From positions 1-64,000 of IMG/VR virus record IMGVR_UViG_3300033571_014591: 64,000 nt of DNA; one strand, written 5' to 3'. The notes under the pieces are model-generated. The model was given only the letters and a program-made list of their open reading frames with translations, searched no databases and had not been told where the DNA came from. Within the stretch, counting starts at the first letter, position 1. Each line of letters begins with the position of its first letter. This stretch comes from a virus. A program made the position numbers and the translations under genes. Shown piece by piece: positions 1 through 64,000 of the stretch.

Positions 1-2
1 AG

Positions 3-47
3 CGGAAACGTAAGGCAAAGATTACCAAAGGTGCGGAACAGTCATGA
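3..47 (+). CDS. 3' end of an upstream gene (partial)
   Basis: An open frame enters from the left edge and encodes a basic tail ending in ...KGAEQS before TGA. That stop overlaps the ATG of thyX as ATGA, the usual coupling of adjacent phage genes. Only 14 codons are visible, so no function can be assigned. Another frame is also open to position 51, so the choice rests on the ATGA overlap. Confidence 0.4.
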   Translation, partial: RKRKAKITKGAEQS

Positions 48-961
48 GTGAGACACACGTAAAGAATGACAACGGAGTATTGCGGTACCCGGTGGTCATG
101 GATAAATACGGCGCACGGCCAGTTGTAGAAGACAGCGCACTGGCGTCAATGCCTGTGCTTGGGGACGGATGCGTTGTGCTTCTCTCCACATACGGCAGTG
201 ATCAGTCTATTGCAGACACTGCACGGGTTTCCTACGGCAAGGGCACCAAGAAGAGCAGCAATGACCGGGCGCTGTTGCGGTACCTGATGCGGCATCGTCA
301 TACCAGCCCGTTTGAGCACGCTGAGGTGTCGTTTTATCTGAGGGTGCCCATCTTTGTGATGCGGCAGTTGGTGCGCCACCGGACGGCAAACATCAATGAG
401 TACAGCGGCAGGTATTCAGAGATGCTAGACGAGTTCTACGTGCCCACTGCGTCACATATGGGGCATCAGTCTTCAACGAACAAGCAGGGGCGTGAGGGGT
501 CATTCTCCAGTGAAGACGCACATGCAGCGGGTACCCTGATGTACCACGCGCAGCAGAAGTCCTATGACACCTACCAGGAACTCCTTAACATGGACCTGTC
601 ACGGGAGCTAGCTCGGACTGTCACCAGTGTGGGGATGTTTACTGAGCTCTACTGGAAGTGCGATCTCCATAATTTCCTGCATATGCTGAAGCTTCGCACT
701 GATGTGCATGCGCAGCAGGAGATTCGTGATGTGGCTAACGCCATGTATGCCTGCATTACGCCGTTCTTTCCTGACACCATCTCGGCGTGGGAAGACTACG
801 TGCTGAATGCCCACACGTTTAGCTCGCATGAGCTGAGGATCTTGGCTGATTTAATCAACTGGCGGGAATACACCATGTACGGTGTAAGCAAGAGCGCTGG
901 AATGTCTGACAGGGAGCTGGTTGAATTTCAGGGGATGCTGAAGAAGCTAGGTAATCTCTAA
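44..961 (+). CDS. thyX: Flavin-dependent thymidylate synthase ThyX
   Basis: Makes dTMP from dUMP using methylenetetrahydrofolate, NADPH and FAD, giving the phage its own thymidylate supply. The ThyX signature RHRTANINEYSGRYS lies at residues 111-125 (the RHRxxxxxxxS motif). An RHRHTSPFEH block at 83-92 and a C-terminal LRTDVHAQQEIR segment are also typical. At 305 residues it is slightly longer than many ThyX proteins because of a short N-terminal extension. It is the last plus-strand gene before a converging minus-strand unit. It fits with the nucleotide-metabolism genes encoded opposite (a deoxyribonucleotidase and a dNTP diphosphohydrolase-like protein). Identification is strong; activity is inferred from the intact motif. 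Confidence 0.95.
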   Translation: MSETHVKNDNGVLRYPVVMDKYGARPVVEDSALASMPVLGDGCVVLLSTYGSDQSIADTARVSYGKGTKKSSNDRALLRYLMRHRHTSPFEHAEVSFYLRVPIFVMRQLVRHRTANINEYSGRYSEMLDEFYVPTASHMGHQSSTNKQGREGSFSSEDAHAAGTLMYHAQQKSYDTYQELLNMDLSRELARTVTSVGMFTELYWKCDLHNFLHMLKLRTDVHAQQEIRDVANAMYACITPFFPDTISAWEDYVLNAHTFSSHELRILADLINWREYTMYGVSKSAGMSDRELVEFQGMLKKLGNL

Positions 962-966
962 GAGGT

Positions 967-998
967 GTCCGCAGGAGCACCTGTATGCTCCCACGGAC
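967..998. terminator. Symmetric hairpin between convergent units
   Basis: The 162-bp gap between thyX (+) and dps (-) holds a very regular inverted repeat: GTCCG-CA-GGAGCA, a 6-nt loop, then TGCTCC-CA-CGGAC. The only mismatch is a symmetric CA/CA internal loop. Its place between converging genes suggests a bidirectional transcription terminator. Neither side has a strong T-tract, so an RNA-stability role is also possible. I see no supported gene in the rest of the gap. Confidence 0.5.
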
Positions 999-1123
999 TT
1001 ATGTGTATGCGAGCAGCGGATTAACCTCTTCATGTGAGCCAGTCAAGGCGATGAATGTCAGCAACACTGACAGAGTTAAGAGGAACCGCCGCCGCATACA
1101 GCATAGTCGGTCTATTGGCAGGC

Positions 1124-1576
1124 TTAGGTCAACTGTACTCTGATCTGCCACTCCCACTTCAGGTGCGCTGCTTCACGATCTTGGATGAAGTTAGCAAGCC
1201 CATAATCACCTGCCGATTCCGCAAGCCCCCGAACATAATTCAGATGCACTCTTAGCTTCTTGTTGAGTTCCTGTAGCTCTGTGAGGAGCTTCTGGGAATC
1301 ACCGTTCTTGTGCACGTTAGTCTGGTCTGTGCCGTAACTGAGCACACGAACCAGGTCTACAGGGGCCATCTGATTGTGCTGCCGAATGGACTCAGCAATG
1401 TGGTCAATCGAGCTGAAGACGTCTTCGTAGATGTCACTGAAGAATTTATGCAGGGACACAAACTTCTCCCCCTCGACGTTCCAGTGCGCTGAGTGGGCTC
1501 TGAAGTACATGACGTAGGTGTGGCCCAGCAACTGCTTTAATCCAGATACCAATTGTGTGTTTGCTGATTCTGCCAT
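1124..1576 (-). CDS. dps: Dps-like ferritin
   Basis: A 150-residue member of the Dps/ferritin-like family, which forms dodecamers that oxidise and store iron and protect DNA from oxidative damage. The inter-subunit ferroxidase ligands are visible at H31 (in HWNVEG), H43, D58 and E62. Their +12, +15 and +4 spacing is exactly that of E. coli Dps (H51, H63, D78, E82), and the conserved Trp follows the first His. There is no long basic N-terminal tail, so direct DNA binding is uncertain. It is the promoter-distal gene of the minus-strand block. Its start ATG abuts the stop of the upstream diphosphohydrolase-like gene. Confidence 0.93.
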   Translation of the reverse strand: MAESANTQLVSGLKQLLGHTYVMYFRAHSAHWNVEGEKFVSLHKFFSDIYEDVFSSIDHIAESIRQHNQMAPVDLVRVLSYGTDQTNVHKNGDSQKLLTELQELNKKLRVHLNYVRGLAESAGDYGLANFIQDREAAHLKWEWQIRVQLT

Positions 1577-1980
1577 TACTTGCTCCTAATGTTATCAGTG
1601 CCCTTGGAGTGGGTATCGAACCACCAGAGGGCAATGATGTGCCACGCTGCACAGATGAGGTGGTGGGTGCCTGTCTCCTCATCATGGGTTTCTCCGTGCT
1701 TCCATTGGCTGAAGTGGCGACTAAAGGCGTCCTCGCTGAGACTCCAGTTGTAGCCCTTCTCCCAGTTACGGTCTTCGTACTTTCTTGCACCCACCCCGTA
1801 GTGTGTTGCCAAAGCCCACAGGAAGTCTGCAGGGATCAGGCTGAAGCGTTGGGGTTTCTGCCCCTTCTCCCCACCTGTCAGGGGATCCTTTATACGCACC
1901 TCGCCTAAGGAGCAGCCGTGCGTGCATTTACCTCCGGGCTTATGGTCTTCCTCGCTGCAGCCACAAGATTTACACAACAT
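1576..1980 (-). CDS. dATP/dGTP diphosphohydrolase-like (DUF5664-type) protein
   Basis: This 134-residue protein begins with a Cys-rich CKSCGCSEED...CTHGC segment that could bind zinc. A core follows with GARKYEDRNWEKG and a helix containing HHLICAAWHIIALWW. That core matches my memory of the phage family formerly called DUF5664, now described as a dATP/dGTP diphosphohydrolase N-terminal domain. Such enzymes trim purine dNTPs and help shape the nucleotide pool. It overlaps the start of the neighbouring HAD gene by 11 bp, suggesting coupling. The family call is from memory, and the catalytic assignment is less certain. Confidence 0.6.
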   Translation of the reverse strand: MLCKSCGCSEEDHKPGGKCTHGCSLGEVRIKDPLTGGEKGQKPQRFSLIPADFLWALATHYGVGARKYEDRNWEKGYNWSLSEDAFSRHFSQWKHGETHDEETGTHHLICAAWHIIALWWFDTHSKGTDNIRSK

Positions 1981-2542
1981 CTTTTAGCGCCTCCCTCAGT
2001 GAGCTGACGTCCATGTTAAAGATTCCCCGGTAGCCTTCATTATAGGGGCGCTTAAAGAGGGCAGTCTTTACGGCTCCACTTTGGTTCATCAAGTTATCAA
2101 TCCGGTCGTCAATGATCATGGAAGCTGTCACTGCTTCACAGAAGAGTTGCTTGTCCCCACTGATGACCACTGTGGGATTCTTGAAGCCATGCTGCGCTAG
2201 CCACGCTTCGGATTCCATCTTGGCTGTCTTTCCTGGCCGTGTGGTGAGGAAGTAGATATCCCACGCATCACGCTTGGAGTTGAGTAGCTCCAAGTCTTCC
2301 CATGCTGTAGCGTAGGGGAACAATCCGCGCCAGAAGACGCCACTGTTTCTTACCTCAGTCCACGCCTTGATTTCGTCGTCTGCAGAATACCCATAGTGGC
2401 TAGGCCAGTCCCACACTGAAGGAAACAGCGTGTCGAATGGGTCAAGCTTTACTGTGGGGTTGATGCTACGGAGTAGCTTAGCGAACCCTGAATTGAAGTC
2501 CACTAAGCAGCCGTCTAAGTCACATGCAATTATGTTCTTCAC
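1970..2542 (-). CDS. HAD-superfamily 5'(3')-deoxyribonucleotidase-like phosphatase
   Basis: A HAD hydrolase of 190 residues. Motif I is DLDGCLVDF (residues 8-16, nucleophile and acid Asp), motif II lies in FLTTRPG, and motif IV is DDRIDN. This pattern fits the 5' nucleotidase (NT5C) type that dephosphorylates deoxynucleoside monophosphates. The start is GTG at 2542, overlapping the upstream stop as GTGA. It sits with ThyX and the dNTP diphosphohydrolase-like protein in a nucleotide-metabolism group. Substrate specificity cannot be read from the sequence. Confidence 0.8.
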   Translation of the reverse strand: MKNIIACDLDGCLVDFNSGFAKLLRSINPTVKLDPFDTLFPSVWDWPSHYGYSADDEIKAWTEVRNSGVFWRGLFPYATAWEDLELLNSKRDAWDIYFLTTRPGKTAKMESEAWLAQHGFKNPTVVISGDKQLFCEAVTASMIIDDRIDNLMNQSGAVKTALFKRPYNEGYRGIFNMDVSSLREALKDVV

Positions 2543-2709
2543 TCGGGTAGCACCTCAATAAATGTAATACGGCTTGCTGGGTAGAGACGATTGGGCTTAA
2601 TCCACACGCCCTTGAGAAGGATCTCCTCTGCGATGTTGTGGATAAGCTCGTCCTTGCGGTACGTAAAGTCTACTGTTGAATCATCTGTGTGCACACGGAT
2701 AATAGGCAT
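2539..2709 (-). CDS. Small protein of unknown function (56 aa)
   Basis: The start ATG at 2709 directly follows the TAA of the upstream metallopeptidase-like gene. The stop TGA overlaps the GTG of the next gene, so the frame fits tightly between two confident genes. The product is hydrophilic, with no Cys pairs or membrane segment, and ends FIEVLPE. I recognise no family; the call rests on gapless packing in the operon. Confidence 0.65.
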   Translation of the reverse strand: MPIIRVHTDDSTVDFTYRKDELIHNIAEEILLKGVWIKPNRLYPASRITFIEVLPE

Positions 2710-3075
2710 TTAGTCCTCATATGCAGCCACAAAAGCCCGGGCCATCTGGTCCACAATCCGCTCGTAGGCTATGTAAGCTGGGCTCTTATGGTCAATCTTG
2801 ATGCCCAAGTCCTGCACCGGCATGACAACATGCAGAAGTTCATGGACAAGGACCACCTCTAGGTTGTCTTCTCCTGGTTTAATCTCTCGCGGATTAAGTA
2901 GCAGGATATGCGCTCTCTTCTTGGTGTCGTAGCAGTGGCATGCACCCAAGACGTCCCCGTCAACACGGTCAATGATGTCGCTGCGGTCTACAATCTCGAC
3001 GTCAATGTCCCAATCTTGGATGCGGAGGCGCTTCTGCCACTTTAGGAGTAGTGTACGAATCTGCTTTGGTGTCAT
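2710..3075 (-). CDS. Zincin-like (SprT-type) metallopeptidase domain protein
   Basis: A 121-residue protein with a clear HExxH zinc-peptidase motif in VLVHELLHVV (about residue 78). Upstream lies a strand-rich segment and a possible third ligand region lies downstream. The small size and the N-terminal WQKRLRIQDWDIDVEIV pattern resemble SprT-like or phage zincin proteins, some of which act on DNA-protein crosslinks. The start overlaps the previous small gene as ATGA. Neighbouring the DNA polymerase makes a role near replication possible, but the substrate is unknown. Confidence 0.6.
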   Translation of the reverse strand: MTPKQIRTLLLKWQKRLRIQDWDIDVEIVDRSDIIDRVDGDVLGACHCYDTKKRAHILLLNPREIKPGEDNLEVVLVHELLHVVMPVQDLGIKIDHKSPAYIAYERIVDQMARAFVAAYED

Positions 3076-3176
3076 CCTCGTAGCATCTCCTTTTCCTTGG
3101 AGTCTGCGAGGCGCTCTAGGGCTTTTCTAATGCCGTTCAATACTGCAATCAATTCGTCAATAGATACAGAATCCAT
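3072..3176 (-). CDS. Very small protein (34 aa), unknown
   Basis: An ATG at 3176 opens a 34-codon frame whose TGA overlaps the next gene's ATG as ATGA. The product is a single predicted amphipathic helix (ELIAVLNGIRKALERLAD). No family is recognised. Support comes from the exact fit between the polymerase and metallopeptidase-like genes. Confidence 0.5.
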   Translation of the reverse strand: MDSVSIDELIAVLNGIRKALERLADSKEKEMLRG

Positions 3177-3203
3177 AATATGAGTCCTTTGCAAAATCCG
3201 TGC

Positions 3204-6050
3204 CTACTTCATGGAGGCCCAGGTTTGTCCAATCTTCGATTCACTGCCGATGGTGAGGTAGTCACCCATGCCCCATGCAGGGTCTAACCGCATTTCAGGG
3301 ATGGGGGCTTCCATTTCGATCCGAACCAGCTCGTCTGCCATCTCTACGTGCTCTGTCGGCACCATTAGGAACATGGCGTCATGAATAAAGAGCCGCAGCC
3401 ACTTTGCTAATGTGTCAGGGTGCTTGTAGAAGCAGTTCTTCAGTGCCCTTTTCCCGATGAGGGCGGCGTTTGACTGTGGACAGAAGGCAATCAGGCGCTT
3501 GGCGTCGTCGCCGTAGTTCCACACCCATTCGTTACCCTGCTTTTCCCAGCTGAGTACCTGATAGAAGCGGTGCGTGTGACCAAAGGCGTTCTGGACTACT
3601 GCAGACTTGTCTACCTGCAGGCACAGCCTCTTGTGCCACTGCTCGATTTCAGGGAACAGCTCATAATAGAAGCTTAACACCATGGCAGCGTCCTTGGGGC
3701 GTGGAAACCACTGTGGTGTGTCTTCACTCATGTGCTTCGGGCCAATGTGATAGTTCGCTGAGTGGATAACCTTCTTACCCACTTGGCGTTCGTCCTTGAA
3801 GCGCTTCTTGATGCCGTGCAGAGCACCTGCAAGGTCAGCGTCAGACCAGGAAAGCTGCGGCAGGTCTGCAGCAGGAAGAATCCCCATCCGGTTAAGATTG
3901 TATGCAGTAAAGTAACTGTGTAGGTCAATCTTGGCCAGACGAGTAACTGCCTGAGAGCCTGCCTCGTAGCCCACCAGCACCGCTTCGATGCCGCCGAAGT
4001 CCCGCTCCAGAAACGTATACCCAGGAGGCGCAACGAACATCTGTTTAACGAGCTTCTGGATGTCGCTGTCATCGCCTCGCGGGATGTTCTGCAGGTTCGG
4101 TGACACCATTGATGAGCGGAGCGTAGAGGGGCTGTGCCGGAAGATACCGTGTACGTTGCCGTCACGTCCTGTCGGGAAGCCCCCTTCAAGCTTGCCGTTC
4201 TCGATGTATCCAATGTAACGGCTGCTAATGGTCTGTAGTTCACGGAACTCCAGCACTGACGGGTAGACCCTGTCCTCTGGGTGGCGTCCCATGAGCTTCT
4301 TAATGGCCTTCTCGTCTGTAGTGGGCTTCTTCTCATCTCCCTTGCCTACGAAGATAAGGGGATGCTTCTTGGCCTGCTGATACTTGATGATGCCCTTGGT
4401 GGAGGGGACAAACCGCCCCATCTTGGCCCACCGCTTCTCTCCCTCTAGTCGTTCGACGGGGTGAGCTCCTGCACAGGGGTTGGATTCGACCTCTGTGTAG
4501 AGTTGCCCTTCACAAGGGTTAGGTGACTTCTTGCTGGCTTTGACGTGGGCTGCTGTCCATTTGGAGCCGCACCGGGTGCACTGTTTGACTGGCTTTGCCT
4601 TGAAGTGAGCTTTCTTCGGGGCGCTTTCGTTGCAGGCAGAGCAGTAGATGTTAGTGATTCCATTAAAAGTGACCTCTGTAAGTCCTGACGTGTCCTTAGG
4701 GGGCTTCTTGTAGCCCTCTTTGGGAGTAATCGGCTTAATGCTCTGAGGAACCAGTGAATTAATGCGCTCAAGGACTTCAGCTTTCTTCTCTGTGAGCATT
4801 TGTGCTGAGTTGAAGCGCATCTTTGCGTCAATCGGCATGCCTGCCCGAGTCATCTCGGCGTAGACTGGGTCCAATTCGAGCACGAATTCCTGGTACACAC
4901 GGTAAAGGTTGTGCTTCTTCAGTAGCTCAATGGTGCCTCTCAGGTTGGACCCTGCTGAGTCCGCATCGACAGCGTTGTAGAAGGCTGGCTGGGAACCCGA
5001 CAGGTGCTTCCACATGCGTAGGTTCTTGCGGAACCACGGCGTGACGAAGTTCAGGGACTTCTTCAGGTCACTATTGAGGATGTGCCATGCGTCCATGCCG
5101 TCATGGGATGCGCCCCCGATGGTGATACCCTGCGAAATGATGCGTGGTTGGTCATAAGAACCGTTCCACCAGCACTTGGCAGCGGGATGGTTCAGCAACC
5201 GTTCATGAACCAAGCGATAAGGACCATCCCAAGGAATCGAGAGAGCATGTCCATCACGATAAGAATAGCCACACCGCAGAATAATGTAGTCGCTATTTGA
5301 TTCAAGATCCAGCTCGGCCTCGTCAGCATCTTTTCCTGGAGTCTCGATGTCAGCTGAGAGAAATAGGTCAGGATGCGATTCATAGTATTCCTCGAATTTA
5401 TTGACCCATTCGTGGGCTTCAGCTGGTGTGCAGTCTAGGGTGTAATCCCCGACTTCGTAGGAGTAGCCGTAACGGGCGTTTTCAACAGCACGCTGCAGGC
5501 AGAAGATCAATGACTGCGCCCATGCCGTCTGGCCTCGCAGGATGAAGCTTGGGTGCACAGTAGGAGTGACCCAGCAGTTGTACTTCTCGCTCCAGAAGGT
5601 GTAGCCTACGACCCCCTTGCTCTTCTTGGAGTCTAGTAGGCCTACACCGTGCTGATTGGCGATCTCAGGTAGTACACGGTGGAATGCCGTAGCGCCTAAC
5701 GTGACAATGGCCTTGGGTTTCATTTCTGTGATGGCCTTGTCAAGGTTAGGCGAGCAGTGGTTGATAGCGTCCTGCATGTACCACATACCGGCCAGTTTGT
5801 TGGCTGGCGGTTGGCAAAACAGGACGTTAGCAACCCTGAACTCTTCACGGTTAAGTCCTCCGCGCTGCAGGAGCTTATCAAGGGTGAAGCCAGCTTTGCC
5901 TACGAAGGGCTTGCCAGCCGCTGCTTCGTCTGCACCGAGGGCTTCACCGATGATAAGAACTCCATTAGAGCCGGTACCGGTCACCTCCATGAACCCGGTA
6001 CCGGAGCTCTGTAGCGCACATCCATTGCACGACGACGGTTTGTTAAGCAA
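3204..6050 (-). CDS. Uracil-DNA glycosylase / family A DNA polymerase fusion
   Basis: A 948-residue replicative polymerase with an N-terminal Fe-S uracil-DNA glycosylase (about 1-195). The glycosylase part shows cluster cysteines C8, C11, C79 and C99, GEALGADE at 35-42, FVGKAG at 49-54 and HPS at 166-168. A 3'-5' exonuclease follows with Exo I D234/E236, Exo II D300 and Exo III Y358/D362. A four-Cys zinc ribbon (C470, C473, C491, C494) interrupts the region before the palm. Polymerase motifs are PNLQNIPR (651-658), motif A around D684, motif B RQVGKKVIHSANYHIG (755-770) and motif C H890-D891. Start is TTG with AGGAG five bases upstream. It likely copies the genome and may inspect for uracil. 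All catalytic residues appear intact. Confidence 0.92.
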   Translation of the reverse strand: MLNKPSSCNGCALQSSGTGFMEVTGTGSNGVLIIGEALGADEAAAGKPFVGKAGFTLDKLLQRGGLNREEFRVANVLFCQPPANKLAGMWYMQDAINHCSPNLDKAITEMKPKAIVTLGATAFHRVLPEIANQHGVGLLDSKKSKGVVGYTFWSEKYNCWVTPTVHPSFILRGQTAWAQSLIFCLQRAVENARYGYSYEVGDYTLDCTPAEAHEWVNKFEEYYESHPDLFLSADIETPGKDADEAELDLESNSDYIILRCGYSYRDGHALSIPWDGPYRLVHERLLNHPAAKCWWNGSYDQPRIISQGITIGGASHDGMDAWHILNSDLKKSLNFVTPWFRKNLRMWKHLSGSQPAFYNAVDADSAGSNLRGTIELLKKHNLYRVYQEFVLELDPVYAEMTRAGMPIDAKMRFNSAQMLTEKKAEVLERINSLVPQSIKPITPKEGYKKPPKDTSGLTEVTFNGITNIYCSACNESAPKKAHFKAKPVKQCTRCGSKWTAAHVKASKKSPNPCEGQLYTEVESNPCAGAHPVERLEGEKRWAKMGRFVPSTKGIIKYQQAKKHPLIFVGKGDEKKPTTDEKAIKKLMGRHPEDRVYPSVLEFRELQTISSRYIGYIENGKLEGGFPTGRDGNVHGIFRHSPSTLRSSMVSPNLQNIPRGDDSDIQKLVKQMFVAPPGYTFLERDFGGIEAVLVGYEAGSQAVTRLAKIDLHSYFTAYNLNRMGILPAADLPQLSWSDADLAGALHGIKKRFKDERQVGKKVIHSANYHIGPKHMSEDTPQWFPRPKDAAMVLSFYYELFPEIEQWHKRLCLQVDKSAVVQNAFGHTHRFYQVLSWEKQGNEWVWNYGDDAKRLIAFCPQSNAALIGKRALKNCFYKHPDTLAKWLRLFIHDAMFLMVPTEHVEMADELVRIEMEAPIPEMRLDPAWGMGDYLTIGSESKIGQTWASMK

Positions 6051-6051
6051 T

Positions 6052-6384
6052 CTATCTCCTTAGTTGCTTAACATTATATGCATCAACTGTTCCCTGAGCA
6101 ATCGCCAATGCTACGGTTGTCCACAATACAGCCTTTGGGTGCTTCTCTTTCTGTGATGACAACCAGAGTGCAATGCCGGTGTGCATAGCGCCCTTGACGG
6201 CCATGGCTGTGACAATACCGTGGCGGTCAACAATGGGGCGCAGGACGGGGTTCTGTTCGCTGCACTTGTTGGCTCCGTGGCACCAGGAGGTAACACTGGT
6301 GTCAATGAAGGCAGCCGTGCCGTAGGCGAAGAACGCGGCCTTAGTTGCTGCTGAGGTCCGTGTCTTCGTCGGCGCTGAATCCAT
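6052..6384 (-). CDS. Small membrane protein
   Basis: About 110 residues starting at an internal ATG (MDSAPTKT...). Three hydrophobic stretches are likely membrane helices: AAFFAYGTAAFID, IVTAMAVKGAMHTGIALWL and AVLWTTVALAIAQG. A polar EQNPVLRP block lies between them, as in small DUF5658-like membrane proteins. The frame is open further upstream to 6660, but that part overlaps the next gene and is probably not translated. The overlap with the upstream gene is 44 bp, and no good Shine-Dalgarno precedes the chosen start, so the N-terminus is uncertain. Confidence 0.6.
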   Translation of the reverse strand: MDSAPTKTRTSAATKAAFFAYGTAAFIDTSVTSWCHGANKCSEQNPVLRPIVDRHGIVTAMAVKGAMHTGIALWLSSQKEKHPKAVLWTTVALAIAQGTVDAYNVKQLRR

Positions 6385-6751
6385 CGGGGTGTTGATTACT
6401 GTCCAGTTCCAGATCGATTCCAGCGGAAGTGGGCTGTAGAACCTCGCTTCCGGCTCTGCTGGGAGTGTCGTCCCACTCAGGGGGAGGGGCCGCAAAGAAT
6501 CCGTCTTCGGTAATGACGGCTCCACCCGTGCTCCCAGTGACGTTACTTCCAGCGTCAGCTGCGGCTGTGCCCATGTTAGCGTTGAGGCTGGTGGCAACAG
6601 GAGCATCACTAGGGGGAGCAACGACTTTCTTAGGCTTGACAGGACGAATGAGCTTCTCATAGATTTCTTTTCCTTCTGTAGAGAGTGTGTTAGCGAGCTG
6701 GTCTTCCAACCAATACTGCTGCTTCTGAGTGAGACTAAGAACGAGTGCCAC
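6341..6751 (-). CDS. Unknown protein with disordered acidic C-terminus (136 aa)
   Basis: The start is taken as GTG at 6751 because GGAGA lies just upstream; the frame is open to 6808. The N-terminal 45 residues look folded and helical (LTQKQQYWLEDQLANTL). The rest is Ala/Ser/Thr/Asp-rich and probably disordered. No family is recognised. Confidence 0.6.
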   Translation of the reverse strand: MALVLSLTQKQQYWLEDQLANTLSTEGKEIYEKLIRPVKPKKVVAPPSDAPVATSLNANMGTAAADAGSNVTGSTGGAVITEDGFFAAPPPEWDDTPSRAGSEVLQPTSAGIDLELDSNQHPDGFSADEDTDLSSN

Positions 6752-6785
6752 GATAGATTCTCCTAAGCTAAAGTGCAGCCCTGCA

Positions 6786-6980
6786 TTAGTTGTTGCATAC
6801 AGGGTCAAACGGACAGCGACCTGTGACGTAGCAGGAGCCGTGGCCCCTGCAAGGATTGCCTTCAGCCTTCATTCGGTAGAGCAGGGCTAGAATCAGGCGT
6901 TGAGTCCCCTGCTGAGGATCCACTTGCAGGGCTTCGTTCAGCATCTCCTGTGCTTTCTTCTGCATCCATTCCTGTGACAT
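6786..6980 (-). CDS. Small Cys-containing protein (64 aa)
   Basis: ATG at 6980 is preceded by GGAG at good spacing. The N-terminal half is helical; the C-terminus has four Cys (CRGHGSC...CPFDPVC) that could bind metal. It overlaps the 3' end of the upstream gene by 119 bp in another frame, which is long for this genome. Function is unknown. Confidence 0.6.
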   Translation of the reverse strand: MSQEWMQKKAQEMLNEALQVDPQQGTQRLILALLYRMKAEGNPCRGHGSCYVTGRCPFDPVCNN

Positions 6981-7227
6981 GTGACGGCTCCTGTAGTGAG
7001 GCTACGTAGCGTGTGTATTCCTTGGCGACCCAATCAACAATTAATCGGCTGCCTGCTGTAAGGCCTGCCGTGGGTGCTTCGATGCCTTGGAGATGCTGGT
7101 ACGCTGCATTTGCATAAATCCTGCCAGCGCTGCGGCGGAACTTTCGCGGCACCTCGCCCAGGATTTGTCCAATGGCTCTCTCGCTGAGGACACGCAGGAC
7201 AGCCTTAGTGGACTGTTTAGATGACAT
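6862..7227 (-). CDS. Unknown protein (121 aa)
   Basis: The start is placed at ATG 7227 (MSSKQSTKAV), inside the end of the upstream 57-codon gene; the frame is open further upstream but overlaps that gene. The N-terminal 80 residues look folded (VLRVLSERAIGQILGEVPRK). The last 40 are Ser/Ala/Glu/Pro-rich and share DNA with the next gene in another frame. No family is recognised. Confidence 0.6.
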   Translation of the reverse strand: MSSKQSTKAVLRVLSERAIGQILGEVPRKFRRSAGRIYANAAYQHLQGIEAPTAGLTAGSRLIVDWVAKEYTRYVASLQEPSHVTGMDAEESTGDAERSPASGSSAGDSTPDSSPALPNEG

Positions 7228-7390
7228 AGTCGTCCTCACCTGCGGACATCTCTTCAACGATGGCGGCCAGGAACTGGTCGGCGTCAGTGATTTCTTCAAT
7301 GCGGGGGGCTGGTGCAGTGAAGTTGATGCTCTTGATCTTGAGGTCGGTTGAAGCAGGAACAAACGAAATGGACTTAATCTTGAGGTTCAT
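7217..7390 (-). CDS. Small protein with tandem LKIKSI repeat (57 aa)
   Basis: ATG at 7390 follows GGAGTCTCAC, a good Shine-Dalgarno at normal spacing. The N-terminus carries two near-identical blocks, LKIKSISFVPASTD then LKIKSINFTAPAPR. An acidic helical tail follows. It is the first gene after a terminator. Function is unknown. Confidence 0.65.
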   Translation of the reverse strand: MNLKIKSISFVPASTDLKIKSINFTAPAPRIEEITDADQFLAAIVEEMSAGEDDYVI

Positions 7391-7435
7391 GTGAGACTCC
7401 AATATAAAGGTTATAGGTACAGTAAAAGAGGGGTG

Positions 7436-7482
7436 AAAATGAAAACCCCCGAGCAGTGGGAGGAGACTGCTCAGGGGCTCTC
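7436..7482 (-). terminator. Rho-independent terminator (minus strand)
   Basis: Read on the minus strand, CCCCTGAGCAGT, a short loop and ACTGCTCGGGGG form a strong GC-rich stem, followed by TTTTCATTTT. It ends the unit containing the 7521-9390 genes. A new start or partial read-through is then needed for the genes from 7390 down. Confidence 0.85.
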
Positions 7483-7520
7483 AACAGGCGCAGGTAAGTT
7501 CTGCACCCTCTCAGGCGCAG

Positions 7521-7646
7521 CTAAGGATGGAGCTTAGCGGTGCCAGAGTCTGTAGATGGCTTGACCTCAGGAGTAGGCCGACCCCGCTCTAGAGCAGTGC
7601 GGCGTTCTGGGTCAATACGTGGATCCATCGGACGGTTGAAACTCAT
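7521..7646 (-). CDS. Small basic protein (41 aa), unknown
   Basis: ATG at 7646 follows GAGGACCAC, a good Shine-Dalgarno. The product is rich in Arg and Pro (RPMDPRIDPERRTALERGRP) and probably unstructured alone. It lies directly before the terminator at 7436-7482. Confidence 0.55.
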   Translation of the reverse strand: MSFNRPMDPRIDPERRTALERGRPTPEVKPSTDSGTAKLHP

Positions 7647-7653
7647 GTGGTCC

Positions 7654-7824
7654 TCAGGATCGTGGGTCGATTGCAGGCTCAATGTAGTCGCACTTGCCGC
7701 ACATCAAAACCGAGCCTGAGGCATGAACCCCAAGACGCCCGTGTGAGGGGTCATTGGCGCAGAGCCGCCCCGTGGTGGGGTTGCTCTGCTGCATGTCAAG
7801 TGCATGAACCAATGAGGTGGACAT
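7654..7824 (-). CDS. Small putative zinc-binding protein (56 aa)
   Basis: The ATG at 7824 abuts the TAA of the upstream 200-residue gene. The C-terminal part has a CGKC motif (LMCGKCDYIEP), with a single Cys plus His residues before it, suggesting a small zinc ribbon. Function is unknown. Confidence 0.6.
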   Translation of the reverse strand: MSTSLVHALDMQQSNPTTGRLCANDPSHGRLGVHASGSVLMCGKCDYIEPAIDPRS

Positions 7825-8426
7825 TAAGCGTTCTTCTGGAATGCGCTAACGAAGTAGCGAACCTTGCCGTTGGCAAACCAGCGCTTGCTGGAGTCAAACT
7901 CGTCCTTGATCCAGGACTGGGGATTGCCGTTGGCGTCCTTGGGGAAGTTCTCGGCCCCAGTGGTGTTCTCCTGCGTGTCCTTGTTGTAGGCCTCCCAGAC
8001 GAGCTGGAACTGGAACGGACGGCCTACTGCGGTCTTGAGGATGGCGCGGAGTTCAGCCTCGCTCTTGGGACGGGCATCAATGCCGCACGCACGGAGGAAG
8101 TCCATGACCTGCGAGCCGTTGCGCTTGGCGTACTTCTTTGAGGAGAGGCGGGTGAAGCGGACCTGATAGCCATTGGCCTGTGGGTCCATGATCTCAATGC
8201 TGTCGAGGACGACCTTCAGGTAGCCCTCCTGTGTGCGGCCGAAGGCGTTGTTGGGGCCGGTGACATCTGTGCCGTCATCGGGCAGCGATGTCAGACGACC
8301 GGTGTAGCGCCCTTCAGCGGGAGGGGCGAAGGACTTTGTTGGACCAGCAGAACCGCCATCCTCGTAGTTGTCGAAGTCGAGAATGTCGAAGGGGGTGAGG
8401 TCCATCTGCGCTACGTTTGCATCCAT
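7824..8426 (-). CDS. Unknown protein next to recombinase-like ATPase (200 aa)
   Basis: The start is ATG 8426 (MDANVAQMDL), preceded by GGAG nine bases upstream; an earlier in-frame start at 8441 lacks this. The body alternates beta-rich segments (GRYTGRLTSLP, YLKVVLDSIEI, FQFQLVWEAYN, WFANGKVRYFVS), a pattern compatible with an OB-fold or single-strand DNA-binding accessory protein. It is encoded directly after the Sak4/RecA-like ATPase, where phages often place an SSB-like partner. That role is inferred from context only. Confidence 0.65.
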   Translation of the reverse strand: MDANVAQMDLTPFDILDFDNYEDGGSAGPTKSFAPPAEGRYTGRLTSLPDDGTDVTGPNNAFGRTQEGYLKVVLDSIEIMDPQANGYQVRFTRLSSKKYAKRNGSQVMDFLRACGIDARPKSEAELRAILKTAVGRPFQFQLVWEAYNKDTQENTTGAENFPKDANGNPQSWIKDEFDSSKRWFANGKVRYFVSAFQKNA

Positions 8427-8478
8427 TTTTCTAATCTCCAATTAAAGTTAACAAAGACGACAAAGAAAGAAGGTGAAA

Positions 8479-9390
8479 TCAGAGTCCAAGGCGGCGTTTG
8501 ATTTCGTCTTCCGCTGCTGACTGCCGTTTATCGAGCAGCTCCAAGACTGTGACCAGTGAGGCTGGCTCAATCTTCTGTGGTACTGCAACCGCCGTGCCAG
8601 ATAGTGGCACCCGGCTGTTTGAGATGCCCTGAGCTAGACCCTTGGACTGCATCTCAACGTGTCGATCAGTATACAGCACGTGCTTGGCTGCCTGACCGGG
8701 TAAAACTTCGACGCCAATGCGGAAAGTGTACTTGAACCAGCGGGGGACTTCGCCTGCTTGGGCCTTGCCTGCCGTCTGGGGGCCGACAACCCCGCCGTTG
8801 GCGTCATCTTCACCTCGCCGGTCGCCAGCCGTCCAGAGCACGATGCCGGGGAGGAACTGGCTCTGCGTGGACTTCTCAAAGACCTGCTGCTGGACGACTG
8901 AGTAATGCGCCATGTTGTTGCTGCCGATCTTGAGATCTCGGTCGCCGTTGACGCCCTTGACGGTAAAGCTGAAGGCACCCCCGCCGCCGACATTGACGCC
9001 CTTGGAGGCTGCGTCCGATAACCAAGACATTTCGGCGTCAGCCATGGAGGTCATGCCCTCAAAAGCGTACAGGCCGATCTCGGCATCAACGCCAGGAGCC
9101 CACTTGCCGTCAACGAGCTTGTCGCCGCGCACTGCGTGGTCAATCCAGCTGAAGGGTTCACCGAACATGGGGATTGCGTCGATGATGCCTAGCTTAACAT
9201 AAGGCTTGATTGTTTCCCAGCCGCCTCGGTCTGCACTGTAGAGGCGAGTGCGAAGCTTGCGAGTTTTGAAGATGTATTCGGCCAGTTCACCAATCTGGGC
9301 CGTCTTGCCTGCACCAGTGGGGCCAAACAGGAGGATCGTGTTGTTATCGCTGACGACGATTTTGTTGGCGACGTGGTTTGTGAGTGACAT
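8479..9390 (-). CDS. Sak4/RecA-like P-loop ATPase
   Basis: A 303-residue ATPase with Walker A GPTGAGKT at residues 23-30, a RecA-like layout and a hydrophobic strand PGIVLWTAGD that may be the sensor strand. A Gly-rich loop (VNVGGGGAFSF) lies mid-protein. The small size and early position resemble phage single-strand annealing/recombinase ATPases of the Sak4 type, which pair ssDNA during replication and repair. It is cotranscribed with the putative SSB-like gene and lies in the same block as the polymerase and nuclease. The exact subfamily is not certain. Confidence 0.7.
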   Translation of the reverse strand: MSLTNHVANKIVVSDNNTILLFGPTGAGKTAQIGELAEYIFKTRKLRTRLYSADRGGWETIKPYVKLGIIDAIPMFGEPFSWIDHAVRGDKLVDGKWAPGVDAEIGLYAFEGMTSMADAEMSWLSDAASKGVNVGGGGAFSFTVKGVNGDRDLKIGSNNMAHYSVVQQQVFEKSTQSQFLPGIVLWTAGDRRGEDDANGGVVGPQTAGKAQAGEVPRWFKYTFRIGVEVLPGQAAKHVLYTDRHVEMQSKGLAQGISNSRVPLSGTAVAVPQKIEPASLVTVLELLDKRQSAAEDEIKRRLGL

Positions 9391-9403
9391 GCAGTTCCTT
9401 GGT

Positions 9404-9628
9404 TTAGTTTGATTCAGTTTGGTCTAATGAGTTGAGTATGGTGCTGAATTCATGACGTAGTAGTGTGACTGCATATTGTATGCCGTCAATCTTGCCTAAC
9501 CGGAAAATAATGTAACCTCCTAACCCTGCGATCGCTGCGCTCAGCAGAGGGTGAATCAGGGCACCGACCATGGCACCCACAGCGGCAACTGTGTTGATGA
9601 CGATTGCAGTCTTTTCTGTTCGGCTCAT
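9404..9628 (-). CDS. Small two-helix membrane protein (74 aa)
   Basis: Two adjacent hydrophobic stretches (IVINTVAAVGAMVGALI and LLSAAIAGLGGYIIF) form a likely membrane hairpin, followed by a polar tail. The stop of the upstream methyltransferase-like gene overlaps its ATG. Small size alone suggests holin-like or host-takeover roles, but its place among replication genes argues against a late lysis role. Function is unknown. Confidence 0.65.
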   Translation of the reverse strand: MSRTEKTAIVINTVAAVGAMVGALIHPLLSAAIAGLGGYIIFRLGKIDGIQYAVTLLRHEFSTILNSLDQTESN

Positions 9629-10212
9629 AGATTACTCCATTGAGAGGCCATGGCGTGGGCAATTCCCTCATAGGTGATAGAGCGCAGTTTCCACCGGTCT
9701 TCTGAGGGGCCAAGCTTGTTCTGCCCTGAGGGGGTCTGATTGTCCCAACGACCTGATTCTGGCAGAGCCAGCACGTTTGTGGGCTGCAGCAGGGGCAACC
9801 CTTTAAGCCAGAGGCATGTGGACTTGGATTCAGGATGTCCGAACTGCCAAGGTTGAATGATCTGGTCAGGTTTGCGGTAGAGCCTGCTCATGATGCCAAT
9901 GGGGTTCTCTACTGCAATGCGGTCGATGGACGCTGAGGCTAGCTTCATGAAGAAGTCAATTGATGCCTGCTGACGCCCATCTGCCTGCTTGGTTTTGAAC
10001 CACTTGGCCCCTGAGACTGCAAGGTCTGTGCAAGGTGGGTGGGCAATCATTAGGTCCCACTCACGGTCAAGGACTTCAAGCACATCACCCTGCATATGAT
10101 GATGTGAGTTGTCCTCAGCAGGGAGCAGGTCGCAGCTCCATGCTTCGTGGCCCAGGTTTGCAAAAGCACGCCTGACTACTCCGCTAAACTCACAGGCAAC
10201 CAGGACGCGCAT
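9625..10212 (-). CDS. C5 cytosine methyltransferase-like protein
   Basis: A compact 195-residue protein with hallmarks of DNA C5-methyltransferases. A SAM-binding start (VLVACEFSGVVRRAF) is followed by the catalytic PPC motif (HPPC, C61) and the ENP motif (VENP, 101-104). A classical target-recognition domain is absent, so it is shorter than host Dcm-type enzymes. Phages carry many such short forms. It may methylate phage DNA for protection or act on a nucleotide or another base position. It overlaps the next gene by 4 bp. Confidence 0.7.
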   Translation of the reverse strand: MRVLVACEFSGVVRRAFANLGHEAWSCDLLPAEDNSHHHMQGDVLEVLDREWDLMIAHPPCTDLAVSGAKWFKTKQADGRQQASIDFFMKLASASIDRIAVENPIGIMSRLYRKPDQIIQPWQFGHPESKSTCLWLKGLPLLQPTNVLALPESGRWDNQTPSGQNKLGPSEDRWKLRSITYEGIAHAMASQWSNL

Positions 10213-10377
10213 TTAATCCTCCTCAATATGTTCGGTAATTTCAAGGTCTACAAAGTGCATAGGATGAGCAATAATATGAACTACTGCAGCTGCGAAGGAG
10301 GTAAAAATGTGATCGTCTCCTTTTACTTCTGGGTCATCTGCACAGTCGTAGCAGTAATAGCGAACTTCATTGATCAT
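10213..10377 (-). CDS. Small protein with CxxC motif (54 aa)
   Basis: ATG at 10377 follows GGAG at seven bases, and the TAA directly precedes the methyltransferase-like gene's ATG. An N-terminal YYCYDC pair and later His residues (HIIAHPMHF) could bind zinc. It overlaps the upstream gene by 11 bp. Function is unknown. Confidence 0.65.
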   Translation of the reverse strand: MINEVRYYCYDCADDPEVKGDDHIFTSFAAAVVHIIAHPMHFVDLEITEHIEED

Positions 10378-10543
10378 CCCAGGTCTCCTTAAGAGCTAAT
10401 ATGTCCTCTTCTGCCTTTATTAAGCAGTCAGGGCACATATACTGCTCCTCATCTTCATTTATAGTAGGGCACAACCAGTTGGGGTCAGTGCATCTGTAGT
10501 AGTTACCGCAATAACATATATGTTCAGTGAGGTCGCACATCAT
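10367..10543 (-). CDS. Small zinc-ribbon-like protein (58 aa)
   Basis: Starts at ATG 10543, overlapping the nuclease stop as ATGA. Six Cys occur as CDLTEHICYC, CTDPNWLCP and CPDC, consistent with a structural zinc site. An acidic helical tail follows. Function is unknown; it belongs to the nuclease/methyltransferase operon. Confidence 0.65.
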   Translation of the reverse strand: MMCDLTEHICYCGNYYRCTDPNWLCPTINEDEEQYMCPDCLIKAEEDILALKETWDDQ

Positions 10544-11628
10544 TCAACCTCCAACTCGCTGATGTAACGCTTGAAGAGACCTGACCCCACCGGGTCGGCC
10601 TCGATGTGCGGAATCCAGCAGAGTTCTTCAAATTCACACCCGTAGCCGTAAGCTGGCTTGCAGTGTGAGAAGTTCTGCTTGTAGTGGGCTCTCAGGATGC
10701 CCTTGATGTCGTCAACTGTGGTGGCCTTTTGGAGGGCTTCTGAAGCATTGGCGACTTCAGCCTCCCGGATGAGCTGCTGGGCAAACCACTCGGAGGCGAT
10801 GTCCTCACGGTACATGATGGGTGCCGTCTGCGGGAACTGCTGACTGAGGAGTTCCTTGGGCATCTTGGCAACCCATTCTTCAAGGTCGGAGAATTCTTCG
10901 GCAGTGGAGAAGAGTTCCCAGCCTCGAGAGCGTTGGTATTCGTAGGAATACTGCGGCACCATGCCGAATTCCCTGTTGACCCAGCCGTAGTTGAAGATGG
11001 AGCGCTGAGTGTTGAGCTTTTCGTCCTTGTAGCCCTTGGAGAGGCCAATGACAATGCACCGCTCCACGTGGATATCTGCGGAGTGGTTAATGGCGTAAAG
11101 TGACGAATGCATCTGCACTGAGCGGCCCCAGGAGGCAATCCACTGCGGCTTGGTGGAGGAGGTGTTCTTGTAATCCACCATGCAGTAGTGGCCGTCGAAC
11201 TTGGACTTGAGCAGAAGGTCTTGACGGGCGCGGAATTTAAAGCCTCCAGGGCAGTCGAGCTCAATCCACTTCTCAGCCTCAACAAGGTCGTATTCGGCCA
11301 TCAGGAGAGGCCATACGGAGCGAATGAAGCCCCGCACTTGGCCCTCAACGAGTGCTGCCCAATCCCGGGCTGCGATCTGGTCCATGCCGCTGTCGAGGGC
11401 AGCCTGACGCACAGTGGCGCGGAGTGCCGTGAAGTCCACTGTGGAGGTCTTGGCATAGTCTTCCAGGGCTTTGTGGACTAGATTGCCGTGCAGCAGGGGC
11501 CATGCATCACGAATGCACTGAAGACCCGTGCCGCCCCACTCCCTGCTGAGGTAGCGTTTGCGACGGCACTCTTCGTCGGACGATGCGCGGGTGTAGCTAA
11601 ACAGTCGGAGTGGTTTGGTTTCGCTCAT
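10540..11628 (-). CDS. PD-(D/E)XK nuclease, Cas4/RecB-like, probable Fe-S protein
   Basis: A 362-residue nuclease with a RecB-family active site: D137 in FRARQDLLL and the D152-Y-K154 pair in MVDYKN. Cysteines at the N-terminus (ECRRKRYLS) and a C-terminal cluster (CKPAYGYGCEFEELC) match the Fe-S arrangement of Cas4 and AddB-type nucleases. Such enzymes process DNA ends in recombination. With the Sak4-like ATPase nearby it may form a phage recombination module. ATG at 11628 overlaps the upstream Cys-rich gene. Confidence 0.85.
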   Translation of the reverse strand: MSETKPLRLFSYTRASSDEECRRKRYLSREWGGTGLQCIRDAWPLLHGNLVHKALEDYAKTSTVDFTALRATVRQAALDSGMDQIAARDWAALVEGQVRGFIRSVWPLLMAEYDLVEAEKWIELDCPGGFKFRARQDLLLKSKFDGHYCMVDYKNTSSTKPQWIASWGRSVQMHSSLYAINHSADIHVERCIVIGLSKGYKDEKLNTQRSIFNYGWVNREFGMVPQYSYEYQRSRGWELFSTAEEFSDLEEWVAKMPKELLSQQFPQTAPIMYREDIASEWFAQQLIREAEVANASEALQKATTVDDIKGILRAHYKQNFSHCKPAYGYGCEFEELCWIPHIEADPVGSGLFKRYISELEVE

Positions 11629-11785
11629 CTTTTAATCTCTCTAAGGCAGCTTCAGCCCGGTGCTGGGCACACACCCAATTGGCACCGGGGTCGCAGCCGC
11701 ACGGTCTGGCTGACTCATGATAAGTGGAGCATTCCCCTCCATCACAGCAGCTTTCGTTGAACACTTCAGTAGTTAGCTTGCCCAT
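11597..11785 (-). CDS. Small Cys-rich protein (62 aa)
   Basis: Six Cys and two His occur in the first 45 residues (SCCDGGEC, CGC, CAQH), suggesting one or two metal sites. A charged helical tail follows that overlaps the nuclease start by 32 bp. No family is recognised. Confidence 0.6.
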   Translation of the reverse strand: MGKLTTEVFNESCCDGGECSTYHESARPCGCDPGANWVCAQHRAEAALERLKDERNQTTPTV

Positions 11786-11856
11786 AGTTTAATTAGCTCC
11801 TGCAGCTGTTCGTCAGTGTACACTTGGCTCATGAAGTAGAGGAGGGGAAACTCCAT
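11773..11856 (-). CDS. Possible micro-protein (27 aa)
   Basis: An ATG at 11856 just after the upstream gene's stop opens a 27-codon frame overlapping the next start by 13 bp. A second ATG lies inside. No Shine-Dalgarno is visible, so it is listed only because it fills the gap neatly. Confidence 0.3.
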   Translation of the reverse strand: MEFPLLYFMSQVYTDEQLQELIKLWAS

Positions 11857-11857
11857 T

Positions 11858-12055
11858 TTAGCCTACTTTTGAGCCCTGCGCTGGGCCTTTGAGGTCCACC
11901 AAAGTGGCGTCCTGAAGGAAGCGGTTGCGGTCAAACTGGGGGTTAATCAGAGTGAAGTAGCTTGCCATCTGCTCTGCATTAACCATGCCGCCCCCCTGCT
12001 TGAGGAGGGCAGCGATTGCAATGAAGTGCTTCTTGGTGAACATTGGGTATGCCAT
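11858..12055 (-). CDS. Small protein, unknown (65 aa)
   Basis: A helical protein starting MAYPMFTKKHFIAIAALLKQ, a pattern I associate with small conserved phage proteins beside replication genes. ATG at 12055 follows AGGAGGACTTAAATC, a strong ribosome binding site. No catalytic motif is visible. Confidence 0.65.
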   Translation of the reverse strand: MAYPMFTKKHFIAIAALLKQGGGMVNAEQMASYFTLINPQFDRNRFLQDATLVDLKGPAQGSKVG

Positions 12056-12072
12056 GATTTAAGTCCTCCTAA

Positions 12073-12729
12073 TTAAACTGCGCGGAGCCAGTTAATCTGG
12101 CCCTTCTTGAGGTTCTTGCTGCCGTGGTAGACGAGTCCAATCTTGAGCTCACCGTTGATGGCAGGTGAGTCGTTGATGTTGCCGTCAATGTAGCCAGCGG
12201 CGATACGGTCACTGTCGGTGGCGAAGATTCTCGAATGTGATTTAGTTAAATCGATGTCCTTGTCCATGATGCCGCCAGCAGACTGGATAATCTGCAGATT
12301 GGACGGCACTCCATTGAAGTTCAGGTGCAGCGACTTCGTGTAGGCGTAGAACTTCTTCTCCGGGAAGAGTTCTGCCAGCTTAATCCACACGTTCAGGTAG
12401 GCCTGATTGAAGAAGTCACCTGAATCGTGCAGCCGGATGGAGGTCTGCTTGATCTGCTTGAGGTCAGCAATGGCCTTGGCCCGGAAGTCTTTGAGGCTCT
12501 TTCGGATGATGCCCAGGTTGAATTCTCTGGTGGCTGCCACGGAGGGCATCACGTAGTAGCCTTGTCGGGCGTAGCAGACAGTGGCGCAGCCCCCGGCTTT
12601 GGGGCACACCGTGAAGCCGTCTGCGGAGCGAAAGGCTGGCAGGTTGAAGCTGACGGTGTTGGTTTTCTTCAGCTTGCTGTTGTTGAAGGACCATTTTAGG
12701 TTCAGTTTAGATTTCATGGTTGTGTTCAC
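12073..12729 (-). CDS. GP88-like protein
   Basis: About 218 residues with a conserved Cys-rich centre (CPKAGGCATVCYARQGYY, residues 42-59) and a downstream LHDSGDFFNQAYLNVW block. Together these match the phage 'gene product 88' family as I recall it. Function in that family is not established. The CxxxxxCxxxCY spacing suggests bound metal or an Fe-S cluster. The frame starts at GTG 12729 or ATG 12717; neither has a clear Shine-Dalgarno. It is the last AT-richer gene before the GC-rich cassette upstream. Confidence 0.7.
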   Translation of the reverse strand: MNTTMKSKLNLKWSFNNSKLKKTNTVSFNLPAFRSADGFTVCPKAGGCATVCYARQGYYVMPSVAATREFNLGIIRKSLKDFRAKAIADLKQIKQTSIRLHDSGDFFNQAYLNVWIKLAELFPEKKFYAYTKSLHLNFNGVPSNLQIIQSAGGIMDKDIDLTKSHSRIFATDSDRIAAGYIDGNINDSPAINGELKIGLVYHGSKNLKKGQINWLRAV

Positions 12730-12774
12730 TCAGTTCTGATTTTCATCATCATCTAAATAGTTGTCCGCTGCAGC

Positions 12775-12861
12775 TCACTCATGGCTGGTCCTCCGACGCA
12801 CGAAGTTGATCAACCACGCGCCAACCGCCACGCCGTAGGTGAATGACAACCAGTGGCTCAT
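12775..12861 (-). CDS. Single-helix membrane peptide (28 aa)
   Basis: ATG at 12861 is preceded by GGAGGACCGGAC, a strong Shine-Dalgarno that is also the end of the upstream gene. The peptide has one hydrophobic helix (LSFTYGVAVGAWLINFV) followed by RRR, giving a predictable cytoplasmic tail. Function is unknown. Confidence 0.55.
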   Translation of the reverse strand: MSHWLSFTYGVAVGAWLINFVRRRTSHE

Positions 12862-13025
12862 GTCCGGTCCTCCGGTGTCCTCAACAAGGTTTCAGCGCCA
12901 CGGCCCCACATCTCGTGCTTTTCCAGAAGGGATTCAGCCAGACCGACCGTGAGTGCCGTGAGTAGACCAGCCACCATAAAGAACGGCCAGAACGCCAACC
13001 AGACGAGATAGCGCCACGTTCTCAT
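12858..13025 (-). CDS. Small membrane protein (55 aa)
   Basis: The start is ATG 13025 (MRTWRYLVW), directly after CCGGAGGACCG; an upstream extension of the frame overlaps another gene and is unlikely. A strong hydrophobic segment (YLVWLAFWPFFMVAGLLTALTVGL) spans the membrane once or as a short hairpin. It ends in TPEDRT, encoded by the recurring junction sequence of this cassette. Confidence 0.6.
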   Translation of the reverse strand: MRTWRYLVWLAFWPFFMVAGLLTALTVGLAESLLEKHEMWGRGAETLLRTPEDRT

Positions 13026-13543
13026 CGGTCCTCCGGTGTCTGGGGTGACGTGGGGGTGAGGGCCGCTTTCGCGCAGTCCCGTAGCCATGCCCCTTCGTCG
13101 GTATCGCCACACAACGTGGCGTTAGCGATATGAGTCAACGCCTGCTCCACGGCGGTGAGGCGCGAGCGCACCTGCGTGAGTTCGGCGGCTTCAGCCTCGG
13201 ACTTCGCCACCATCGCGTCACGCTCCTGCTGCCACTCGGCCTGCTCTTTCGCGTGGTCTGTCCCGTGGTAGGACTCGCGCCACATGTCCCGTTCCGCCTT
13301 CAGGTCCGCGATCTCCTGCGCCTGCGCCGCGAGGGCGTCACGGTGCTGCTGGCGTTCGCGGGTGAGGATGGCACGGCCGCCCTCAATGATCTGCCGCAAC
13401 TCCTTCGCCACTGACGGCACCAGCGGATAGCGTGGCCCTCCAGCCTGTTGTCCACCAGGAGGACGCAGCGCGTTTGCCTCTACCCACTCCGCGAGGTATT
13501 CCCACGGGTCGATCGGCTCGGGGGTGTCCTTAGTCTCCGTCAT
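13022..13543 (-). CDS. Coiled-coil protein (173 aa), unknown
   Basis: Start ATG 13543 (MTETKDTPEP) follows GGAGAGCGCCG. After a Pro-rich N-terminus (WEYLAEWVEANALRPPGG) residues 50-140 form a long Glu/Ala/Gln-rich coiled coil. A small domain with two Cys (LCGDTDEGAWLRDC) closes the protein, ending TPEDR. Codon use is strongly GC-rich, unlike the flanking genes outside the cassette. Confidence 0.65.
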   Translation of the reverse strand: MTETKDTPEPIDPWEYLAEWVEANALRPPGGQQAGGPRYPLVPSVAKELRQIIEGGRAILTRERQQHRDALAAQAQEIADLKAERDMWRESYHGTDHAKEQAEWQQERDAMVAKSEAEAAELTQVRSRLTAVEQALTHIANATLCGDTDEGAWLRDCAKAALTPTSPQTPEDR

Positions 13544-13944
13544 CGGCGCTCTCCTGTCAGGCGGGTGATCTCCAACGGTTTGCCGCAGTAGGGGCAATGC
13601 TTCCACATGTCGTTTACCCGCTGATGGAACGCTTGCGGACTCGACGCCGACGCGCAGCCGTTCGTCCACGCCCCGGCCATCTCCTGATGCCACTCGCATG
13701 TCTCCTGCGCCGTCACGGTCGCCTGCGCCTCAAGGAGGCGGCGGGTCAGCTCGGCCCGTTCGTCCAGCCAGCTTTCCCGCTCCTCGGCGTGATTGGCCTC
13801 GACCTGGGCGCGGGTGGTGTCTACCGCATCTGCGTGGTAGAGCGTGGCTTCCGTCGCACCGCTCTGGAGGTCGCTCATCAGCAGTAACTTGAATGGCTTC
13901 ACTGCGTCCCACGGGGACGGCTGCTTGTCACTTAAAGTGGTCAT
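13540..13944 (-). CDS. Coiled-coil protein with C-terminal zinc knuckle (134 aa)
   Basis: A helical mid-region (QVEANHAEERESWLDERAEL) precedes CEWHQEMAGAWTNGC and a C-terminal CPYCGKPLEI. That tail is a common zinc-ribbon ending in small phage proteins. The GC-rich codon use is shared with its two downstream neighbours. Stop and start overlap as ATGA with the next gene. Function is unknown. Confidence 0.65.
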   Translation of the reverse strand: MTTLSDKQPSPWDAVKPFKLLLMSDLQSGATEATLYHADAVDTTRAQVEANHAEERESWLDERAELTRRLLEAQATVTAQETCEWHQEMAGAWTNGCASASSPQAFHQRVNDMWKHCPYCGKPLEITRLTGERR

Positions 13945-14228
13945 CTATCACCCCGGTTCCAGTAGGTATTCCACACGGCAGTTCTGACTGTTCGGGGCAG
14001 CTGGGCCTCATGGAGGGCTCTTTCAAGTGAAAGCTTACGGCCCTGCTCTTTACTGAAGATGTCCTCCTTAAGGCAGGCTGCGAGGGAATTAAAGTCCTCT
14101 CCGTTCACCCTGAGGAGGCAACTTGTAATGTCTGTAATGACCTTACCCGGTTTCACCTCAAAATTAGCGTCTCTGGTGTGCCGAAATGTAAACTCAACCT
14201 CATATGGTCCGACGACTGTTTTAAACAT
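13941..14228 (-). CDS. Unknown protein (95 aa)
   Basis: Start ATG 14228 (MFKTVVGPYEVEF) is preceded by GAGGGGC; the longer open frame upstream overlaps another gene. A beta-rich N-terminus and helical C-terminus suggest a small folded domain. Codon use returns to the AT-richer style here, marking the edge of the GC-rich cassette. No family is recognised. Confidence 0.6.
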   Translation of the reverse strand: MFKTVVGPYEVEFTFRHTRDANFEVKPGKVITDITSCLLRVNGEDFNSLAACLKEDIFSKEQGRKLSLERALHEAQLPRTVRTAVWNTYWNRGDR

Positions 14229-14469
14229 TTTTAGCCCCTCTAGAATTGTACATTCCGTACTTAGATGCCCACATCTTGGCAGCCTGCTCCAAATCACCCC
14301 GTAGAAGCTCTTTATGGGCTCTACAGACGACTTTCTTTCCGCACCGGTATATCCCCCTACCCCCGCAGACATCGCACGTCTTACGCCAGTATGGGGCGTC
14401 TGGCGGGGGTCCGGCAATTTGGTCAGCTGGCTGCCTCCAAAACTGCTTGCCACCTTTCTTATTCGCCAC
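14221..14469 (-). CDS. Small zinc-finger protein, DnaJ-like CxxCxGxG (82 aa)
   Basis: The central CDVCGGRGIYRCGKKVVC segment resembles one DnaJ-type CxxCxGxG zinc module. It is flanked by a Lys/Arg-rich N-terminus and a helical tail. It overlaps neighbours on both sides by about 10 bp, as expected in this operon. Function is unknown. Confidence 0.65.
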   Translation of the reverse strand: MANKKGGKQFWRQPADQIAGPPPDAPYWRKTCDVCGGRGIYRCGKKVVCRAHKELLRGDLEQAAKMWASKYGMYNSRGAKNV

Positions 14470-14635
14470 GGGGATCCTTTCTGTTGAGCCACGCCTTAAG
14501 GTGCATTAAGTCTAAAGCCGCATAAACCCTGCCCAGCTCGTCAATAAGCTTAACTGCCTTGGCACAGGTCGCTGAGCAGGCTTGCTGGTTATCCACAATG
14601 GGCTCGAACAGACTTTTGCACACTTTACACCTCAT
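14459..14635 (-). CDS. Small zinc-finger protein (58 aa)
   Basis: Start ATG 14635 (MRCKVCKSLFEP) follows GGAGTCACG. CKVC and CSATC give a four-Cys site with the look of a MYND- or HNH-type knuckle, followed by a helix. It is the first gene downstream of the TGGCCA-repeat intergenic region, so its promoter probably lies there. Confidence 0.65.
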   Translation of the reverse strand: MRCKVCKSLFEPIVDNQQACSATCAKAVKLIDELGRVYAALDLMHLKAWLNRKDPRGE

Positions 14636-14639
14636 CGTG

Positions 14640-14990
14640 ACTCCTCCAAACCTGCTTGGCCACATTTGGCCAGTCCGTGGCCAATTTTGCTGAAATCATC
14701 AGATTTGCTGAATAAAAACGCGATTGGCCACGCTATTGGCCATTTTCAGGATTTGGCCAGTCACTTTCAAATTTCCTAATGCTTTCATCGATTTGACCCC
14801 CAAAAACGTGGCCAATTTCATTTCCAGAATTCTTTGGCCAATTGGCCAGCTCACTTGGCCAACTCGCCAAAACATTAGGAAAACCACCACATTGGCCTAC
14901 TGGCAGTGTTGGCCAGGCCAAGTGGCCACTACTATATACTCTAAAGGATATTGTAGTAGGCCTTTTTAGAGCCTACACATACAATAGATA
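14640..14990. repeat. TGGCCA repeat array, candidate replication origin or operator
   Basis: No supported gene lies in this 350-bp gap. It holds twelve exact copies of the palindrome TGGCCA starting at 14657, 14667, 14678, 14725, 14737, 14754, 14809, 14835, 14843, 14856, 14910 and 14923. They fall in four clusters with many copies 8-13 bp apart; TTGGCCAATTGGCCA is at 14834-14848. A CCTAATG/CATTAGG pair brackets the middle. It is immediately downstream of the RepA-like helicase gene, with only one small gene between. Iteron-like origin, operator array or promoter region are the options. Confidence 0.7.
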
Positions 14991-15197
14991 CTACCTGTCT
15001 TGGTTGTATTCTTCCCATGTGTCACAGCCCCCGTCAGCGAGCCTCTGCAGGCGTTCGTGACGGGAGAGCCGTCTAGCCTCCACCTCACGCTTGATCTCGC
15101 TCCTACAGTCCCCGCAGAAGCCGTATGCGTCCATCCAGACGTCGATGTAGCTCATGCCGCAGCGGTTGCAGGGAACTTCTTCGCCTTCGATCTGCAT
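14991..15197 (-). CDS. Small zinc-ribbon protein (68 aa)
   Basis: Start ATG 15197 (MQIEGEEVPC) is chosen because AAGGA lies six bases upstream. CNRC and CGDC, 20 residues apart, form a classic zinc ribbon. A basic helical tail follows (IKREVEARRLSRHERL). It lies between the helicase gene and the TGGCCA array, so it could be a DNA-binding accessory factor; this is inference. Confidence 0.7.
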   Translation of the reverse strand: MQIEGEEVPCNRCGMSYIDVWMDAYGFCGDCRSEIKREVEARRLSRHERLQRLADGGCDTWEEYNQDR

Positions 15198-15199
15198 AA

Positions 15200-16045
15200 T
15201 TAATCCTTCACTCGCCACCGGCGAGCAGTTCTGGCGCTGACGCCAAAGCGCTCGGCCACGGCGGTATCGATTTCCTTAAACTTTAAGCCCTTCTGGGTTA
15301 AATTATCAATTAACTCATCAGCCTGCTCAACCTGGTCATGAGTAGTAAACGTGCCGTCGTCCTGCTGGAAGATCCGCAGCTCCTCTTCAATGTCGCTACG
15401 TGCCTCAAATTTGAGACGTTTCTTTGTCATGTGAATGAGACAGTCAACCGCACCTGCCACACTCGACGCCCCTCTAGCCTTAGCTTCTTGGCCTTCTTGG
15501 ATATTCTTGGCCTGATGGGTCAGGATCACCATAGCTGCCGGGTGGGTTAAATTGACAAATGTGTCATAAATAATAGCCATCTCATCGTTATCGTTCTCCT
15601 TACAGCGGTGCATGCGGCGAAACGTGTCAATAATGACCAGCACAGGTTTAATGCGGTCAATCTCAGCCTTCACCCACATCAGGCATTCCCTTGTCCTGAT
15701 ATCAAAGGGCATGGGCATATCTTCCATCTCACGGTCCATGATGTAGACATTATCCCGTGCCTTCTGACTGTTGACGTTTTTCAGGTAATTTTTAATCCAC
15801 AAGCCCCGTGGGGTGTCGAGCTGGATGTACAGCACTGGCCCATGCTGACCAATCGCTTGGCCCAGATAATGTGTAATGGCATCATCTGCCACGGCTTCAG
15901 CCAAGCTCAAAGCCAAGAAGGACTTACCAATCTTCTGGGCTGCAAACAACAGTGCAGCTCCGCTTTTGGGAACAATGCCGTCCCACAACCACACCTCTTC
16001 TTTCTCTTGGAGTTTCTCGTACTCAGTAATTGAATAGGCTGGCAT
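15200..16045 (-). CDS. RepA-like (RecA-fold) replicative helicase with C-terminal helix-turn-helix
   Basis: 281 residues. Walker A AAQKIGKS is at 35-42, Walker B VLVIID at 135-140, LTHQ at 175-178, and RGASSVAGAVD at 191-201. This order is typical of RSF1010 RepA-like hexameric helicases. The C-terminus (254-279, FKEIDTAVAERFGVSARTAR) is a clear helix-turn-helix. Fusing a DNA-binding domain to a RepA-type ATPase suggests it may recognise its own loading site. The TGGCCA array 200 bp downstream is the obvious candidate. It could alternatively regulate transcription. Confidence 0.8.
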   Translation of the reverse strand: MPAYSITEYEKLQEKEEVWLWDGIVPKSGAALLFAAQKIGKSFLALSLAEAVADDAITHYLGQAIGQHGPVLYIQLDTPRGLWIKNYLKNVNSQKARDNVYIMDREMEDMPMPFDIRTRECLMWVKAEIDRIKPVLVIIDTFRRMHRCKENDNDEMAIIYDTFVNLTHPAAMVILTHQAKNIQEGQEAKARGASSVAGAVDCLIHMTKKRLKFEARSDIEEELRIFQQDDGTFTTHDQVEQADELIDNLTQKGLKFKEIDTAVAERFGVSARTARRWRVKD

Positions 16046-16066
16046 TTAGGTACCTGGGGAATAGGA

Positions 16067-16675
16067 TTACATTACCAAAGATGTTACAGGGACTCTTTCA
16101 GGTTTGGGCACGGGCCACACTAACCCCATTTGCTGCCGGGTTACCTTTGCCATGCCTGTCACATTCAGCTTCTCATCTTCTCGGTGAAAGACAAAGCCCT
16201 CAATCTCTGGAGACTCTTCTAGTTCCTGCTTGATGGCGTTAAAGAATGCAGCAGGGCTGACGTCTTCGCCACGGCAAACAATCGTTTTATGCTCCTGTAC
16301 AACAAGCTGATGAGTAATAGGCATAAACGATGCCATCAAGGTCTTGCTCAGTCTATGCGGATTGCCGTTAATTGCAGCGCCGTAAACAAGATACTTGCCC
16401 ATCTTTCTCGTAGGCATTGAATCGAAGGCTTCCCACACGGCACCACCACTGGGAGAGTTTCTAAACAGCCGTTCATCGGGCAGTCCATTTGAGTGCAGCC
16501 GGTGAATAGTCCAGCACGTGCCCTTTTGATCCCACCCAACCTCAACAGCAATGCTGTCAAGCTTGATGGTCATCAATGAACCGTTCAACTTAGCCCACTC
16601 ACTACCAGGAAACAACTCAGGCTTCGCCATACCTTGCAGATCAGACTTAAAGAGATTAGATACAGTTATTGGCAT
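16067..16675 (-). CDS. RNA ligase-like nucleotidyltransferase (DUF5565-type)
   Basis: Start ATG 16675 (MPITVSN) follows GAGGA; an in-frame ATG at 16687 is also possible. The 202 residues show covalent nucleotidyltransferase motifs: motif I TIKLDS (K38, with Ser where Gly is usual), GKYLVYGAAINGNPH at 93-107, motif IV EGFVFH at 159-164 and motif V MAKVTRQQMGL (K177). The INGNP block and spacing match the DUF5565 RNA ligase group as I remember it. It probably seals RNA breaks using ATP. The tRNA-Leu gene lies just upstream on the same strand, suggesting tRNA repair. Confidence 0.75.
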   Translation of the reverse strand: MPITVSNLFKSDLQGMAKPELFPGSEWAKLNGSLMTIKLDSIAVEVGWDQKGTCWTIHRLHSNGLPDERLFRNSPSGGAVWEAFDSMPTRKMGKYLVYGAAINGNPHRLSKTLMASFMPITHQLVVQEHKTIVCRGEDVSPAAFFNAIKQELEESPEIEGFVFHREDEKLNVTGMAKVTRQQMGLVWPVPKPERVPVTSLVM

Positions 16676-16797
16676 TGTTGTCCTCATATTAAAGTGGCCC
16701 ATCCCCTGGGGCATCCTGCTTTACAGTACAGGAAGAAAGGATGAGCCACTATCCTGTGGGTTATTAGCTTCCCAGCCCCCACAGAATCTGATTAAAT

Positions 16798-16883
16798 TGG
16801 TGCGCCCAGCAGGAGTCGAACCTGCACGACCGTAAGGCCAGCAGATTTTAAGTCTGCAGTGTCTGCCGTTCCACCATGAGCGC
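16798..16883 (-). tRNA. tRNA-Leu (anticodon UAA)
   Basis: 86 nt on the minus strand. The acceptor stem pairs GCGCTCA with TGGGCGC and ends in an encoded CCA. The anticodon stem GCAGA/TCTGC closes the loop CTTAAAA, giving anticodon TAA. The T arm is GCAGGTTCGACTCCTGC. A long variable arm (TGGCCTTACGGTCG) fits a class II tRNA-Leu. The 5' 36 nt also encode the C-terminus of the upstream protein gene. Confidence 0.93.
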
Positions 16884-17207
16884 CTTCTGCTCTGCATCTT
16901 GGAGTCGTCCAAGTAGTTCCTTCAGCTTGGCTCCCGTGCGCTTGGAGCCACCGTAATAGATGAACTCTTCTTCGGTCAATTGCAACAGGTGCAATTGGTC
17001 AGGCGTAAATCCGGCCTCCAGCAGGATAACAGCAGCAGCTCTAGCCAGCTTTTTGCGGCGAGCCATCACACCCTTCATCCCGGCAGCCTTTGCAGTAAAT
17101 ACATTTAATTTGTGCCCAGCGCCACTCTGCTGGGACTTTTGCCCACCCTTTCGCCCGATTAATCGCTTGGCTTCTTTGGTGAGTGATGCGAATCCTTTAT
17201 TTGACAT
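16848..17207 (-). CDS. KGG-motif protein overlapping tRNA-Leu (119 aa)
   Basis: Start ATG 17207 (MSNKGFASLTKEAKR). Residues 5-22 (GFASLTKEAKRLIGRKGG) closely follow the stress-induced KGG motif (GFASM...KGG). After a basic linker (ARRKKLARAAAVILLEAG) a helical region with LTEEEFIYYGGSKRTG follows. The final dozen residues are encoded by the 5' half of tRNA-Leu, and the stop is inside the tRNA gene. The protein may bind nucleic acid given its charge; the function of KGG proteins is poorly understood. Confidence 0.75.
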   Translation of the reverse strand: MSNKGFASLTKEAKRLIGRKGGQKSQQSGAGHKLNVFTAKAAGMKGVMARRKKLARAAAVILLEAGFTPDQLHLLQLTEEEFIYYGGSKRTGAKLKELLGRLQDAEQKALMVERQTLQT

Positions 17208-17234
17208 GATTGAGTGCCCTTGGAGGTTCAATGC

Positions 17235-17272
17235 GGAAAGCCCCCACAAGCCCAGTCAGGCCTGCAGGGGCA
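17235..17272 (-). terminator. Hairpin, probable terminator (minus strand)
   Basis: On the minus strand GCCCC-TG-CAGGCC, a 5-nt loop and GGGCTTG-TG-GGGGC pair with one G-U wobble, then TTTCC. It separates the KGG/tRNA/RNA-ligase group from upstream genes and may cause partial termination. Confidence 0.55.
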
Positions 17273-17289
17273 ATCCCATCTTACACTAA

Positions 17290-17577
17290 TTACAGCTCGG
17301 ACTTGCTGATTGCACGAACAACAGTGGTGTTGTCCGCGATGTACAGCACCTGATCATCAGGATCAAATCCGTCAATGTAGCTAAACCGGCTCGACGGCTT
17401 GACCACAGTTGCTGGCCCATACTTGGTATTGATGCGGTCGCCAGGAAAAACCTCAGTGCTCCCCAGAGAGTTCACCTGAAGCTGACCCTGACCCACAACA
17501 GTCAGCACAGAACCCACCGGCAGGTTGTTGATTACAGAGTTACCGGTCTTGAAAATCTCATTGAGGCTAGCCATCAT
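17290..17577 (-). CDS. Small beta-rich protein (95 aa), unknown
   Basis: Two adjacent ATGs at 17577/17574 follow GGAG. The sequence alternates short strands (VGSVLTVVGQGQLQV, VLYIADNTTVVRAI) and looks like a small beta barrel. No catalytic motif or family is recognised. Confidence 0.65.
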   Translation of the reverse strand: MMASLNEIFKTGNSVINNLPVGSVLTVVGQGQLQVNSLGSTEVFPGDRINTKYGPATVVKPSSRFSYIDGFDPDDQVLYIADNTTVVRAISKSEL

Positions 17578-17661
17578 TCATTCTCCTTTAAGTGGACACC
17601 GAAACCCGGAGGGGAGCGGAATTGCCCCCATCCTTAGGTGTCATCGTCGCCGCGACCGAAT

Positions 17662-18900
17662 CTAAAACTGCTTACCGAGGGCTCGCTCAACCTTGGTAGA
17701 ACTGTAGTCCCAAGCTTTCCAGTCCTGATGACTGTTGATCGTACAGTTCACCTTGATGCAGCCTTCGTGAATACATTCTTCTACAAACACAACACCGTTG
17801 ACAGTCCTGACATCACGCCCACTTGAGATAGCGTCTGCAAGTTTACTGCCAACTGAAACATTGTGCTTCTTGCTCGCTGGATAATACACAGTAGTGTTCT
17901 TATCCTTGCTGCCGTTGCTGTGGTAATACCTGGCGTACTCACTGGTGTCAGCAACACTATCTCCCCAGCCAGCATAACGGGCTGTAGTGTTACTGTGAGA
18001 CGGCTTGTTTGCCAGTGCATAATTAATGTCCTCATTGAGATCAATAATCAGCTTGGCATTCACGTCAGGGCGCTTCTCAGCTTCAACCAGCTCAGCTTCC
18101 ATGCGCTGTACATACAACTCATGCAGATACCGTTCCTGCCCAATAGTCTCGATTGCCTTATGGCAGTGCTCAGTTCTCACAGTCTCGACAGCGCTATAGT
18201 AGTCCACACCGTTAGTGATCATGAACGATGCTAGACATGTACCAGTGCGGCCATGACCGCCCATACAGGCAATCACAGTCTTTGCAGGCAGCTGCTCCCA
18301 CAATGATTGCCAGAAGGCCAGACCCACAGGGGGAATACCCATGTCAGTCCAGTAAAGCCTAAGCACCTCAGAGGGCAGCTCACGCTCCTTGCCCACATAC
18401 TTACTCAGCTCCTTAAAGCGTGCAGGGGCAGCAGTGGAGATAAACGGCGCAGTATTTGGTACAGACACCACACCGGCAAGATCAATAATCAGCTGCCACT
18501 TGCCGCTCCACTCATCAAGACTGCTGTTGTTGCTGGCACACAACTGCTTGCCCTGGGATTCAAAGATGACTTTGTCTCCCTTATGGCTGCATGACTTATA
18601 GCTCGTCGTTGTGCTTGAATATGGGCTGCCAGTAGTCACTGTGCTAGCTACTGTATTAGTGCCATTCTTGATGGCTTCGGGCAATGTAATCACTTTGTCT
18701 TCTCCATCAACCAGCACCAGCATACCGATGCAACCCTTCTCAGAGCACTGGGATCCGATAAAGTCTGCATCAAACTCATACTCTTGTTCGCATTCGTCGC
18801 AGACAAGAGCGATCTCACCCTCATCTGCCATGTCAGCCAAAAGTGCTGCATTGATTTCGTCAAACTCAGGATTCAGGCTGCTACTCTTATGCTTAGCCAA
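17662..18900 (-). CDS. Cysteine phosphatase (dual-specificity type) with N-terminal zinc ribbon
   Basis: A 412-residue protein. An N-terminal zinc ribbon (C34, C37, C52, C57) is followed by a Ser/Thr-rich linker. A Cys-based phosphatase domain follows, with P-loop C212-MGGHG-R218-TG and a likely general acid D186 in LYWTDMGIPP. The helix after the loop (EHCHKAIETIGQERYLHEL) matches Cdc14/DSP-type proteins. A C-terminal extension ends in a CIHEGCIKVNC segment. It overlaps the upstream swivel-domain gene by 8 bp, so they are translationally coupled. Substrate could be protein, RNA 5' end or a small molecule. Confidence 0.85.
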   Translation of the reverse strand: MAKHKSSSLNPEFDEINAALLADMADEGEIALVCDECEQEYEFDADFIGSQCSEKGCIGMLVLVDGEDKVITLPEAIKNGTNTVASTVTTGSPYSSTTTSYKSCSHKGDKVIFESQGKQLCASNNSSLDEWSGKWQLIIDLAGVVSVPNTAPFISTAAPARFKELSKYVGKERELPSEVLRLYWTDMGIPPVGLAFWQSLWEQLPAKTVIACMGGHGRTGTCLASFMITNGVDYYSAVETVRTEHCHKAIETIGQERYLHELYVQRMEAELVEAEKRPDVNAKLIIDLNEDINYALANKPSHSNTTARYAGWGDSVADTSEYARYYHSNGSKDKNTTVYYPASKKHNVSVGSKLADAISSGRDVRTVNGVVFVEECIHEGCIKVNCTINSHQDWKAWDYSSTKVERALGKQF

Positions 18901-21451
18901 GGATAAACTCTCCAGTCTTTAAGTCCAGCCTGAACCTCACGTCCAGTTGACCCTGATATAGGGTAATGAAGCCCACATCGTGAATAACCAAGAGCGGCCA
19001 ATAGTTATACACTCCGCTGCCACTCCAGCTCACAAGGGGAGTTTCACTGCCCTCATAGATTGCCTCTGCGACTGACGGCTTAAAGTACCCAGAAGGTACA
19101 AACACTGAACGACTAAGGTACTTATTAGCTACACCGTCCACAGTGAACTGCACATGAACCCCAATGACTTGCTTAAGATCATGGTTAATCGTGAAATTGC
19201 ACTGTGCCTGCTGCACTGTAGTAAACGAGGGCACTGAAGAGTTAATATTCTTCCATGCAATGTTATCTCCAGGATTCACCTTAATCGGCGGCCATGAGCT
19301 AACATCATGAGATTTATGACTACCGCTCGGCATGTTCTTAAACGAAGGCACAGGCTTCACATAAGGCGTTAAATCCTCATCCTCGTCGTAATCTTCACCG
19401 TCATCGTCATCTTCGCTAGGGTCATCGTCGTCATCACTAGTGCTTGACCCCATTATCTTGTACTTCGTGGTGCACTCACCGTTCTCAGCCCACCCAAGTG
19501 TAGAGAAGCAAGTAACGCCGCTTTTCTGATCAGAACAAGTGCGCCCCACAGTTTCCTCTTCAGTGAAGTCATACTTTGTATGGCACAATGGGCAGATGGC
19601 ACCTGTGTAATCCTTAAACTGCTCAGGGAGCTCAAGGATAGAGCATGCATAATTATCAGCTGGGGCATTCTTCTGAGCATTGCCCATATACACAGTTTGG
19701 TCTACACTACTCTTGGCTAACTGTACCTGAAGCTTGCCGCCAGGTTTTGCTTCAATCACTGAGCACTTGCCCCACTCAGCAATCAGCTCATCTACAGCAC
19801 TGCCCAGATCAGTTCGCTTCATCTTGTACATGCATGCAGCCGCCACAGACAGCGTAATCAGTGACTGCGACGATGCAAGGTCAAACCAAGACTTCTCGAT
19901 GAACTTATTGAGCCACCAGCCACCATTGTGAGCCTGATTGACAGCAACATTCAGCGCGCTCACAACCTTAGCCACTGCCTCATCTGACGGCTGATTGATC
20001 AGCTGCAGAATAGCTGCATCAAGATCAATGATGCTCTGCGTGCAGCGTGCCCACGCCTTGCCGCCGTATGAGCTGCTCCACTTAAGGTTTTCAAACATCC
20101 ACTGAGCTGTGCCCAACGTATTGCGGCTGCCCATGAAATCCTTCAGGGCCACCCTGTAGACAAACCCACGCATTGAGCCCATATCAGTGAGCTTATGGCG
20201 TGCCTCACCGTGCGATGCAGCCATGCCAGCTCGCATCATGATTGATGCACTGACGCCCAGCCAAAAACCATGATCAGCACTCATGGCACCAGCATTATGC
20301 AGCGTAGTCATCATGCTAATCAGTGCTGCATCAATCTTCAGGACATCAGATGACTTTGTTAGCCCCTTCAGCTCAAGAGGTATCACAGCACCGCAACCCA
20401 AACCGCGAATAACAGATTGCGGATCCGGCGTAGGTGTTACTGATACAGCCTCCAGCACCTCACCGATGCTTGGACGACGCGATGTAAAGCACGGCACCTT
20501 GTTGTAGAGACAGTGCACACCGTAGTGACTAATAAGCGTGCCGCCCAGCTTCACCACCACTGTACCTGGGCTGATAGTCTTTACTTGCTTCTCCCATTCG
20601 AGCAGATCACCCTCAGCATCAATGACTGCTGTGACACGAACAGGATGCGGCACATAATCAGCACCCACAGCGCTTGGAATGCGTACACCAGAGCGAATCT
20701 GTGTGAAGAAGGGGCGCGTGACTTCATTAGTTAGCACCACCTCCACATACGGATCCTCATCGGGCTTAATCCCTGCACGTGTTGTCAGTGCATTTGCGCT
20801 GTCTTCATTGAACCCGCTGCCCACTAGAGGAATAGAGATGCTCTCATAGCCAGCCGTAGCACCGTCATGGTTTGGGCCAACTGCCATGCGCGACGGTGTA
20901 ATGATGACGTTGTACATTGCATCCACAAACGGTAGCAGCAGCAATTCTGCCGCATGCTCTTCGTCAGCTTCGTTGGCTGCATTGAAGATATGCCGAATCT
21001 GTGCAGCAAAGTTCGCCAAACGCTCATCGTAGGTAAGAATGCCACCACTCTTGAACTCTACAATGCGTGATTCCTCAAAGCCGTGGCGAGCACGCACAGG
21101 GCAAGGGCGCACAAACAACCGATGAATACCCTTACCAACTGCAGCTTTCACCACTTCCTCGATATCGCTATCCTCGAGGACAATGAAATAGGGATTAGGA
21201 ACATTCAATCCCCTATGCGCCAGTGCCACAAAACCCTTAGCCTTCTGAGTGCGTGTCCTCAGATGCTTGTACTTCATTGCAGTCTTGGAGTCGAACACAC
21301 CCAAGTCAATAAAGCAGCAACTTGGCGTGTGACAGACTGCACAAACATTGCACAGTGGCATGTCACACTCAAGACAATGCTTAATCTTGCTAGACCTCAG
21401 CGGGGGAGCAGCCACGTTTCCTGCAAGTGGAACTGATGTGTTAGTTTGCAT
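18893..21451 (-). CDS. Large multidomain protein with PEP-utiliser-like swivelling-His motif
   Basis: 852 residues. An N-terminal Cys cluster (C26, C29, C34, C37, C40, C45, C46) is followed by residues about 58-290, in which FVRPCPVRARHGF resembles the ATP-binding half of PEP-synthase/dikinase proteins. Residues 303-325 (GGTLISHYGVHC...VPC) line up with the swivelling phosphohistidine domain, with H309 in the catalytic position. A helical domain, a zinc ribbon (ICPLCHTKYDF), an Asp/Glu-rich linker and a C-terminal beta domain follow. It may transfer phosphate from ATP through H309. The dikinase reading is inference; the N-terminal half is divergent. Confidence 0.55.
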   Translation of the reverse strand: MQTNTSVPLAGNVAAPPLRSSKIKHCLECDMPLCNVCAVCHTPSCCFIDLGVFDSKTAMKYKHLRTRTQKAKGFVALAHRGLNVPNPYFIVLEDSDIEEVVKAAVGKGIHRLFVRPCPVRARHGFEESRIVEFKSGGILTYDERLANFAAQIRHIFNAANEADEEHAAELLLLPFVDAMYNVIITPSRMAVGPNHDGATAGYESISIPLVGSGFNEDSANALTTRAGIKPDEDPYVEVVLTNEVTRPFFTQIRSGVRIPSAVGADYVPHPVRVTAVIDAEGDLLEWEKQVKTISPGTVVVKLGGTLISHYGVHCLYNKVPCFTSRRPSIGEVLEAVSVTPTPDPQSVIRGLGCGAVIPLELKGLTKSSDVLKIDAALISMMTTLHNAGAMSADHGFWLGVSASIMMRAGMAASHGEARHKLTDMGSMRGFVYRVALKDFMGSRNTLGTAQWMFENLKWSSSYGGKAWARCTQSIIDLDAAILQLINQPSDEAVAKVVSALNVAVNQAHNGGWWLNKFIEKSWFDLASSQSLITLSVAAACMYKMKRTDLGSAVDELIAEWGKCSVIEAKPGGKLQVQLAKSSVDQTVYMGNAQKNAPADNYACSILELPEQFKDYTGAICPLCHTKYDFTEEETVGRTCSDQKSGVTCFSTLGWAENGECTTKYKIMGSSTSDDDDDPSEDDDDGEDYDEDEDLTPYVKPVPSFKNMPSGSHKSHDVSSWPPIKVNPGDNIAWKNINSSVPSFTTVQQAQCNFTINHDLKQVIGVHVQFTVDGVANKYLSRSVFVPSGYFKPSVAEAIYEGSETPLVSWSGSGVYNYWPLLVIHDVGFITLYQGQLDVRFRLDLKTGEFILG

Positions 21452-21827
21452 GCTTGTTCACCTTCACATTCAAGTCACGATGAATTACTTTTACTTCAAT
21501 TCCCTGGTCAGCTGCCCACTTTGCTAGCAGCTCAACGATAGCGACCGATCGATGCCTGCCACCATGACAGCCAATGGTGAGGTTATGACCGTACATCCTC
21601 AACTGGAACGTCAGATTGTCAATCAATGCCCGTGTTCGCTTGCACCGCATCAGGTAATCCTGAATCTCTGTATGCGTGCCGTCAAGCGCACGATATGCCT
21701 TAACGCGCCACGGATTGATTACCGTGTTAACAACATTGATGTTCTTGGTGAGGTTAAAAGTATAGTTTGGATCATGCTCAATTTTAGGCACGCCATTCTT
21801 CACTGAATAACTCATGAGTGTGATCAT
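21441..21827 (-). CDS. Stand-alone RapZ C-terminal-like domain
   Basis: 128 residues, overlapping the swivel-domain gene by 11 bp. Residues 86-98 (GCHGGRHRSVAIV) reproduce the RapZ C-terminal signature GCTGGxHRSV. The following WAADQGIEVKVIHRDLN matches the next conserved block. The N-terminal P-loop NTPase of full RapZ is absent. In Enterobacteria the C-terminal domain senses glucosamine-6-phosphate and binds small RNAs. Here a sugar-phosphate, nucleotide or RNA ligand is possible. Tight coupling to the putative dikinase and phosphatase suggests a joint role. Confidence 0.85.
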   Translation of the reverse strand: MITLMSYSVKNGVPKIEHDPNYTFNLTKNINVVNTVINPWRVKAYRALDGTHTEIQDYLMRCKRTRALIDNLTFQLRMYGHNLTIGCHGGRHRSVAIVELLAKWAADQGIEVKVIHRDLNVKVNKHAN

Positions 21828-22001
21828 TTATGCACCTCCTGCCCAACTAATGCGGTACCCACACCCGTAATAGGGCATGTTCATTGGGCAATACACGTAG
21901 ATCTTCAAGTTAATCCTTTCGAGTATCATGTTGTGCCCACAGCTAGGGCATTTGCCCATGACAATTACCTCAGGTTCTACCACAGACTTATCTTTTGCCA
22001 T
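21828..22001 (-). CDS. Small zinc-ribbon protein (57 aa)
   Basis: ATG at 22001 follows AAGGG at seven bases; the TAA directly precedes the RapZ-like ATG. CPSC and a later C-(6)-C pair (CPMNMPYYGC) give four ligands of a zinc ribbon. It overlaps the deaminase 3' end by 25 bp. Function is unknown, possibly a partner of the cluster. Confidence 0.65.
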   Translation of the reverse strand: MAKDKSVVEPEVIVMGKCPSCGHNMILERINLKIYVYCPMNMPYYGCGYRISWAGGA

Positions 22002-22327
22002 GAATGACCCTTGGATTCTATCCAGACAAACCGAATCCCCCTTTTGGTTACACGATTAGCGCAATCAGCACAAGGAAACGAAACAACAACTGCACCGTTT
22101 CGTTTTCGTCTACCGGCAATGGCAATAGAAGCACCCTCTAATCTGGATTTATTGCTTCTACGGATTGCATGCGCTTCGGCGTGTTCACCAAACCCGTCAG
22201 GGCCAGCAGAATTCCATCCCCATGCAAACACTCCATGCTTATCAAAGATGACCGCAGCCACCTGAACTGCACAAATGCTACGCTTGGTAAGATCAACTGC
22301 TAGCTCTGACGGGCTCAATTTCTTCAT
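21977..22327 (-). CDS. Cytidine/deoxycytidylate deaminase-like protein
   Basis: 116 residues with zinc-dependent deaminase motifs: H49-A-E51 in GEHAEAHAIRR and P85-C86-A-D-C89 in FPCADCANRV. Both are in order, with about 35 residues between. The short length fits free cytidine or nucleotide deaminases. It could feed dUMP to ThyX or modify a nucleic-acid base; dCMP specificity cannot be proven from the sequence. A minimal Shine-Dalgarno (GAG) precedes ATG 22327. Confidence 0.8.
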   Translation of the reverse strand: MKKLSPSELAVDLTKRSICAVQVAAVIFDKHGVFAWGWNSAGPDGFGEHAEAHAIRRSNKSRLEGASIAIAGRRKRNGAVVVSFPCADCANRVTKRGIRFVWIESKGHSWQKISLW

Positions 22328-22340
22328 GATTTAACTCAGA

Positions 22341-22736
22341 TTAGTGCACCTTATCGTTACCGGGCACCATGATGGCTTCACTAATAGTGCTGCCCAGCTC
22401 AGTATTAAATGCCGTCTTTGACTTGGCCTTCAGGTTCATCTCTGCATATTTCTGTTGCAGCTCTGCCACATATGCGGAATCCTTCATCAGGTTGTCCACA
22501 TCTTTAAGCAGCTTAACCATAGTTTCAGTCTCAAGCCCAACAACCTTATGGTACATGGCTGCAAACAACATCGACGCCACCACACCAGTACGTGTAGTAC
22601 CCACAAAGATACCCACCATGTCTGTCCTGGCAATGACACGTTCAACGTCCATGTCAGACGGCAGATACTTCAGTGTCAGTTCTTCAAGACCCTTAGCGAC
22701 ACGCTCGGATTCTGCGTTCTTTTCCTGCTCAGTCAT
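22341..22736 (-). CDS. Unknown helical protein (131 aa)
   Basis: An acidic helical N-terminus is followed by a hydrophobic centre (MVGIFVGTTRTGVVASMLFAAMYHKVVGL) and a charged C-terminal helix. The centre may be buried in a fold rather than membrane-spanning. It lies between the deaminase and small genes of the same unit. No family is recognised. Confidence 0.6.
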   Translation of the reverse strand: MTEQEKNAESERVAKGLEELTLKYLPSDMDVERVIARTDMVGIFVGTTRTGVVASMLFAAMYHKVVGLETETMVKLLKDVDNLMKDSAYVAELQQKYAEMNLKAKSKTAFNTELGSTISEAIMVPGNDKVH

Positions 22737-22738
22737 GT

Positions 22739-22828
22739 TTACCTCTTAATGAAGATGCGAATAAACGGGGCCACCGTCATGATGGCCCCTACAATTGCAC
22801 TGCACTCCACACACTTGCGCTCAGTCAT
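22739..22828 (-). CDS. Doubtful micro-protein (29 aa)
   Basis: An ATG at 22828 overlaps the preceding gene's stop. The frame ends at 22739, just before the next gene, and encodes a short hydrophobic peptide (IVGAIMTVAPFIRIFI) after a CVEC motif. A strong hairpin lies inside the frame, so it may be only a terminator spacer. Both readings are given. Confidence 0.35.
   Translation of the reverse strand: MTERKCVECSAIVGAIMTVAPFIRIFIKR
22758..22790 (-). terminator. Possible terminator or attenuator (minus strand)
   Basis: On the minus strand GGGGCCA, a 9-nt loop and TGGCCCC form a perfect 7-bp stem followed by GTTTATT. This would separate the micro-protein genes upstream from the deaminase/RapZ/phosphatase group. 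Confidence 0.5.
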
Positions 22829-22985
22829 CATATGAGTCGTCCTCATCATAGTTGACACGCATTTGGCGCTTGGGCTTCATCTGGACATGACATGTACAAT
22901 CACAGCGAAACCGCTTACCATCAGGCTGCATAAGCACCTGTTGGCAGTTCTCATGATGATTACCCTTACACATTGCAGACTTCAT
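22821..22985 (-). CDS. Small Cys/His protein (54 aa)
   Basis: ATG at 22985 overlaps the upstream stop (TGATG). CKGNHHENC and CDCTCH provide many possible zinc ligands. The C-terminus is basic then very acidic (NYDEDDSYDD). Unknown function. The frame extends further upstream, but that part overlaps the membrane protein gene. Confidence 0.6.
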   Translation of the reverse strand: MKSAMCKGNHHENCQQVLMQPDGKRFRCDCTCHVQMKPKRQMRVNYDEDDSYDD

Positions 22986-23143
22986 CAGATCAGCCCCCAC
23001 GAAATGACAACAAACAACAGCGAGAGGAGGAATTCGACAAACAGCACGAATGTAATCAAGGCAGACGGCACATTTGAGTGCAACACGGCTGCAATACATA
23101 TTGTTACTAGTGCTGCAAGCCACACTGCCGATACCAGCATCAT
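22985..23143 (-). CDS. Small two-helix membrane protein (52 aa)
   Basis: Starting at ATG 23143 (a second ATG follows), the product has two hydrophobic segments: LVSAVWLAALVTICIAAVL and ALITFVLFVEFLLSLLFVI. GGAG lies 12 bases upstream. It fits exactly between neighbours. It is probably a membrane-active host-takeover peptide; no family is recognised. Confidence 0.6.
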   Translation of the reverse strand: MMLVSAVWLAALVTICIAAVLHSNVPSALITFVLFVEFLLSLLFVVISWGLI

Positions 23144-23152
23144 CAACACAAG

Positions 23153-23317
23153 CTACTCCTGCTTTGTATTACGAGTGCTCAGGTAATGCTCAGTGCAGAG
23201 CCACCCATGAGTAACTGACTGATTCTGTCTGGCTTCCTTTGAGCACTTAATTGTGCCTTCAGGTGTCTTGCGAACATGAATGCATTTAGAGCCATGAATA
23301 TTTGCAGACTGAGCCAC
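23153..23317 (-). CDS. Small Cys/His protein (54 aa)
   Basis: Start is taken as GTG 23317, preceded by GAGAGG at seven bases; the open frame continues upstream to 23410 but there overlaps another gene. Conserved-looking CIHVRKTPEGTIKC and HGWLCTEH suggest one zinc site. Function is unknown. Confidence 0.55.
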   Translation of the reverse strand: MAQSANIHGSKCIHVRKTPEGTIKCSKEARQNQSVTHGWLCTEHYLSTRNTKQE

Positions 23318-23318
23318 G

Positions 23319-23477
23319 TTATCGCCTCTCTCTCTGGATATGTAGTGCTTTACACCGGCTGCACCAAATTGGATACAGCCGTGTCTTTGACTGAGGTGCT
23401 TTACGCGCATTCATGGCATAAATTGCCGTGCGCACGTGCGACTCAGACTTGAACGCTTTACGGATGCATTTGATCAC
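23319..23477 (-). CDS. Small basic protein (52 aa)
   Basis: GTG at 23477 follows GAGGG at eight bases and lies just after the upstream stop. The product is very basic with a CSRC pair near the C-terminus (WCSRCKALHIQRERR). It could bind nucleic acid. Function is unknown. Confidence 0.5.
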   Translation of the reverse strand: MIKCIRKAFKSESHVRTAIYAMNARKAPQSKTRLYPIWCSRCKALHIQRERR

Positions 23478-23480
23478 TGA

Positions 23481-23744
23481 TTACACCCTCTTGTATCTTA
23501 TTGGAATTACGCCACCCTCAATGTGAGCTTTGCAGCGCCCATAAGGGCCAATCTTAGGATCCTGGAAGCGCCTCAGTGCAGGCTTACCACATACATTGCA
23601 TGTGGCAGACTTCACCTCATAGGCCATCTTCACGTCAATTTCTAGCTGCTTGGGCATCAGATGAGTTTTCTTAAACATCCTGGTATTAGGCGCACTCATC
23701 CTTCGCACTGAGAGACCGCAACCACTAATTCTGCCTCTAATCAT
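23481..23744 (-). CDS. Small zinc-finger protein (87 aa)
   Basis: ATG at 23744 follows GAGG at five bases. CNVCGKPALRRF and CKAH form a C3H zinc site, followed by a short basic tail. An internal ATG at 23699 is possible but lacks a spaced Shine-Dalgarno. Function is unknown. Confidence 0.6.
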   Translation of the reverse strand: MIRGRISGCGLSVRRMSAPNTRMFKKTHLMPKQLEIDVKMAYEVKSATCNVCGKPALRRFQDPKIGPYGRCKAHIEGGVIPIRYKRV

Positions 23745-23752
23745 GACAACCT

Positions 23753-23854
23753 CTACAGATACTCATCCGGAGGATTAGAATCACTATTAAATGCCAGAAT
23801 GATTGCAATCCCTACCAGTGCCACCACACCAATCAAGATAACTAAATCTTGCAT
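23753..23854 (-). CDS. Single-pass membrane peptide (33 aa)
   Basis: ATG at 23854 follows GAGG at six bases. Residues 4-23 (LVILIGVVALVGIAIILAF) form one membrane helix, followed by a short acidic tail. It is the first gene after the phased ATGCA repeat array, so its promoter should lie in 23870-24190. Confidence 0.6.
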   Translation of the reverse strand: MQDLVILIGVVALVGIAIILAFNSDSNPPDEYL

Positions 23855-23905
23855 TCAGCACCTCACTATAAGTTTGGCGCAAGCCAAACGGCCCATCTGA
23901 ACACC

Positions 23906-23960
23906 ATGCACTCATCATGCATTAAGTATGCACTAATCATGCACTCATCATGCACTAGCT
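23906..23960. repeat. Five phased 11-bp ATGCAC repeats, candidate operator
   Basis: Exact 11-bp spacing places ATGCA at 23906, 23917, 23928, 23939 and 23950. The units are ATGCACTCATC, ATGCATTAAGT, ATGCACTAATC, ATGCACTCATC and ATGCACTAGCT. One copy per helical turn on the same face, 52 bp upstream of a minus-strand start codon, is what a cooperative regulator or initiator site looks like. Confidence 0.7.
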
Positions 23961-24191
23961 TAAACATTCAACTAGCTAATCAAGAGCTATATAAACCCTG
24001 GCCGCTGAATCGCAGGGGCGCACCACATCAGTATTCCTAGACTGACGCTTCATTTTACTTTGGGTTTGTTGATTGCAGCCCATTTCATCAGCTACACAGC
24101 TTTGGTAATACTGATTCAAATGATGCTATAACCACCAATATCATGGGTCGAGTATGAATTGAGCGGTTGCCCTTGATTAGCTAATTGAGTG
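23961..24191. other. Intergenic DNA upstream of the 23854 unit
   Basis: With the repeat array this is a 338-bp gene-free stretch. It is AT-rich, with segments such as GTTTATATAG (minus strand) that could be -10 elements. No clean -35/-10 pair or supported small gene is visible. Confidence 0.4.
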
Positions 24192-24230
24192 TTTAAACGG
24201 ATGCCCCACTGTTGCAGCAGGGCATCACAA
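24192..24230 (-). terminator. Terminator after the 24950-24232 unit (minus strand)
   Basis: Minus-strand GATGCCC, a 13-nt loop and GGGCATC form a 7-bp stem followed by CGTTTAAAC. It lies directly after the stop at 24232 and would end a two-gene unit. Confidence 0.6.
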
Positions 24231-24231
24231 A

Positions 24232-24474
24232 TTAACTCACACGCTTGTTATCAGTAGGCAGATTGGCACCATAGCCGCGCCTATGATTGACAGACTGAAT
24301 GTACTGATGCTGCTGCTCTGAGATGATCTGAATATGACTACCAGTCTTATGTGGGGTAATCATATGACCACGTAGTGGCTTTACATCTGAGCACTGAATA
24401 CACACTTTCGTATGTGGTAGTGCCTCAATGCGCTTGGCTGATATCACAGTAGAGCATTTAATGCATGTTCTCAT
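24232..24474 (-). CDS. DksA/TraR-type zinc-finger-like protein (80 aa)
   Basis: CIKC and, after RIEALPHTKVCIQC, a second Cys pair reproduce the TraR/DksA C4 zinc-finger layout, where a similar RLxAxPxxxxCxxC string is typical. The long coiled coil of DksA is absent, as in short phage TraR-like proteins. Those bind RNA polymerase and alter promoter choice, a plausible early role here. The C-terminal half is polar and unique. Confidence 0.6.
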   Translation of the reverse strand: MRTCIKCSTVISAKRIEALPHTKVCIQCSDVKPLRGHMITPHKTGSHIQIISEQQHQYIQSVNHRRGYGANLPTDNKRVS

Positions 24475-24488
24475 GTTGACCTCACACC

Positions 24489-24950
24489 TTACTGGGTAAT
24501 TCTGGTGTTGAATCCCTTGTAGCTTTTGCTGCCTTCTCGCTGATCTCTTACAGTTAAAACTGGAAGAGGATCTGTCACCACTACAGGGAAACTCTCAACA
24601 CTGCCGTCTCGATTGTGTCTGTAGACTACACTGTAATCAGCAGCACAGGTGTCACACAGGTAACCCTTTACATAATCAATAGTAGGGATACGAAACTCAG
24701 TCACAACCGGCTGATAGGTAACATGCTCAGTCTTTACTTTCTGCCGTTTGATGTCACTGAATCCTCTAATCACCTTGCCACGATAGCAAAGGCCGGGATT
24801 CACTTCAGTAGAGCAGCAACAGCACACAAGGCCATGATTAACCTTAAGGCCTGGGGAAACCTGAATTACCTTACGCGGCGGTTTTGCAGTATTGATTTTG
24901 CGCCAATCCCACTTTCGAGCTAGCTGCTCTTCGGTCAACTTGTCTGCCAT
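24489..24950 (-). CDS. Cys-rich unknown protein (153 aa)
   Basis: A CCCCSTEVNPGLC cluster and a later CDTC pair suggest a zinc-stabilised fold. The C-terminal half is beta-rich (VESFPVVVTDPLPVLTV). ATG 24950 follows GAGG at seven bases. It is the first gene of the unit downstream of the structured region 24960-25460. Confidence 0.65.
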   Translation of the reverse strand: MADKLTEEQLARKWDWRKINTAKPPRKVIQVSPGLKVNHGLVCCCCSTEVNPGLCYRGKVIRGFSDIKRQKVKTEHVTYQPVVTEFRIPTIDYVKGYLCDTCAADYSVVYRHNRDGSVESFPVVVTDPLPVLTVRDQREGSKSYKGFNTRITQ

Positions 24951-24961
24951 GTTTGCACCTC

Positions 24962-24995
24962 ATTAGAGGATTCACTTTAAGGTGAACTATCTAAT
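24962..24995 (-). promoter_or_regulatory. Inverted repeat in the 24950 gene leader
   Basis: Plus-strand ATTAGA...TTCAC-TTTAAG-GTGAA...TCTAAT is a nested inverted repeat 12-45 bp upstream of ATG 24950. The inner TTCAC/GTGAA pair with a 6-bp spacer looks like a dimer operator. As RNA it would form a leader hairpin close to the ribosome binding site. Confidence 0.5.
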
Positions 24996-25003
24996 CAAAT
25001 GCA

Positions 25004-25063
25004 GCGGGGTTTTATGTTATTGGATAACCCCGCGAACCTCATGCAGTGCTTTTCGCCACTGCA
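25004..25063. repeat. Two perfect hairpins
   Basis: GCGGGGTT...AACCCCGC (25004-25011/25026-25033, 14-nt loop) is followed by TGCAGTG...CACTGCA (25042-25048/25057-25063, 8-nt loop). Both are perfect and lie in non-coding DNA, so either a structured leader RNA or protein-binding sites are possible. Confidence 0.55.
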
Positions 25064-25149
25064 ACCGACAGCGTTTTCTTATACAGTGGTTACTAAGGCT
25101 GTAACTCACCACCGTAATATGTGCATTAACTCCACATACAGAGTGTTTC

Positions 25150-25198
25150 GACTAAGCGCTTAGTCTAGCTAGTTTTGAGCGGGAACTAGCAAACCCGC
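25150..25198. repeat. 16-bp perfect palindrome and overlapping alternative stems
   Basis: GACTAAGCGCTTAGTC (25150-25165) is a perfect palindrome. Immediately after it GCTAGTT/AACTAGC (25168/25184) competes with GCGGG/CCCGC (about 25178/25194), giving mutually exclusive stems. No coding frame is supported here. Confidence 0.5.
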
Positions 25199-25286
25199 GA
25201 TTATCAGCGTCATCCTGTCACCTCAGCGACATTCTAGGCTAATTAGTTAATATTCTTATGTGTGGATTCACCCTTGGGCTAGCCAC

Positions 25287-25329
25287 CATTAATTACATAT
25301 TGTGCCACCACGATAATATGTAATTAATG
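25287..25329. repeat. 15-bp perfect inverted repeat
   Basis: CATTAATTACATATT and its exact reverse complement flank a 13-nt loop. Outer CTAG/CTAG pairs could extend the stem past a 3-nt bulge. It is AT-rich and easily melted, as expected for a cruciform, initiator site or structured RNA. Confidence 0.6.
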
Positions 25330-25414
25330 CTAGTTAGTCCTGGCGAACGCGCACCGTCAATCCGCTGACGCCTTGTGTCCGCTTTCGAGGACGCTGGCAT
25401 GCGGCTTGCATGGA

Positions 25415-25445
25415 GCCGACCTGGATAGTAAGTATCCAAGCCGGC
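25415..25445. repeat. Hairpin downstream of the 25464 gene
   Basis: GCCG...TGGATA-GTAAG-TATCCA...CGGC forms a two-part stem with a 5-nt loop, 19 bp after the stop of the 25871-25464 gene. It may end or stabilise that transcript, though a T-tract is missing. Confidence 0.45.
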
Positions 25446-25463
25446 CCTATGGCATGAATTGTG

Positions 25464-25871
25464 CTACTCAGTAGGCGTCAAAGAATTGTCTACGATGTTG
25501 TTAACTACGCGACGAACGAGCTTACCCGACTTGGCGGTCGGCTTTACCTCATGGGTAAGCCTATACTCTGCCTTATCGCATAGACTCGGGAACATCGACC
25601 ATACTTCAGCGTGTGAGAGAATTTCGGATTGGAACTCTTCGAGCTGTTCCTGAGTGCTGAACTTAACACCGCGCGGGATACCGGGAGAAAACGTGACTGA
25701 AACATCTTTCGTTGTTTTGTCGGTTTCGAGCCCTGCCCAAATGACGCACTCAAGGGTCAAACCATTGTCAAAGGTGACAATTGCCTTCGCTGTCTGGCAG
25801 TATTTCCGCCCATATTTTTCGCCAGCTTCAGGCCTATCAGGAAGGGTCATCAAAACATCTTCAATGATCAT
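25464..25871 (-). CDS. Unknown protein (135 aa)
   Basis: A soluble alpha/beta-looking protein (KAIVTFDNGLTLECVIWAG; VKFSTQEQLEEFQSEIL). It has its own short transcription unit, flanked by non-coding DNA of about 500 bp and 960 bp. An AACCT...AGGTT pair lies just upstream of the start, with TATAGG between start and repeat. No family is recognised. The isolated position suggests an early gene. Confidence 0.6.
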   Translation of the reverse strand: MIIEDVLMTLPDRPEAGEKYGRKYCQTAKAIVTFDNGLTLECVIWAGLETDKTTKDVSVTFSPGIPRGVKFSTQEQLEEFQSEILSHAEVWSMFPSLCDKAEYRLTHEVKPTAKSGKLVRRVVNNIVDNSLTPTE

Positions 25872-26413
25872 AACTTAACCTATACTTAAAGGTTTATGCG
25901 TTCATCGTGGCGGGAGTGCCGCGAAGCCGCACCGGAGCCTAGAGCATCGAGCATGCCAGCCAGGGAGCTTCGCCCCAAAACGTGAGATTTTGCTAGGAAA
26001 ATCGCTCAGTTTCGCTTTGGCTATACCTTGCGATAGAGGCGGAAATGCGTATGGTTTCGATACGCAAGAAAAGCGAAAGGTGCAGCGATGAACTCTGCCG
26101 TTTGGCTGTAAATCGTTGAGCCGCATGGGGTTAGCTGCTGTGTATGGAATCGCTACAGGTGGTGTGTAAAAATTGCTTGGTCAATTTTGCCCATTAGAGG
26201 GTGGCTTTCGCCTCGTTTTCGCTCCCCCCAGTATCTACCCATTCCAGGCCTAACGATCGTTCAATGGCGGTGCCTCAGAACGCCGGCAAAAGGCATTCTG
26301 AGAGCTGTCCTAACCGGCGTTTTGCAGGTCATTCCGGCGACAGCGGCAAATCCAAGATATTGGAGAGAGCAATCCAATGTTTTGGTGCCGGATAAGGATT
26401 TAGTTAACGTGGG
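25872..26413. other. Long non-coding stretch with inverted repeats
   Basis: I see no supported gene. Visible structures are GATTTT/AAAATC (25986/25998), GCGTAT/ATACGC (26047/26060), the palindrome AACGATCGTT (26252-26261) and CTCAGAA/TTCTGAG (26274/26296) with extra CC/GG pairing. Open frames here have unnatural composition. It may hold promoters, an origin or a structured RNA. Confidence 0.45.
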
Positions 26414-26447
26414 TGTCAATGGATTGACAATAGAGCGTGCGCGCACG
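26414..26447. promoter_or_regulatory. Operator-like inverted repeat over a TTGACA box
   Basis: TGTCAAT-GG-ATTGACA (26414-26429) is a perfect dimer-type site. Its right arm contains TTGACA, a consensus -35, and the left arm gives the same box on the other strand. A 12-bp palindrome CGTGCGCGCACG (26436-26447) follows. No good -10 is seen at 17 bp on the plus side, so the promoter call is tentative. Confidence 0.45.
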
Positions 26448-26448
26448 T

Positions 26449-26790
26449 AGCAAGGCGCATGCCAGGTTTTGACATGCATAAGGTGTGCCATAGGGGATTG
26501 TATGCATGATGCATGCCAGCCAGGTGCAAGCAAGGCGCATGCCAAGATGATGATGCATGCATAAAGGGTGCCAAGTTCATCTGGTATGCACAAAGGGTGC
26601 CAAGATCCGGTATGCATCCCCCATGCCATTAGGTCATACCCCAGAACTCGCTTCAGGTCAAATGCCCTATCCTCAGCCAAATGCCCTAATCCTCCATCTG
26701 GCACAAACCTTGCATGCGTAGGGCAACTGCCCCAGGCGCATGGCATGGCTGTTGCATGCGTCGATTGGCACAACAATTGCATGTCTAGGT
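26449..26790. repeat. GCATGC-rich short direct repeats
   Basis: AGCAAGGCGCATGCCA occurs at 26449 and 26529. AAAGGGTGCCAAG occurs at 26563 and 26592. CAAATGCCCTA occurs about 19 bp apart near 26659 and 26678. GCATGC or ATGCAT appears repeatedly between. The stretch is non-coding and reads like a degenerate binding-site array. Confidence 0.5.
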
Positions 26791-26830
26791 CATCTGCCCT
26801 AGTTGTCGCAAGGGTGACGGCGAGGCGAAG

Positions 26831-26950
26831 TTAAAGTGTACCGGATCCCCATAACTCTATTTCATATCGCCCATATGGTTCAGCAATTTCTCCATAGAAA
26901 CCCTCTAATTCCCTAACAATTTCACCATTTCCCAGCTCGTTCCATTTCAA
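26831..26950 (-). CDS. Small protein from TTG start (39 aa)
   Basis: TTG at 26950 has GGAG eight bases upstream. The product (KWNELGNGEIVRELEGFYGE and a C-terminal RYEIELWGSGTL) has natural composition unlike the neighbouring random frames. It follows the 27414-26989 gene on the same strand. Function is unknown. Confidence 0.45.
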   Translation of the reverse strand: MKWNELGNGEIVRELEGFYGEIAEPYGRYEIELWGSGTL

Positions 26951-26988
26951 CCCTGAATCTCCACCCTATGGTTCAGCTCAAGCACCCC

Positions 26989-27414
26989 TTAAATCTCCTT
27001 CTCTGGTCCCTTCACCGCCTTCTTCGCCCCCGCAGCCGCTTTTGCGCCTGTTTTCCTCCCATCCAGCGCCAAAATCCTCCCCCACGGCGCAGCATCATAG
27101 ATGTCCTGCATGGTGCCAGTTTCAGCAATCTGCTTTAACTTCTCTGCCCTCTTACTGCTCTTCTTAATTACCAGCCCCTGAAACTCAGGTATATCCTTAA
27201 TACTCATCAAAAACTCATAGCCACCCACCAGCGCCTGCCCATTCGAGTTCAAAACAAGCTCCTCCGAGATAATCTCATTGTGGGCAACCCAAGGCTTGCT
27301 GATCCACATCACATAATGTTTCGTGCCGATCGAAGACTGCTCGCAACACAGCACCACACCCTCCTCCAGCGCCTTCAACTTCAGTTCCTTAATCACCTTC
27401 TCAATATGTGTCAT
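26989..27414 (-). CDS. Unknown protein with basic Ala/Lys tail (141 aa)
   Basis: A globular first 100 residues (VVLCCEQSSIGTKHYVMWISK) precede a tail rich in Lys, Ala and Gly (KTGAKAAAGAKKAVKG) that could bind DNA. It is the most upstream minus-strand gene, divergent from the late operon across an 88-bp gap. It may therefore be a very early gene or regulator. Confidence 0.65.
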   Translation of the reverse strand: MTHIEKVIKELKLKALEEGVVLCCEQSSIGTKHYVMWISKPWVAHNEIISEELVLNSNGQALVGGYEFLMSIKDIPEFQGLVIKKSSKRAEKLKQIAETGTMQDIYDAAPWGRILALDGRKTGAKAAAGAKKAVKGPEKEI

Positions 27415-27502
27415 CTGAGTCTCCTCGACTAAACTGTTCTATTTATGCTACTATGCAGCATTACTTGACGCCCGACCGACCACTTTAAGCTACGGACACC
27501 CT
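27415..27502. promoter_or_regulatory. Divergent intergenic region
   Basis: Minus-strand early genes and plus-strand late genes start on either side, so promoters for both should lie here. Minus strand has GCATAAAT and plus strand TACTAT as weak -10 candidates, and TTGACG is visible at about 27467. No consensus promoter is clear. Confidence 0.4.
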
Positions 27503-28072
27503 ATGTCAAAGAACCATGATGCAATTCCTGTGCCAGATGTCGAGGTCTACGCCCGACTCGTCGGCAAGATCCAATACACCTGCCCCAACTGCAGTCAGGC
27601 CTATCCGCTTAAACTGGTTCACTGGCGTAGGGCCGACCTCTACTGCCAACGCTGCCACACCAAATTCCAGCTTGGGCTCGGGTTTAGCTCAACCGCTACC
27701 TCCTCGTCCTTCATTATGGGCAAGTGGAACTCCTACACGGCCAACCGCATCAACCCTGAAGGCACCCACTACGACGCAGCCAAGGTCTACGGCACCATCG
27801 AATTCCAGTGCCCCTCCTGTCTGCACCCCCAGCGAGGCTTCTGCGCCCACGACGGGCGACTCTCCTGCGAGTCCTGCTCAGAGTCCTTCTACGTCTCTGC
27901 ACTGCTCTACAGGCTCCCTAAGGTCTCCCGCCTTAAGCTGAAGGCCCCTTTCGACTCCATTGTTAAAGGTTTAAATCCAGATGCGTCTACCAAGACTCCT
28001 AAACCCATTCATGCTTCGTCGCCTGATTCGCGCCCAGGAACGCCAAGCGGACGCGCTCGAAAGGATAGCTAA
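27503..28072 (+). CDS. Double zinc-ribbon protein, first late gene (189 aa)
   Basis: Two zinc ribbons are visible: CPNCSQAYP/CQRCHTKF (residues 27-55) and CPSCLHPQRGFC/CESCSESFY (about 100-132). A basic disordered tail follows. Zinc-ribbon proteins before the terminase could act in packaging-site recognition or late transcription. Neither is proven. Confidence 0.65.
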   Translation: MSKNHDAIPVPDVEVYARLVGKIQYTCPNCSQAYPLKLVHWRRADLYCQRCHTKFQLGLGFSSTATSSSFIMGKWNSYTANRINPEGTHYDAAKVYGTIEFQCPSCLHPQRGFCAHDGRLSCESCSESFYVSALLYRLPKVSRLKLKAPFDSIVKGLNPDASTKTPKPIHASSPDSRPGTPSGRARKDS

Positions 28073-28223
28073 AATTGTCAGCTTTGAGTTTGGACGAACT
28101 TCAGAAATTATCGAGCAATACCCCGAAGAAGAAGACGACATCATCTACTCAACTGATGAAGAGACCTTCTACAGACAGCTCGCAGACAGAAGCCGTCTCT
28201 CTCACACTCCCGAAGACGAATAG
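27981..28223 (+). CDS. Possible small overlapping protein (80 aa)
   Basis: The frame overlaps the preceding gene's end and the next gene's start. A natural-looking amphipathic helix (RAQERQADALERIAKI) and an acidic tail argue it is real. AAAGG lies 11 bases upstream of ATG 27981; an internal ATG at 28011 is also possible. Confidence 0.45.
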   Translation: MRLPRLLNPFMLRRLIRAQERQADALERIAKIVSFEFGRTSEIIEQYPEEEDDIIYSTDEETFYRQLADRSRLSHTPEDE

Positions 28224-28821
28224 GAGCGCCCTGGAGCAATTCGAGGCAGCCATTGGCGGTCGGGACGCCTTGGTCGAAACCCTCGAATTAGCCCAGCTCG
28301 ACAAGAAGCAGGAACACCTCCTGAACCTGCTCCTTGACCCTCGACGCCAGAAGGACACCATTAACACCATTGCCCGTGACGCGGGAATGAAGCCAGCAGG
28401 AGTCATCGAGCTCTTCCGCTCTGCAACCTTCGCCATGGCCCATGCCCTCGCCATGTCCAAGATGGCCTCTGCCCTACCCGCCGTTGTAGATGACATTGCA
28501 GCCAAAGCCGTAGACTCCAAAATCGAATGCCCCACCTGCTTTGGGCAAAAACAAATCAACCACGTTGATTGCCCAACCTGCTTCGGTAAGGGCGAAGTCA
28601 TGCGCTACAGCGACCTGGACCGCCAAAAGATCCTCCTCGAATCTGCTGGAGTCACCAAGAAGGGCGGCGGCGTCAATGTTAACGTCAGCCAAGCTGTGGG
28701 CATTGTCAACCCCGGGTCGTTCTTCTCTAACTTCGTCAAAGGCTCCGACGCTGACGCCTACTCAATTGAGCCTATCGACGCTGACGTCATTACCCCTGAG
28801 GATCCTTCCCATGGCAGCTAA
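28075..28821 (+). CDS. Candidate small terminase subunit-like DNA-binding protein
   Basis: TTG at 28075 follows AAAGGA by nine bases, right after the first late gene; ATG 28156 is the alternative. A helix-turn-helix-like stretch (INTIARDAGMKPAGVIELFR) and a DnaJ-like zinc pair (CPTCFGQK...CPTCFGKGE) follow. Encoded just before the terminase ATPase, it may recognise packaging DNA. No sequence match to a known TerS is claimed. The first 50 codons overlap another open frame. Confidence 0.55.
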   Translation: MSALSLDELQKLSSNTPKKKTTSSTQLMKRPSTDSSQTEAVSLTLPKTNRSALEQFEAAIGGRDALVETLELAQLDKKQEHLLNLLLDPRRQKDTINTIARDAGMKPAGVIELFRSATFAMAHALAMSKMASALPAVVDDIAAKAVDSKIECPTCFGQKQINHVDCPTCFGKGEVMRYSDLDRQKILLESAGVTKKGGGVNVNVSQAVGIVNPGSFFSNFVKGSDADAYSIEPIDADVITPEDPSHGS

Positions 28822-29005
28822 GGTAGACGAAGCCGTATTCAAACGCATTATGCAGCTTAAAGCTCTTGGCCTCACCGACAAGGTCATCTCCATCCGCCTT
28901 GGCGTTTCAGAGCGCACCATCAGGGTCTACACCCGAGCGGCTAAAACCGGCTTAAAGCCCTACGAGGCACCTTCAGCAGATGTATCATCCAACGGTATCG
29001 AGTAA
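28811..29005 (+). CDS. Small helix-turn-helix protein (64 aa)
   Basis: ATG 28811 overlaps the previous stop by 11 bp. Residues 12-45 (LKALGLTDKVISIRLGVSER...) form a clear helix-turn-helix of resolvase/transposase-like type. The tail overlaps the terminase start by 26 bp. It could be the DNA-recognition partner of the terminase or a late regulator. Confidence 0.65.
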   Translation: MAAKVDEAVFKRIMQLKALGLTDKVISIRLGVSERTIRVYTRAAKTGLKPYEAPSADVSSNGIE

Positions 29006-30248
29006 GCGGCTCGACAATCTAGCCTCAGCCATCCGCAAAACAAGCGACCCGGCCTTCCAGTTCATCGATCTCCCCGTAGATCGACGCGAAGGCATGATTG
29101 CACGCCTCAATTCCATCTGGAACGCCGAAGAGGGCACCCTCAAGCGCCCTTTGGGACTGGACGAAGAGGCCTTCATTCGCCATGAAATCAACCGCTGCAA
29201 GGGCGACTTCTACTATTGGCTTACGTCTTACTGCAAAATTAAGTCAAAAAACGCCGAACTCGTCAAAGTCAAGCCAACTCACGTCCAGGATCTCTTCCTG
29301 CAGCGCATTGGAGAGGTCGAAAAGGCCTCAGTCTTCGACAAATCCGGCGACGGCATCCTCTTCGCGGTCCTCAAGGCTCGTCAGCTGGGCGTTTCCACCA
29401 TCTCAGAGTGCATTATTTCGCACCGGATCGTCTTCTACGGCTCCATCGCGGCCCTAATCGCCTCTGACGTCGATGACCACACCATTAACCTCTACGAAAT
29501 GGTCATCAGAGTCCTCGAAAACCTCCCGTGGTGGATGGTTCCGCGCTCGACTGACCCCAAAAAGGACTACCGGGCCAAAAACCAGCTGATCTCCTTCTAC
29601 GATCAGGACTCAATCATCAGATTTGGCTCTGGCAAGAACATGCAGGGCTCAAAGTTCCAGGAAAAGGGCTCAATCGGCACCGGCCAGACCCTCCATCAAG
29701 TCCACATTTCTGAGTTTGCCCTCTGGGCCAACGCCGAACAGATCTACGACTCACTGCTCCCTGCTGTGCCCATGAGTTCCAAGACCTTTCTGGTGCTTGA
29801 ATCAACCGCCAAGGGGCGCAACAACGAGTGGCACAAGACCTGGGAGCGAGCCAAGCGTGGTTTAGGCCGCCTTAAGCCCATTTTCTTCCCTTACTACACT
29901 GATCCCAACGACTACCGCCTGCCAGCACCCGTTGATTGGGTTCCATTAGCCCACACTGTCAACCATGCTGAGCGTGTAGCTGCCACATCTCACAAATGGG
30001 TGGGGAAAACAGTCATTCTCACCCGCGAACAGATGTTTTGGTACGAGCAAACCTATGCCCAATACAAGGACTCACGTATGCTCTATAAATTCCTTGCCGA
30101 ATACTGCGCCGACGACCTTGAAGCCTTCCAGGCGTCCTCCCAGGGCGTCTTTCCTGCCGAACTCATCGATGATATTCGCCAAAAGGTCACCAAAGACCCG
30201 GTCCTCATCGATATTCGCCCAAAAATGTACCGTGAGGTCGGTCAATGA
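28980..30248 (+). CDS. terL: Terminase large subunit, ATPase part
   Basis: 422 residues. A Walker A of terminase type is at 132-140 (KARQLGVST), followed by an adenine-binding/coupling region. Walker B VHISEF is at 241-246, with catalytic E245, and a coupling motif LESTAKG lies at about 273-279. The C-terminal nuclease is missing and encoded by the next gene, which overlaps by 4 bp (ATGA). Together they would package DNA into the prohead. Confidence 0.9.
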   Translation: MYHPTVSSKRLDNLASAIRKTSDPAFQFIDLPVDRREGMIARLNSIWNAEEGTLKRPLGLDEEAFIRHEINRCKGDFYYWLTSYCKIKSKNAELVKVKPTHVQDLFLQRIGEVEKASVFDKSGDGILFAVLKARQLGVSTISECIISHRIVFYGSIAALIASDVDDHTINLYEMVIRVLENLPWWMVPRSTDPKKDYRAKNQLISFYDQDSIIRFGSGKNMQGSKFQEKGSIGTGQTLHQVHISEFALWANAEQIYDSLLPAVPMSSKTFLVLESTAKGRNNEWHKTWERAKRGLGRLKPIFFPYYTDPNDYRLPAPVDWVPLAHTVNHAERVAATSHKWVGKTVILTREQMFWYEQTYAQYKDSRMLYKFLAEYCADDLEAFQASSQGVFPAELIDDIRQKVTKDPVLIDIRPKMYREVGQ

Positions 30249-31105
30249 GCTTAACTGCCCTTGAAAAGCTGAAAAACGCCAACCTCGGTGTCCAAATGAA
30301 GGTCATCGAGGCCTCTTCCTACGATTGGGAGGCCTGGAACGGGCGATTACTCTGTTTTGAGCCCCCTGAACCCGGAGAAATCTACGCCCTCGGTGTAGAC
30401 CCCGCAGAAGGCGTCAGAATGGATCGTTCTGTCTGCCAAGTCATCAAAATGGGCAACCTCAAGCACCCAGACGTCCAAGTTGCCGAGTTTGCCTGCGATT
30501 ACCTCGATCCGGTTGACTTTGGGGCAGTTGTTGATGCCATTGGACGCTTCTACTGCGACCCAGACGGTACAGAGGCCTTCCTGACACTCGAAATCAACGC
30601 CCCCTGCGGCGATACCATGATGAGCGACCTTAGGTTCCGCCTCGACTACGGAAACCTTTACATTCGTCGTAGTTATGATAGAGTTAACTCTACCTATACC
30701 AACACATACGGCTGGAGCACCAATAAAGCCTCAAGGCCCAAATTAATCGCCAGAGGCCTTCATGCTTTAACCTACGGGGACTTAATTATCAACTCCCCCT
30801 ATCTGCTCGATGAAATGTCGGACTTCCGCCGTGACCGCTTTGACGAAAAGCCCGAAGCACGTGTTGGTCGCCATGATGACCGTCTTATGGCTCTACTCAT
30901 CGCCTACTACGGGGCGCACGACGACGAATGGATCTCAGGCGAAGACATCGGAGAACAACGCCGAGCCGCAGAGAAGGCCGGTCAGGTTATTGAAGTGAAA
31001 GCAGCTGTAGCTGAGCCGGGGCGCAAGGTCAGCTATCAGAATCGACCCATTACAGCTCGTCAGGCCAACCAGGAATGGGAAGATAACTTTTTCGGCGCAG
31101 ATTAA
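30245..31105 (+). CDS. Terminase large subunit, RNase H-like nuclease part
   Basis: 286 residues with the terminase nuclease triad: D52 in YALGVDPAEG, E116 in LTLEINAP, and D211/D212 in GRHDDRLMALL. The frame begins inside the ATPase stop (ATGA), so translation is coupled. Splitting of the usual single TerL chain may be ancestral in this phage group or due to a frameshift. No remnant of fused coding is visible at the junction. Confidence 0.88.
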   Translation: MSLTALEKLKNANLGVQMKVIEASSYDWEAWNGRLLCFEPPEPGEIYALGVDPAEGVRMDRSVCQVIKMGNLKHPDVQVAEFACDYLDPVDFGAVVDAIGRFYCDPDGTEAFLTLEINAPCGDTMMSDLRFRLDYGNLYIRRSYDRVNSTYTNTYGWSTNKASRPKLIARGLHALTYGDLIINSPYLLDEMSDFRRDRFDEKPEARVGRHDDRLMALLIAYYGAHDDEWISGEDIGEQRRAAEKAGQVIEVKAAVAEPGRKVSYQNRPITARQANQEWEDNFFGAD

Positions 31106-31121
31106 TTGATTGGAGAACCCT

Positions 31122-31502
31122 ATGAAGGTAAACATTACGATGCCAGATTCGCTCTTTGAAGAATACGTAGTTAAGTTCGGCCTCCCCGCCGCCTATGCCC
31201 GTATGCGCGATGCCATTGAAGCCTACAAGGGGGTCAACAAGGACGACCGCACAGTGCTTCTAAGCGGCGACAACCGGCGTGCTCTTGAGAAGGTCTTCCA
31301 GACCACCATTGATAGCCCCGAGAAGCTCATCAAGCTGACTCAGAATATGAACACGGTTAAGCTCGGTAACATCGATATGGAGTTCTCCTCTGACCAGCTT
31401 GAACGACTCGCCGCCCAGGCAGGCTTCCACGGGCGCACTCTTGAGACCTACATGAGAGAAACCGTCGAAGAGCTAAAGCAGACCATGCTGGAGCGGGTCT
31501 AA
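31122..31502 (+). CDS. Unknown protein (126 aa)
   Basis: ATG 31122 follows GGAG at seven bases. A helical protein with a conserved-looking centre (LSGDNRRALEKVFQTTIDSPEKL). A ribbon-helix-helix-like tail is not evident. Position between terminase and portal suggests a packaging or virion accessory role. Confidence 0.6.
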   Translation: MKVNITMPDSLFEEYVVKFGLPAAYARMRDAIEAYKGVNKDDRTVLLSGDNRRALEKVFQTTIDSPEKLIKLTQNMNTVKLGNIDMEFSSDQLERLAAQAGFHGRTLETYMRETVEELKQTMLERV

Positions 31503-31567
31503 TCACGCTGGTGCCCAAAAAGCCCTGCCCCTGCGCCCAAATGAAACAAGAGTGGAAGGACAAGAAG

Positions 31568-31759
31568 ATGGCCTCTACAGAGAATCCTGAAACCCCTGCA
31601 GTTAGTTTCTACACAATCAGCTGCTTCTGTGGCCTTCGCCGGGTGCTTCCGGACGGCCTCCAGGTTGGCGATGAGTTCACGCTTATCCCCTGCCCTCGCT
31701 GCGGTAACGCCCTAAAGGGTCGGCGCGAGGCTGAGGGCATCCGTGAAATCCTTGATTGA
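31568..31759 (+). CDS. Small zinc-ribbon protein (63 aa)
   Basis: ATG 31568 has AAGGA seven bases upstream; the frame also opens from GTG 31511 without a Shine-Dalgarno, which would add a CPC-containing N-terminus. CFC and CPRC form a four-Cys zinc site. Function is unknown. Confidence 0.6.
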   Translation: MASTENPETPAVSFYTISCFCGLRRVLPDGLQVGDEFTLIPCPRCGNALKGRREAEGIREILD

Positions 31760-31796
31760 TTCCCACCTGTTAACCCGCTTAATTTAAGAGTAGCTT

Positions 31797-32129
31797 ATGG
31801 CGACCTTTTGGAATCTTAACTGCCCGACCTGTGAAGACATTCACGAAAATGTCCAGTGCTCCATGTACGATATCCCGCGCTGCCCCACCTGTGGCGGTGA
31901 GCAGTTCCTCGCTCCCTCTGCTTCAGTTCGCAAGTCAGGCATCTTCCCCTTCATCGTGCCTCACGTGAACGGCAAGCCCATGGAGATCCGTGATATCACC
32001 CATCTCCGCCAAGTCGAGCGCGACTACGGTGTGGCCTTCTCTGCCTTCTCCAAGGCTAACATCAACGACACCGACCCCATGAAGGAAGTCCCACGCTACC
32101 GGGGTGAAGAATTCGAGCGCCGTCGATGA
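31797..32129 (+). CDS. Zinc-ribbon protein (110 aa)
   Basis: CPTCEDIHENVQC and CPTC give two ligand pairs near the N-terminus, similar to FmdB-like small ribbons in phage head operons. A basic C-terminus ends EEFERRR. The stop overlaps the next ATG (ATGA). Confidence 0.65.
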   Translation: MATFWNLNCPTCEDIHENVQCSMYDIPRCPTCGGEQFLAPSASVRKSGIFPFIVPHVNGKPMEIRDITHLRQVERDYGVAFSAFSKANINDTDPMKEVPRYRGEEFERRR

Positions 32130-32275
32130 CTGAATACCTCGTCAAGTGCAGTTGGCTCTCTACGTCATTCACCCTGAAGGTCTGGGCTACTGATGAAGCC
32201 CATGCCATCAAGCGTGCTTCACGTAATCCCCAAGCCCGTACAGCGCTCTCCTACAAAGTGATTGGATCCCGCTAA
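32126..32275 (+). CDS. Small protein (49 aa), unknown
   Basis: ATG 32126 overlaps the previous stop by 4 bp, and the TAA lies two bases before the portal ATG. A strand-helix-strand pattern (FTLKVWATDEAHAIKRA) suggests a ferredoxin-like mini fold. No family is recognised. Confidence 0.6.
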   Translation: MTEYLVKCSWLSTSFTLKVWATDEAHAIKRASRNPQARTALSYKVIGSR

Positions 32276-32277
32276 TT

Positions 32278-34389
32278 ATGCCTGATGTTTCATCGACCCT
32301 CGGCAATTTCAGCCCTCTTGAACCGGGCGGCAGTGGTGCCCCAGACGAGAACTACGAAAGTGGTGTCCTCAGCTGGCTCTATGAAGCCATCCAGGAGGGC
32401 GAAGGTATCATCAAGGACGAGCCTGCCTACGAGGAAATCGACCGCCACATCAACTACATCATGGGCGACCAGATCGACTGGAGACGCCCCTCTGAGCTCT
32501 CGTCAGTTAACGACAACCGGCTAAAGTCGATCTTGAACCAAACCGTAGCCGCCCTCACCGACATCCACCCCCTCTTCGGGTTCAAGACCTATAATGCCAA
32601 GTTCAAGGATCAAGAAGATGTACTGGTTAAACTTTCACAGGCTTGGTGGGTCAATACATTCGCTGACCTCAAACTTGCAGATGTCATCAAATTTGCTGCA
32701 GGTGTGGGCACTGGATATTGCGAGGTTAGCTGGGATGCCTCTGCCGCCAACGGGGCTGGGGACATTACTCTGCGCCCTCTTGACCCACGCGACGTGCTAC
32801 CTATTCGGCCTAACCTCGGCGGATCAGTACAGGACTGGGAAGGCGTCATTATCCGGACTGCGAAGTCCCCAGGAGAGCTAAAGACCCGCTTCCCCGACAA
32901 GGCCCACCGCATCGAAGCTGACAACCAGCCCTCAATTGTCGGGCGCACATGGAGCCGCGCTCGCAAGCTGATGTCGCACATTGTGTCCCCTTCAGCGGTA
33001 GACAATCTCAATGCCTCAAACGGGCGCAATCTGCCCCGTAAGATGCCAACCCTCGATCTCTACACAGTTTACCTGAAGGACCGCCGCCTTAGCACAGATG
33101 CTCAGCCTCGCATCATGGGCGACCCCCGCACCACATGGAGCTACACAGTCTACCCCACAGGCTGGACTCAGGTACCTGACGGCACCGACTCCATGGGTAA
33201 CCCCAAGTACCGCAAGGCCAACATCGAGGATTCCAAGCTCTACCCGCGTGGTCGCCTGATCATCGCCACCAAGAAGTGCATCCTCTACGACGGCCCTAAC
33301 CCCTACTGGCACGGCATGTTCCCTGTCGCCAAGCTGTGCCTCGACCCGTGGCCGTGGAGCCTCCTCGGTCTAGGGCTGGTCCACGACATCATTCCGCTCC
33401 AGGACGCCCTCAACGAGACCCTGAACGGCATCCTCGACCACGTCAGGAAGCTTCTGCGCCCTGCAGTCGTAGCCGACAAGAAGTCCGTAGCCTCCTCTGT
33501 GTGGGAGCGTATTGACACCCGCGTCCCCGGCATCAAGCTCAAGACCAATGCCTCAGCAGGCAAGGGCATCGAGTTTGTTTCACCTGAAGCCCTACCGCAG
33601 TACACCTTCGACATGCTCCAGTTCATCACTGGAGAAATGGACTACCAAGCCGGAACCGCTAACTTGGCTGCCCTCAGTCAGCTCAACCAAGTCCCCGGCG
33701 AGAACACCATTGAAAAGATGCAGGAAGCCCTCTCGCCAGTGCTGCGCCTCAAGGGCCGTCTCCTGGAGTTCTTCCTCCGGGAAATCGGAGAAATGGTCAA
33801 GGCCAACTTCTTCCAGTTCTACAACATGCCCCGCCGAGTGTCCATGCTTGGCGACCAGGGCATTGTGTTTAACGACTTTGACTTCGACCCAGGTTCTCTG
33901 ATCCCCTCCTACGGCAAGGACGACCCAGAATACATGTGGGAACTCGACAAGGCTCGCCCACGTGCAGACCGTGCCCAGTGGTATCACAAGAACTTTACCT
34001 TCACCATTACGCCTAACAGCCTGCTGGCTATCAGCCAGATGACCCGCAAGCTCATGTACATGCAGCTACGCACCATGAGTCCACCCCTCGTAGACAAGTG
34101 GACCCTGTGGGAAGTTCTTGAAGTCCCGAACGGCGGCACCCCGCCCAACGGTGAAAACACCATCGATCAGCGCTTGATGGCTGAACAGATGGAAATGATG
34201 CAGGCTCAGATGGCTATGCAGCAGTCTGCCATGATGGGCGGTATGGGTATGGATCCCTCCATGGGCGGTGGTGCTCAGGAGGGTCGTCCACCAACCTACC
34301 AAGAATCGCCCTCAATGCAGCAGAAGTCAGATGAGAACGGTGTGCCTCGCCAGACCATCTCAGCATCGGGCAGCGGAGGCCCCAGCTAG
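32278..34389 (+). CDS. Portal protein
   Basis: 703 residues. The order after terminase, the length and internal patterns such as HGMFPVAKLCLDPWPWSLLGLG and DALNETLNGILDHVRK match portal proteins of podovirus-like phages, where a long helix and Tyr/Trp-rich stem line the channel. A Met/Gln-rich C-terminus (QMEMMQAQMAMQQSAMMGG) is disordered and may face the tail. It forms the dodecameric DNA gate of the head. Confidence 0.88.
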   Translation: MPDVSSTLGNFSPLEPGGSGAPDENYESGVLSWLYEAIQEGEGIIKDEPAYEEIDRHINYIMGDQIDWRRPSELSSVNDNRLKSILNQTVAALTDIHPLFGFKTYNAKFKDQEDVLVKLSQAWWVNTFADLKLADVIKFAAGVGTGYCEVSWDASAANGAGDITLRPLDPRDVLPIRPNLGGSVQDWEGVIIRTAKSPGELKTRFPDKAHRIEADNQPSIVGRTWSRARKLMSHIVSPSAVDNLNASNGRNLPRKMPTLDLYTVYLKDRRLSTDAQPRIMGDPRTTWSYTVYPTGWTQVPDGTDSMGNPKYRKANIEDSKLYPRGRLIIATKKCILYDGPNPYWHGMFPVAKLCLDPWPWSLLGLGLVHDIIPLQDALNETLNGILDHVRKLLRPAVVADKKSVASSVWERIDTRVPGIKLKTNASAGKGIEFVSPEALPQYTFDMLQFITGEMDYQAGTANLAALSQLNQVPGENTIEKMQEALSPVLRLKGRLLEFFLREIGEMVKANFFQFYNMPRRVSMLGDQGIVFNDFDFDPGSLIPSYGKDDPEYMWELDKARPRADRAQWYHKNFTFTITPNSLLAISQMTRKLMYMQLRTMSPPLVDKWTLWEVLEVPNGGTPPNGENTIDQRLMAEQMEMMQAQMAMQQSAMMGGMGMDPSMGGGAQEGRPPTYQESPSMQQKSDENGVPRQTISASGSGGPS

Positions 34390-34395
34390 CAGCTA

Positions 34396-35418
34396 ATGCC
34401 ACCAAAACCTACTAACGCCTTTGGCCAACAGCTTCCTCTCAGCGAAGACCAAGATTACCTCGGGAAGGCCATTCAGGGCTTTCTCGGGGCAATCGGTTTA
34501 GGTGACGACGGAGGTAGCACTACAACTCCCTCACCACTTCAGCGATCCAATCGCGGAGGTCAACTAGTAGGATCAGTTCCCGGAGAAGTTCTTAAGGGAT
34601 TAGGCGCCACTAAAGCAATTCCTGGGTTGGCTGTCACTGCGGTTCCTCCTGAATATTTAGCTAAGCTGCGCTATAGAGGAACTCAATTGATGCAAAAGCT
34701 TTTGGCATCGGGGGCTCTTGAAGAGCGGTCGATTGGGATGAATATTAAGAAGAAGCCGGGACTGGTTCAGCGTATTACAGGAGCTACACCTGAATTAGCA
34801 ACTGTAGATGCCCATCCTGAGCTACTAGATGCTTTAAACTATGCACGTCAGCGATATCCTCGACTGTTTGCCCATAATATGGACATTACAGACATTGACG
34901 CATTTACTAAATTAACCGGGGCTGGAACAACAATCGGTTCCAGTGGTAAAGCAACAATACCTAATGTTGTAAATGATAATTCCCGTCTGCGAGAACCTAA
35001 AATCCCCGGGATTGGTGCAACTCCGTTCAGTAACATCCCCCCAACAGATATTCCTGTATTGCCACACAAGAAGGAAAATTTATCAAATCTATCGTTTAAT
35101 CCACCTGCAATGCGTAATCAAGCAAGCGGCCCGTATCAAGACCTACGCCCCGGACAATATCAGTATCCTCAAGGTAGGCCTGCTGCAGACGTGGTTGGCC
35201 ATGAAATGCTTCACTCGGCAGATCGTCTAACGTGGGGTAACGATTACTTAAATGATCTATATGAATACTCTAATAAGACATTTGGGTATAACAACAATGC
35301 ACAGGAGATCCGTGCTCGCCTACAGGGAGGGGAATTTAATCGCCAATACCAAGAATGGGTTAAAGCAGGGCGACCTCAGACTAAATATAAATTAAGTAAA
35401 TCTAACCCCAAGAGATAA
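34396..35418 (+). CDS. Zincin metallopeptidase in the head operon
   Basis: 340 residues with HExxH at 269-273 (VVGHEMLHSADRLT) and a downstream Asn/Glu pair (NNNAQEIRARLQGG) that may give the third zinc ligand. The N-terminal 260 residues show no recognised domain. Codon use is clearly more AT-rich than the portal and capsid genes, suggesting recent acquisition. It could process a virion protein, act as a prohead protease substitute or attack the host surface. None is proven. Confidence 0.65.
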   Translation: MPPKPTNAFGQQLPLSEDQDYLGKAIQGFLGAIGLGDDGGSTTTPSPLQRSNRGGQLVGSVPGEVLKGLGATKAIPGLAVTAVPPEYLAKLRYRGTQLMQKLLASGALEERSIGMNIKKKPGLVQRITGATPELATVDAHPELLDALNYARQRYPRLFAHNMDITDIDAFTKLTGAGTTIGSSGKATIPNVVNDNSRLREPKIPGIGATPFSNIPPTDIPVLPHKKENLSNLSFNPPAMRNQASGPYQDLRPGQYQYPQGRPAADVVGHEMLHSADRLTWGNDYLNDLYEYSNKTFGYNNNAQEIRARLQGGEFNRQYQEWVKAGRPQTKYKLSKSNPKR

Positions 35419-35456
35419 TTGACGTAATCCTCAAACTTAAAGGACACTGGTGCTAG

Positions 35457-35558
35457 ATGCAAACGGTAAACTCAATTCTCAACGACTTAGATGAGCATTG
35501 GTATAAGCCACAAGATTACGTAGCAAATAGAGAGCGAAAGACAACCCTACCCGACTAA
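35457..35558 (+). CDS. Small protein (33 aa), unknown
   Basis: ATG 35457 to TAA, overlapping the next ATG (TAATG). Polar, single helix likely (NSILNDLDEHWYKPQDYV). The Shine-Dalgarno is distant (AAGGA 13 bases upstream), so support is modest. Confidence 0.4.
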   Translation: MQTVNSILNDLDEHWYKPQDYVANRERKTTLPD

Positions 35559-35716
35559 TGAAAGCAGCTGAGTATTTAAATATGGCATCAATCAAGTCAG
35601 GCCAGAAATCAAACGACAACTTCACTACGTTGCCCACAAAGCCAACCGGCGATAAAACCCAGGGCAGCATGAAGATTGACCTTCCGACCTCATCGAAGTA
35701 CGGAAAAGGTAACTAA
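35558..35716 (+). CDS. Small protein (52 aa), unknown
   Basis: Overlaps the previous stop as TAATG. Lys/Ser/Thr-rich and probably disordered (FTTLPTKPTGDKTQGSMKID). An internal start (MASIKSGQK) is possible. It belongs to a series of tiny virion-region genes. Confidence 0.45.
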   Translation: MKAAEYLNMASIKSGQKSNDNFTTLPTKPTGDKTQGSMKIDLPTSSKYGKGN

Positions 35717-35721
35717 CTCCC

Positions 35722-35871
35722 GTGCCCAAGCAATACGAGAAGATCCGCGACACCTATATTGCTAAGGGCAAGTCCGAGAAGGACGCCAAAACCATCGCAG
35801 CAAAGACCTTCATTGCTCGCGGTAAGGGCGGCAACCGCTCAAAACGTGCAAAAGCACTTCACAAGGATTAA
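35722..35871 (+). CDS. Small basic protein (49 aa)
   Basis: GTG 35722 opens a very basic helical protein (KIRDTYIAKGKSEKDAKTIA then RGKGGNRSKRAKALHKD). This composition is common in small phage head-region proteins that bind DNA. Function is unknown. Confidence 0.55.
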   Translation: MPKQYEKIRDTYIAKGKSEKDAKTIAAKTFIARGKGGNRSKRAKALHKD

Positions 35872-35875
35872 TACT

Positions 35876-35947
35876 ATGGCAACTGAACCGATCACAAGCA
35901 CCCCCTTCAAGGACGCAATCCAGAGCTGCATCGGGAAGAAGAAGTAA
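35876..35947 (+). CDS. Micro-protein with PFKDAI motif (23 aa)
   Basis: ATG 35876 and a TAA overlapping the next ATG. The peptide contains TPFKDAI, which recurs as SPFKDAI in the protein at 41141. This repeated motif suggests both bind the same structural partner. Confidence 0.5.
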   Translation: MATEPITSTPFKDAIQSCIGKKK

Positions 35948-36307
35948 ATGCCCGTATTAGGCGTTCCTCCTCTCCCGTCCAGCATGCAGGGTGCAGCGGC
36001 TCCTGGTGGCGGTGGTCAGCCCTCAATGATGCAGTTAGCTGGCATGGGCGGCGGCACTCCGGGTATGCAGCCCGGTCAGTCATCCGGCATGAGCCAGATC
36101 TCCGAATCCGCTGTCCGTATGGGCAGTGAAATCGACCAAGCCCTCAAGATGCTAGCGCAGGCAATCCCTCAGCTAGCTCCGTGGGTGGAAAAGACCGTGT
36201 TTGAGCTGCGGTTCCAGATTGGTACAGCTCTACAGGGCGGCGGGGTTCCAACTAACCCAACCCCAGTGGATAACGAGTCGATGCCAGACGGATCTGGGCG
36301 ACTGTAA
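35948..36307 (+). CDS. Gly/Met/Gln-rich protein (119 aa)
   Basis: The N-terminal half is Gly/Met/Gln/Pro-rich and disordered (MQLAGMGGGTPGMQPG). The second half is helical (IDQALKMLAQAIPQLAPWVEKT). It lies immediately before the scaffold gene and is probably a virion-assembly accessory. No family is recognised. Confidence 0.6.
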   Translation: MPVLGVPPLPSSMQGAAAPGGGGQPSMMQLAGMGGGTPGMQPGQSSGMSQISESAVRMGSEIDQALKMLAQAIPQLAPWVEKTVFELRFQIGTALQGGGVPTNPTPVDNESMPDGSGRL

Positions 36308-36316
36308 ATTTAACAC

Positions 36317-36421
36317 GTGTACGACCGCATCGCTCCAGTGGCGGCAAACTACAGGAGTTTCAAGAGGAGACACAAGGCTAGCGTTAGGCAATCCAGCTTA
36401 ACAGGTCAACTGTCAAATTAG
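36317..36421 (+). CDS. Possible micro-protein (34 aa)
   Basis: GTG 36317 to TAG in the 132-bp gap before the scaffold gene. The product is basic (KRRHKASVRQ). No Shine-Dalgarno is seen, so it may be chance. Confidence 0.25.
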   Translation: MYDRIAPVAANYRSFKRRHKASVRQSSLTGQLSN

Positions 36422-36439
36422 CTGAAAGAGACAACAACT

Positions 36440-37201
36440 ATGGCCAAGAAGAACGATGCCGCGTATGAATCATTTCTAGCCGACCTGAAGGCACTTAACC
36501 CTCAGATCGAGGAAATCCTGAAAGACGATAAGGTATCGACCAAGATTCGTGAAGGCGTCCTAGCCCGAGCCGACTACAGCTCGCACATGGACACACTCCG
36601 TGCAGAGCGCGAGGCATTCGCGTCAGAGGTTCAGGAAGCACGCCAGAAGATCTCGGGATGGCAGAACTGGTACGGTCAGGCAACAGAAGAGGTCGCAAAC
36701 GTACAGAGCCGACTGCAGCAGTATGAAAGCTTATACGGACCAATTGAATCCGCAGACAAGAGGGAAGCAGCAAAAGTTATGGGTATCTCAAAGGAAGAAA
36801 TGGATCGCGCACTAGAAGATCGCATGAACCAGCGAGACATTGCTGCCCTGAAGTTTGCGGACGACCTGACCGACATCAAGATGGATTATCGTGACCGATT
36901 CAAGGACAAACTAGACACGACAGCAGTTTTCAAGCTTGCCGGTGAACGCGGCGTAGACCTGAACACTGCCTATAACTTGCACATTGCAGACCGACTCGAA
37001 GAAGTTCGTAACAAGGACGTCGAGGAACGCATCAAGCAGGCACGTGAGGAGGCCGTATCCGAATACGCTTCTAAGCACAATCTGCCCGTGGTTCCATCCA
37101 GTAACGACATCGTTCACGTGCTGGACGCCAAAGATGTCCCTGCTACACAGAGGGATCGGGTTGCAGCCGCAGTTGCCGCAATGAATGCGGGACGACGGTA
37201 A
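36440..37201 (+). CDS. Scaffolding protein
   Basis: 253 residues, highly helical and charged, with a central coiled coil (about 55-130) and a Lys/Arg-poor end. Position directly upstream of the capsid gene, length and composition all fit phage scaffolds, which guide prohead assembly and then leave. It contains an EEMDRALEDRMNQRD segment typical of such coiled coils. No protease motif is visible. Confidence 0.8.
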   Translation: MAKKNDAAYESFLADLKALNPQIEEILKDDKVSTKIREGVLARADYSSHMDTLRAEREAFASEVQEARQKISGWQNWYGQATEEVANVQSRLQQYESLYGPIESADKREAAKVMGISKEEMDRALEDRMNQRDIAALKFADDLTDIKMDYRDRFKDKLDTTAVFKLAGERGVDLNTAYNLHIADRLEEVRNKDVEERIKQAREEAVSEYASKHNLPVVPSSNDIVHVLDAKDVPATQRDRVAAAVAAMNAGRR

Positions 37202-37226
37202 TAACCCCCAAAGGAGCTAATCAACT

Positions 37227-38273
37227 ATGGCAGGACTCACAGGGTTCTTAGACGAACTCAATACATCTACACAGCGTTTCATCGTTCCGGGCATCATTGA
37301 CAACGTCTTCAAGAATGACCCGCTACTCGCCTACATGAAGAAGAACAACCTGGAGAAGTTCCCAGGCGGTACTCAGATTCAGGAGAACCTCGTCTATGCA
37401 GCCCTGCCAAACGGCGGTGCCTACGCGGACGGCGATACCTCGACCATCGACATCGTCCAGACAGAAACCGGCGCGACCTTCCTGCCAAAGAACTACTGGG
37501 TTCCAGTAGGTATCAGCAAGAACCAGGCGCAGGTCTTCAACAAGGGCCCAGAAGCGGTCTTCCGTCTCGTAGATTCCCGCCTCCAGAACGCTGCCCTCAC
37601 CATGTCGGCCATTCTTGCCATCGCCCTCTACAACGAGGGTCAGAGCGCAGGCCGCGCACTGCAGCTAAACGGTCTTGCTGAAATGCTGAACGACGGCACC
37701 AACAACAGCTGGAACGGCTCGACCTACACCACCTACGGTACCCTAACTCGTAACGGCACGATTGGCGCTGCCCTCAACAGCCCAATGACTGGCCCGACCT
37801 CAAACGTCAACGGCCCCATCACCTACAAGATCCTCGAGGAAGCCTATAACTCCGTCGTTATCGGTGACGAGTATCCCAACCTGATGGTTACAACCAACCT
37901 TGGCATGAGCTACATCAAGGAGAAGTTCCAGCCCCAGTGGCGTGTTGAGACCCAGGATCCCAAGATTGGCTTCAACGGCGTGAAGTTCAACCAGGCGATG
38001 GTCATCCAGTCGCAGTATGCTCCCGGTACTGTTGCTCCCTCCGACGCGACCAAGCTCGGTTGGACCACAGTAACTGCGGGTGAGTCACTGTTCTATCTCA
38101 ACACCAAATACTTCCGCATGTATGTCACTGATGACCCAGAGTTCGGCTTTGGCTTCACTGGCTTCAAGCCTGCCCAGGACACACTCGTTGTGGCTGGTCA
38201 GTATCTCTTCACCGGCAACGTAACCTGCCAGTCGCCACGACTGAACAAGCAGCTCTTTGCTATCACTGGCTAA
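37227..38273 (+). CDS. Major capsid protein
   Basis: 348 residues, directly after the scaffold, with AAAGGAGC upstream. The N-terminus (FIVPGIIDNVFKNDPLLAYM) and the GGTQIQENLVYA segment match HK97-fold coat proteins of T7/P22-like and related phages in which no prohead protease is needed. It is strongly codon-biased, as expected for the most abundant late protein. A hairpin with a T-tract follows. Confidence 0.88.
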   Translation: MAGLTGFLDELNTSTQRFIVPGIIDNVFKNDPLLAYMKKNNLEKFPGGTQIQENLVYAALPNGGAYADGDTSTIDIVQTETGATFLPKNYWVPVGISKNQAQVFNKGPEAVFRLVDSRLQNAALTMSAILAIALYNEGQSAGRALQLNGLAEMLNDGTNNSWNGSTYTTYGTLTRNGTIGAALNSPMTGPTSNVNGPITYKILEEAYNSVVIGDEYPNLMVTTNLGMSYIKEKFQPQWRVETQDPKIGFNGVKFNQAMVIQSQYAPGTVAPSDATKLGWTTVTAGESLFYLNTKYFRMYVTDDPEFGFGFTGFKPAQDTLVVAGQYLFTGNVTCQSPRLNKQLFAITG

Positions 38274-38291
38274 TTAATTATTGGCAAATCG

Positions 38292-38328
38292 GTAGGGGCT
38301 TGGGATTCACCTGAGCCCCCGCCTTTTC
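38292..38328 (+). terminator. Hairpin after capsid gene
   Basis: GGGGCT, a 13-nt loop and AGCCCC form a 6-bp stem followed by CCGCCTTTTC. Probably partial termination, setting capsid transcript levels above downstream genes. Confidence 0.6.
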
Positions 38329-38349
38329 ACCTTTAAAGGAGAATCACAT

Positions 38350-38886
38350 ATGGCAGGCGTTTCAGGTCGTTTCTTCCCGATGGTTGGAGTATCACTTGGT
38401 GAGTTCCAGTCCTTCGACACATTCAATGCTTCTGCGCTCTCAAACGCAGGCATCCCCCCTTATGCGGGTCAGCTTGGCCAGGTCTTTGAAAAGAACGGCA
38501 AAGTCTACCGCATGGTGCAGTTTGACAACGGCACAGGCAACGTCGCCGCAGCCGCTGGCGGTGTAGCGCACTGGAAGACCCGTGCGAGCTACATTGTCAC
38601 GTCAGACCAGACTGATGCCGAAGCCTCGCTCAACGGCGTAGCTGGCGGCTTCCTCATGGCGGTAACCGACCAGTATTACTGCTTCGTGCAGCTTGGCGGT
38701 GTTCAGGCCGTTACTGTGGACACCACAGCGACTGCCGGTACTGCGCTCATTGCGTCAACCACAGACCTTACCTTGGTAGCGACCACGACCAACACCAAGG
38801 GTAATCAGCTCATTTACGCAATCAGCTACGGCACCAATAGCACCACATCCGCCAACGCCTATTGGGTATTCGGTAACCTTCTGTAA
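38350..38886 (+). CDS. Capsid decoration-like protein (178 aa)
   Basis: A beta-rich, Ala/Thr/Gly-rich protein (VTVDTTATAGTALIASTTD) between capsid and a second similar gene, preceded by AAAGGAG. Composition and position resemble head decoration or fibre proteins. No specific family is recognised. Confidence 0.65.
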   Translation: MAGVSGRFFPMVGVSLGEFQSFDTFNASALSNAGIPPYAGQLGQVFEKNGKVYRMVQFDNGTGNVAAAAGGVAHWKTRASYIVTSDQTDAEASLNGVAGGFLMAVTDQYYCFVQLGGVQAVTVDTTATAGTALIASTTDLTLVATTTNTKGNQLIYAISYGTNSTTSANAYWVFGNLL

Positions 38887-38898
38887 TCCATCTTGGCA

Positions 38899-38928
38899 GG
38901 GGCAGGCGGGATAAACTCCGTCTGCTCC
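38899..38928 (+). terminator. Hairpin between decoration-like genes
   Basis: GGGGCAGGCGGG pairs with CTCCGTCTGCTCC through several G-U pairs. There is no T-tract, so it is more likely an RNA-stability or attenuation element than a full terminator. Confidence 0.4.
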
Positions 38929-38947
38929 CACCTTAAGGAGACTTCAC

Positions 38948-39430
38948 ATGGCCTCAACTATTACTCTCTCTGGCGACTGGCTTGTTTCGCTCGGCAGTGC
39001 AATGCAGACCTCGGGCACGGGTAACCTCGGTACCTATGCTACAGGCGGTATTGCTGTCTCGGCTCAGCAGGTAGGCCTCGGCGTCATCAAGTCGATGGTG
39101 ATTGATCCTGCAGGCGGCTACACCTTTGAATGGGTAGCTTCGACAGGAAAGATCAAGGCGTATTACGGGAACGGCGGCCTTGTCGCCCACTCGCACGACC
39201 TCAAGATCATCGGCGGTCAGGCAGCTACAACTACTAACGAGCTTGGTTACTACGCCACTGACATCCTCGGTAAGGAAGCTGCGACAGACACAACCATCGC
39301 TGGTGCAGATTCTGCAACCAAGGGCGGCGTCGTTGCAGTGTCAGCTGGATCGGCTGCTGCAGGTACAGAAGTCACTACAGCCACATCACTTAGCGGTGTG
39401 ACCTTTAACTGGAGAGCCATCGGCATCTAA
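38948..39430 (+). CDS. Decoration-like structural protein (160 aa)
   Basis: Another Gly/Ala/Thr-rich, beta-rich protein starting MASTITLSGDWLV, preceded by AAGGAG. Its composition matches the upstream gene, suggesting two head-surface proteins. It ends just before a clear terminator. Confidence 0.6.
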   Translation: MASTITLSGDWLVSLGSAMQTSGTGNLGTYATGGIAVSAQQVGLGVIKSMVIDPAGGYTFEWVASTGKIKAYYGNGGLVAHSHDLKIIGGQAATTTNELGYYATDILGKEAATDTTIAGADSATKGGVVAVSAGSAAAGTEVTTATSLSGVTFNWRAIGI

Positions 39431-39454
39431 GTTATACTAGGCACTAAAGTCACT

Positions 39455-39487
39455 CGGGGCCAAGGAGTAATCTTTGGCCTCGTTTTA
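39455..39487 (+). terminator. Rho-independent terminator
   Basis: CGGGGCCAAG, a short loop and CTTTGGCCTCG form a 10-bp stem with one G-U wobble, followed by TTTTAT. This ends the capsid transcription unit with the best terminator of the late region. Confidence 0.75.
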
Positions 39488-39499
39488 TAAGGGAGCTTT

Positions 39500-40180
39500 A
39501 TGTCTGGTGTGATTGGGATTTCTACTGCTGAATCTGGCCGCTTCTCTATCTTCTACGCAGCCCTTGAGGGTCTTCAGATGCCCGATGAACCTGTGCAGAA
39601 GGTCTTTGCCCGGTCAGCTCAAATCTCAGAGAACCGTAATGCCATCACCAAACATGCCCTCGACGCTGGAGCCGATTGGGTACTCTACCTGGACGACGAC
39701 CATATCCTTAGCGGCGACGTCCTACTGCGTCTCCTTGCAACAGGTAAGGACGTAGTCTCAGCCCACTACGTGAGACGTCAGCCCCCTTTCGGTACATGTG
39801 CCATGGGTGTAGAGCTTCCCTCAGGAGCCTTCATGTGGAAAACCTTGGAGCCTGCCGAAACAGGCCTCGTCTCAGTTGCTGCTGCTGGTGCAGGTTGCCT
39901 GTTGGTTCGCCGTGCAGCCCTTGAAGCCCTAGACCCGCCCTACTGGACCCTCGGACAGATCCACCCCTCATCATGGGGAGACGATTTGGACTTCTGCCGC
40001 CGACTGCGCCGGAAGGGTTTTGAAGTCTTCGTTGACCTTGATAACCCTATCGGGCACATGATGACGGGCACTGTATGGCCCTCTAATAGCCCCAAGCAGG
40101 GCTGGATTGCCAACTTCGCCCAAGACCCGACTCAACCCATTTTAGCTCAGTGGCCTATGCCCCTGCCCGGAGACATTTAA
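39500..40180 (+). CDS. Glycosyltransferase (GT-A fold)
   Basis: 226 residues. A GT-A domain with metal-binding DxD in VLYLDDDHIL and a second acidic patch WGDDLDFCRR typical of family 2-like enzymes. It lies within the virion-structure operon, so it may glycosylate a capsid or fibre protein or host receptor. Donor and acceptor sugars cannot be read. A standard Shine-Dalgarno (GGGAG) precedes the ATG. Confidence 0.8.
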   Translation: MSGVIGISTAESGRFSIFYAALEGLQMPDEPVQKVFARSAQISENRNAITKHALDAGADWVLYLDDDHILSGDVLLRLLATGKDVVSAHYVRRQPPFGTCAMGVELPSGAFMWKTLEPAETGLVSVAAAGAGCLLVRRAALEALDPPYWTLGQIHPSSWGDDLDFCRRLRRKGFEVFVDLDNPIGHMMTGTVWPSNSPKQGWIANFAQDPTQPILAQWPMPLPGDI

Positions 40181-40183
40181 ACT

Positions 40184-41122
40184 ATGGCCAATACATTCGA
40201 GGAAATGAGCAGGTCGCTACGCCTCTATGTGCCGCAGCTTCCCATTACTCTCGCAGAGCAGTTCATCAGGGACCGCTACCGCCGTATCCTCGAACGCCGG
40301 GACTGGAGTGGCCTGCGGCGGGAATCCCAGTTCCTCCTGAGAGCACAGAAGGATGCAGGCACGGTAAGCTTCACCAGAGGTAGCACTACCATCACCGGCA
40401 CGGGCACGGCCTTTGACGCCACTGACATTGGCCGTCAGTTCAAGGCCGGGGTGGGATCCCCTGTCTACACCATCACAGACGTAGACGTCCCGCTGCAGAC
40501 TCTCACCCTGAACATGCCCATCGGGGTGGCCACCTCAGTGGACGTCACCTACCGCATTATTGACGCCTACGTGACCCCGCCCACGGACTTCCTGCGCTTC
40601 ATCACTGTAGCTGATCCACAGCAGGGCTGGCGACTGCGGCACTGGATTACCTCAGGGGAGCTTATGTCCATGGACCCCCAGCGGACCTTCTTTGGTCAAC
40701 CCTACTTGCTGGCTGACCGGATGTATGACGTCGCCACTGCTGCAACGGCCAATGATTACCGCCCACAATATGAAGCTTGGCCCTACACAACTGCCGCCAG
40801 AACCCTTTACTATACATACATTACGAAGGGGGCAGATTTAATCAATCCAACAGACCAGCCTATCTACCCTGTGCGGTCTGATGCGATTGTTTCGGGGGCA
40901 CTTGCAGATGTGGTTCGCTGGCCAGGGACTGCAGATCAGCCCAATCCATACTTTAGTAGACCAGAATACTGGAAAGCCTACGAAGGTGAATTTGAGGACA
41001 AGATGATTGAAATCGAGCGCCGTGATGAAGACCTCTACATGACTCAGCTCGAAATGTACCCAATGCTGAACTACTCGCTCGCCCCGCTCAGTGCGTCGTT
41101 CATCCAGAGCCACGCTATTTAA
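40184..41122 (+). CDS. Head-tail adaptor-like protein (312 aa)
   Basis: An N-terminal helical bundle (YVPQLPITLAEQFIRDRYRR) then beta-rich insert and a long C-terminal domain. The pattern LAEQFIRDRYRRILERRDWSGL is seen in connector/adaptor proteins of podovirus-like phages. It probably forms a ring below the portal. Confidence 0.65.
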   Translation: MANTFEEMSRSLRLYVPQLPITLAEQFIRDRYRRILERRDWSGLRRESQFLLRAQKDAGTVSFTRGSTTITGTGTAFDATDIGRQFKAGVGSPVYTITDVDVPLQTLTLNMPIGVATSVDVTYRIIDAYVTPPTDFLRFITVADPQQGWRLRHWITSGELMSMDPQRTFFGQPYLLADRMYDVATAATANDYRPQYEAWPYTTAARTLYYTYITKGADLINPTDQPIYPVRSDAIVSGALADVVRWPGTADQPNPYFSRPEYWKAYEGEFEDKMIEIERRDEDLYMTQLEMYPMLNYSLAPLSASFIQSHAI

Positions 41123-41140
41123 CTTTAAGGAGATCCCATT

Positions 41141-41359
41141 ATGTCCATCTATCAGAAGTCGCCGTTCAAGGACGCCATTGAGTCGAACCCAATCCCCACT
41201 CGGGGCAGCAAGGGCGGCCAGTATGATTCATCGGAAGTCCCAGACACCCCAGGTCGTTCGGGCGGCATGTATCCCGAACTTCACCGCGATACCCAGTTTG
41301 GCAATCCCTCTGGTAGCGGTCCCTACAGCACTCCTTACAAGGACAAGGTAGGCAAGTAA
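41141..41359 (+). CDS. Small virion-region protein with PFKDAI motif (72 aa)
   Basis: ATG 41141 follows AAGGAG. SPFKDAI near the N-terminus repeats the motif in the micro-protein at 35876. The rest is Gly/Pro/Ser-rich and disordered (SSEVPDTPGRSGGMYPELHR). Possibly a small assembly or decoration peptide. Confidence 0.55.
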   Translation: MSIYQKSPFKDAIESNPIPTRGSKGGQYDSSEVPDTPGRSGGMYPELHRDTQFGNPSGSGPYSTPYKDKVGK

Positions 41360-41363
41360 CTTC

Positions 41364-41687
41364 GTGCTCATCAGTGTGATGTATGGGGGCATCCTGGATC
41401 CATGGGAGCCCCCACCGCCCGGGGAAAGTACAACCGATAACAAGCTAGACTTGGGCTCAATCCACACCGCATACACTGGGCAGCAGCATACGTCCCTCGG
41501 GGGCTACAGAGGATTATTCTATGGCATTACAGAGTTTTGGAAAGGTCACGGTGTCAGCGGCTGGAACTATTGTGCGCGCTACATCGGGGCAGTCAGATCC
41601 CGCAGCGCGAGTTGCCTTACAAAGTATTCAGTTTCAGGCGCTGCCGAGCAATACCGGACTGATCTATATTGGTTTGAGCACACTTAA
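41364..41687 (+). CDS. Doubtful frame before the 41521 gene
   Basis: A GTG frame whose first 52 residues (VMYGGILDPWEPPPPGEST) look natural, but the second half overlaps the next gene. No Shine-Dalgarno is clear. It is included because 41360-41520 otherwise has no gene. Confidence 0.25.
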   Translation: MLISVMYGGILDPWEPPPPGESTTDNKLDLGSIHTAYTGQQHTSLGGYRGLFYGITEFWKGHGVSGWNYCARYIGAVRSRSASCLTKYSVSGAAEQYRTDLYWFEHT

Positions 41688-41868
41688 CAAGTCCACAGGA
41701 GCCGGGGTACTTGCAGTGCTCTCTGCACCAGCCTCAGCCACCACGGGAGCCTTCGCCTCAGCCAGCTTCAGTGAACCTCTTGCACCTGCAGGGCTCAATC
41801 TAGCTGACCTCTACGTTGACTCCACAGTTAACGGTGAGGGAGTCTTCATTAGCGGGGCCGTGCAGTAA
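41521..41868 (+). CDS. Structural protein (115 aa), unknown
   Basis: ATG 41521 follows AGAGGA at a normal distance. Beta-rich, Ala/Ser-rich (LIYIGLSTLNKSTGAG) like virion beta-sandwich proteins. It lies between adaptor and tail genes. Confidence 0.6.
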   Translation: MALQSFGKVTVSAAGTIVRATSGQSDPAARVALQSIQFQALPSNTGLIYIGLSTLNKSTGAGVLAVLSAPASATTGAFASASFSEPLAPAGLNLADLYVDSTVNGEGVFISGAVQ

Positions 41869-42161
41869 TGATCTATGTGCTGCTTGGCATCATTATTGCG
41901 CTGCAACTAAAGCCCATCCACAGCTTCCGCATCAAGAAGGACAAGCCAGTTGAGGCTCCGGTAGAAGCTACGCGCATGCTAGACGCCCAAGTAGCCATTG
42001 CCTCTGCCCTCTTCGACGTTGGCCTAAACGTGGAAGACTATAACCTCAATGGTGACCTCAAAGGTTCCAATAAGTTTGGGGAGATTATTTTCCACGCGGC
42101 CAAGCACATGGGCATGCCGCTTAACACTTATGCAGATTTGCATAAGTTCTTGGTGAAGTAA
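41868..42161 (+). CDS. Small protein with N-terminal hydrophobic anchor (97 aa)
   Basis: The first 12 residues (MIYVLLGIIIAL) form a membrane anchor or signal. A soluble helical domain follows (LDAQVAIASALFDVGLNVED). It overlaps both neighbours by a single base (TAATG type). Function is unknown. Confidence 0.55.
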   Translation: MIYVLLGIIIALQLKPIHSFRIKKDKPVEAPVEATRMLDAQVAIASALFDVGLNVEDYNLNGDLKGSNKFGEIIFHAAKHMGMPLNTYADLHKFLVK

Positions 42162-43030
42162 TGCCTACTCAAGTATTTGTCCAGCTTCCCTCTGATGTCG
42201 CCAATACAGGCAAACAGATTGAGCATGTTCAGCTAAACCCCTCTGGGTTCTACCGAGAAGTTATTGCGATTGGCAACCCGGACTCTGACACAGCTGTTGC
42301 TCCTGTGTCAGCTACTGCGGGTCTTAAGGTAGACCTCGGAACTGACAATGACGTAACTATTAGCGGATCCGTCGCTGTTACCAACGCAGACATCACAGCT
42401 ACAGCTACCGTCAGCGGCACCACTGCTGACGCTGCGGTCACTGGAGACAACTCAGGAACACTCAGTGCCAAGCTGCGGGGTATGAATAAAATCCTTGCGG
42501 ACGTCTGGGACTCAGTCAACAGCCGCCTCAAGGTCTACATTCAGAACGCAACTCTAGCTGTCGAAGGTACTGTTGCCAGCGACAGCGTAGATTCCGGTAA
42601 TCCCGTCAAGGTTGGTGCACAGGCGCGCAGCACAGACATCACTGCAGTAGCCTCTGCAGACCGAGTAAATCTCATTGCCGATCTACTTGGAAAACTAGTT
42701 ACTCTACCGTATACTATTCCTGAAAACAGTTTAAGTGGTACTGCAAGCAGCACAGGGACGTCCAACACGGAAATCATTGCTGCCCAAGGTGCAAACACTC
42801 GGGTGTACGTGACAAGCCTAATCATTTCAAATAGTAGTGACACAACTACAGAAGTGAACATCAAGAGTGCAAGCACAACGCTCATTACCGTTCCCGCTCC
42901 AGCAGGGGGAGGCGCAGTCATTCAGCTTCCTACTCCGTTGCGGTTAACGTCTAATGAGGCACTTAACTTTGCATCCGCTGCATCTGTAACAACAATGAGG
43001 GTATCTGCAGTAGGATTTAAGGGAATTTAA
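42161..43030 (+). CDS. Beta-rich structural protein (289 aa)
   Basis: Thr/Ala/Val-rich, repetitive beta segments (SGSVAVTNADITATATVSG) and a C-terminal beta-sandwich-like half with IISNSSDTTTEVNI. Typical of tail or fibre proteins. It ends 20 bp before the glycosyltransferase gene. Confidence 0.55.
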   Translation: MPTQVFVQLPSDVANTGKQIEHVQLNPSGFYREVIAIGNPDSDTAVAPVSATAGLKVDLGTDNDVTISGSVAVTNADITATATVSGTTADAAVTGDNSGTLSAKLRGMNKILADVWDSVNSRLKVYIQNATLAVEGTVASDSVDSGNPVKVGAQARSTDITAVASADRVNLIADLLGKLVTLPYTIPENSLSGTASSTGTSNTEIIAAQGANTRVYVTSLIISNSSDTTTEVNIKSASTTLITVPAPAGGGAVIQLPTPLRLTSNEALNFASAASVTTMRVSAVGFKGI

Positions 43031-43050
43031 CCCATGACCGAGCGCCTCCG

Positions 43051-43947
43051 ATGAAGACCAGCATTATCATTCCTGCGCGAAATGAGCAATTCCTGGTCCC
43101 CACTGTAGCTGATGTCCTGTCCAAGGCGCGGGGCGACATCGAAGTTATTGCTGTGCTCGACGGGTATTGGCCTAATCCCATGCCAGCAGATCACCCAAAC
43201 CTACGACTCCTCCACGTAGCTCCCGCTCGGGGCATGCGCCCAGGCATTACCGCAGCTGCACGTATGGCCACAGGAGACTTCATTATGAAGCTCGACGGCC
43301 ACTGTATGGTCGCTGAGGGCTTCGATGAGCAGCTCAAGGCGGATTATCTGGAAGACGACTGGATCCTGACGCCGCGCCGGTATCCACTGGATGCCGAGAA
43401 CTGGACTATCGAAGAAGGCAACCCCAAGTACCCCATCGATTACGAATATCTCTCCTACCCGTTTGAGCGGCTCGATGACCCCACCTGCGGGTTGCACGGC
43501 ACGTTCTGGACTGCCCGTCGAGACGCCCGTAAGGACATCATGCTGGACGAGGACATGAGTTCACAGGGCTCCTGCTGGTTTATGTCCCGGTCAAATTGGG
43601 AGCGCATTACTCCCCTCAGGGTAGACCTCTTCGGGAACTTCTACGGGGAATCCCAGGAGATCGGGCTGCAGACCCAAATGCGCGGTGGTGCCATGATGCG
43701 GACCAAGAACACCTGGTACGCCCACCTGCGTAAGGGCAAGAAGTACGGGCGCGGCTACGCACTTGGAGCAGAGGGTCACCGCCGTGGAGCCTACGCCATG
43801 CTCCGTATGTGCATGCTCAACGAGTGGCCGGGGCAGACAAAAACCCTGCAGTCTCTTGTTGAACGGTTCATGCCAGTCCCTGGCTGGCCAGCTGATCTCG
43901 ATAAATGTTTTGCAGAAGCGAAGGCGAGGATTTCCGGTGCCGTCTAA
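43051..43947 (+). CDS. Family 2-like glycosyltransferase (298 aa)
   Basis: N-terminal SIIIPARNEQFLVPTVADVL is the nucleotide-sugar binding start of family 2 enzymes. KLDGHCMVAEGF carries the DxD-like site. It is similar to the N-terminal half of the 573-residue protein at 44542 (LIPARNEQ, KLDAHCAVAEGF), so they are paralogues. Target is unknown, probably virion or host surface. Confidence 0.8.
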   Translation: MKTSIIIPARNEQFLVPTVADVLSKARGDIEVIAVLDGYWPNPMPADHPNLRLLHVAPARGMRPGITAAARMATGDFIMKLDGHCMVAEGFDEQLKADYLEDDWILTPRRYPLDAENWTIEEGNPKYPIDYEYLSYPFERLDDPTCGLHGTFWTARRDARKDIMLDEDMSSQGSCWFMSRSNWERITPLRVDLFGNFYGESQEIGLQTQMRGGAMMRTKNTWYAHLRKGKKYGRGYALGAEGHRRGAYAMLRMCMLNEWPGQTKTLQSLVERFMPVPGWPADLDKCFAEAKARISGAV

Positions 43948-44542
43948 TACACTTCAGGCGTGGCTCGATGCTCAGAATATTGCCCTTCCCGATGACCCTC
44001 TCGGTGTGCGGCTGCCCATTTCACGCTGGGAACACCTCCCTGCGCTGTTTGCCCACATGGGCTTCACACACGGAGCCGAAGTAGGCGTCGAGCAGGGACG
44101 CTACAGTCAGCGCCTCTGTGAACGGATCCCTAACCTCAAGCTTCTGGCTGTAGACGCATGGCTGGCTTACGGCGGCTACCGTGACCATGTGTCGCAGGAG
44201 AAGCTAGACGGCTTCTATGCAGACACAGTTAACCGCTTAGCCCCGTATGACCCTGACATTCGCCGTGGCCTCAGTGTCAATGTGGCTTCGACCATCCCTA
44301 ACGGCTCGCTGGACTTTGTCTACATTGACGGCAACCACACCCTACCCTACGTCATTGCAGACATTGCTGCGTGGGCACCAAAGGTCCGCAAGGGCGGCAT
44401 TGTCGCAGGGCATGACTACGGCAGGCGTTCAGTAGGGCACGTTGCGGAGGGGGTTCAGGCATGGACAGCTGCATACGACATTAGCCCCTGGTACATCTGC
44501 ACAGGAGACAAATCTCCCTCATGGTTCTGGGAGGTCAAGTAA
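43937..44542 (+). CDS. Class I SAM methyltransferase (Methyltransf_24-like)
   Basis: GTG 43937 follows AGGA at six bases, overlapping the previous gene by 11 bp. Motif I-like EVGVEQGRYSQRLCERI and post-I LLAVDAW are followed by LDFVYIDGNHTLPYVIADI and KGGIVAGHDY. This order is typical of Methyltransf_24, often found in glycan-modifying clusters. It lies between two glycosyltransferases, so methylation of a sugar is the likeliest role. Confidence 0.78.
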   Translation: MPSNTLQAWLDAQNIALPDDPLGVRLPISRWEHLPALFAHMGFTHGAEVGVEQGRYSQRLCERIPNLKLLAVDAWLAYGGYRDHVSQEKLDGFYADTVNRLAPYDPDIRRGLSVNVASTIPNGSLDFVYIDGNHTLPYVIADIAAWAPKVRKGGIVAGHDYGRRSVGHVAEGVQAWTAAYDISPWYICTGDKSPSWFWEVK

Positions 44543-46263
44543 TGGCCGACCTCTCTGTGCTGATTCCTGCTCGAAACGAGCAGTGGCTATCTAAGACCAT
44601 TGAAGACGTGCTCTCTAACATGAGAGGCGATACAGAAATCATCGCTGTGCTTGACGGAGCATGGGCAGATCCGCCTATTGCAGACCACCCGAAGGTTACA
44701 CTCATCTATCTGTCTCAGCCCATTGGGCAGCGAGCGGCGACCAACTTAGCTGCACGGCTCTCCACAGCCAAGTACATCATGAAGCTGGATGCCCACTGCG
44801 CTGTTGCAGAGGGGTTTGACCTTGAGCTCATCCGGGCTGCCGAAGAGCTTGGCCCACAGACCACACAGATCCCTGCCCAGACCAACCTGCACGTCTATGA
44901 CCGGGTATGCCAATCCTGCGGCAAACGGAGCTATCAGGGGCCACAACAGAACCCCTGTGACCACTGCGGTGGCCCATGCACAATTGAAGTCGTCTGGAGG
45001 CCTCGGAGGGGCACCAAGACCACAAATTGGACCTTTTCCCCTGAGCCCAAGTTTCAATACGGCGGCACCGCCCAGGGCAGCAGTGACATCGAAGACGTCA
45101 TGTCCTCACTGGGTGCCTGCTTCTTCATGGAGCGGGAGTTCTTTCATAACATCGGAGGACTGGACGAGCGGCACGGCTCTTGGGGGTCGTTTGGTATTGA
45201 GATTGCCTGTAAGACCTGGCTCTCAGGAGGCCGTCACGTGGTCAACAAGCGCACGTGGTTTTCACACTTCTTCCGCGTTGGTGGTATTGGGTTTCCCTAC
45301 CCCATCTCCGGGGCCGAACAGGAACGTGCACGGACCTACTCCAAGAACATCTGGTTCCGCAACCAGTGGCCCCTGCAGAAGCACCAACTCCTCTGGCTGG
45401 TTGATAAGTTCTGGCCCATCAAGGGCTGGACTGACGAAGACCGGGACCGCCTCATTAACATGGCAAACGGTGCCGATGAGCAGCCAGCCGACTCTGATGC
45501 CCACAACACCGCTGTGCCCTCTGCTGTAAATGTTCCTGCCCTACCCGTAGCAAAATCCACAGCAGGCATCCTCTACTACACAGACGGCAACCTGGACAAC
45601 ACAGTTGTAGGCGATGCCGTGCGTAGTCAACTCGCTACCATCGGGCTACCTATCACAGCGGTCTCTATCAAGCCCTTGGGGTTTGGCGACCAGCGTATTG
45701 TGTTGCCGCTTGAACGGGGATACCTCACCATGTTCAAGCAGATCTTGGCAGGACTTGAGGCCATGGATACCGATATTGTCTTCTTCTGTGAACATGACGT
45801 GCTCTATCACCCGTCCCACTTTGACTTCGTTCCCCCTGACCGCGAGCAGTATCACTACAACCTGCACGTGTGGAAAGTGGACGCTACCTCTGGGCGTGCT
45901 GTCCACTACCTCACCAAGCAGACATCAGGCCTCTGCGCCTACCGGGACATCCTTATTGAGCATTACCGGGAGCGAGTAGCCCGAGTCGAGCGCGATGGAT
46001 TCAGCCGCCGTATGGGGTTTGAACCTGGCTCCCATCGTCGGGCCGAACGAGTAGATGACCGCACCTCAGCTACCTGGATGTCCTCGGGCGCTAACCTTGA
46101 CATCAGGCATGACCGCAACCTCACCCAAACCCGCTGGAGTCCTACACAGTTCCGCGACCAGCGCAATTGCCAAGGCTGGACAGAGGCAGACGAAGTACCC
46201 GGCTGGGGTCTCGTCAAGGGCCGCATTGAAGAGATCCTCACAGCAGTGGGTGCCCGTGTATGA
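44542..46263 (+). CDS. Two-domain glycosyltransferase with zinc ribbon
   Basis: ATG 44542 follows GGAGG. The N-terminal GT-A (LIPARNEQ; DAHCAVAEGF) is interrupted by a four-Cys ribbon (CQSCGKRSYQG...CDHCGGPC). A linker with Ala/Pro residues leads to a second GT-A-like domain (about 345-573) with ALPV...GILYYTDGNL and FFCEHDVLYHPSHF. Two active sites in one protein suggest building of a disaccharide or polymer. Together with 39500, 43051 and the methyltransferase it makes a glycan module. Confidence 0.75.
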   Translation: MADLSVLIPARNEQWLSKTIEDVLSNMRGDTEIIAVLDGAWADPPIADHPKVTLIYLSQPIGQRAATNLAARLSTAKYIMKLDAHCAVAEGFDLELIRAAEELGPQTTQIPAQTNLHVYDRVCQSCGKRSYQGPQQNPCDHCGGPCTIEVVWRPRRGTKTTNWTFSPEPKFQYGGTAQGSSDIEDVMSSLGACFFMEREFFHNIGGLDERHGSWGSFGIEIACKTWLSGGRHVVNKRTWFSHFFRVGGIGFPYPISGAEQERARTYSKNIWFRNQWPLQKHQLLWLVDKFWPIKGWTDEDRDRLINMANGADEQPADSDAHNTAVPSAVNVPALPVAKSTAGILYYTDGNLDNTVVGDAVRSQLATIGLPITAVSIKPLGFGDQRIVLPLERGYLTMFKQILAGLEAMDTDIVFFCEHDVLYHPSHFDFVPPDREQYHYNLHVWKVDATSGRAVHYLTKQTSGLCAYRDILIEHYRERVARVERDGFSRRMGFEPGSHRRAERVDDRTSATWMSSGANLDIRHDRNLTQTRWSPTQFRDQRNCQGWTEADEVPGWGLVKGRIEEILTAVGARV

Positions 46264-46643
46264 GCCGTAAAGCCCTGCGTATGCTCTATGCTACGCTCCC
46301 GACTATTAACTGCAAGGGACTATGCTACCAAGAGTGCCAACACCCGGTTGCAGCGTGGCCTATTGAGCGGCGTGAAATGGAACGTACAACGGGTAAGCCC
46401 TATGTGTATCACACAGTAGAGCATCGATGCACTTATTTAAATGCAGCCCGTCAATGTGAAGCTCATGATGTGCGCCCTTATGTCTGCCGCGCTTACGGTA
46501 CTGCAGATACCATGCGCTGTGCGTTTGGCTGTGAAACTACCGAGGGCACTTATCTGACTGACGCGCAAGCAGCAGATGACTTCAGAACATTAGACCAGTT
46601 GAGTGGGAATCGTACCATGCAGAAGCCCAAGGCAGTACGCTAA
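46260..46643 (+). CDS. YkgJ-type Cys cluster protein (127 aa)
   Basis: CKGLCYQEC followed by CTYLNAARQCEAHDVRPYVC and CAFGC reproduces the Zn/Fe-binding YkgJ (PF03692) layout. Function in this family is unclear; a metalloenzyme acting on a modified product is possible. ATG overlaps the previous stop (ATGA). Confidence 0.75.
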   Translation: MSRKALRMLYATLPTINCKGLCYQECQHPVAAWPIERREMERTTGKPYVYHTVEHRCTYLNAARQCEAHDVRPYVCRAYGTADTMRCAFGCETTEGTYLTDAQAADDFRTLDQLSGNRTMQKPKAVR

Positions 46644-48127
46644 TGGCGATTAGTTCTACACCTGTCCAGTCGAAGATAGTCGCGGCTTCAAGTTCATCCA
46701 GTATCACGCTTGACTCGACACCGACTCAGGGTAACGTCCTAATCCTGTTTGAACGGCAGGGCAACGGTAATACCGTCAACCAGAATCCTTTGACCGCTGT
46801 GACGCAAACAGGCGTGACGTGGACATTGGTAGTACAGCAGGTCGCTCAGAATAACGTCGTCGGTATCTGGTACGGCATTGTTGGCGCAAGCCCAAGCGCC
46901 ACAATCAATTTCACTTTCACCAGTCCAGGTAACATCAATAGTGTTGCTACCTCGGTGGGAGAGTGGTCTGGTATCGATACGACGTCCCCTGTAGAAGCAT
47001 CCAGAGCTGACCAAAACGGTAGCAGCACTTCTGCGACAACAGGAAGCATTTCAACTACAGCAGCCGCGGAACGTCTAATTGTTGCAGCCAATCGCAATAT
47101 CAGTTTAACAACGACCTGCGACACCGCTGGGTTTGCAGAAGTAGTCACAGGCAGTCAAAACGCAGTCTATTTGAGAGCTGCCTCTGCCGCAAGTAGTTAC
47201 ACAGTTACTTGGACACTAAGCACGAAGGAGCGCTGGGTTACTGCCATTGCTGCATTTAAACCTTCTCTGGGCTCTCCCTCGGTTTCGCCCTCGGCGTCAC
47301 AAAGCCCTAGCAGTTCGGTTAGCCCCAGTGTAAGCCCGTCAGCGTCAGTATCTCCTTCTGCGAGCCTTAGTCCATCATCGAGTGTATCCGCGTCAGTGTC
47401 GCCAAGCTCGTCTGTGAGCCCCTCGTCTAGTGCATCAGCTAGTGTAAGTCCATCTGCATCAGTTAGCCCTAGCAGCTCGAATTCTCCTTCGGTCTCACCA
47501 TCCGCATCGGTATCACCATCGTCAAGCGTATCGCCGTCAGTTTCTCCGAGTGCATCAGTCAGTCCTAGCAGTTCAGCCAGTGCCTCCGTCTCGCCCTCCG
47601 CGAGCGTAAGCCCTAGTTCATCCGCGTCGGCATCTGTATCACCTAGCGCCAGCGTCAGTCCGTCATCGAGCATTTCGCCGTCGATTTCGCCCTCGGCGTC
47701 AACATCGCCGTCAGCCTCAGTGAGTCCCTCTCCAGGGTCAACACAGTCAGCCTACCCGGTCTCTGACATTGCGGCAGGCGGATGGACCCCCTCGACGGGC
47801 ACTGATCTCTTCGCCATGGTGGACGAGCCAAATGTCCCCAACGACAGTGACTGGATTAACTCCCCCTCAACCACAGGGGATTTAACCGTTGAGCTTCGCC
47901 AGGGCACTACGTTAATCGCTACTCGTACCCAAGCAGCACCAACGTCTTACACCACCTACATCTTTACTCTCACAGGGGGCGAAGTGGCAACGATCACCAA
48001 TTGGAGCAACCTGGCTGTGTGGCTTTCAGTTAATGGTACAGCTATCGCCAAACTGCAGCTGGGGACACTGTCCACCCCTGTTGATGCCTCCGGGACCAAG
48101 CTTTACATCAGGATGACGTCAGTATAA
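46643..48127 (+). CDS. Ser/Pro-repeat virion surface protein 1 (494 aa)
   Basis: An N-terminal jelly-roll-like domain (about 1-205, with [18 protein letters not shown] and [19 protein letters not shown]) is followed by about 160 residues of repeats of the type [21 protein letters not shown]-terminal beta domain follows ([16 protein letters not shown]...[10 protein letters not shown]). It is probably a tail fibre, spike or adhesin with a flexible stalk. The serine codons within repeats are strongly mixed (six codons used), so repeats are conserved as protein, not DNA. Confidence 0.65.
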
Positions 48128-50241
48128 TGCCAGCTACACGTACTGCAAAAGGCACAGCAGCGTCAAAGAATCAAGCTGCCGGGGCGTGGTCTCCTGCTTC
48201 ATTGTCTTCAGTCACCATAGCTAATGGTGCCTCAATTATTGTAGGTGTAGCCAGTCTTGGTAATAACAACGTCACAGCTGTGTCTTGGAACGGCCAAGCA
48301 CTAGCAAAGAAGACTGGATCAGGGTTCTATACAGCTATATGGGCTCTGCACAACGTCACCGGAGCTACCGGGCAGGTCACGATTACGCAAGCTACTGGAG
48401 GTACTGGCTGGAACCTAGCAGCCTTCGTAATTCAAGTTACAGGCCTTGCAACCTCACCAGATGACAAATCCGCAGGGCCAGTAACAGGCACGTCAACTGC
48501 TCCGTCTTCCGGTGCCACCGCAACTACCGCCCAGAATGATGAATTTCTGGTCGGATGTATCACAACCCAAGGGCCAGACGGCGACACACTCAATACTGGC
48601 TGGAGCAACGGATTTAGCACTGGACAGGCACTCGGCACAACAGGTGCGTCGGCTGCATCAAACACCAAGGTGTGGGAAGGTTATAATACTGTATCCACAA
48701 CAGGGACTTATACTGCAGCAGCCACCCTGACAACATCGCGTGACTGGGGTGCAGTCATTGCTACGTTTAAGATTGCTGCAGCTGGTTCACCTTCGGTTAG
48801 CCCAAGCAGCTCGGCCTCAGCCTCGGTGTCGCCCTCGGCATCTGTATCGCCTTCAAGCAGTGCTTCCGCATCAATTAGTCCAAGTTCGTCGGTGTCACCA
48901 TCGGTGTCGCCGTCAGCTTCGGTCAGTCCGAGTAGTTCTGCGTCTGCATCTGTTAGCCCTTCGTCAAGTGCATCTCGGTCAGTCAGCCCTTCGGCATCTG
49001 TCAGTCCCAGCTCGTCTGCCAGTGCTAGTGTCAGTCCATCGGCATCTGTTAGTCCATCGAGTTCGGTCAGTGCTAGCGTATCGCCAAGTGCGTCAGTTAG
49101 TCCGTCAAGCTCTGCCAGTGCATCTGTATCTCCCAGTGCGTCGGTATCACCATCGGCATCGGTAAGCCCTAGCTCCTCAGCTTCAGCATCCATTTCGCCC
49201 AGCTCTAGTGCCAGCCCGTCAATTGCTCCCTTTGTGGTGCGGGTATCGTGGGTTCGCCTGGAGACAGGCAATGGCACGTCGCCCTCTGCGTCGGTGTCAC
49301 CGTCCAGCTCAGTATCGCCTTCGGTGTCGCCTTCGGCGTCGGTGAGTCCATCGAGCAGTGCTAGTGCGTCAACTTCGCCATCATCAAGTGTTAGCCCGTC
49401 AAGCTCAGTAAGCCCATCGGTTAGCCCGTCAGCTAGCGTATCTCCGAGTAGTTCGGCCAGCCCTTCGGTTAGCCCGAGCGCATCTGTTAGCCCAAGCTCA
49501 AGTGCAAGCCGCTCAGTAAGTCCATCGGCTTCAGTATCGCCGTCGTCAAGCGCGTCGGCCAGTGTGAGTCCCTCGGCGTCAGTGAGTCCCAGCTCATCAG
49601 CTTCGGCTTCGGTCTCACCCAGTGCGTCGGTAAGCCCATCAAGTAGCGTCTCTGCATCGGTCTCCCCGTCTGCCAGTGTGAGTCCGTCCAGCAGTGCTTC
49701 GGCTTCAGTATCTCCGAGTGCCAGCACTTCACCCTCATCAAGTGTGTCGGCATCAGTATCACCATCGGCCTCAGTCAGTCCGTCTAGTAGTGCAAGCCGA
49801 TCAGTCAGCCCTTCTGCTTCAGTAAGTCCATCGTCGTCGGCTTCAGCCTCGGTTAGCCCGTCGAGTTCAACTAGTCCGTCCTCCTCGGCTAGCGCATCGA
49901 CTTCCCCGTCTGCTTCACAGAGCCCATCGAGCAGCACGTCTCCTAGTGTTTCTCCAAGTGCATCTGTAAGCCCGAGTGCTTCGCTATCGACAAGTATTTC
50001 GCCCTCGTCGTCAGTAAGCCCGTCGAGTTCAGCGAGTGCCAGTGCTTCGCCCTCAAGCTCAGCGAGCGCTTCAGTATCTCCGTCAGCATCGACCAGCCCG
50101 TCAAGTAGCGTCTCACCGAGCGTGTCACCCTCGGCTTCACAGAGTCCCAGCTCTTCGCCTAGCTCCTCTGCGTCAGCTAGCCCGTCCCCCTCACCCAGTG
50201 TCAACAGGGGTAGCCTGCTCCTGCTGGGTGTCGGCATCTAA
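48127..50241 (+). CDS. Ser/Pro-repeat virion surface protein 2 (704 aa)
   Basis: A paralogue of the previous gene. An N-terminal beta domain of about 215 residues ([13 protein letters not shown]) is followed by about 470 residues of Ser/Pro/Val/Ala repeats ([10 protein letters not shown]). It ends [10 protein letters not shown] without a C-terminal globular domain. A non-repeat insert [20 protein letters not shown] breaks the repeats at about 49219-49280. The terminal hydrophobic stretch may dock on another virion protein. Confidence 0.65.
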
Positions 50242-50269
50242 TTCCTATCAGACAGGAGATAATTATTTG

Positions 50270-50758
50270 ATGAAACCTGAGCTACAACCCGGAGATTGCC
50301 TTCTCTACAGCCCCGCCCCCAAGTCTGTCTTTGGATGGCTGATTGCCATTAAAACTTGGCACGCCGTGTCGCACTGCGAAGTTTACATCGGAGAGGGCAT
50401 GAGTGTAGCCAGTCGGGACGGGAAGGGTGTCGATAGCTACCCAGTAAGGTGGGATAACCTCTCCATCATCATGAGGCCTAAGGGGGAGTATAAGTTTAAC
50501 CTGCAGGCAGCCTTAAAGTGGTTCATCACTGAAGCCAAGGGGCAGAAATATGACTGGGTTGGGCTGCTGCGTTTTAGCTGGCGGTCGGACTTTGTGAAGG
50601 GCGGGGAGAATAACAAGCAGTTCTGCAGTGAGTTCGCCACCAGGTTCTACCGAGCTGGGGGACTTGACCCCTTCAACGGAGAAGACGCCGATGCAGTGCC
50701 GCCCTATTTATTCAGTATCTCTCCGGTGTTTAGCCGGGTGCCTTTGAAGGAGGCCTAG
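50270..50758 (+). CDS. Permuted papain-like (YiiX/NlpC-type) hydrolase (162 aa)
   Basis: ATG 50270 follows GGAG 11 bases upstream; the open frame continues further upstream but there overlaps the repeat protein. H35 in AVSHCEVYIG precedes C119 in NKQFCSEFATRFY, the His-then-Cys order of permuted NlpC/P60-type amidases and peptidases. It may cut peptidoglycan at entry or lysis, or cleave a lipid or peptide bond. Confidence 0.72.
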   Translation: MKPELQPGDCLLYSPAPKSVFGWLIAIKTWHAVSHCEVYIGEGMSVASRDGKGVDSYPVRWDNLSIIMRPKGEYKFNLQAALKWFITEAKGQKYDWVGLLRFSWRSDFVKGGENNKQFCSEFATRFYRAGGLDPFNGEDADAVPPYLFSISPVFSRVPLKEA

Positions 50759-50872
50759 ATGTGGAAGTCAGTTGGCAAGTGGGCAATTAAGTTAGCCGTT
50801 TTTGCTTTTAATCACCGTGACGAGCTGATCGCAGCCGTTGACGCCGTGGAAGCCGCAAAGAAGAACAAATAA
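50759..50872 (+). CDS. Small protein (37 aa)
   Basis: ATG 50759 overlaps the preceding stop; the TAA is six bases before the next ATG. A short hydrophobic stretch (WAIKLAVFAF) precedes a charged helix ending KKNK. Possibly a small holin-like or structural peptide after the hydrolase; evidence is weak. Confidence 0.5.
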   Translation: MWKSVGKWAIKLAVFAFNHRDELIAAVDAVEAAKKNK

Positions 50873-50878
50873 GCTCTC

Positions 50879-52159
50879 ATGAAGGCTAAGACATTAGTTG
50901 TTGCAGCCCTATCAGGCACTGGAGTTCAGACTGTTACAGGAGTAACCGATAGTACAGGTGCGCCTTTCACTGGAGAGGCGTTCCTGATTTACGGCAACTC
51001 AGCTGCAGACACCTTGGCAACCTTCTGCCGTGCCTCTTACGGCATGGACGATTTGGTATCACCCCGTGGTATGGCATTTGACGAGACCAACGAGTTCGGG
51101 GGCAAGATTGTTTCTTCGGGGGCAGGCAATAAGTCTATCCTTGACGAGCGAGGATCTGTGTTCTTCGGCGGGGCTATTGAGAGGCAAGCTTACATTAGTG
51201 CATCCCGCTCTGGTGAGTTCGATATTACCTATACAGTCAATAACCGCACCGGAGACAGCTTTATTGTTACTGTGCTAGGCGGGGATGATCTTCAGGCCAA
51301 GATTGGAGTAAATCCCACATCTGAAGTGTATACCGTTGGGTTTGCACCCGAAGCGGTTATTGGCCACCAGCAGGTAAATGGGGGCAGCTCTCCTGCTACC
51401 TCAGGGGGCGGCGGTAGTTCCTACGGGTGGGCAACTAAGTCCAGCGGCATGGGCACGTCTGCTATTGCTATCGTTCCTCAGGGGGGCAATGCCCGGTACC
51501 AGGTAAGCACCCTTTCAGGTGCTGTGCTTGATCAGGCATCTCTAGGATCTGTTTCTGTCTCTGGCACAGTCACAGATTTTGGCTCTGATAGCTTTACACT
51601 TTCTGGGGCGTCCTTTGGCGGATCCTATGCATATTTAGCTGTCGGAGGAGGAATTCTTGCTCGGGCAGGAATTATTACTCAGCCTCTTACTGCAGGGTCT
51701 GTAGAGGTTATCACCGGCATTACCAACAGGCTCGTCCTGCTGATGAGCGTAGGGTCGACAACGTCTACAGCTGTACAAACCGATAGGGCGACATTAAGCC
51801 TTGGTTCTTATGACGGTATCAGTGCCGCTGTTCATCTTGTGGGAGACGCGACCGTTGGCAACCCTGCCAGCACAGGATTTCGCTACTTAAGCACATCTGA
51901 TGTGGGCCTTATGGCTACCCCAAACGGGGGCAGTACAGCGCTGACAACTAAAGTCCAGGGCAGCGGATTCTCTGAAACTAACTCGTCTTTTACCTTGAAC
52001 TTCTCAGACGTAGACGGGGCTGCTGTTGAATGGTACTGGCTGGCCCTTGGAGAGACTCCTGCCCCTCCCCCGCCGCCAATTCCTGGGTGTGTGCCGTTTT
52101 TGTCCAATAATGCGCCGGTGACGACTGCAAGTTGTATCCCCGGAATTCCTAGAACTTAA
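50879..52159 (+). CDS. Beta-rich virion protein (426 aa)
   Basis: Gly/Ser/Thr-rich beta sequence throughout (GGSSPATSGGGGSSYG linker around residue 168-185), ending in a Pro-rich tail (PAPPPPPIPGC). Probably a tail fibre or appendage subunit. No family is recognised. Confidence 0.6.
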   Translation: MKAKTLVVAALSGTGVQTVTGVTDSTGAPFTGEAFLIYGNSAADTLATFCRASYGMDDLVSPRGMAFDETNEFGGKIVSSGAGNKSILDERGSVFFGGAIERQAYISASRSGEFDITYTVNNRTGDSFIVTVLGGDDLQAKIGVNPTSEVYTVGFAPEAVIGHQQVNGGSSPATSGGGGSSYGWATKSSGMGTSAIAIVPQGGNARYQVSTLSGAVLDQASLGSVSVSGTVTDFGSDSFTLSGASFGGSYAYLAVGGGILARAGIITQPLTAGSVEVITGITNRLVLLMSVGSTTSTAVQTDRATLSLGSYDGISAAVHLVGDATVGNPASTGFRYLSTSDVGLMATPNGGSTALTTKVQGSGFSETNSSFTLNFSDVDGAAVEWYWLALGETPAPPPPPIPGCVPFLSNNAPVTTASCIPGIPRT

Positions 52160-52174
52160 GCTACCTTAGGAGAT

Positions 52175-53794
52175 ATGGTGAAGAAAACACTACTTTATAC
52201 CGCTGCCCTCCTTGGCGCAGTCCTGGTTACAGACGCTGCCGCACAGGGCTCCCTCAGCAACCAGGTGCTACGCCTGCTCAGCCGAGCCAACACCTGGACG
52301 GGCATTAATATCTACGACCCCTCAGTGGGCATTGTGCTTGATTCTGACGGCACTGACCCTGACGCGGGGACCACCAATACCCTCTACAACAAGGGGGGTA
52401 ACCTGTACTTCAACGGTGCCCTGCTGGAGTCTAGCGCGTCGAGCGGCACGGTTACGTCTGTTGGGTTGACAGCCCCCACGGACGTGTTTAACGTGGCCAA
52501 CAGCCCAATCACCTCTGCTGGCACCCTGGCGATTACCTTCGACACCCAGTCAGCTAACCGGGTCTTTGCGGGACCAACTACCGGTTCAGCTGCAGCGCCA
52601 GCTTTCAGGTCTCTGGTGGCTGCGGATATCCCGGACATCTCCTCCACGTATTTAACTGCGTCCAGCTCGGCCACCCTTACCAATAAGTCGGGCAATATCT
52701 CCCAGTGGACAAACAACTCAGGCTACATCACCAACTCAGTAGCCACCCTGAGCAGCCTGACCTCTATTGGGACTATTGCTACTGGTACCTGGAACGGTAC
52801 GGTTGTGGCTGGGCTATACGGCGGCACCGGAGTGGCTAACTCGGGTAAGACCATTACGCTTGGGGGCAATCTGACGACTTCAGGAGCCAACAACGTAACC
52901 CTGACCACCTCAGGAGCCACTAACGTCACACTGCCTACCTCAGGCACCCTCGCAACTACAGCAGCGACCTCACTAAGCAGCCTTGCGACAGTCGGGACCA
53001 TCACGTCAGGCACCTGGAACGCCACAGCCATTGGCCCAACCTACGGAGGCACAGGGCTTACTTCGGCCACCCAAGGCGACATCATTTACGCGTCAGCGAC
53101 TAACACGTGGGCAAAGCTAGCCAAGAGCGCCACGGCTACTCGCTATTTAAGCAATACGGGCACCACTAATAACCCCGCGTGGGCGCAGATTAACCTCACG
53201 AACGGGGTCACTGGAGTTCTGCCCTCGGCTAACGGAGGCCTTGGTGTAGACACCTCAGGGGTAACCAACGGCCAACTGCTGATTGGCAAGACCTCAGATA
53301 ACTCGTTGAATCTGGCGACCATTACCGGCACCACAGATCAGATCACTGTAACCAACGGAGCCGCCAGCATCACCCTAAGCACACCGCAGGGCATTAACAC
53401 CACCTCAACCCCCCGGTTTGCACGGCTAGGGCTGGGCACCGGCGCGGGGGCTACTGCTGTATTGACCACCTCGGGCGTCTTCGATGTGGGCTACTACGAC
53501 AACGGCAACTCAGGCACAGCCAAGACAGTTACGTGGACAAACGGCATGGTGCAGAAGATTACCCTCAACAACACCACGACCCTAACCTTCGCAGGAGCCA
53601 CGAACGGTGTCGCAGAGTACCGGCTTGATGTTATCCAGGACGGCACAGGATCCCGCACAGTAACGTGGCCAGCTGCAGTCACGTGGCAGGGAGGCTCTGC
53701 ACCTACGCTAACCACCACGGGAGGCAAGACAGACATCTGTACGTTCAGGTGGAACGGGTCGGTTTACTTCGGCAGCTGCTCACTTAACTACTAA
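52175..53794 (+). CDS. Tail-fibre-like protein with signal peptide (539 aa)
   Basis: Residues 1-24 (KKTLLYTAALLGAVLVTDAAA) look like a classical Sec signal with an AxA cleavage site. The remainder contains repeated blocks of the form TGTWNGTVVAGLYGGTG and SSLATVGTITSGTWNATAI. These are typical of phage tail-fibre shafts, and a C-terminal beta domain is present. A signal peptide is unusual on a virion protein and could mean export or a fortuitous fusion. Confidence 0.75.
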   Translation: MVKKTLLYTAALLGAVLVTDAAAQGSLSNQVLRLLSRANTWTGINIYDPSVGIVLDSDGTDPDAGTTNTLYNKGGNLYFNGALLESSASSGTVTSVGLTAPTDVFNVANSPITSAGTLAITFDTQSANRVFAGPTTGSAAAPAFRSLVAADIPDISSTYLTASSSATLTNKSGNISQWTNNSGYITNSVATLSSLTSIGTIATGTWNGTVVAGLYGGTGVANSGKTITLGGNLTTSGANNVTLTTSGATNVTLPTSGTLATTAATSLSSLATVGTITSGTWNATAIGPTYGGTGLTSATQGDIIYASATNTWAKLAKSATATRYLSNTGTTNNPAWAQINLTNGVTGVLPSANGGLGVDTSGVTNGQLLIGKTSDNSLNLATITGTTDQITVTNGAASITLSTPQGINTTSTPRFARLGLGTGAGATAVLTTSGVFDVGYYDNGNSGTAKTVTWTNGMVQKITLNNTTTLTFAGATNGVAEYRLDVIQDGTGSRTVTWPAAVTWQGGSAPTLTTTGGKTDICTFRWNGSVYFGSCSLNY

Positions 53795-53800
53795 GTTATA

Positions 53801-53956
53801 ATGAGAACTATGAAGAAAAACATCGCAATCGGATTGATTCTACTGTTCAGCCTCTACGGAGCGGTGAACTTTATCGGTAAGGGCTGGTATTACCTGAAGG
53901 TCATTCGCACAACCGAGCGCATCCTCAAGGCTCAGAACGTGCAGTTCCAGTTCTAA
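53801..53956 (+). CDS. Single-pass membrane protein (51 aa)
   Basis: ATG 53801 (or 53810) to TAA. KKNIAIGLILLFSLYGAVNF forms one membrane helix, followed by a charged tail (VIRTTERILKAQN). It is a candidate small holin- or spanin-like protein near the papain-like hydrolase; this is inference. Confidence 0.55.
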   Translation: MRTMKKNIAIGLILLFSLYGAVNFIGKGWYYLKVIRTTERILKAQNVQFQF

Positions 53957-53971
53957 CATGAGCACCCAGTA

Positions 53972-54691
53972 ATGGCAAACTATGTTGCATACACTCTGGC
54001 GGATTTGCAGGCTCAACTGGCTCAGCGTGCAGATGGGTCGCCTTTTTGGACGTCAAGCGAAGCGACCGACGCCATTAATGAAGCACTTCTGACGTGGAAT
54101 GCCCTTACTGGGTTCTGGCGCGACACTATTACCCTGACCACTACGCCCAATAATTGGGACTATGCACTGCCTGCCTCGCTGGTGTTTGGCACCCGTGTGG
54201 AGTATGAGGGCAAGTCTCTGGCACAGGCGTCAATCGGTGACATGGATTATGGGCATCCCGGCTGGCAGGGACAAACCACAGCGTCAGGGGGATCCGTGCC
54301 AAACGTCCCCCGCGTGTGGTTGCCCCTTTCAGTTGACATGATTGCTATCTGGCCTGCAGATGCTACCGGAGGTCACACTCTTACTGTAGACGGCGTGGCT
54401 GCTACTCCCAAGCTCAGTGCACCTGGGGACTACATTAACATTGGCAATGAGGAGCTGAGCGCAGTGCTCGGCTATGCCCTGCACGTCATGGCCCTGAAGG
54501 AAGGTGGTGCACGTTTTGAAGGCACTATGGGGTATCTGCAGGACTTCCTCCGCGCTGCTGCAGAGGAGAACGATCAGCTCACTATGAGCAGTGAGTTTAG
54601 GAACTTCATTGGCACTGATGAGAACCGGCAGACCCGCGTTACTCGCGGTGGCAAGACTGCCTATGATGATCTCTCGGGCAGGACTCCCTAA
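53972..54691 (+). CDS. Adaptor-like protein A (239 aa)
   Basis: Begins with a helix-rich region (LADLQAQLAQRADGSPFWTS) then YALPASLVFGTRVEYEG and DMDYGHPGWQG. These same elements recur in the gene at 55263, so the two are paralogues. They resemble head-tail/tail-tube adaptors of podovirus-like phages. Confidence 0.65.
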   Translation: MANYVAYTLADLQAQLAQRADGSPFWTSSEATDAINEALLTWNALTGFWRDTITLTTTPNNWDYALPASLVFGTRVEYEGKSLAQASIGDMDYGHPGWQGQTTASGGSVPNVPRVWLPLSVDMIAIWPADATGGHTLTVDGVAATPKLSAPGDYINIGNEELSAVLGYALHVMALKEGGARFEGTMGYLQDFLRAAAEENDQLTMSSEFRNFIGTDENRQTRVTRGGKTAYDDLSGRTP

Positions 54692-55266
54692 TGGCTACCT
54701 ACAAGGGCGTCTCGTTTACTACAGTTACAGCCTACACTGATCCCACACTGACAGATCTTGCCATCATCTATAGTGACGTAGGGCAAACAGAGGTAGCCAG
54801 AAATCCCTTTCCCTGCTACGGAAATTATGAGTTCTACGGCACTGCTGGGCACTACATTGTGCACGGGGATTTCACTAGACTGCTGGCAGTAAACTCATCA
54901 ACCAAGCTGTGGATTTATAAAGCGCGCACTACTGCGACTTCTGGGTATCCTGACAACGGGCATCTGCTGTGGGACAACGCCACCCAGACAAGTGCTACTC
55001 ACCTTATCCTGAGTCACCTCACTGAAGACGGGCTGGACATTGATATCTTTGTCACTTTCACTCAGGCAGGCGATAAGATCATCCTGCAGGACTCAGATGA
55101 CTCGGGGAATAACCAGCAGTGGGACGTGACTGGAGCCCCGGTTAACACTAACGGAGGCACTCCAACAAGCTACTGGACTATTCCAGTCACACTTGATTCG
55201 TCAGCAGGCGACGGCACTACAGGATTTGCCAACAATCACATCCTCGTTTTGGGGGTTTTATCATGA
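54691..55266 (+). CDS. Structural protein (191 aa), unknown
   Basis: Beta-rich (TKLWIYKARTTATSGYPDNG). Overlaps the preceding stop by one base and the next start by 4 bp. Position between two adaptor-like paralogues suggests part of the same tail-neck complex. Confidence 0.6.
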   Translation: MATYKGVSFTTVTAYTDPTLTDLAIIYSDVGQTEVARNPFPCYGNYEFYGTAGHYIVHGDFTRLLAVNSSTKLWIYKARTTATSGYPDNGHLLWDNATQTSATHLILSHLTEDGLDIDIFVTFTQAGDKIILQDSDDSGNNQQWDVTGAPVNTNGGTPTSYWTIPVTLDSSAGDGTTGFANNHILVLGVLS

Positions 55267-55895
55267 GCTTCACCGACCAGCAGGTCATGACGCAGCTGCA
55301 ATACACAGTCATTGAAGACCCTGACGGGGGACAAACCTGGGCGTCCGGGCTGTGGGATATGGATGAGGTTATTGCTTATCTGAATGATAGGCAGAACCAG
55401 TTCCTGAAGGACACCCACTTCCAGTTCGGCATCGCCCTGATTGACGCCGTGCAGGGGACATATATTTATGACCTCCCTGACGACTGGATTAACACTATCC
55501 GGGTGCTGTGGATCAATGCTGCAGGGGAGACCAAGGAGTTAACCCGCAGTGACATCTGGGAAGCCGACTACGGTATGCCCAACTGGTCTGTGGTTCAGGG
55601 TATTCCGAATATCTTCTATGACGGGGATAAGCCCATCACACTGAGGGTCATGCCGGTGCCTTCTGAGAACGCCACCATTCAAATCCACTACGTCCCCTAC
55701 GCCGCGCTACTTGATGGTTCAGGTGAGTTGATGACCCTGCCTGATGAGTTTGTGCCGTCCATCAAGTACGGGGCGCTTGCAGACATGTTCTCCAAGGTGG
55801 GCCGTGCAGCGGATCCGGTGAGGGCTGAATACTGTGCCAAGCGCTACCGCATGGGCGTAGAGATCGCCAGGTTGCTTGTGAAAGGGTTCGCCTAA
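55263..55895 (+). CDS. Adaptor-like protein B (210 aa)
   Basis: Parallels protein A: a helical N-terminus with GLWDMDEVIAYLNDRQNQFL, then YDLPDDWINTIRVLWIN and DIWEADYGMPNWS. About 60-70 residues can be aligned with A by eye. A tail connector role is likely. Confidence 0.65.
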   Translation: MSFTDQQVMTQLQYTVIEDPDGGQTWASGLWDMDEVIAYLNDRQNQFLKDTHFQFGIALIDAVQGTYIYDLPDDWINTIRVLWINAAGETKELTRSDIWEADYGMPNWSVVQGIPNIFYDGDKPITLRVMPVPSENATIQIHYVPYAALLDGSGELMTLPDEFVPSIKYGALADMFSKVGRAADPVRAEYCAKRYRMGVEIARLLVKGFA

Positions 55896-55975
55896 TGGCA
55901 TTGTGGGCTGCCCATACTTCGGGCCAAGATGCTAATAACATGTCTATTCCGACTCCCCCAGGAGCTGAGCAGTAA
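55895..55975 (+). CDS. Micro-protein (26 aa)
   Basis: Starts as TAATG at the preceding stop and ends as TAATG with the next gene. This gapless packing is the only support. Polar sequence with AHTSGQDANNMSIPTPPG. Confidence 0.45.
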   Translation: MALWAAHTSGQDANNMSIPTPPGAEQ

Positions 55976-58900
55976 TGCCAATCCAGAAGTCCTTAATGGG
56001 CACCCCAGTCGTTCCGGCCCAACTTGATGCCCCATTTGAATCCCACTTTACCCGGTTCGGATTAAAGGGCATTGACATTAACAATGCCGTCGACGCGGTG
56101 GAACCCAATGAGCTGACCCGCATGCTCAATGTTACCCACCGTATGGATTCGAGCATTACCTCACGGGCGGGGCAGACGAATATCTACGGCAGTGCAGTGG
56201 GGACTAATCACCACTCAATCAAGCGGTTGAACTCTCCCAATGATGCTTCTTATACGCGGCTTATTGGTGTAGACACAGCTCTCTACGGCGGCGTTAACTC
56301 ACTCAGTCTGATTGAAACCGGATTCAGCGGTGAGCCTCTGAGCATGGTGCAGTATCATCCACCCCTCAGTGGAGCCAGCTGGATGTACATTGGTGACACC
56401 AATAAGATGCGTAAGGTGCGTGCTGATGGGCTCAGTCTGCCTATTGGCCTCCCTGCTCCTTCGACTGCTGCCTCTACTGCACTGAGTGCTGAGAACAAAA
56501 CCGTCATTGCCTCCTTCACATCTGCAGACGGCACTGATCCTAGCAGCTGGACGGGCAACCCTGGATACACCTACGACAGCCCCCCGGTTCCTATTGGTGG
56601 CACTGAAATCTACGCCGTAAGTGAGCCTGCTGTAGGCCCAGGTATTGCCTTTGGCGCGCTGTATCCGCAGCTGACCCGGAGTGGCTACTACGCCTTCTAC
56701 GGTGTTCCTCATACTGTGGATCTTAGTCAGGTGGGCGGCGTGCCTGCTCAGGATGATGACTACATTCATCTGCAGCTGAACTTCTCACACACGCAGTTCA
56801 TTAAAGAGTTCCGTATTTATCTGGTGTGCAGCCAGACCTTCAGCCCTTCAGTGCTGCCGGGTGTGTCAGGGGAAGACGGAGCGAACTCTGATGCCTACGT
56901 GAAGGCTTTCAGTGCCAACGACTTTGCGGCCTTTGTGCAGGCGCAGTTGACACAGTTTGACGCAGCTGAGCTCGCTCGTATTAGAAGTCTGCGGAACCAG
57001 AATCTCACAGAGAGCAGCCCGACCATCAGCGATGCACGCTACGACAGCATGCTCGATAACCCGAACCTCAACACTGTGGTGGCGGGTGGAGAGATTGCGC
57101 GTACCATCACGGCAGCATCGAACGCCGCGTCAGACCAATGGCAGCCCTACGGTGTTGTGAGTATTCCGCTACGTCGAGGTGATTGGCAGCGCATTGGTAC
57201 TACTGCAGGGCGTAACTGGAGCAACATCACAGGAATTGTCTGCTATATCCAGACGGGGCCGTCCGGTGAGAACCAGGTCGGCACAGTAGCTGTACGCCTC
57301 AGTGAACTCTACATGACAGGCGGCAGCGGACCAGACTCGGGCGAGGCTGAGGACTCACCATATGACTACCGCTACACCCACTATGACCCGCGCACAGGTG
57401 CAGAGGGCAACCCGTCTCCGGTGCAAAGCGAGACAGCATATCTTGATGCCCTCAGGCGGTCGATTGTGGTTACGCCTGCAGCTTATGGGGACAGCAGCAT
57501 CAGGCAGCGCATTTATAGGCGTGGTGGTTCAGCAGTATCGGACTGGTTCTACGTTGGGCAGAATGACTCTGACGGCGGGGCGTTTGTCGATGAAGAGACA
57601 GACGGGGAAGCCATTGCTTCAACTTCACTGCAGATTGATAACTATCAGCCAGTCGCTACAGTCAATGCCTCAGGGGACACTGTCCTTGGGCAGCCGCTGA
57701 ATAGCATCTGGGGGCCGCTGCAGGATCTCATCTTTGGCTGTGGGGATCCGTATAGACCAGGAGACGTGTACTTCTGCAAGCCCGGAACCCCCGATAGCTG
57801 GCCTGATGATTATAGGACTGAAGTAACTGCCCCGTCAGAGCCGCTGCTGACAGGGTGCATGTATAACAGCCAGAGCTTTGTCTTCAGCTCAGAGCGTGGG
57901 TTTATTCTCTACCCGAACTTCAGTGGAGAGATCCCCTCGGTTTCTGCGGCTAATACAGGCTGCACCAGAGGTCCAGTGTGCCGGTGGGGGCTTGCTGTTG
58001 GGCTGGGCGGGATTTACTTCGTTAACAACGACGGCATCTACCGCACGGTTGGTGGAGCTGAAGAATGGTTGAGCATCGACATCGATCCTATCTTCAGGAA
58101 CAAGGTCAAGAATGGGTACTACCCTGTAGACTTCAGTGACCTCACAGCTATCAGGTTGGAGATCTTTGAGAACGAACTGTATTTCCAGTATAGAGACACT
58201 GCTGGCGACATGCAGGTCATGATCTACTCGATTCCCTTCCAGTTCTGGCGGCACTATCAGTTTGGTGCAGACCCCAGCTGCTTCTACGCAGACGAGGGCA
58301 ATGATGACTCTGTGCTGCTGATTGGCGGTATGACGACGGGTAAGACCTACTCGTATTCGGGTACCAGTGATGACGGCGCAGCCATTGAATGCAGCATGAG
58401 GACTGGAGCCATTGACTTCGGCAGACCTCGCTTGGAGAAGCGCTTCGGGGACCAGACTCTAGACTATGACAGCCCCATTGAGCTGACCCTGGTGAACTAC
58501 GTCGATTACGAGGCTGTTCAAAACGCTGACGTGCTGGTTCCGGCTTCGTCTGGACGGCAGGTGGCAGTGCTTGATGACTTCGGGACAACCCCGGAGCGTG
58601 CCAAGAACATTGCCACAGACATCTCCTGGAGCACTACAGGAACGTCACCGATCATCTATCAGCTCGGCACTACCATGCAGGCTGAGCCTGACATTACAGT
58701 CAACCGGGTGACGCAGTGGGATGACCTTGGACATGCAGATGCCAGCTACCTGATGGGCGTCACGTTTGACTGCGACACGGGCGGTGAAGACCGGACCATC
58801 ATTATTGAGGGCGATTACGACGGGGCGATTATTACTGTCGCTACCCTGACAGTGAATGCTTCAGGTAGAAGGAAGCTGAAGTTCAGCTGGACTGGCACCC

Positions 58901-59955
58901 TGATTAACAAGGTGCGCGTGCGGCCTAATGATGACTGCCTTGCGTGGCAGCTCTTCAAGGTGGACTGGATTTCACAGCAGGAACCCCCGAAGATCTCGAA
59001 GTGGGATACGTACTTTGAGAATGGGTGGGATCAGTATTACACCGGGCTTGACCTCTATTGCCATACGTTTGGGCTTGATAAGACGATTGAGATTTACGTC
59101 GATGACGTCTTGGTGAAGACCGCCACGGTGAATACCAATGCGCGTCTGGTGAGGCACATCACCATTCCGTGGGGCCGTGGACACGTGTTCCGGTTTGTGG
59201 CGACTGATGATAATCCTGGGGTGCTCTATGACTTCCGGTGGCACCTTGAGGCTGAGCCGTCTGAGCAGACCAACTGGAACCAGAACTTCACAACGCAGGC
59301 GGCACTGTATGACAAGTACCTGAAGGCTGTTGTCTTTGAGTGTGACACCTTTGGGGAAGACAAAACCGTGACGATTGAATGTGACGGTGTGGTTGTCGAG
59401 ACTCTGACGATTAATGCTGACGGGCGTAAGGTAGTGCAGAAGGCTTTCCCGCAGCACCTCGGGCGGGTGTTCAGGGTGTATCCAACCGATGATAATCCGT
59501 CGAGGCTGTACTCAGTGCAGTTCGTGTTTGACGGGGAGCCGTTTGCACTGGACCGCTGGGAGACGCAGGAGATTACTCACGGCATGAGTGGGTGGAGCTA
59601 TGCCACCTACGGAAACATTACGCTGAAGTCCACTGCGGACGTCACCCTAAGCGTGACTGCGTTCAATCAGCTGGGAGTTGCCACTACGAAGACCTACGTG
59701 ATTCCCTCAACAGCGGGAGTTAAGGTGAAGACCTTTGTGCCCTTTGAAGCCATGAAGGGGATCCTGCATAAGTATCTGCTGACCTGTTCGGTGCCCTTTA
59801 CGCTCTATCAGGAAGAGACAACAGTGTTCATCCGGGAGTGGGGTACTAATCAGACAGCCCTGATGCATCCGTTCGGGGATTCTGACCAAGACCCGACGAG
59901 GAACATGTTTAATGCGGCCCTCGCTGCCGCTCGTCCAGGAGGGACATCTAACTAA
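55975..59955 (+). CDS. Large tail protein, probably tail hub/packaged-DNA stabiliser-like (1326 aa)
   Basis: The N-terminus (NELTRMLNVTHRMDSSITSRAG) resembles the start of gp10-like propeller proteins of podoviruses. Long beta-rich repeats follow (about 170-560 and 790-1220), including three DxFGxDKTxxIE-type blocks (YCHTFGLDKTIEIYVDDV; FECDTFGEDKTVTIECD). The largest virion gene here, it should form the central tail or nozzle. No enzymatic motif is recognised. Confidence 0.7.
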   Translation: MPIQKSLMGTPVVPAQLDAPFESHFTRFGLKGIDINNAVDAVEPNELTRMLNVTHRMDSSITSRAGQTNIYGSAVGTNHHSIKRLNSPNDASYTRLIGVDTALYGGVNSLSLIETGFSGEPLSMVQYHPPLSGASWMYIGDTNKMRKVRADGLSLPIGLPAPSTAASTALSAENKTVIASFTSADGTDPSSWTGNPGYTYDSPPVPIGGTEIYAVSEPAVGPGIAFGALYPQLTRSGYYAFYGVPHTVDLSQVGGVPAQDDDYIHLQLNFSHTQFIKEFRIYLVCSQTFSPSVLPGVSGEDGANSDAYVKAFSANDFAAFVQAQLTQFDAAELARIRSLRNQNLTESSPTISDARYDSMLDNPNLNTVVAGGEIARTITAASNAASDQWQPYGVVSIPLRRGDWQRIGTTAGRNWSNITGIVCYIQTGPSGENQVGTVAVRLSELYMTGGSGPDSGEAEDSPYDYRYTHYDPRTGAEGNPSPVQSETAYLDALRRSIVVTPAAYGDSSIRQRIYRRGGSAVSDWFYVGQNDSDGGAFVDEETDGEAIASTSLQIDNYQPVATVNASGDTVLGQPLNSIWGPLQDLIFGCGDPYRPGDVYFCKPGTPDSWPDDYRTEVTAPSEPLLTGCMYNSQSFVFSSERGFILYPNFSGEIPSVSAANTGCTRGPVCRWGLAVGLGGIYFVNNDGIYRTVGGAEEWLSIDIDPIFRNKVKNGYYPVDFSDLTAIRLEIFENELYFQYRDTAGDMQVMIYSIPFQFWRHYQFGADPSCFYADEGNDDSVLLIGGMTTGKTYSYSGTSDDGAAIECSMRTGAIDFGRPRLEKRFGDQTLDYDSPIELTLVNYVDYEAVQNADVLVPASSGRQVAVLDDFGTTPERAKNIATDISWSTTGTSPIIYQLGTTMQAEPDITVNRVTQWDDLGHADASYLMGVTFDCDTGGEDRTIIIEGDYDGAIITVATLTVNASGRRKLKFSWTGTLINKVRVRPNDDCLAWQLFKVDWISQQEPPKISKWDTYFENGWDQYYTGLDLYCHTFGLDKTIEIYVDDVLVKTATVNTNARLVRHITIPWGRGHVFRFVATDDNPGVLYDFRWHLEAEPSEQTNWNQNFTTQAALYDKYLKAVVFECDTFGEDKTVTIECDGVVVETLTINADGRKVVQKAFPQHLGRVFRVYPTDDNPSRLYSVQFVFDGEPFALDRWETQEITHGMSGWSYATYGNITLKSTADVTLSVTAFNQLGVATTKTYVIPSTAGVKVKTFVPFEAMKGILHKYLLTCSVPFTLYQEETTVFIREWGTNQTALMHPFGDSDQDPTRNMFNAALAAARPGGTSN

Positions 59956-60614
59956 TGGCCCCGGCAAAGCAGAAAAGCTACCCGCGTGTTGCCAATATTA
60001 AGGACCAGGACGTCAGGGAGACTATTAGATTGCTCTGGGACGCTGTGCATAACCAGACAGAAACTGCGACGGCCTCTGTTGCAGACTTGAGTGCAGCGAA
60101 CTCAACTATCTCACAGCTGCAGGACACCATCAGTAAGATGCAGAAGCAGATCACCCAAGTCGCCGCTGGTGGAGGTACTGCAACACCTTCGTCTGTGGGC
60201 GGGGGCGGGTCTGCGGGAACCTCAGGTGGTTCAGGCAGCGGGACTGCAGGCGGTGGCGGGGGCCCAAGTCCTATCCCTGTGTATCATTCGGACCAGTCTG
60301 CTGTGGTTATTCAGGCGAAGGCCGATTTGATTGCTGCATCGGTGGACCTGTCTGGGGTATGCGGCAGCTTTCAGATTATCAAGCTGGCCGTGTGGCGGTT
60401 AAAGGATCTGCCAGACCAATCAGGGATCTCTCTGATTGGCAAGGGCGGGACCAACTGTGACGGCTACTCTATTGACGCCATTATGTATCTAGACGGGACT
60501 GTGTGGGATCTACTGATTGACGCAGATAACGGGACAAATGCAACCCCCACGTGGAATTATGCGGGAACCCGGCCTGTCAGTGACGCTCGGCCACCTATTG
60601 CACCGGCTATCTAA
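59955..60614 (+). CDS. Protein with coiled coil, Gly-rich linker and C-terminal domain (219 aa)
   Basis: Residues 1-70 form a coiled coil (IRLLWDAVHNQTETATASVADL). A long Gly/Ser linker (about 72-107) and a compact C-terminal domain (IIKLAVWRLKDLPDQ) follow. The layout fits a tail or fibre attachment protein. No family is recognised. Confidence 0.6.
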   Translation: MAPAKQKSYPRVANIKDQDVRETIRLLWDAVHNQTETATASVADLSAANSTISQLQDTISKMQKQITQVAAGGGTATPSSVGGGGSAGTSGGSGSGTAGGGGGPSPIPVYHSDQSAVVIQAKADLIAASVDLSGVCGSFQIIKLAVWRLKDLPDQSGISLIGKGGTNCDGYSIDAIMYLDGTVWDLLIDADNGTNATPTWNYAGTRPVSDARPPIAPAI

Positions 60615-60646
60615 ATGTTGCCTGCTGCCCCCTTTTAGGGCGAATA

Positions 60647-61021
60647 TTGAGCATTAATATGGTAGTGCGAGAGCTTCCCCACGAAGAATGGTATCGACTG
60701 CAGGATCTGCCCATGGCAGGTGCAGGGCTGCCAGCCCCTGAGGTGCTGGTAGTTGTGGCAGAGGATGACCACGGAGACATCATCGGCGTGTGGACTGCGG
60801 GGCCAATTATTGTACTTGAAGGGCTATGGGTGAGAGAAGACCACCAGAAGAAGAGTGCCCTCTACCGGATGTTCCACTTCATGGTGGAGCAGCTTAAGGC
60901 CATCGGAGTTCCTGTGGTGTATTCCATCGTTCAAACCCCAGACATGCACAGATTGGCAGCACATGGTGGGTTTCAGCCCATCGACGGCCAGCTGATTGCC
61001 CTCAATTTAGGAGATAAATAA
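60647..61021 (+). CDS. GNAT-like acetyltransferase (124 aa)
   Basis: TTG 60647 with AGGG upstream, or ATG 60659. WTAGPIIVLEGLWVREDHQKK and HRLAAHGGFQPIDG match the last strands of GNAT enzymes. A clear acetyl-CoA loop (Q/RxxGxG/A) is weak (REDHQKKSALYRM). It may act inside the virion or on a host protein. The call is moderate. Confidence 0.55.
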   Translation: MSINMVVRELPHEEWYRLQDLPMAGAGLPAPEVLVVVAEDDHGDIIGVWTAGPIIVLEGLWVREDHQKKSALYRMFHFMVEQLKAIGVPVVYSIVQTPDMHRLAAHGGFQPIDGQLIALNLGDK

Positions 61022-61023
61022 GA

Positions 61024-61689
61024 ATGCCAGCTATTCCTATTATTGGGCTGGGAATTGGTGCCTACTCAGCCTACCAGCAAGCAAGAAACCAGGGGAAGAT
61101 CGCCAACGCCCAGCGGGACATGATGAACCGGCAGTCAGGGCTGGCCAATGAGATCTCCACCATGGGCAAGGGCCAGATGCAGATGGGCCAGCCTGCTATG
61201 GCGAAGGCCATGCAGTATTACACCACGCTTGCTGGTGGCGGCAGAGGAGCTATGAACGCAGCCATGGCACCTGAGCGCAACCAGATGGCTGAGAGCTTCC
61301 GGGGTGCCGAGCAGGGCATGCTCGCCCGTATGGGTCCAGGTGCAGGACGTGACCGTGCGATTGCTGAGATGTACCGCAATAAGGCAGGAGCCATGGGCAT
61401 GATGCCGTTCCAGGCACGCCAAGGCGCAATGGGGCAGCTGGCCGGAATGGGTGGTCAGATGATGAACCGGGGTGCGGACATGATGGGGGCAGCTGGTGAC
61501 GTCATGAGCGGTGCTTCAGCCACAGGTCAGAGAGCAAGCCAAGCCCAGCAGACCGCAGGTAATGCGTGGGGTAACTTGATCACGCAGGGTACGCAGGCTG
61601 CAGCAGGCGGGTGGGATTGGTGGAAAAATCGACAGAACGGTGGCGGAAACGGCCAACCCGGTCCATGGTCGGGGGGTTATAAGTTCTAA
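61024..61689 (+). CDS. Met/Gln-rich internal virion-like protein (221 aa)
   Basis: An N-terminal hydrophobic stretch (AIPIIGLGIGAYSAYQQA), then a long Met/Gln/Gly/Ala-rich helical region (RGAEQGMLARMGPGAGRD). The composition resembles small internal virion proteins of T7-like phages that enter the host envelope. Function is inferred from composition and position. Confidence 0.6.
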   Translation: MPAIPIIGLGIGAYSAYQQARNQGKIANAQRDMMNRQSGLANEISTMGKGQMQMGQPAMAKAMQYYTTLAGGGRGAMNAAMAPERNQMAESFRGAEQGMLARMGPGAGRDRAIAEMYRNKAGAMGMMPFQARQGAMGQLAGMGGQMMNRGADMMGAAGDVMSGASATGQRASQAQQTAGNAWGNLITQGTQAAAGGWDWWKNRQNGGGNGQPGPWSGGYKF

Positions 61690-63488
61690 TGGCTGACGAA
61701 TACATTTCTCCGCTTGGCAGTCTGGTTAACTGGATTGAAGGAGAGCGGCAGCGGAATCGCCAGCAGGAAGACGCTGACCTTGACCAGAAGATTACCCTGA
61801 TCCATGACATGATCACTGGCCCGGGAGCTAACCCGGCGCGTACTGCTGACGGTATTAGAAGTATCCTTGAGCTCCAGCAGGCCAAGGGCGGTCGGCAGAA
61901 GGGTAAGCGCAAGGGCGGTATGGCTGGCTTCATGGGTGCCAATGAAGAGATGATGCCGGATTTTCTGGCTCAGCTCATTCATAAAGACCGCCCATATCAG
62001 GGGCCAACCTACGAGGAGAAGCAGACCCCGGTTATGCAGCCTGCCAGTGTGAGCAGACTGCCCGGACAGATGGACCAGCAGCCGTCGTTTGGGTCGGCTA
62101 TTGGAATCAATCAGCAGCCTGATGAGCAGATCAGCAGTGCTGCGATTAGCCAACAGATGGGCCGGGGTGCGCCAACAGGTGGACAGTCCGTGCTTAGGGA
62201 TCCCGTGATGATTCCGCCCCCACCGCTTAATGCAGCCCCCACGGGGACTCCCATGCTGAGTGCCGCAAGGCAGATGCAGCAGCAGCCGCAGAATGTCCAG
62301 CTTCCTGGGGCCATGGGCATGCAGACTACACGCACGCAGTTGCCAGATGAGCAGCAGCCGTTCATGCGGAGTCCTCAGGAGATTGCTGAACTTGAGGGGC
62401 AGGCCGCTGGCATCAAGGAGAATGCCATCTATGATGCGCGGAACCAGGCCAAGATTGCCATGTATAAGCGTGCTGGACTCAGCGATGAGGAGATCCGGCA
62501 GCTGCTTGTACGCGAGGCTACAGGAGCTGGAGCGCAGCTGCAGATTCAGGACGCAGGGTTCTTTAAGATTGGTGACCGGGTTATCCATGCTATTCGCCAG
62601 TTGAATCCCCGCACAGGGATGTGGGACACCGTAGATCAGGTGTCGGGGCTGCCTGTTCCTCCAGAGGCTGAGGTGATTGCTGCTCCATCAACTATGAATG
62701 ATACTGCACCTACTTCGTATAAAGAGTGGCAAAGAAGCAAAACTGATGCTGAGTCCCGTGGTGAAACTGATTTCCCCTCGTATGAAGAGTGGCTGACGAT
62801 TGATGCTCGGCGCAGACCAAGTGTTAATGTCACTGTCCCCCGTAATGAGGCTGGGCTGACAAATTCGCAGGCATTGGCCGCAGCTGCTTCTGCACAAACC
62901 CGTTATGAACGGACGCGGCAAGAGCTTAACGACATTGAGCGCAATGTCGGGGTGATGAATACTACCCTACCCATCCTGGAGGCTGAGGTAAAACAGACAG
63001 GTGGTAAGCTTGGCCCATCGCATATCGCACTAATCTATGCGTTTAACCATGCTGTTGAACCTGATTCGGTAGTTCGTGAGGGTGAGTTTGACCGCGCTAC
63101 TAAGGGACAGGCATGGTTTGACCGTCTAAGAGGCCTTGCAACTAAGATGAGCAAGGGCGGTGTTGGGATGACCATCGAAGAGGTCAGAGAATACGTCACT
63201 CTTGCTAATGCAATTATGAAGGCTGCCCAGATTAGACATAGGCAGCAAGAGCTGAGCGCATTTGCTGCTCAAGCTAAGGCCGGTGGATACGGACTAGATC
63301 AAGTGTTTAGGAAGGACGACCTGGATTACTGGAACGGACCGAATGCTGGAGGTGCTGGTACACCACAGCCCACAGGGCCACAGGTGGGTGATACTCGTCA
63401 GGCACAAAACGGGCTGACTTTATACTTCGATGGCCAAGGATGGACAGATACCCCAGTGCTTCCTAATCCCCCTGGAGGAAAGCGGTAA
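61689..63488 (+). CDS. Internal virion-like protein (599 aa)
   Basis: A helical, Gln/Met/Pro-rich protein with predicted disordered parts (PQNVQLPGAMGMQTTRTQ) and coiled coil (RYERTRQELNDIERNVG). TAATG coupling with both neighbours. Probably packaged with DNA or ejected. No catalytic motif is visible. Confidence 0.6.
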   Translation: MADEYISPLGSLVNWIEGERQRNRQQEDADLDQKITLIHDMITGPGANPARTADGIRSILELQQAKGGRQKGKRKGGMAGFMGANEEMMPDFLAQLIHKDRPYQGPTYEEKQTPVMQPASVSRLPGQMDQQPSFGSAIGINQQPDEQISSAAISQQMGRGAPTGGQSVLRDPVMIPPPPLNAAPTGTPMLSAARQMQQQPQNVQLPGAMGMQTTRTQLPDEQQPFMRSPQEIAELEGQAAGIKENAIYDARNQAKIAMYKRAGLSDEEIRQLLVREATGAGAQLQIQDAGFFKIGDRVIHAIRQLNPRTGMWDTVDQVSGLPVPPEAEVIAAPSTMNDTAPTSYKEWQRSKTDAESRGETDFPSYEEWLTIDARRRPSVNVTVPRNEAGLTNSQALAAAASAQTRYERTRQELNDIERNVGVMNTTLPILEAEVKQTGGKLGPSHIALIYAFNHAVEPDSVVREGEFDRATKGQAWFDRLRGLATKMSKGGVGMTIEEVREYVTLANAIMKAAQIRHRQQELSAFAAQAKAGGYGLDQVFRKDDLDYWNGPNAGGAGTPQPTGPQVGDTRQAQNGLTLYFDGQGWTDTPVLPNPPGGKR

Positions 63489-64000
63489 TGGCTCAGAAGA
63501 AATACTTTGACCCAGACTCTGGGGAAGAAATTACTCCTCAGGCGCTAGCTAAGCAGCCCAACGTGAAGATCTCAGAGGAGGGCTACGGTCAGATGGCACT
63601 GAATCCTGAGATTGGCGGCGTCTATACAGGGTTTGGCGCACCGCCACGACAGAAGGCTCCACTACCTACGCGGTCTCCTATTTCTCCTACAGATATTCCT
63701 GAGACCCCAAAGGATAAGTTCTTTGGTGCTGTTGCTGCTACCCCCCGTGTGGCGAAGCAGGTTACAGACTGGGGCTTGGATAAGTTGGCAGACCCTGAGG
63801 TATTAGCTGGGCTGGGTGCCGGGTATCTGACAGGCGGGTTAGGCTTAATACCTGCAATGCTGGCGAGTGGGGGTGCTACAGCTAGTGTTGCGGCTGCCAG
63901 AGAAGGGTATAGCGCATCTAAAGAGGGCAGACAGGCAAATTACACAGCTCCTCTTGCGACAGGTATGGCATCAGGCATGATCAATGAGGCTGGGGGCCGT
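63488..64000 (+). CDS. Start of a large protein, truncated by the window edge
   Basis: ATG 63488 overlaps the previous stop (TAATG). 171 codons are visible. A polar N-terminus is followed by a hydrophobic Gly/Ala segment (LAGLGAGYLTGGLGLIPAML) that may insert into a membrane. It could be the next internal virion protein or a peptidoglycan-acting ejection protein. The 3' end is outside the window. Confidence 0.6.
   Translation, partial: MAQKKYFDPDSGEEITPQALAKQPNVKISEEGYGQMALNPEIGGVYTGFGAPPRQKAPLPTRSPISPTDIPETPKDKFFGAVAATPRVAKQVTDWGLDKLADPEVLAGLGAGYLTGGLGLIPAMLASGGATASVAAAREGYSASKEGRQANYTAPLATGMASGMINEAGGR

Follow-up and report, generated by a model that had tools for sequence, protein, structure and literature searches.

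A dikinase-like protein fused to an all-alpha domain and coupled to a phosphatase: a putative reversible phosphorylation module of phages

Introduction

What a phage might phosphorylate, and then dephosphorylate, with a dikinase-like protein whose gene overlaps that of a cysteine phosphatase is the question raised by a locus in a 64,000-nucleotide stretch of the virus record IMGVR_UViG_3300033571_014591 (hereafter the window). An earlier note on this DNA had grouped these two genes with a free RapZ domain and a deaminase into one coupled cluster, of a kind that its author did not know in phages. Our literature search found no paper treating the gene set as a module, published annotations naming single genes.

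Results

Layout of the locus

The four open reading frames, all on the minus strand, were found where the earlier note had placed them, as were both gene overlaps, the histidine H309 and the phosphatase loop. The gene for the 852-aa fused dikinase-like protein (18893..21451) overlaps by 8 bp (18893-18900) that of a 412-aa DSP/tyrosine-type cysteine phosphatase (17662..18900), which starts with a TTG codon at 18900 with GGAG upstream, and by 11 bp (21441-21451) that of a free RapZ C-terminal domain of 128 aa (RapZ-C; 21441..21827; PF22740, E=7.5e-19; pocket CHGGRHRS), within the last codons of which its own ATG lies. A dCMP/cytidine deaminase-like protein of 116 aa (21977..22327; PF00383, E=2.7e-8) is encoded about 150 bp upstream of RapZ-C, without overlap and outside the module.

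The 852-aa protein

This protein consists of an ATP-grasp region, a swivelling-His-like segment, an all-alpha domain of the phrog_20946 type and a C-terminal extension, in this order. Searched by sequence, it gave no Pfam, PHROG or PDB match of note: its N-terminal half was not matched by PF01326 (PPDK_N), and neither PF00391 nor the PEP/pyruvate barrel (PEP-utilizers_C) was detected in it by Pfam.

The ATP-grasp region (approximately residues 66-265; 20657..21256), supported by the AF2 model, Foldseek and alignment, was modelled with pLDDT values mostly of 75-92, while about half of the whole model is of low confidence, as is the acidic, CxxC-bearing C-terminal extension. Foldseek matches of the model to ATP-grasp structures reached a probability of 1.00, with modest TM-scores and with ATP-grasps of the D-Ala-D-Ala ligase type ranking above dikinases; over a longer range, rifampin phosphotransferase (5hv1, E=9.6e-4) and PPDK (1dik, E=1.1e-3) were also matched, and an unrelated fold was not indicated. 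The segment that follows (approximately residues 266-350; 20402..20656) carries a GG..SH...GVP-type motif as in swivelling phospho-His domains, its GGTLISH ending at H309, the proposed phosphohistidine (codon 20525..20527). This histidine is kept in all fused homologues covering the position, one of which (locus L006) has NDH in place of SH. Also conserved in the family are K70 (TQKA), R115 (RPCP), E237, Q251 and R253, whose PPDK_N equivalents are GGK, VRS and E...QxR. When aligned to PPDK with hhalign, the E..QxR and SH motifs fell in register, with a weak score (P=0.0067); a second alignment, to PPDK_N, was also weak (P=0.036) and still ranked above every unrelated control family. The dikinase-like guess made earlier was largely right: the N-terminal half models as an ATP-grasp and a swivelling-His-like segment, in a protein tied to a phosphatase.

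The position of the PEP/pyruvate barrel is occupied by the all-alpha domain (approximately residues 351-565; 19757..20401), which by hhalign shares homology with phrog_20946, encoded by phages as a free-standing protein (hhalign probability 97.4%, E=1.4e-11; hmmsearch against split-type phrog_20946 proteins, E from 1e-10 to 7e-14). Nine residues (E416, R418, H419, G463, G464, W467, H508, N509 and K516) are kept in 102 of 102 sequences. Foldseek returned no solved structural relative of this domain, nothing falling below E=0.4.

The phosphatase partner

The phosphatase matches the DSP/PTP family PF22784 with E=2.4e-5, slightly short of the Pfam cut-off, and in its alignment C212 and R218 of the CX5R loop (C212-MGGHG-R218; 18247..18267) and D186 of a WPD-like loop are invariant. 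In every other homologous locus of the fused type, down to about 20% identity, the kinase-like gene is directly followed by one for a DSP phosphatase, and this linkage holds against the possibility, raised earlier, that these genes are not linked in related phages. The zinc ribbons that had been read into both large proteins exist as CxxC clusters, but these are located within non-conserved extensions, outside the family core.

Split-type loci

Far from being unfamiliar in phages, the combination is widespread, mostly in a split form, and the gene set stands side by side in about 100 phage sequences. We collected 87 split-type loci (viral, phage or MAG), which run PPDK - PTP1 - alpha protein - PTP2; of 89 rows, 75 show the four genes in this order on one strand, and contig ends interrupt most of the others. 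The genes carry labels such as pyruvate phosphate dikinase, thymidylate synthase, tyrosine phosphatase and hypothetical protein, and it is because the fused protein of the window joins genes that are separate elsewhere that the link between the dikinase and alpha genes is revealed.

The split PPDKs match PPDK_N and the PEP-utilizers (phospho-His) domain strongly, and all 20 scanned have these two domains without the PEP-utilizers_C barrel (PF02896), which the same scan, as a positive control, detected in E. coli PpsA. The aligned catalytic His, E and QxR are present in 76 of 76 split PPDKs/PpsA, and CX5R in 83/87 PTP1 and 86/87 PTP2 proteins. The two forms are complementary: a separate PPDK_N occurs in five of five split-type records but was not found in any of the fused-type records searched.

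In split phages the module is located just upstream of DNA polymerase A, whose gene was found in 81 loci (a portal-position gene in 57); since the whole neighbourhood is syntenic, the linkage there partly reflects shared ancestry. In several fused phages, the module is found beside recombination genes.

Among viral_contigs, single-sequence scans with the fused proteins gave no match, whereas alignment queries did. In genome_contigs the fused query was unmatched, and an origin from a bacterial chromosome was rejected on this basis; the alpha-protein query matched four MAG contigs there, which are probably phage sequence. No match was found in plasmids.

Occasional partners

The RapZ domain named in the original cluster is real and overlaps the kinase-like gene, also in locus L006, where it is again directly upstream, but it is only an occasional partner and was rejected as a core part: clear matches occur in about one third of split-type and in few fused-type records. 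In phages overall it is nevertheless rare, a single tblastn query finding it in 76 of 50,697 records, although this contrast is not a formal test, given the relatedness of the phages and the differing sensitivities of the searches. The deaminase does not belong to the module, PF00383 being found in just one of 20 other module-bearing records.

Discussion

Proposed mechanism

The fused protein and its phosphatase probably constitute a phage-encoded reversible phosphorylation module. Its N-terminal ATP-grasp would phosphorylate H309 on the swivelling domain, as in PPDK, PEP synthase and rifampin phosphotransferase, and the phosphorylated domain would then move to an acceptor site formed not by a PEP/pyruvate barrel but by the all-alpha domain with its invariant E-R-H / GG-W / HN-K set. 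The product would be a phosphorylated compound or macromolecule, from which the translationally coupled DSP phosphatase would strip the phosphate, unless it acts on something besides the kinase product; in loci that have it, RapZ-C may bind an RNA or the product in its phosphorylated state. Because the module adjoins DNA polymerase A in split phages and recombination genes in several fused phages, our guess is that the acceptor is either a protein or a nucleotide or nucleic acid handled in genome replication.

Alternative explanations

An improbable alternative, and the best of those considered, is DNA hypermodification, in which the module would phosphorylate a base, or a base-linked sugar, in phage DNA and the phosphatase would trim it. 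The position beside DNA polymerase in split phages fits this, as do the ParB-like and sugar-modification genes of many split phages and the resistance of DNA of the module-bearing phage DLP3 to 15 restriction enzymes (PMC7326821), which is nonetheless explicable by its sugar cluster alone. PIG-L and ParB_N are absent from all fused-type records searched, and a sugar/ParB DNA-modification cluster was accordingly rejected as an obligate partner; thymidine hypermodification was rejected likewise, the thymidylate synthase/hydroxymethylase family being found in two of 44 records and ThyX in 12 of 44.

Slightly less probable is a role in host take-over or counter-defence signalling, in which the module would reversibly phosphorylate a protein of the host or a second messenger used in defence. 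The pairing of kinase with phosphatase and the RNA-regulator homologues adjoining or nearby (RapZ-C in the window, CsrA-like in others) speak for it; the location of the module among replication genes and the merely occasional presence of both regulators speak against it.

Also unlikely, in our view, is an ATP-grasp ligase in the N-terminal half, forming amide or ester bonds, with a coincidental SH motif. The top Foldseek ranks and the weak profile match to PPDK_N agree with such an enzyme, but the histidine is kept wherever fused homologues cover it, the domain order matches that of PEP synthase, the longer-range structural matches include RPH and PPDK, and the fused half is complementary to the true PPDK of split phages.

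Least probable of all is a carbon-metabolism AMG, that is, a phage dikinase making or using PEP for host carbon metabolism, as the dikinase of Vibrio phage J26 has been annotated and read (PMC12038007): it gains from the strong domain matches of the split versions and from a CsrA-like gene nearby in some phages, but is opposed by the missing barrel of the split PPDKs, by the J26 superposition on PPDK, which reaches only residues 1-527 (PMC12038007), by the accompanying alpha protein and two phosphatases, and by the fusion, in the window, of a barrel-less dikinase straight to the alpha domain.

We return to reversible phosphorylation, and lean towards the broader view that this is a widespread, undescribed system in which phrog_20946 is a new acceptor domain and the AMG-labelled 'PPDK' the kinase subunit, the window encoding its fused form. 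Phages with an annotated PPDK are now described as steering host pyruvate metabolism, yet, judged from the genomes, the split enzymes are without the pyruvate site, and the phage 'PPDK' is one of four conserved parts, the others being two phosphatases and an all-alpha protein of no known fold. Vibrio, Stenotrophomonas, Rhizobium and Rhodobacter phages in culture make the phosphorylation target accessible to direct test.

Comparison with known systems

The window RapZ-C shares with E. coli RapZ a C-terminal domain with the pocket residues G249/H252/R253, but the H190 position reads NPW rather than NPH and T248 is replaced by His, and its 128 aa are all C-terminal domain, the N-terminal kinase-like (Walker) domain being absent. 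The order of PEP synthase and PPDK, an ATP-grasp followed by a swivelling His, is that modelled for the 852-aa protein, with catalytic-type residues in register and the all-alpha domain standing in place of the PEP/pyruvate barrel. Listeria RPH, the structural match 5hv1, likewise combines an ATP-grasp and a swivelling His with a non-pyruvate acceptor; its domains are ordered ATP-grasp, substrate (RIF) domain, His, whereas the window has ATP-grasp, His, alpha domain, and the acceptor domains are unrelated. In the plant starch-phosphate cycle, a phospho-His glucan water dikinase and a DSP of the SEX4/laforin type act on one substrate, so that this cycle may serve as a works-like analogy for a dikinase paired with a dual-specificity phosphatase; the domain order is different, no carbohydrate-binding module was found, and we do not claim a shared ancestry of the pair.

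Close, too, is the split cluster of the Stenotrophomonas phages DLP_5/DLP3, the Vibrio phages VH2_2019 and J26 (the latter assigned from its paper alone), Rhizobium phage RHph_TM16 and Rhodobacter phage RcZahn, in which a dikinase, a phrog_20946 alpha protein and a DSP phosphatase also stand together; in the window the dikinase and alpha domain are fused, the ATP-grasp is much diverged, there is one phosphatase instead of two, and RapZ-C lies within the operon.

Results

Domain search recognised a phosphatase (17662-18900(-)), a RapZ-C domain (21441-21827(-)) and a deaminase (21977-22327(-)), while the 852-aa protein lying among them (18893-21451(-)) had no noteworthy sequence relative in Pfam, PHROG or PDB. 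The positions of these four ORFs and both gene overlaps, as given in the earlier note, proved exact on the window sequence. The parent IMG/VR record comprises 68,184 bases, with DNA polymerase A, Sak4-like and exonuclease genes in the left half of the window and terminase, portal and capsid genes in the right. The window also carries a ThyX-type thymidylate synthase (44-961(+), PF02511, E=3e-53), and an RNA-ligase-like gene (16067-16714(-); Pfam RLIG1 E=2e-4, under the curated cut-off; PHROG RNA ligase 4e-4) adjoined by a tRNA-Leu(taa) gene (16798-16883(-)), possibly a tRNA repair set.

A single phage relative of the 852-aa protein was found by tblastn, in a podovirus from Manatee Spring, where an overlapping 'dual specificity phosphatase' directly follows the gene. 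The two-sequence alignment used as query yielded three IMG/VR loci and a five-sequence alignment twelve more, including L020, a locus of the split type described below. A phosphatase of the same family stands immediately downstream in every locus found, mostly with overlap, and the linkage proposed earlier is therefore kept across homologues only ~20-36% identical. The deaminase, previously counted in the cluster, is without linkage to this module and was set aside.

The top conserved N-terminal positions, QKA (K70), RPCP..RHG (R115), E237, QxR (Q251, R253) and SH (H309), match the PPDK/PEP synthase motif order GGK, VRS, E...QxR, GG-SH. In the AlphaFold2 model (16-sequence alignment), pLDDT is mostly 75-92 over residues 65-350; its first PDB matches in Foldseek are ATP-grasp enzymes (probability 1.00), followed by Listeria rifampin phosphotransferase (E=9.6e-4) and PPDK (E=1.1e-3), in agreement with the dikinase-like reading of the earlier note. 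Profile comparison with phage PPDKs was weak, both full-length (P=0.0067) and for the N-terminal part (P=0.036, yet higher than all unrelated controls), and because of this we base the swivelling-His assignment on motif register, fold, order and fused/split genomic complementarity taken together.

Residues 351-565 are all-helical and no PDB relative was found for them, but they match stand-alone proteins (326-357 aa) encoded by cultured phages (phrog_20946; hmmsearch E 1e-10 to 7e-14, hhalign 97.4% / 1.4e-11). In Stenotrophomonas DLP_5, Vibrio VH2_2019, Rhizobium TM16 and Rhodobacter RcZahn this alpha protein is flanked by two phosphatases (PTP1, PTP2), and upstream lies a gene bearing the annotation kinase or pyruvate phosphate dikinase. 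Scans with it retained 80 viral and 4 MAG loci, and the order PPDK-PTP1-alpha-PTP2, in one direction, was seen in 75 of 89 locus rows (a few being records fetched twice), most others ending at contig ends. A separate PPDK_N was present in all five split-type records and in none of the fused-type records searched. E416, R418, H419, G463, G464, W467, H508, N509 and K516 are invariant in fused and split sequences (102/102), as would be expected if they formed an active site or a binding site. Linkage inside the split group partly reflects synteny within a single phage lineage; the independent evidence is the fusion itself together with the distant phages of the fused type.

Further genes accompany the split loci. 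One of ~290 aa directly after PTP2 (10068-10940 in locus L083, and equivalents), with no Pfam match, is conserved in 70 loci and may be a fifth member. A CsrA-like RNA-binding regulator lies between PPDK and PTP1 in some phages (6736-7104 in locus L055, weak Pfam match 8.5e-5; VH2_2019 gene 26), its family being present in 30 loci. The 'thymidylate synthase' label that PHROG and GenBank attach to DSP phosphatases of the module (phrog_17568; DLP_5 gp078 and gp080) is a propagated misannotation.

RapZ-C adjoins upstream and overlaps the kinase-like gene in the window and in its nearest relative (L006). The domain has no clear match in the other fused records, and 10 of 30 split-type records carry it at another place in the genome; we regard it as optional, a sensor or an RNA adaptor. 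Its pocket is CX5R-like (C-H-G-G-R-H-R-S in the window); in E. coli RapZ, H190, T248, G249, H252 and R253, with C247 nearby, form a sulphate/malonate pocket touching the RNA backbone (PMC9841335). The family pocket (PF22740, CxGGxHRS) shares the CX5R spacing with cysteine phosphatases, and PF22740 cross-matches weakly in regions at the module's phosphatase genes (G015, W02; E 0.004-0.009), possibly reflecting distant relation or convergence. Immediately before RapZ-C, a tiny ORF (~43 aa, ~21828-21960(-)) containing a CxxC motif (MGKCPSCGHNM...) ends with its stop codon against the RapZ-C start; it is possibly another zinc-ribbon gene coupled to the set.

Discussion

Anatomy and linkage are the observed part of the system; the phosphorylation cycle is a proposal, in which ATP and His would give phospho-His, AMP and Pi, the phosphoryl group would be transferred at the alpha domain to an acceptor, which the phosphatase would then return. 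Because the module adjoins DNA polymerase (81 loci) or recombination genes (loci L001, L003 and L005), a replication-linked target is suggested as acceptor. DNA of the module-bearing phage DLP3 is restriction-resistant (PMC7326821), but the usual DNA-modification genes did not track with the module among the records searched.

A role of the split PPDKs in carbon metabolism is made unlikely by the absence of the PEP-binding barrel from all 20 scanned, although the same scan detected that of E. coli PpsA; PPDK_N and the phospho-His domain were present in all 20. The authors who described Vibrio phage J26 in 2025 interpret its PPDK as an auxiliary metabolic gene, yet they report structural overlap with PPDK for residues 1-527 and give the neighbouring phosphatase and CsrA as separate items (PMC12038007).
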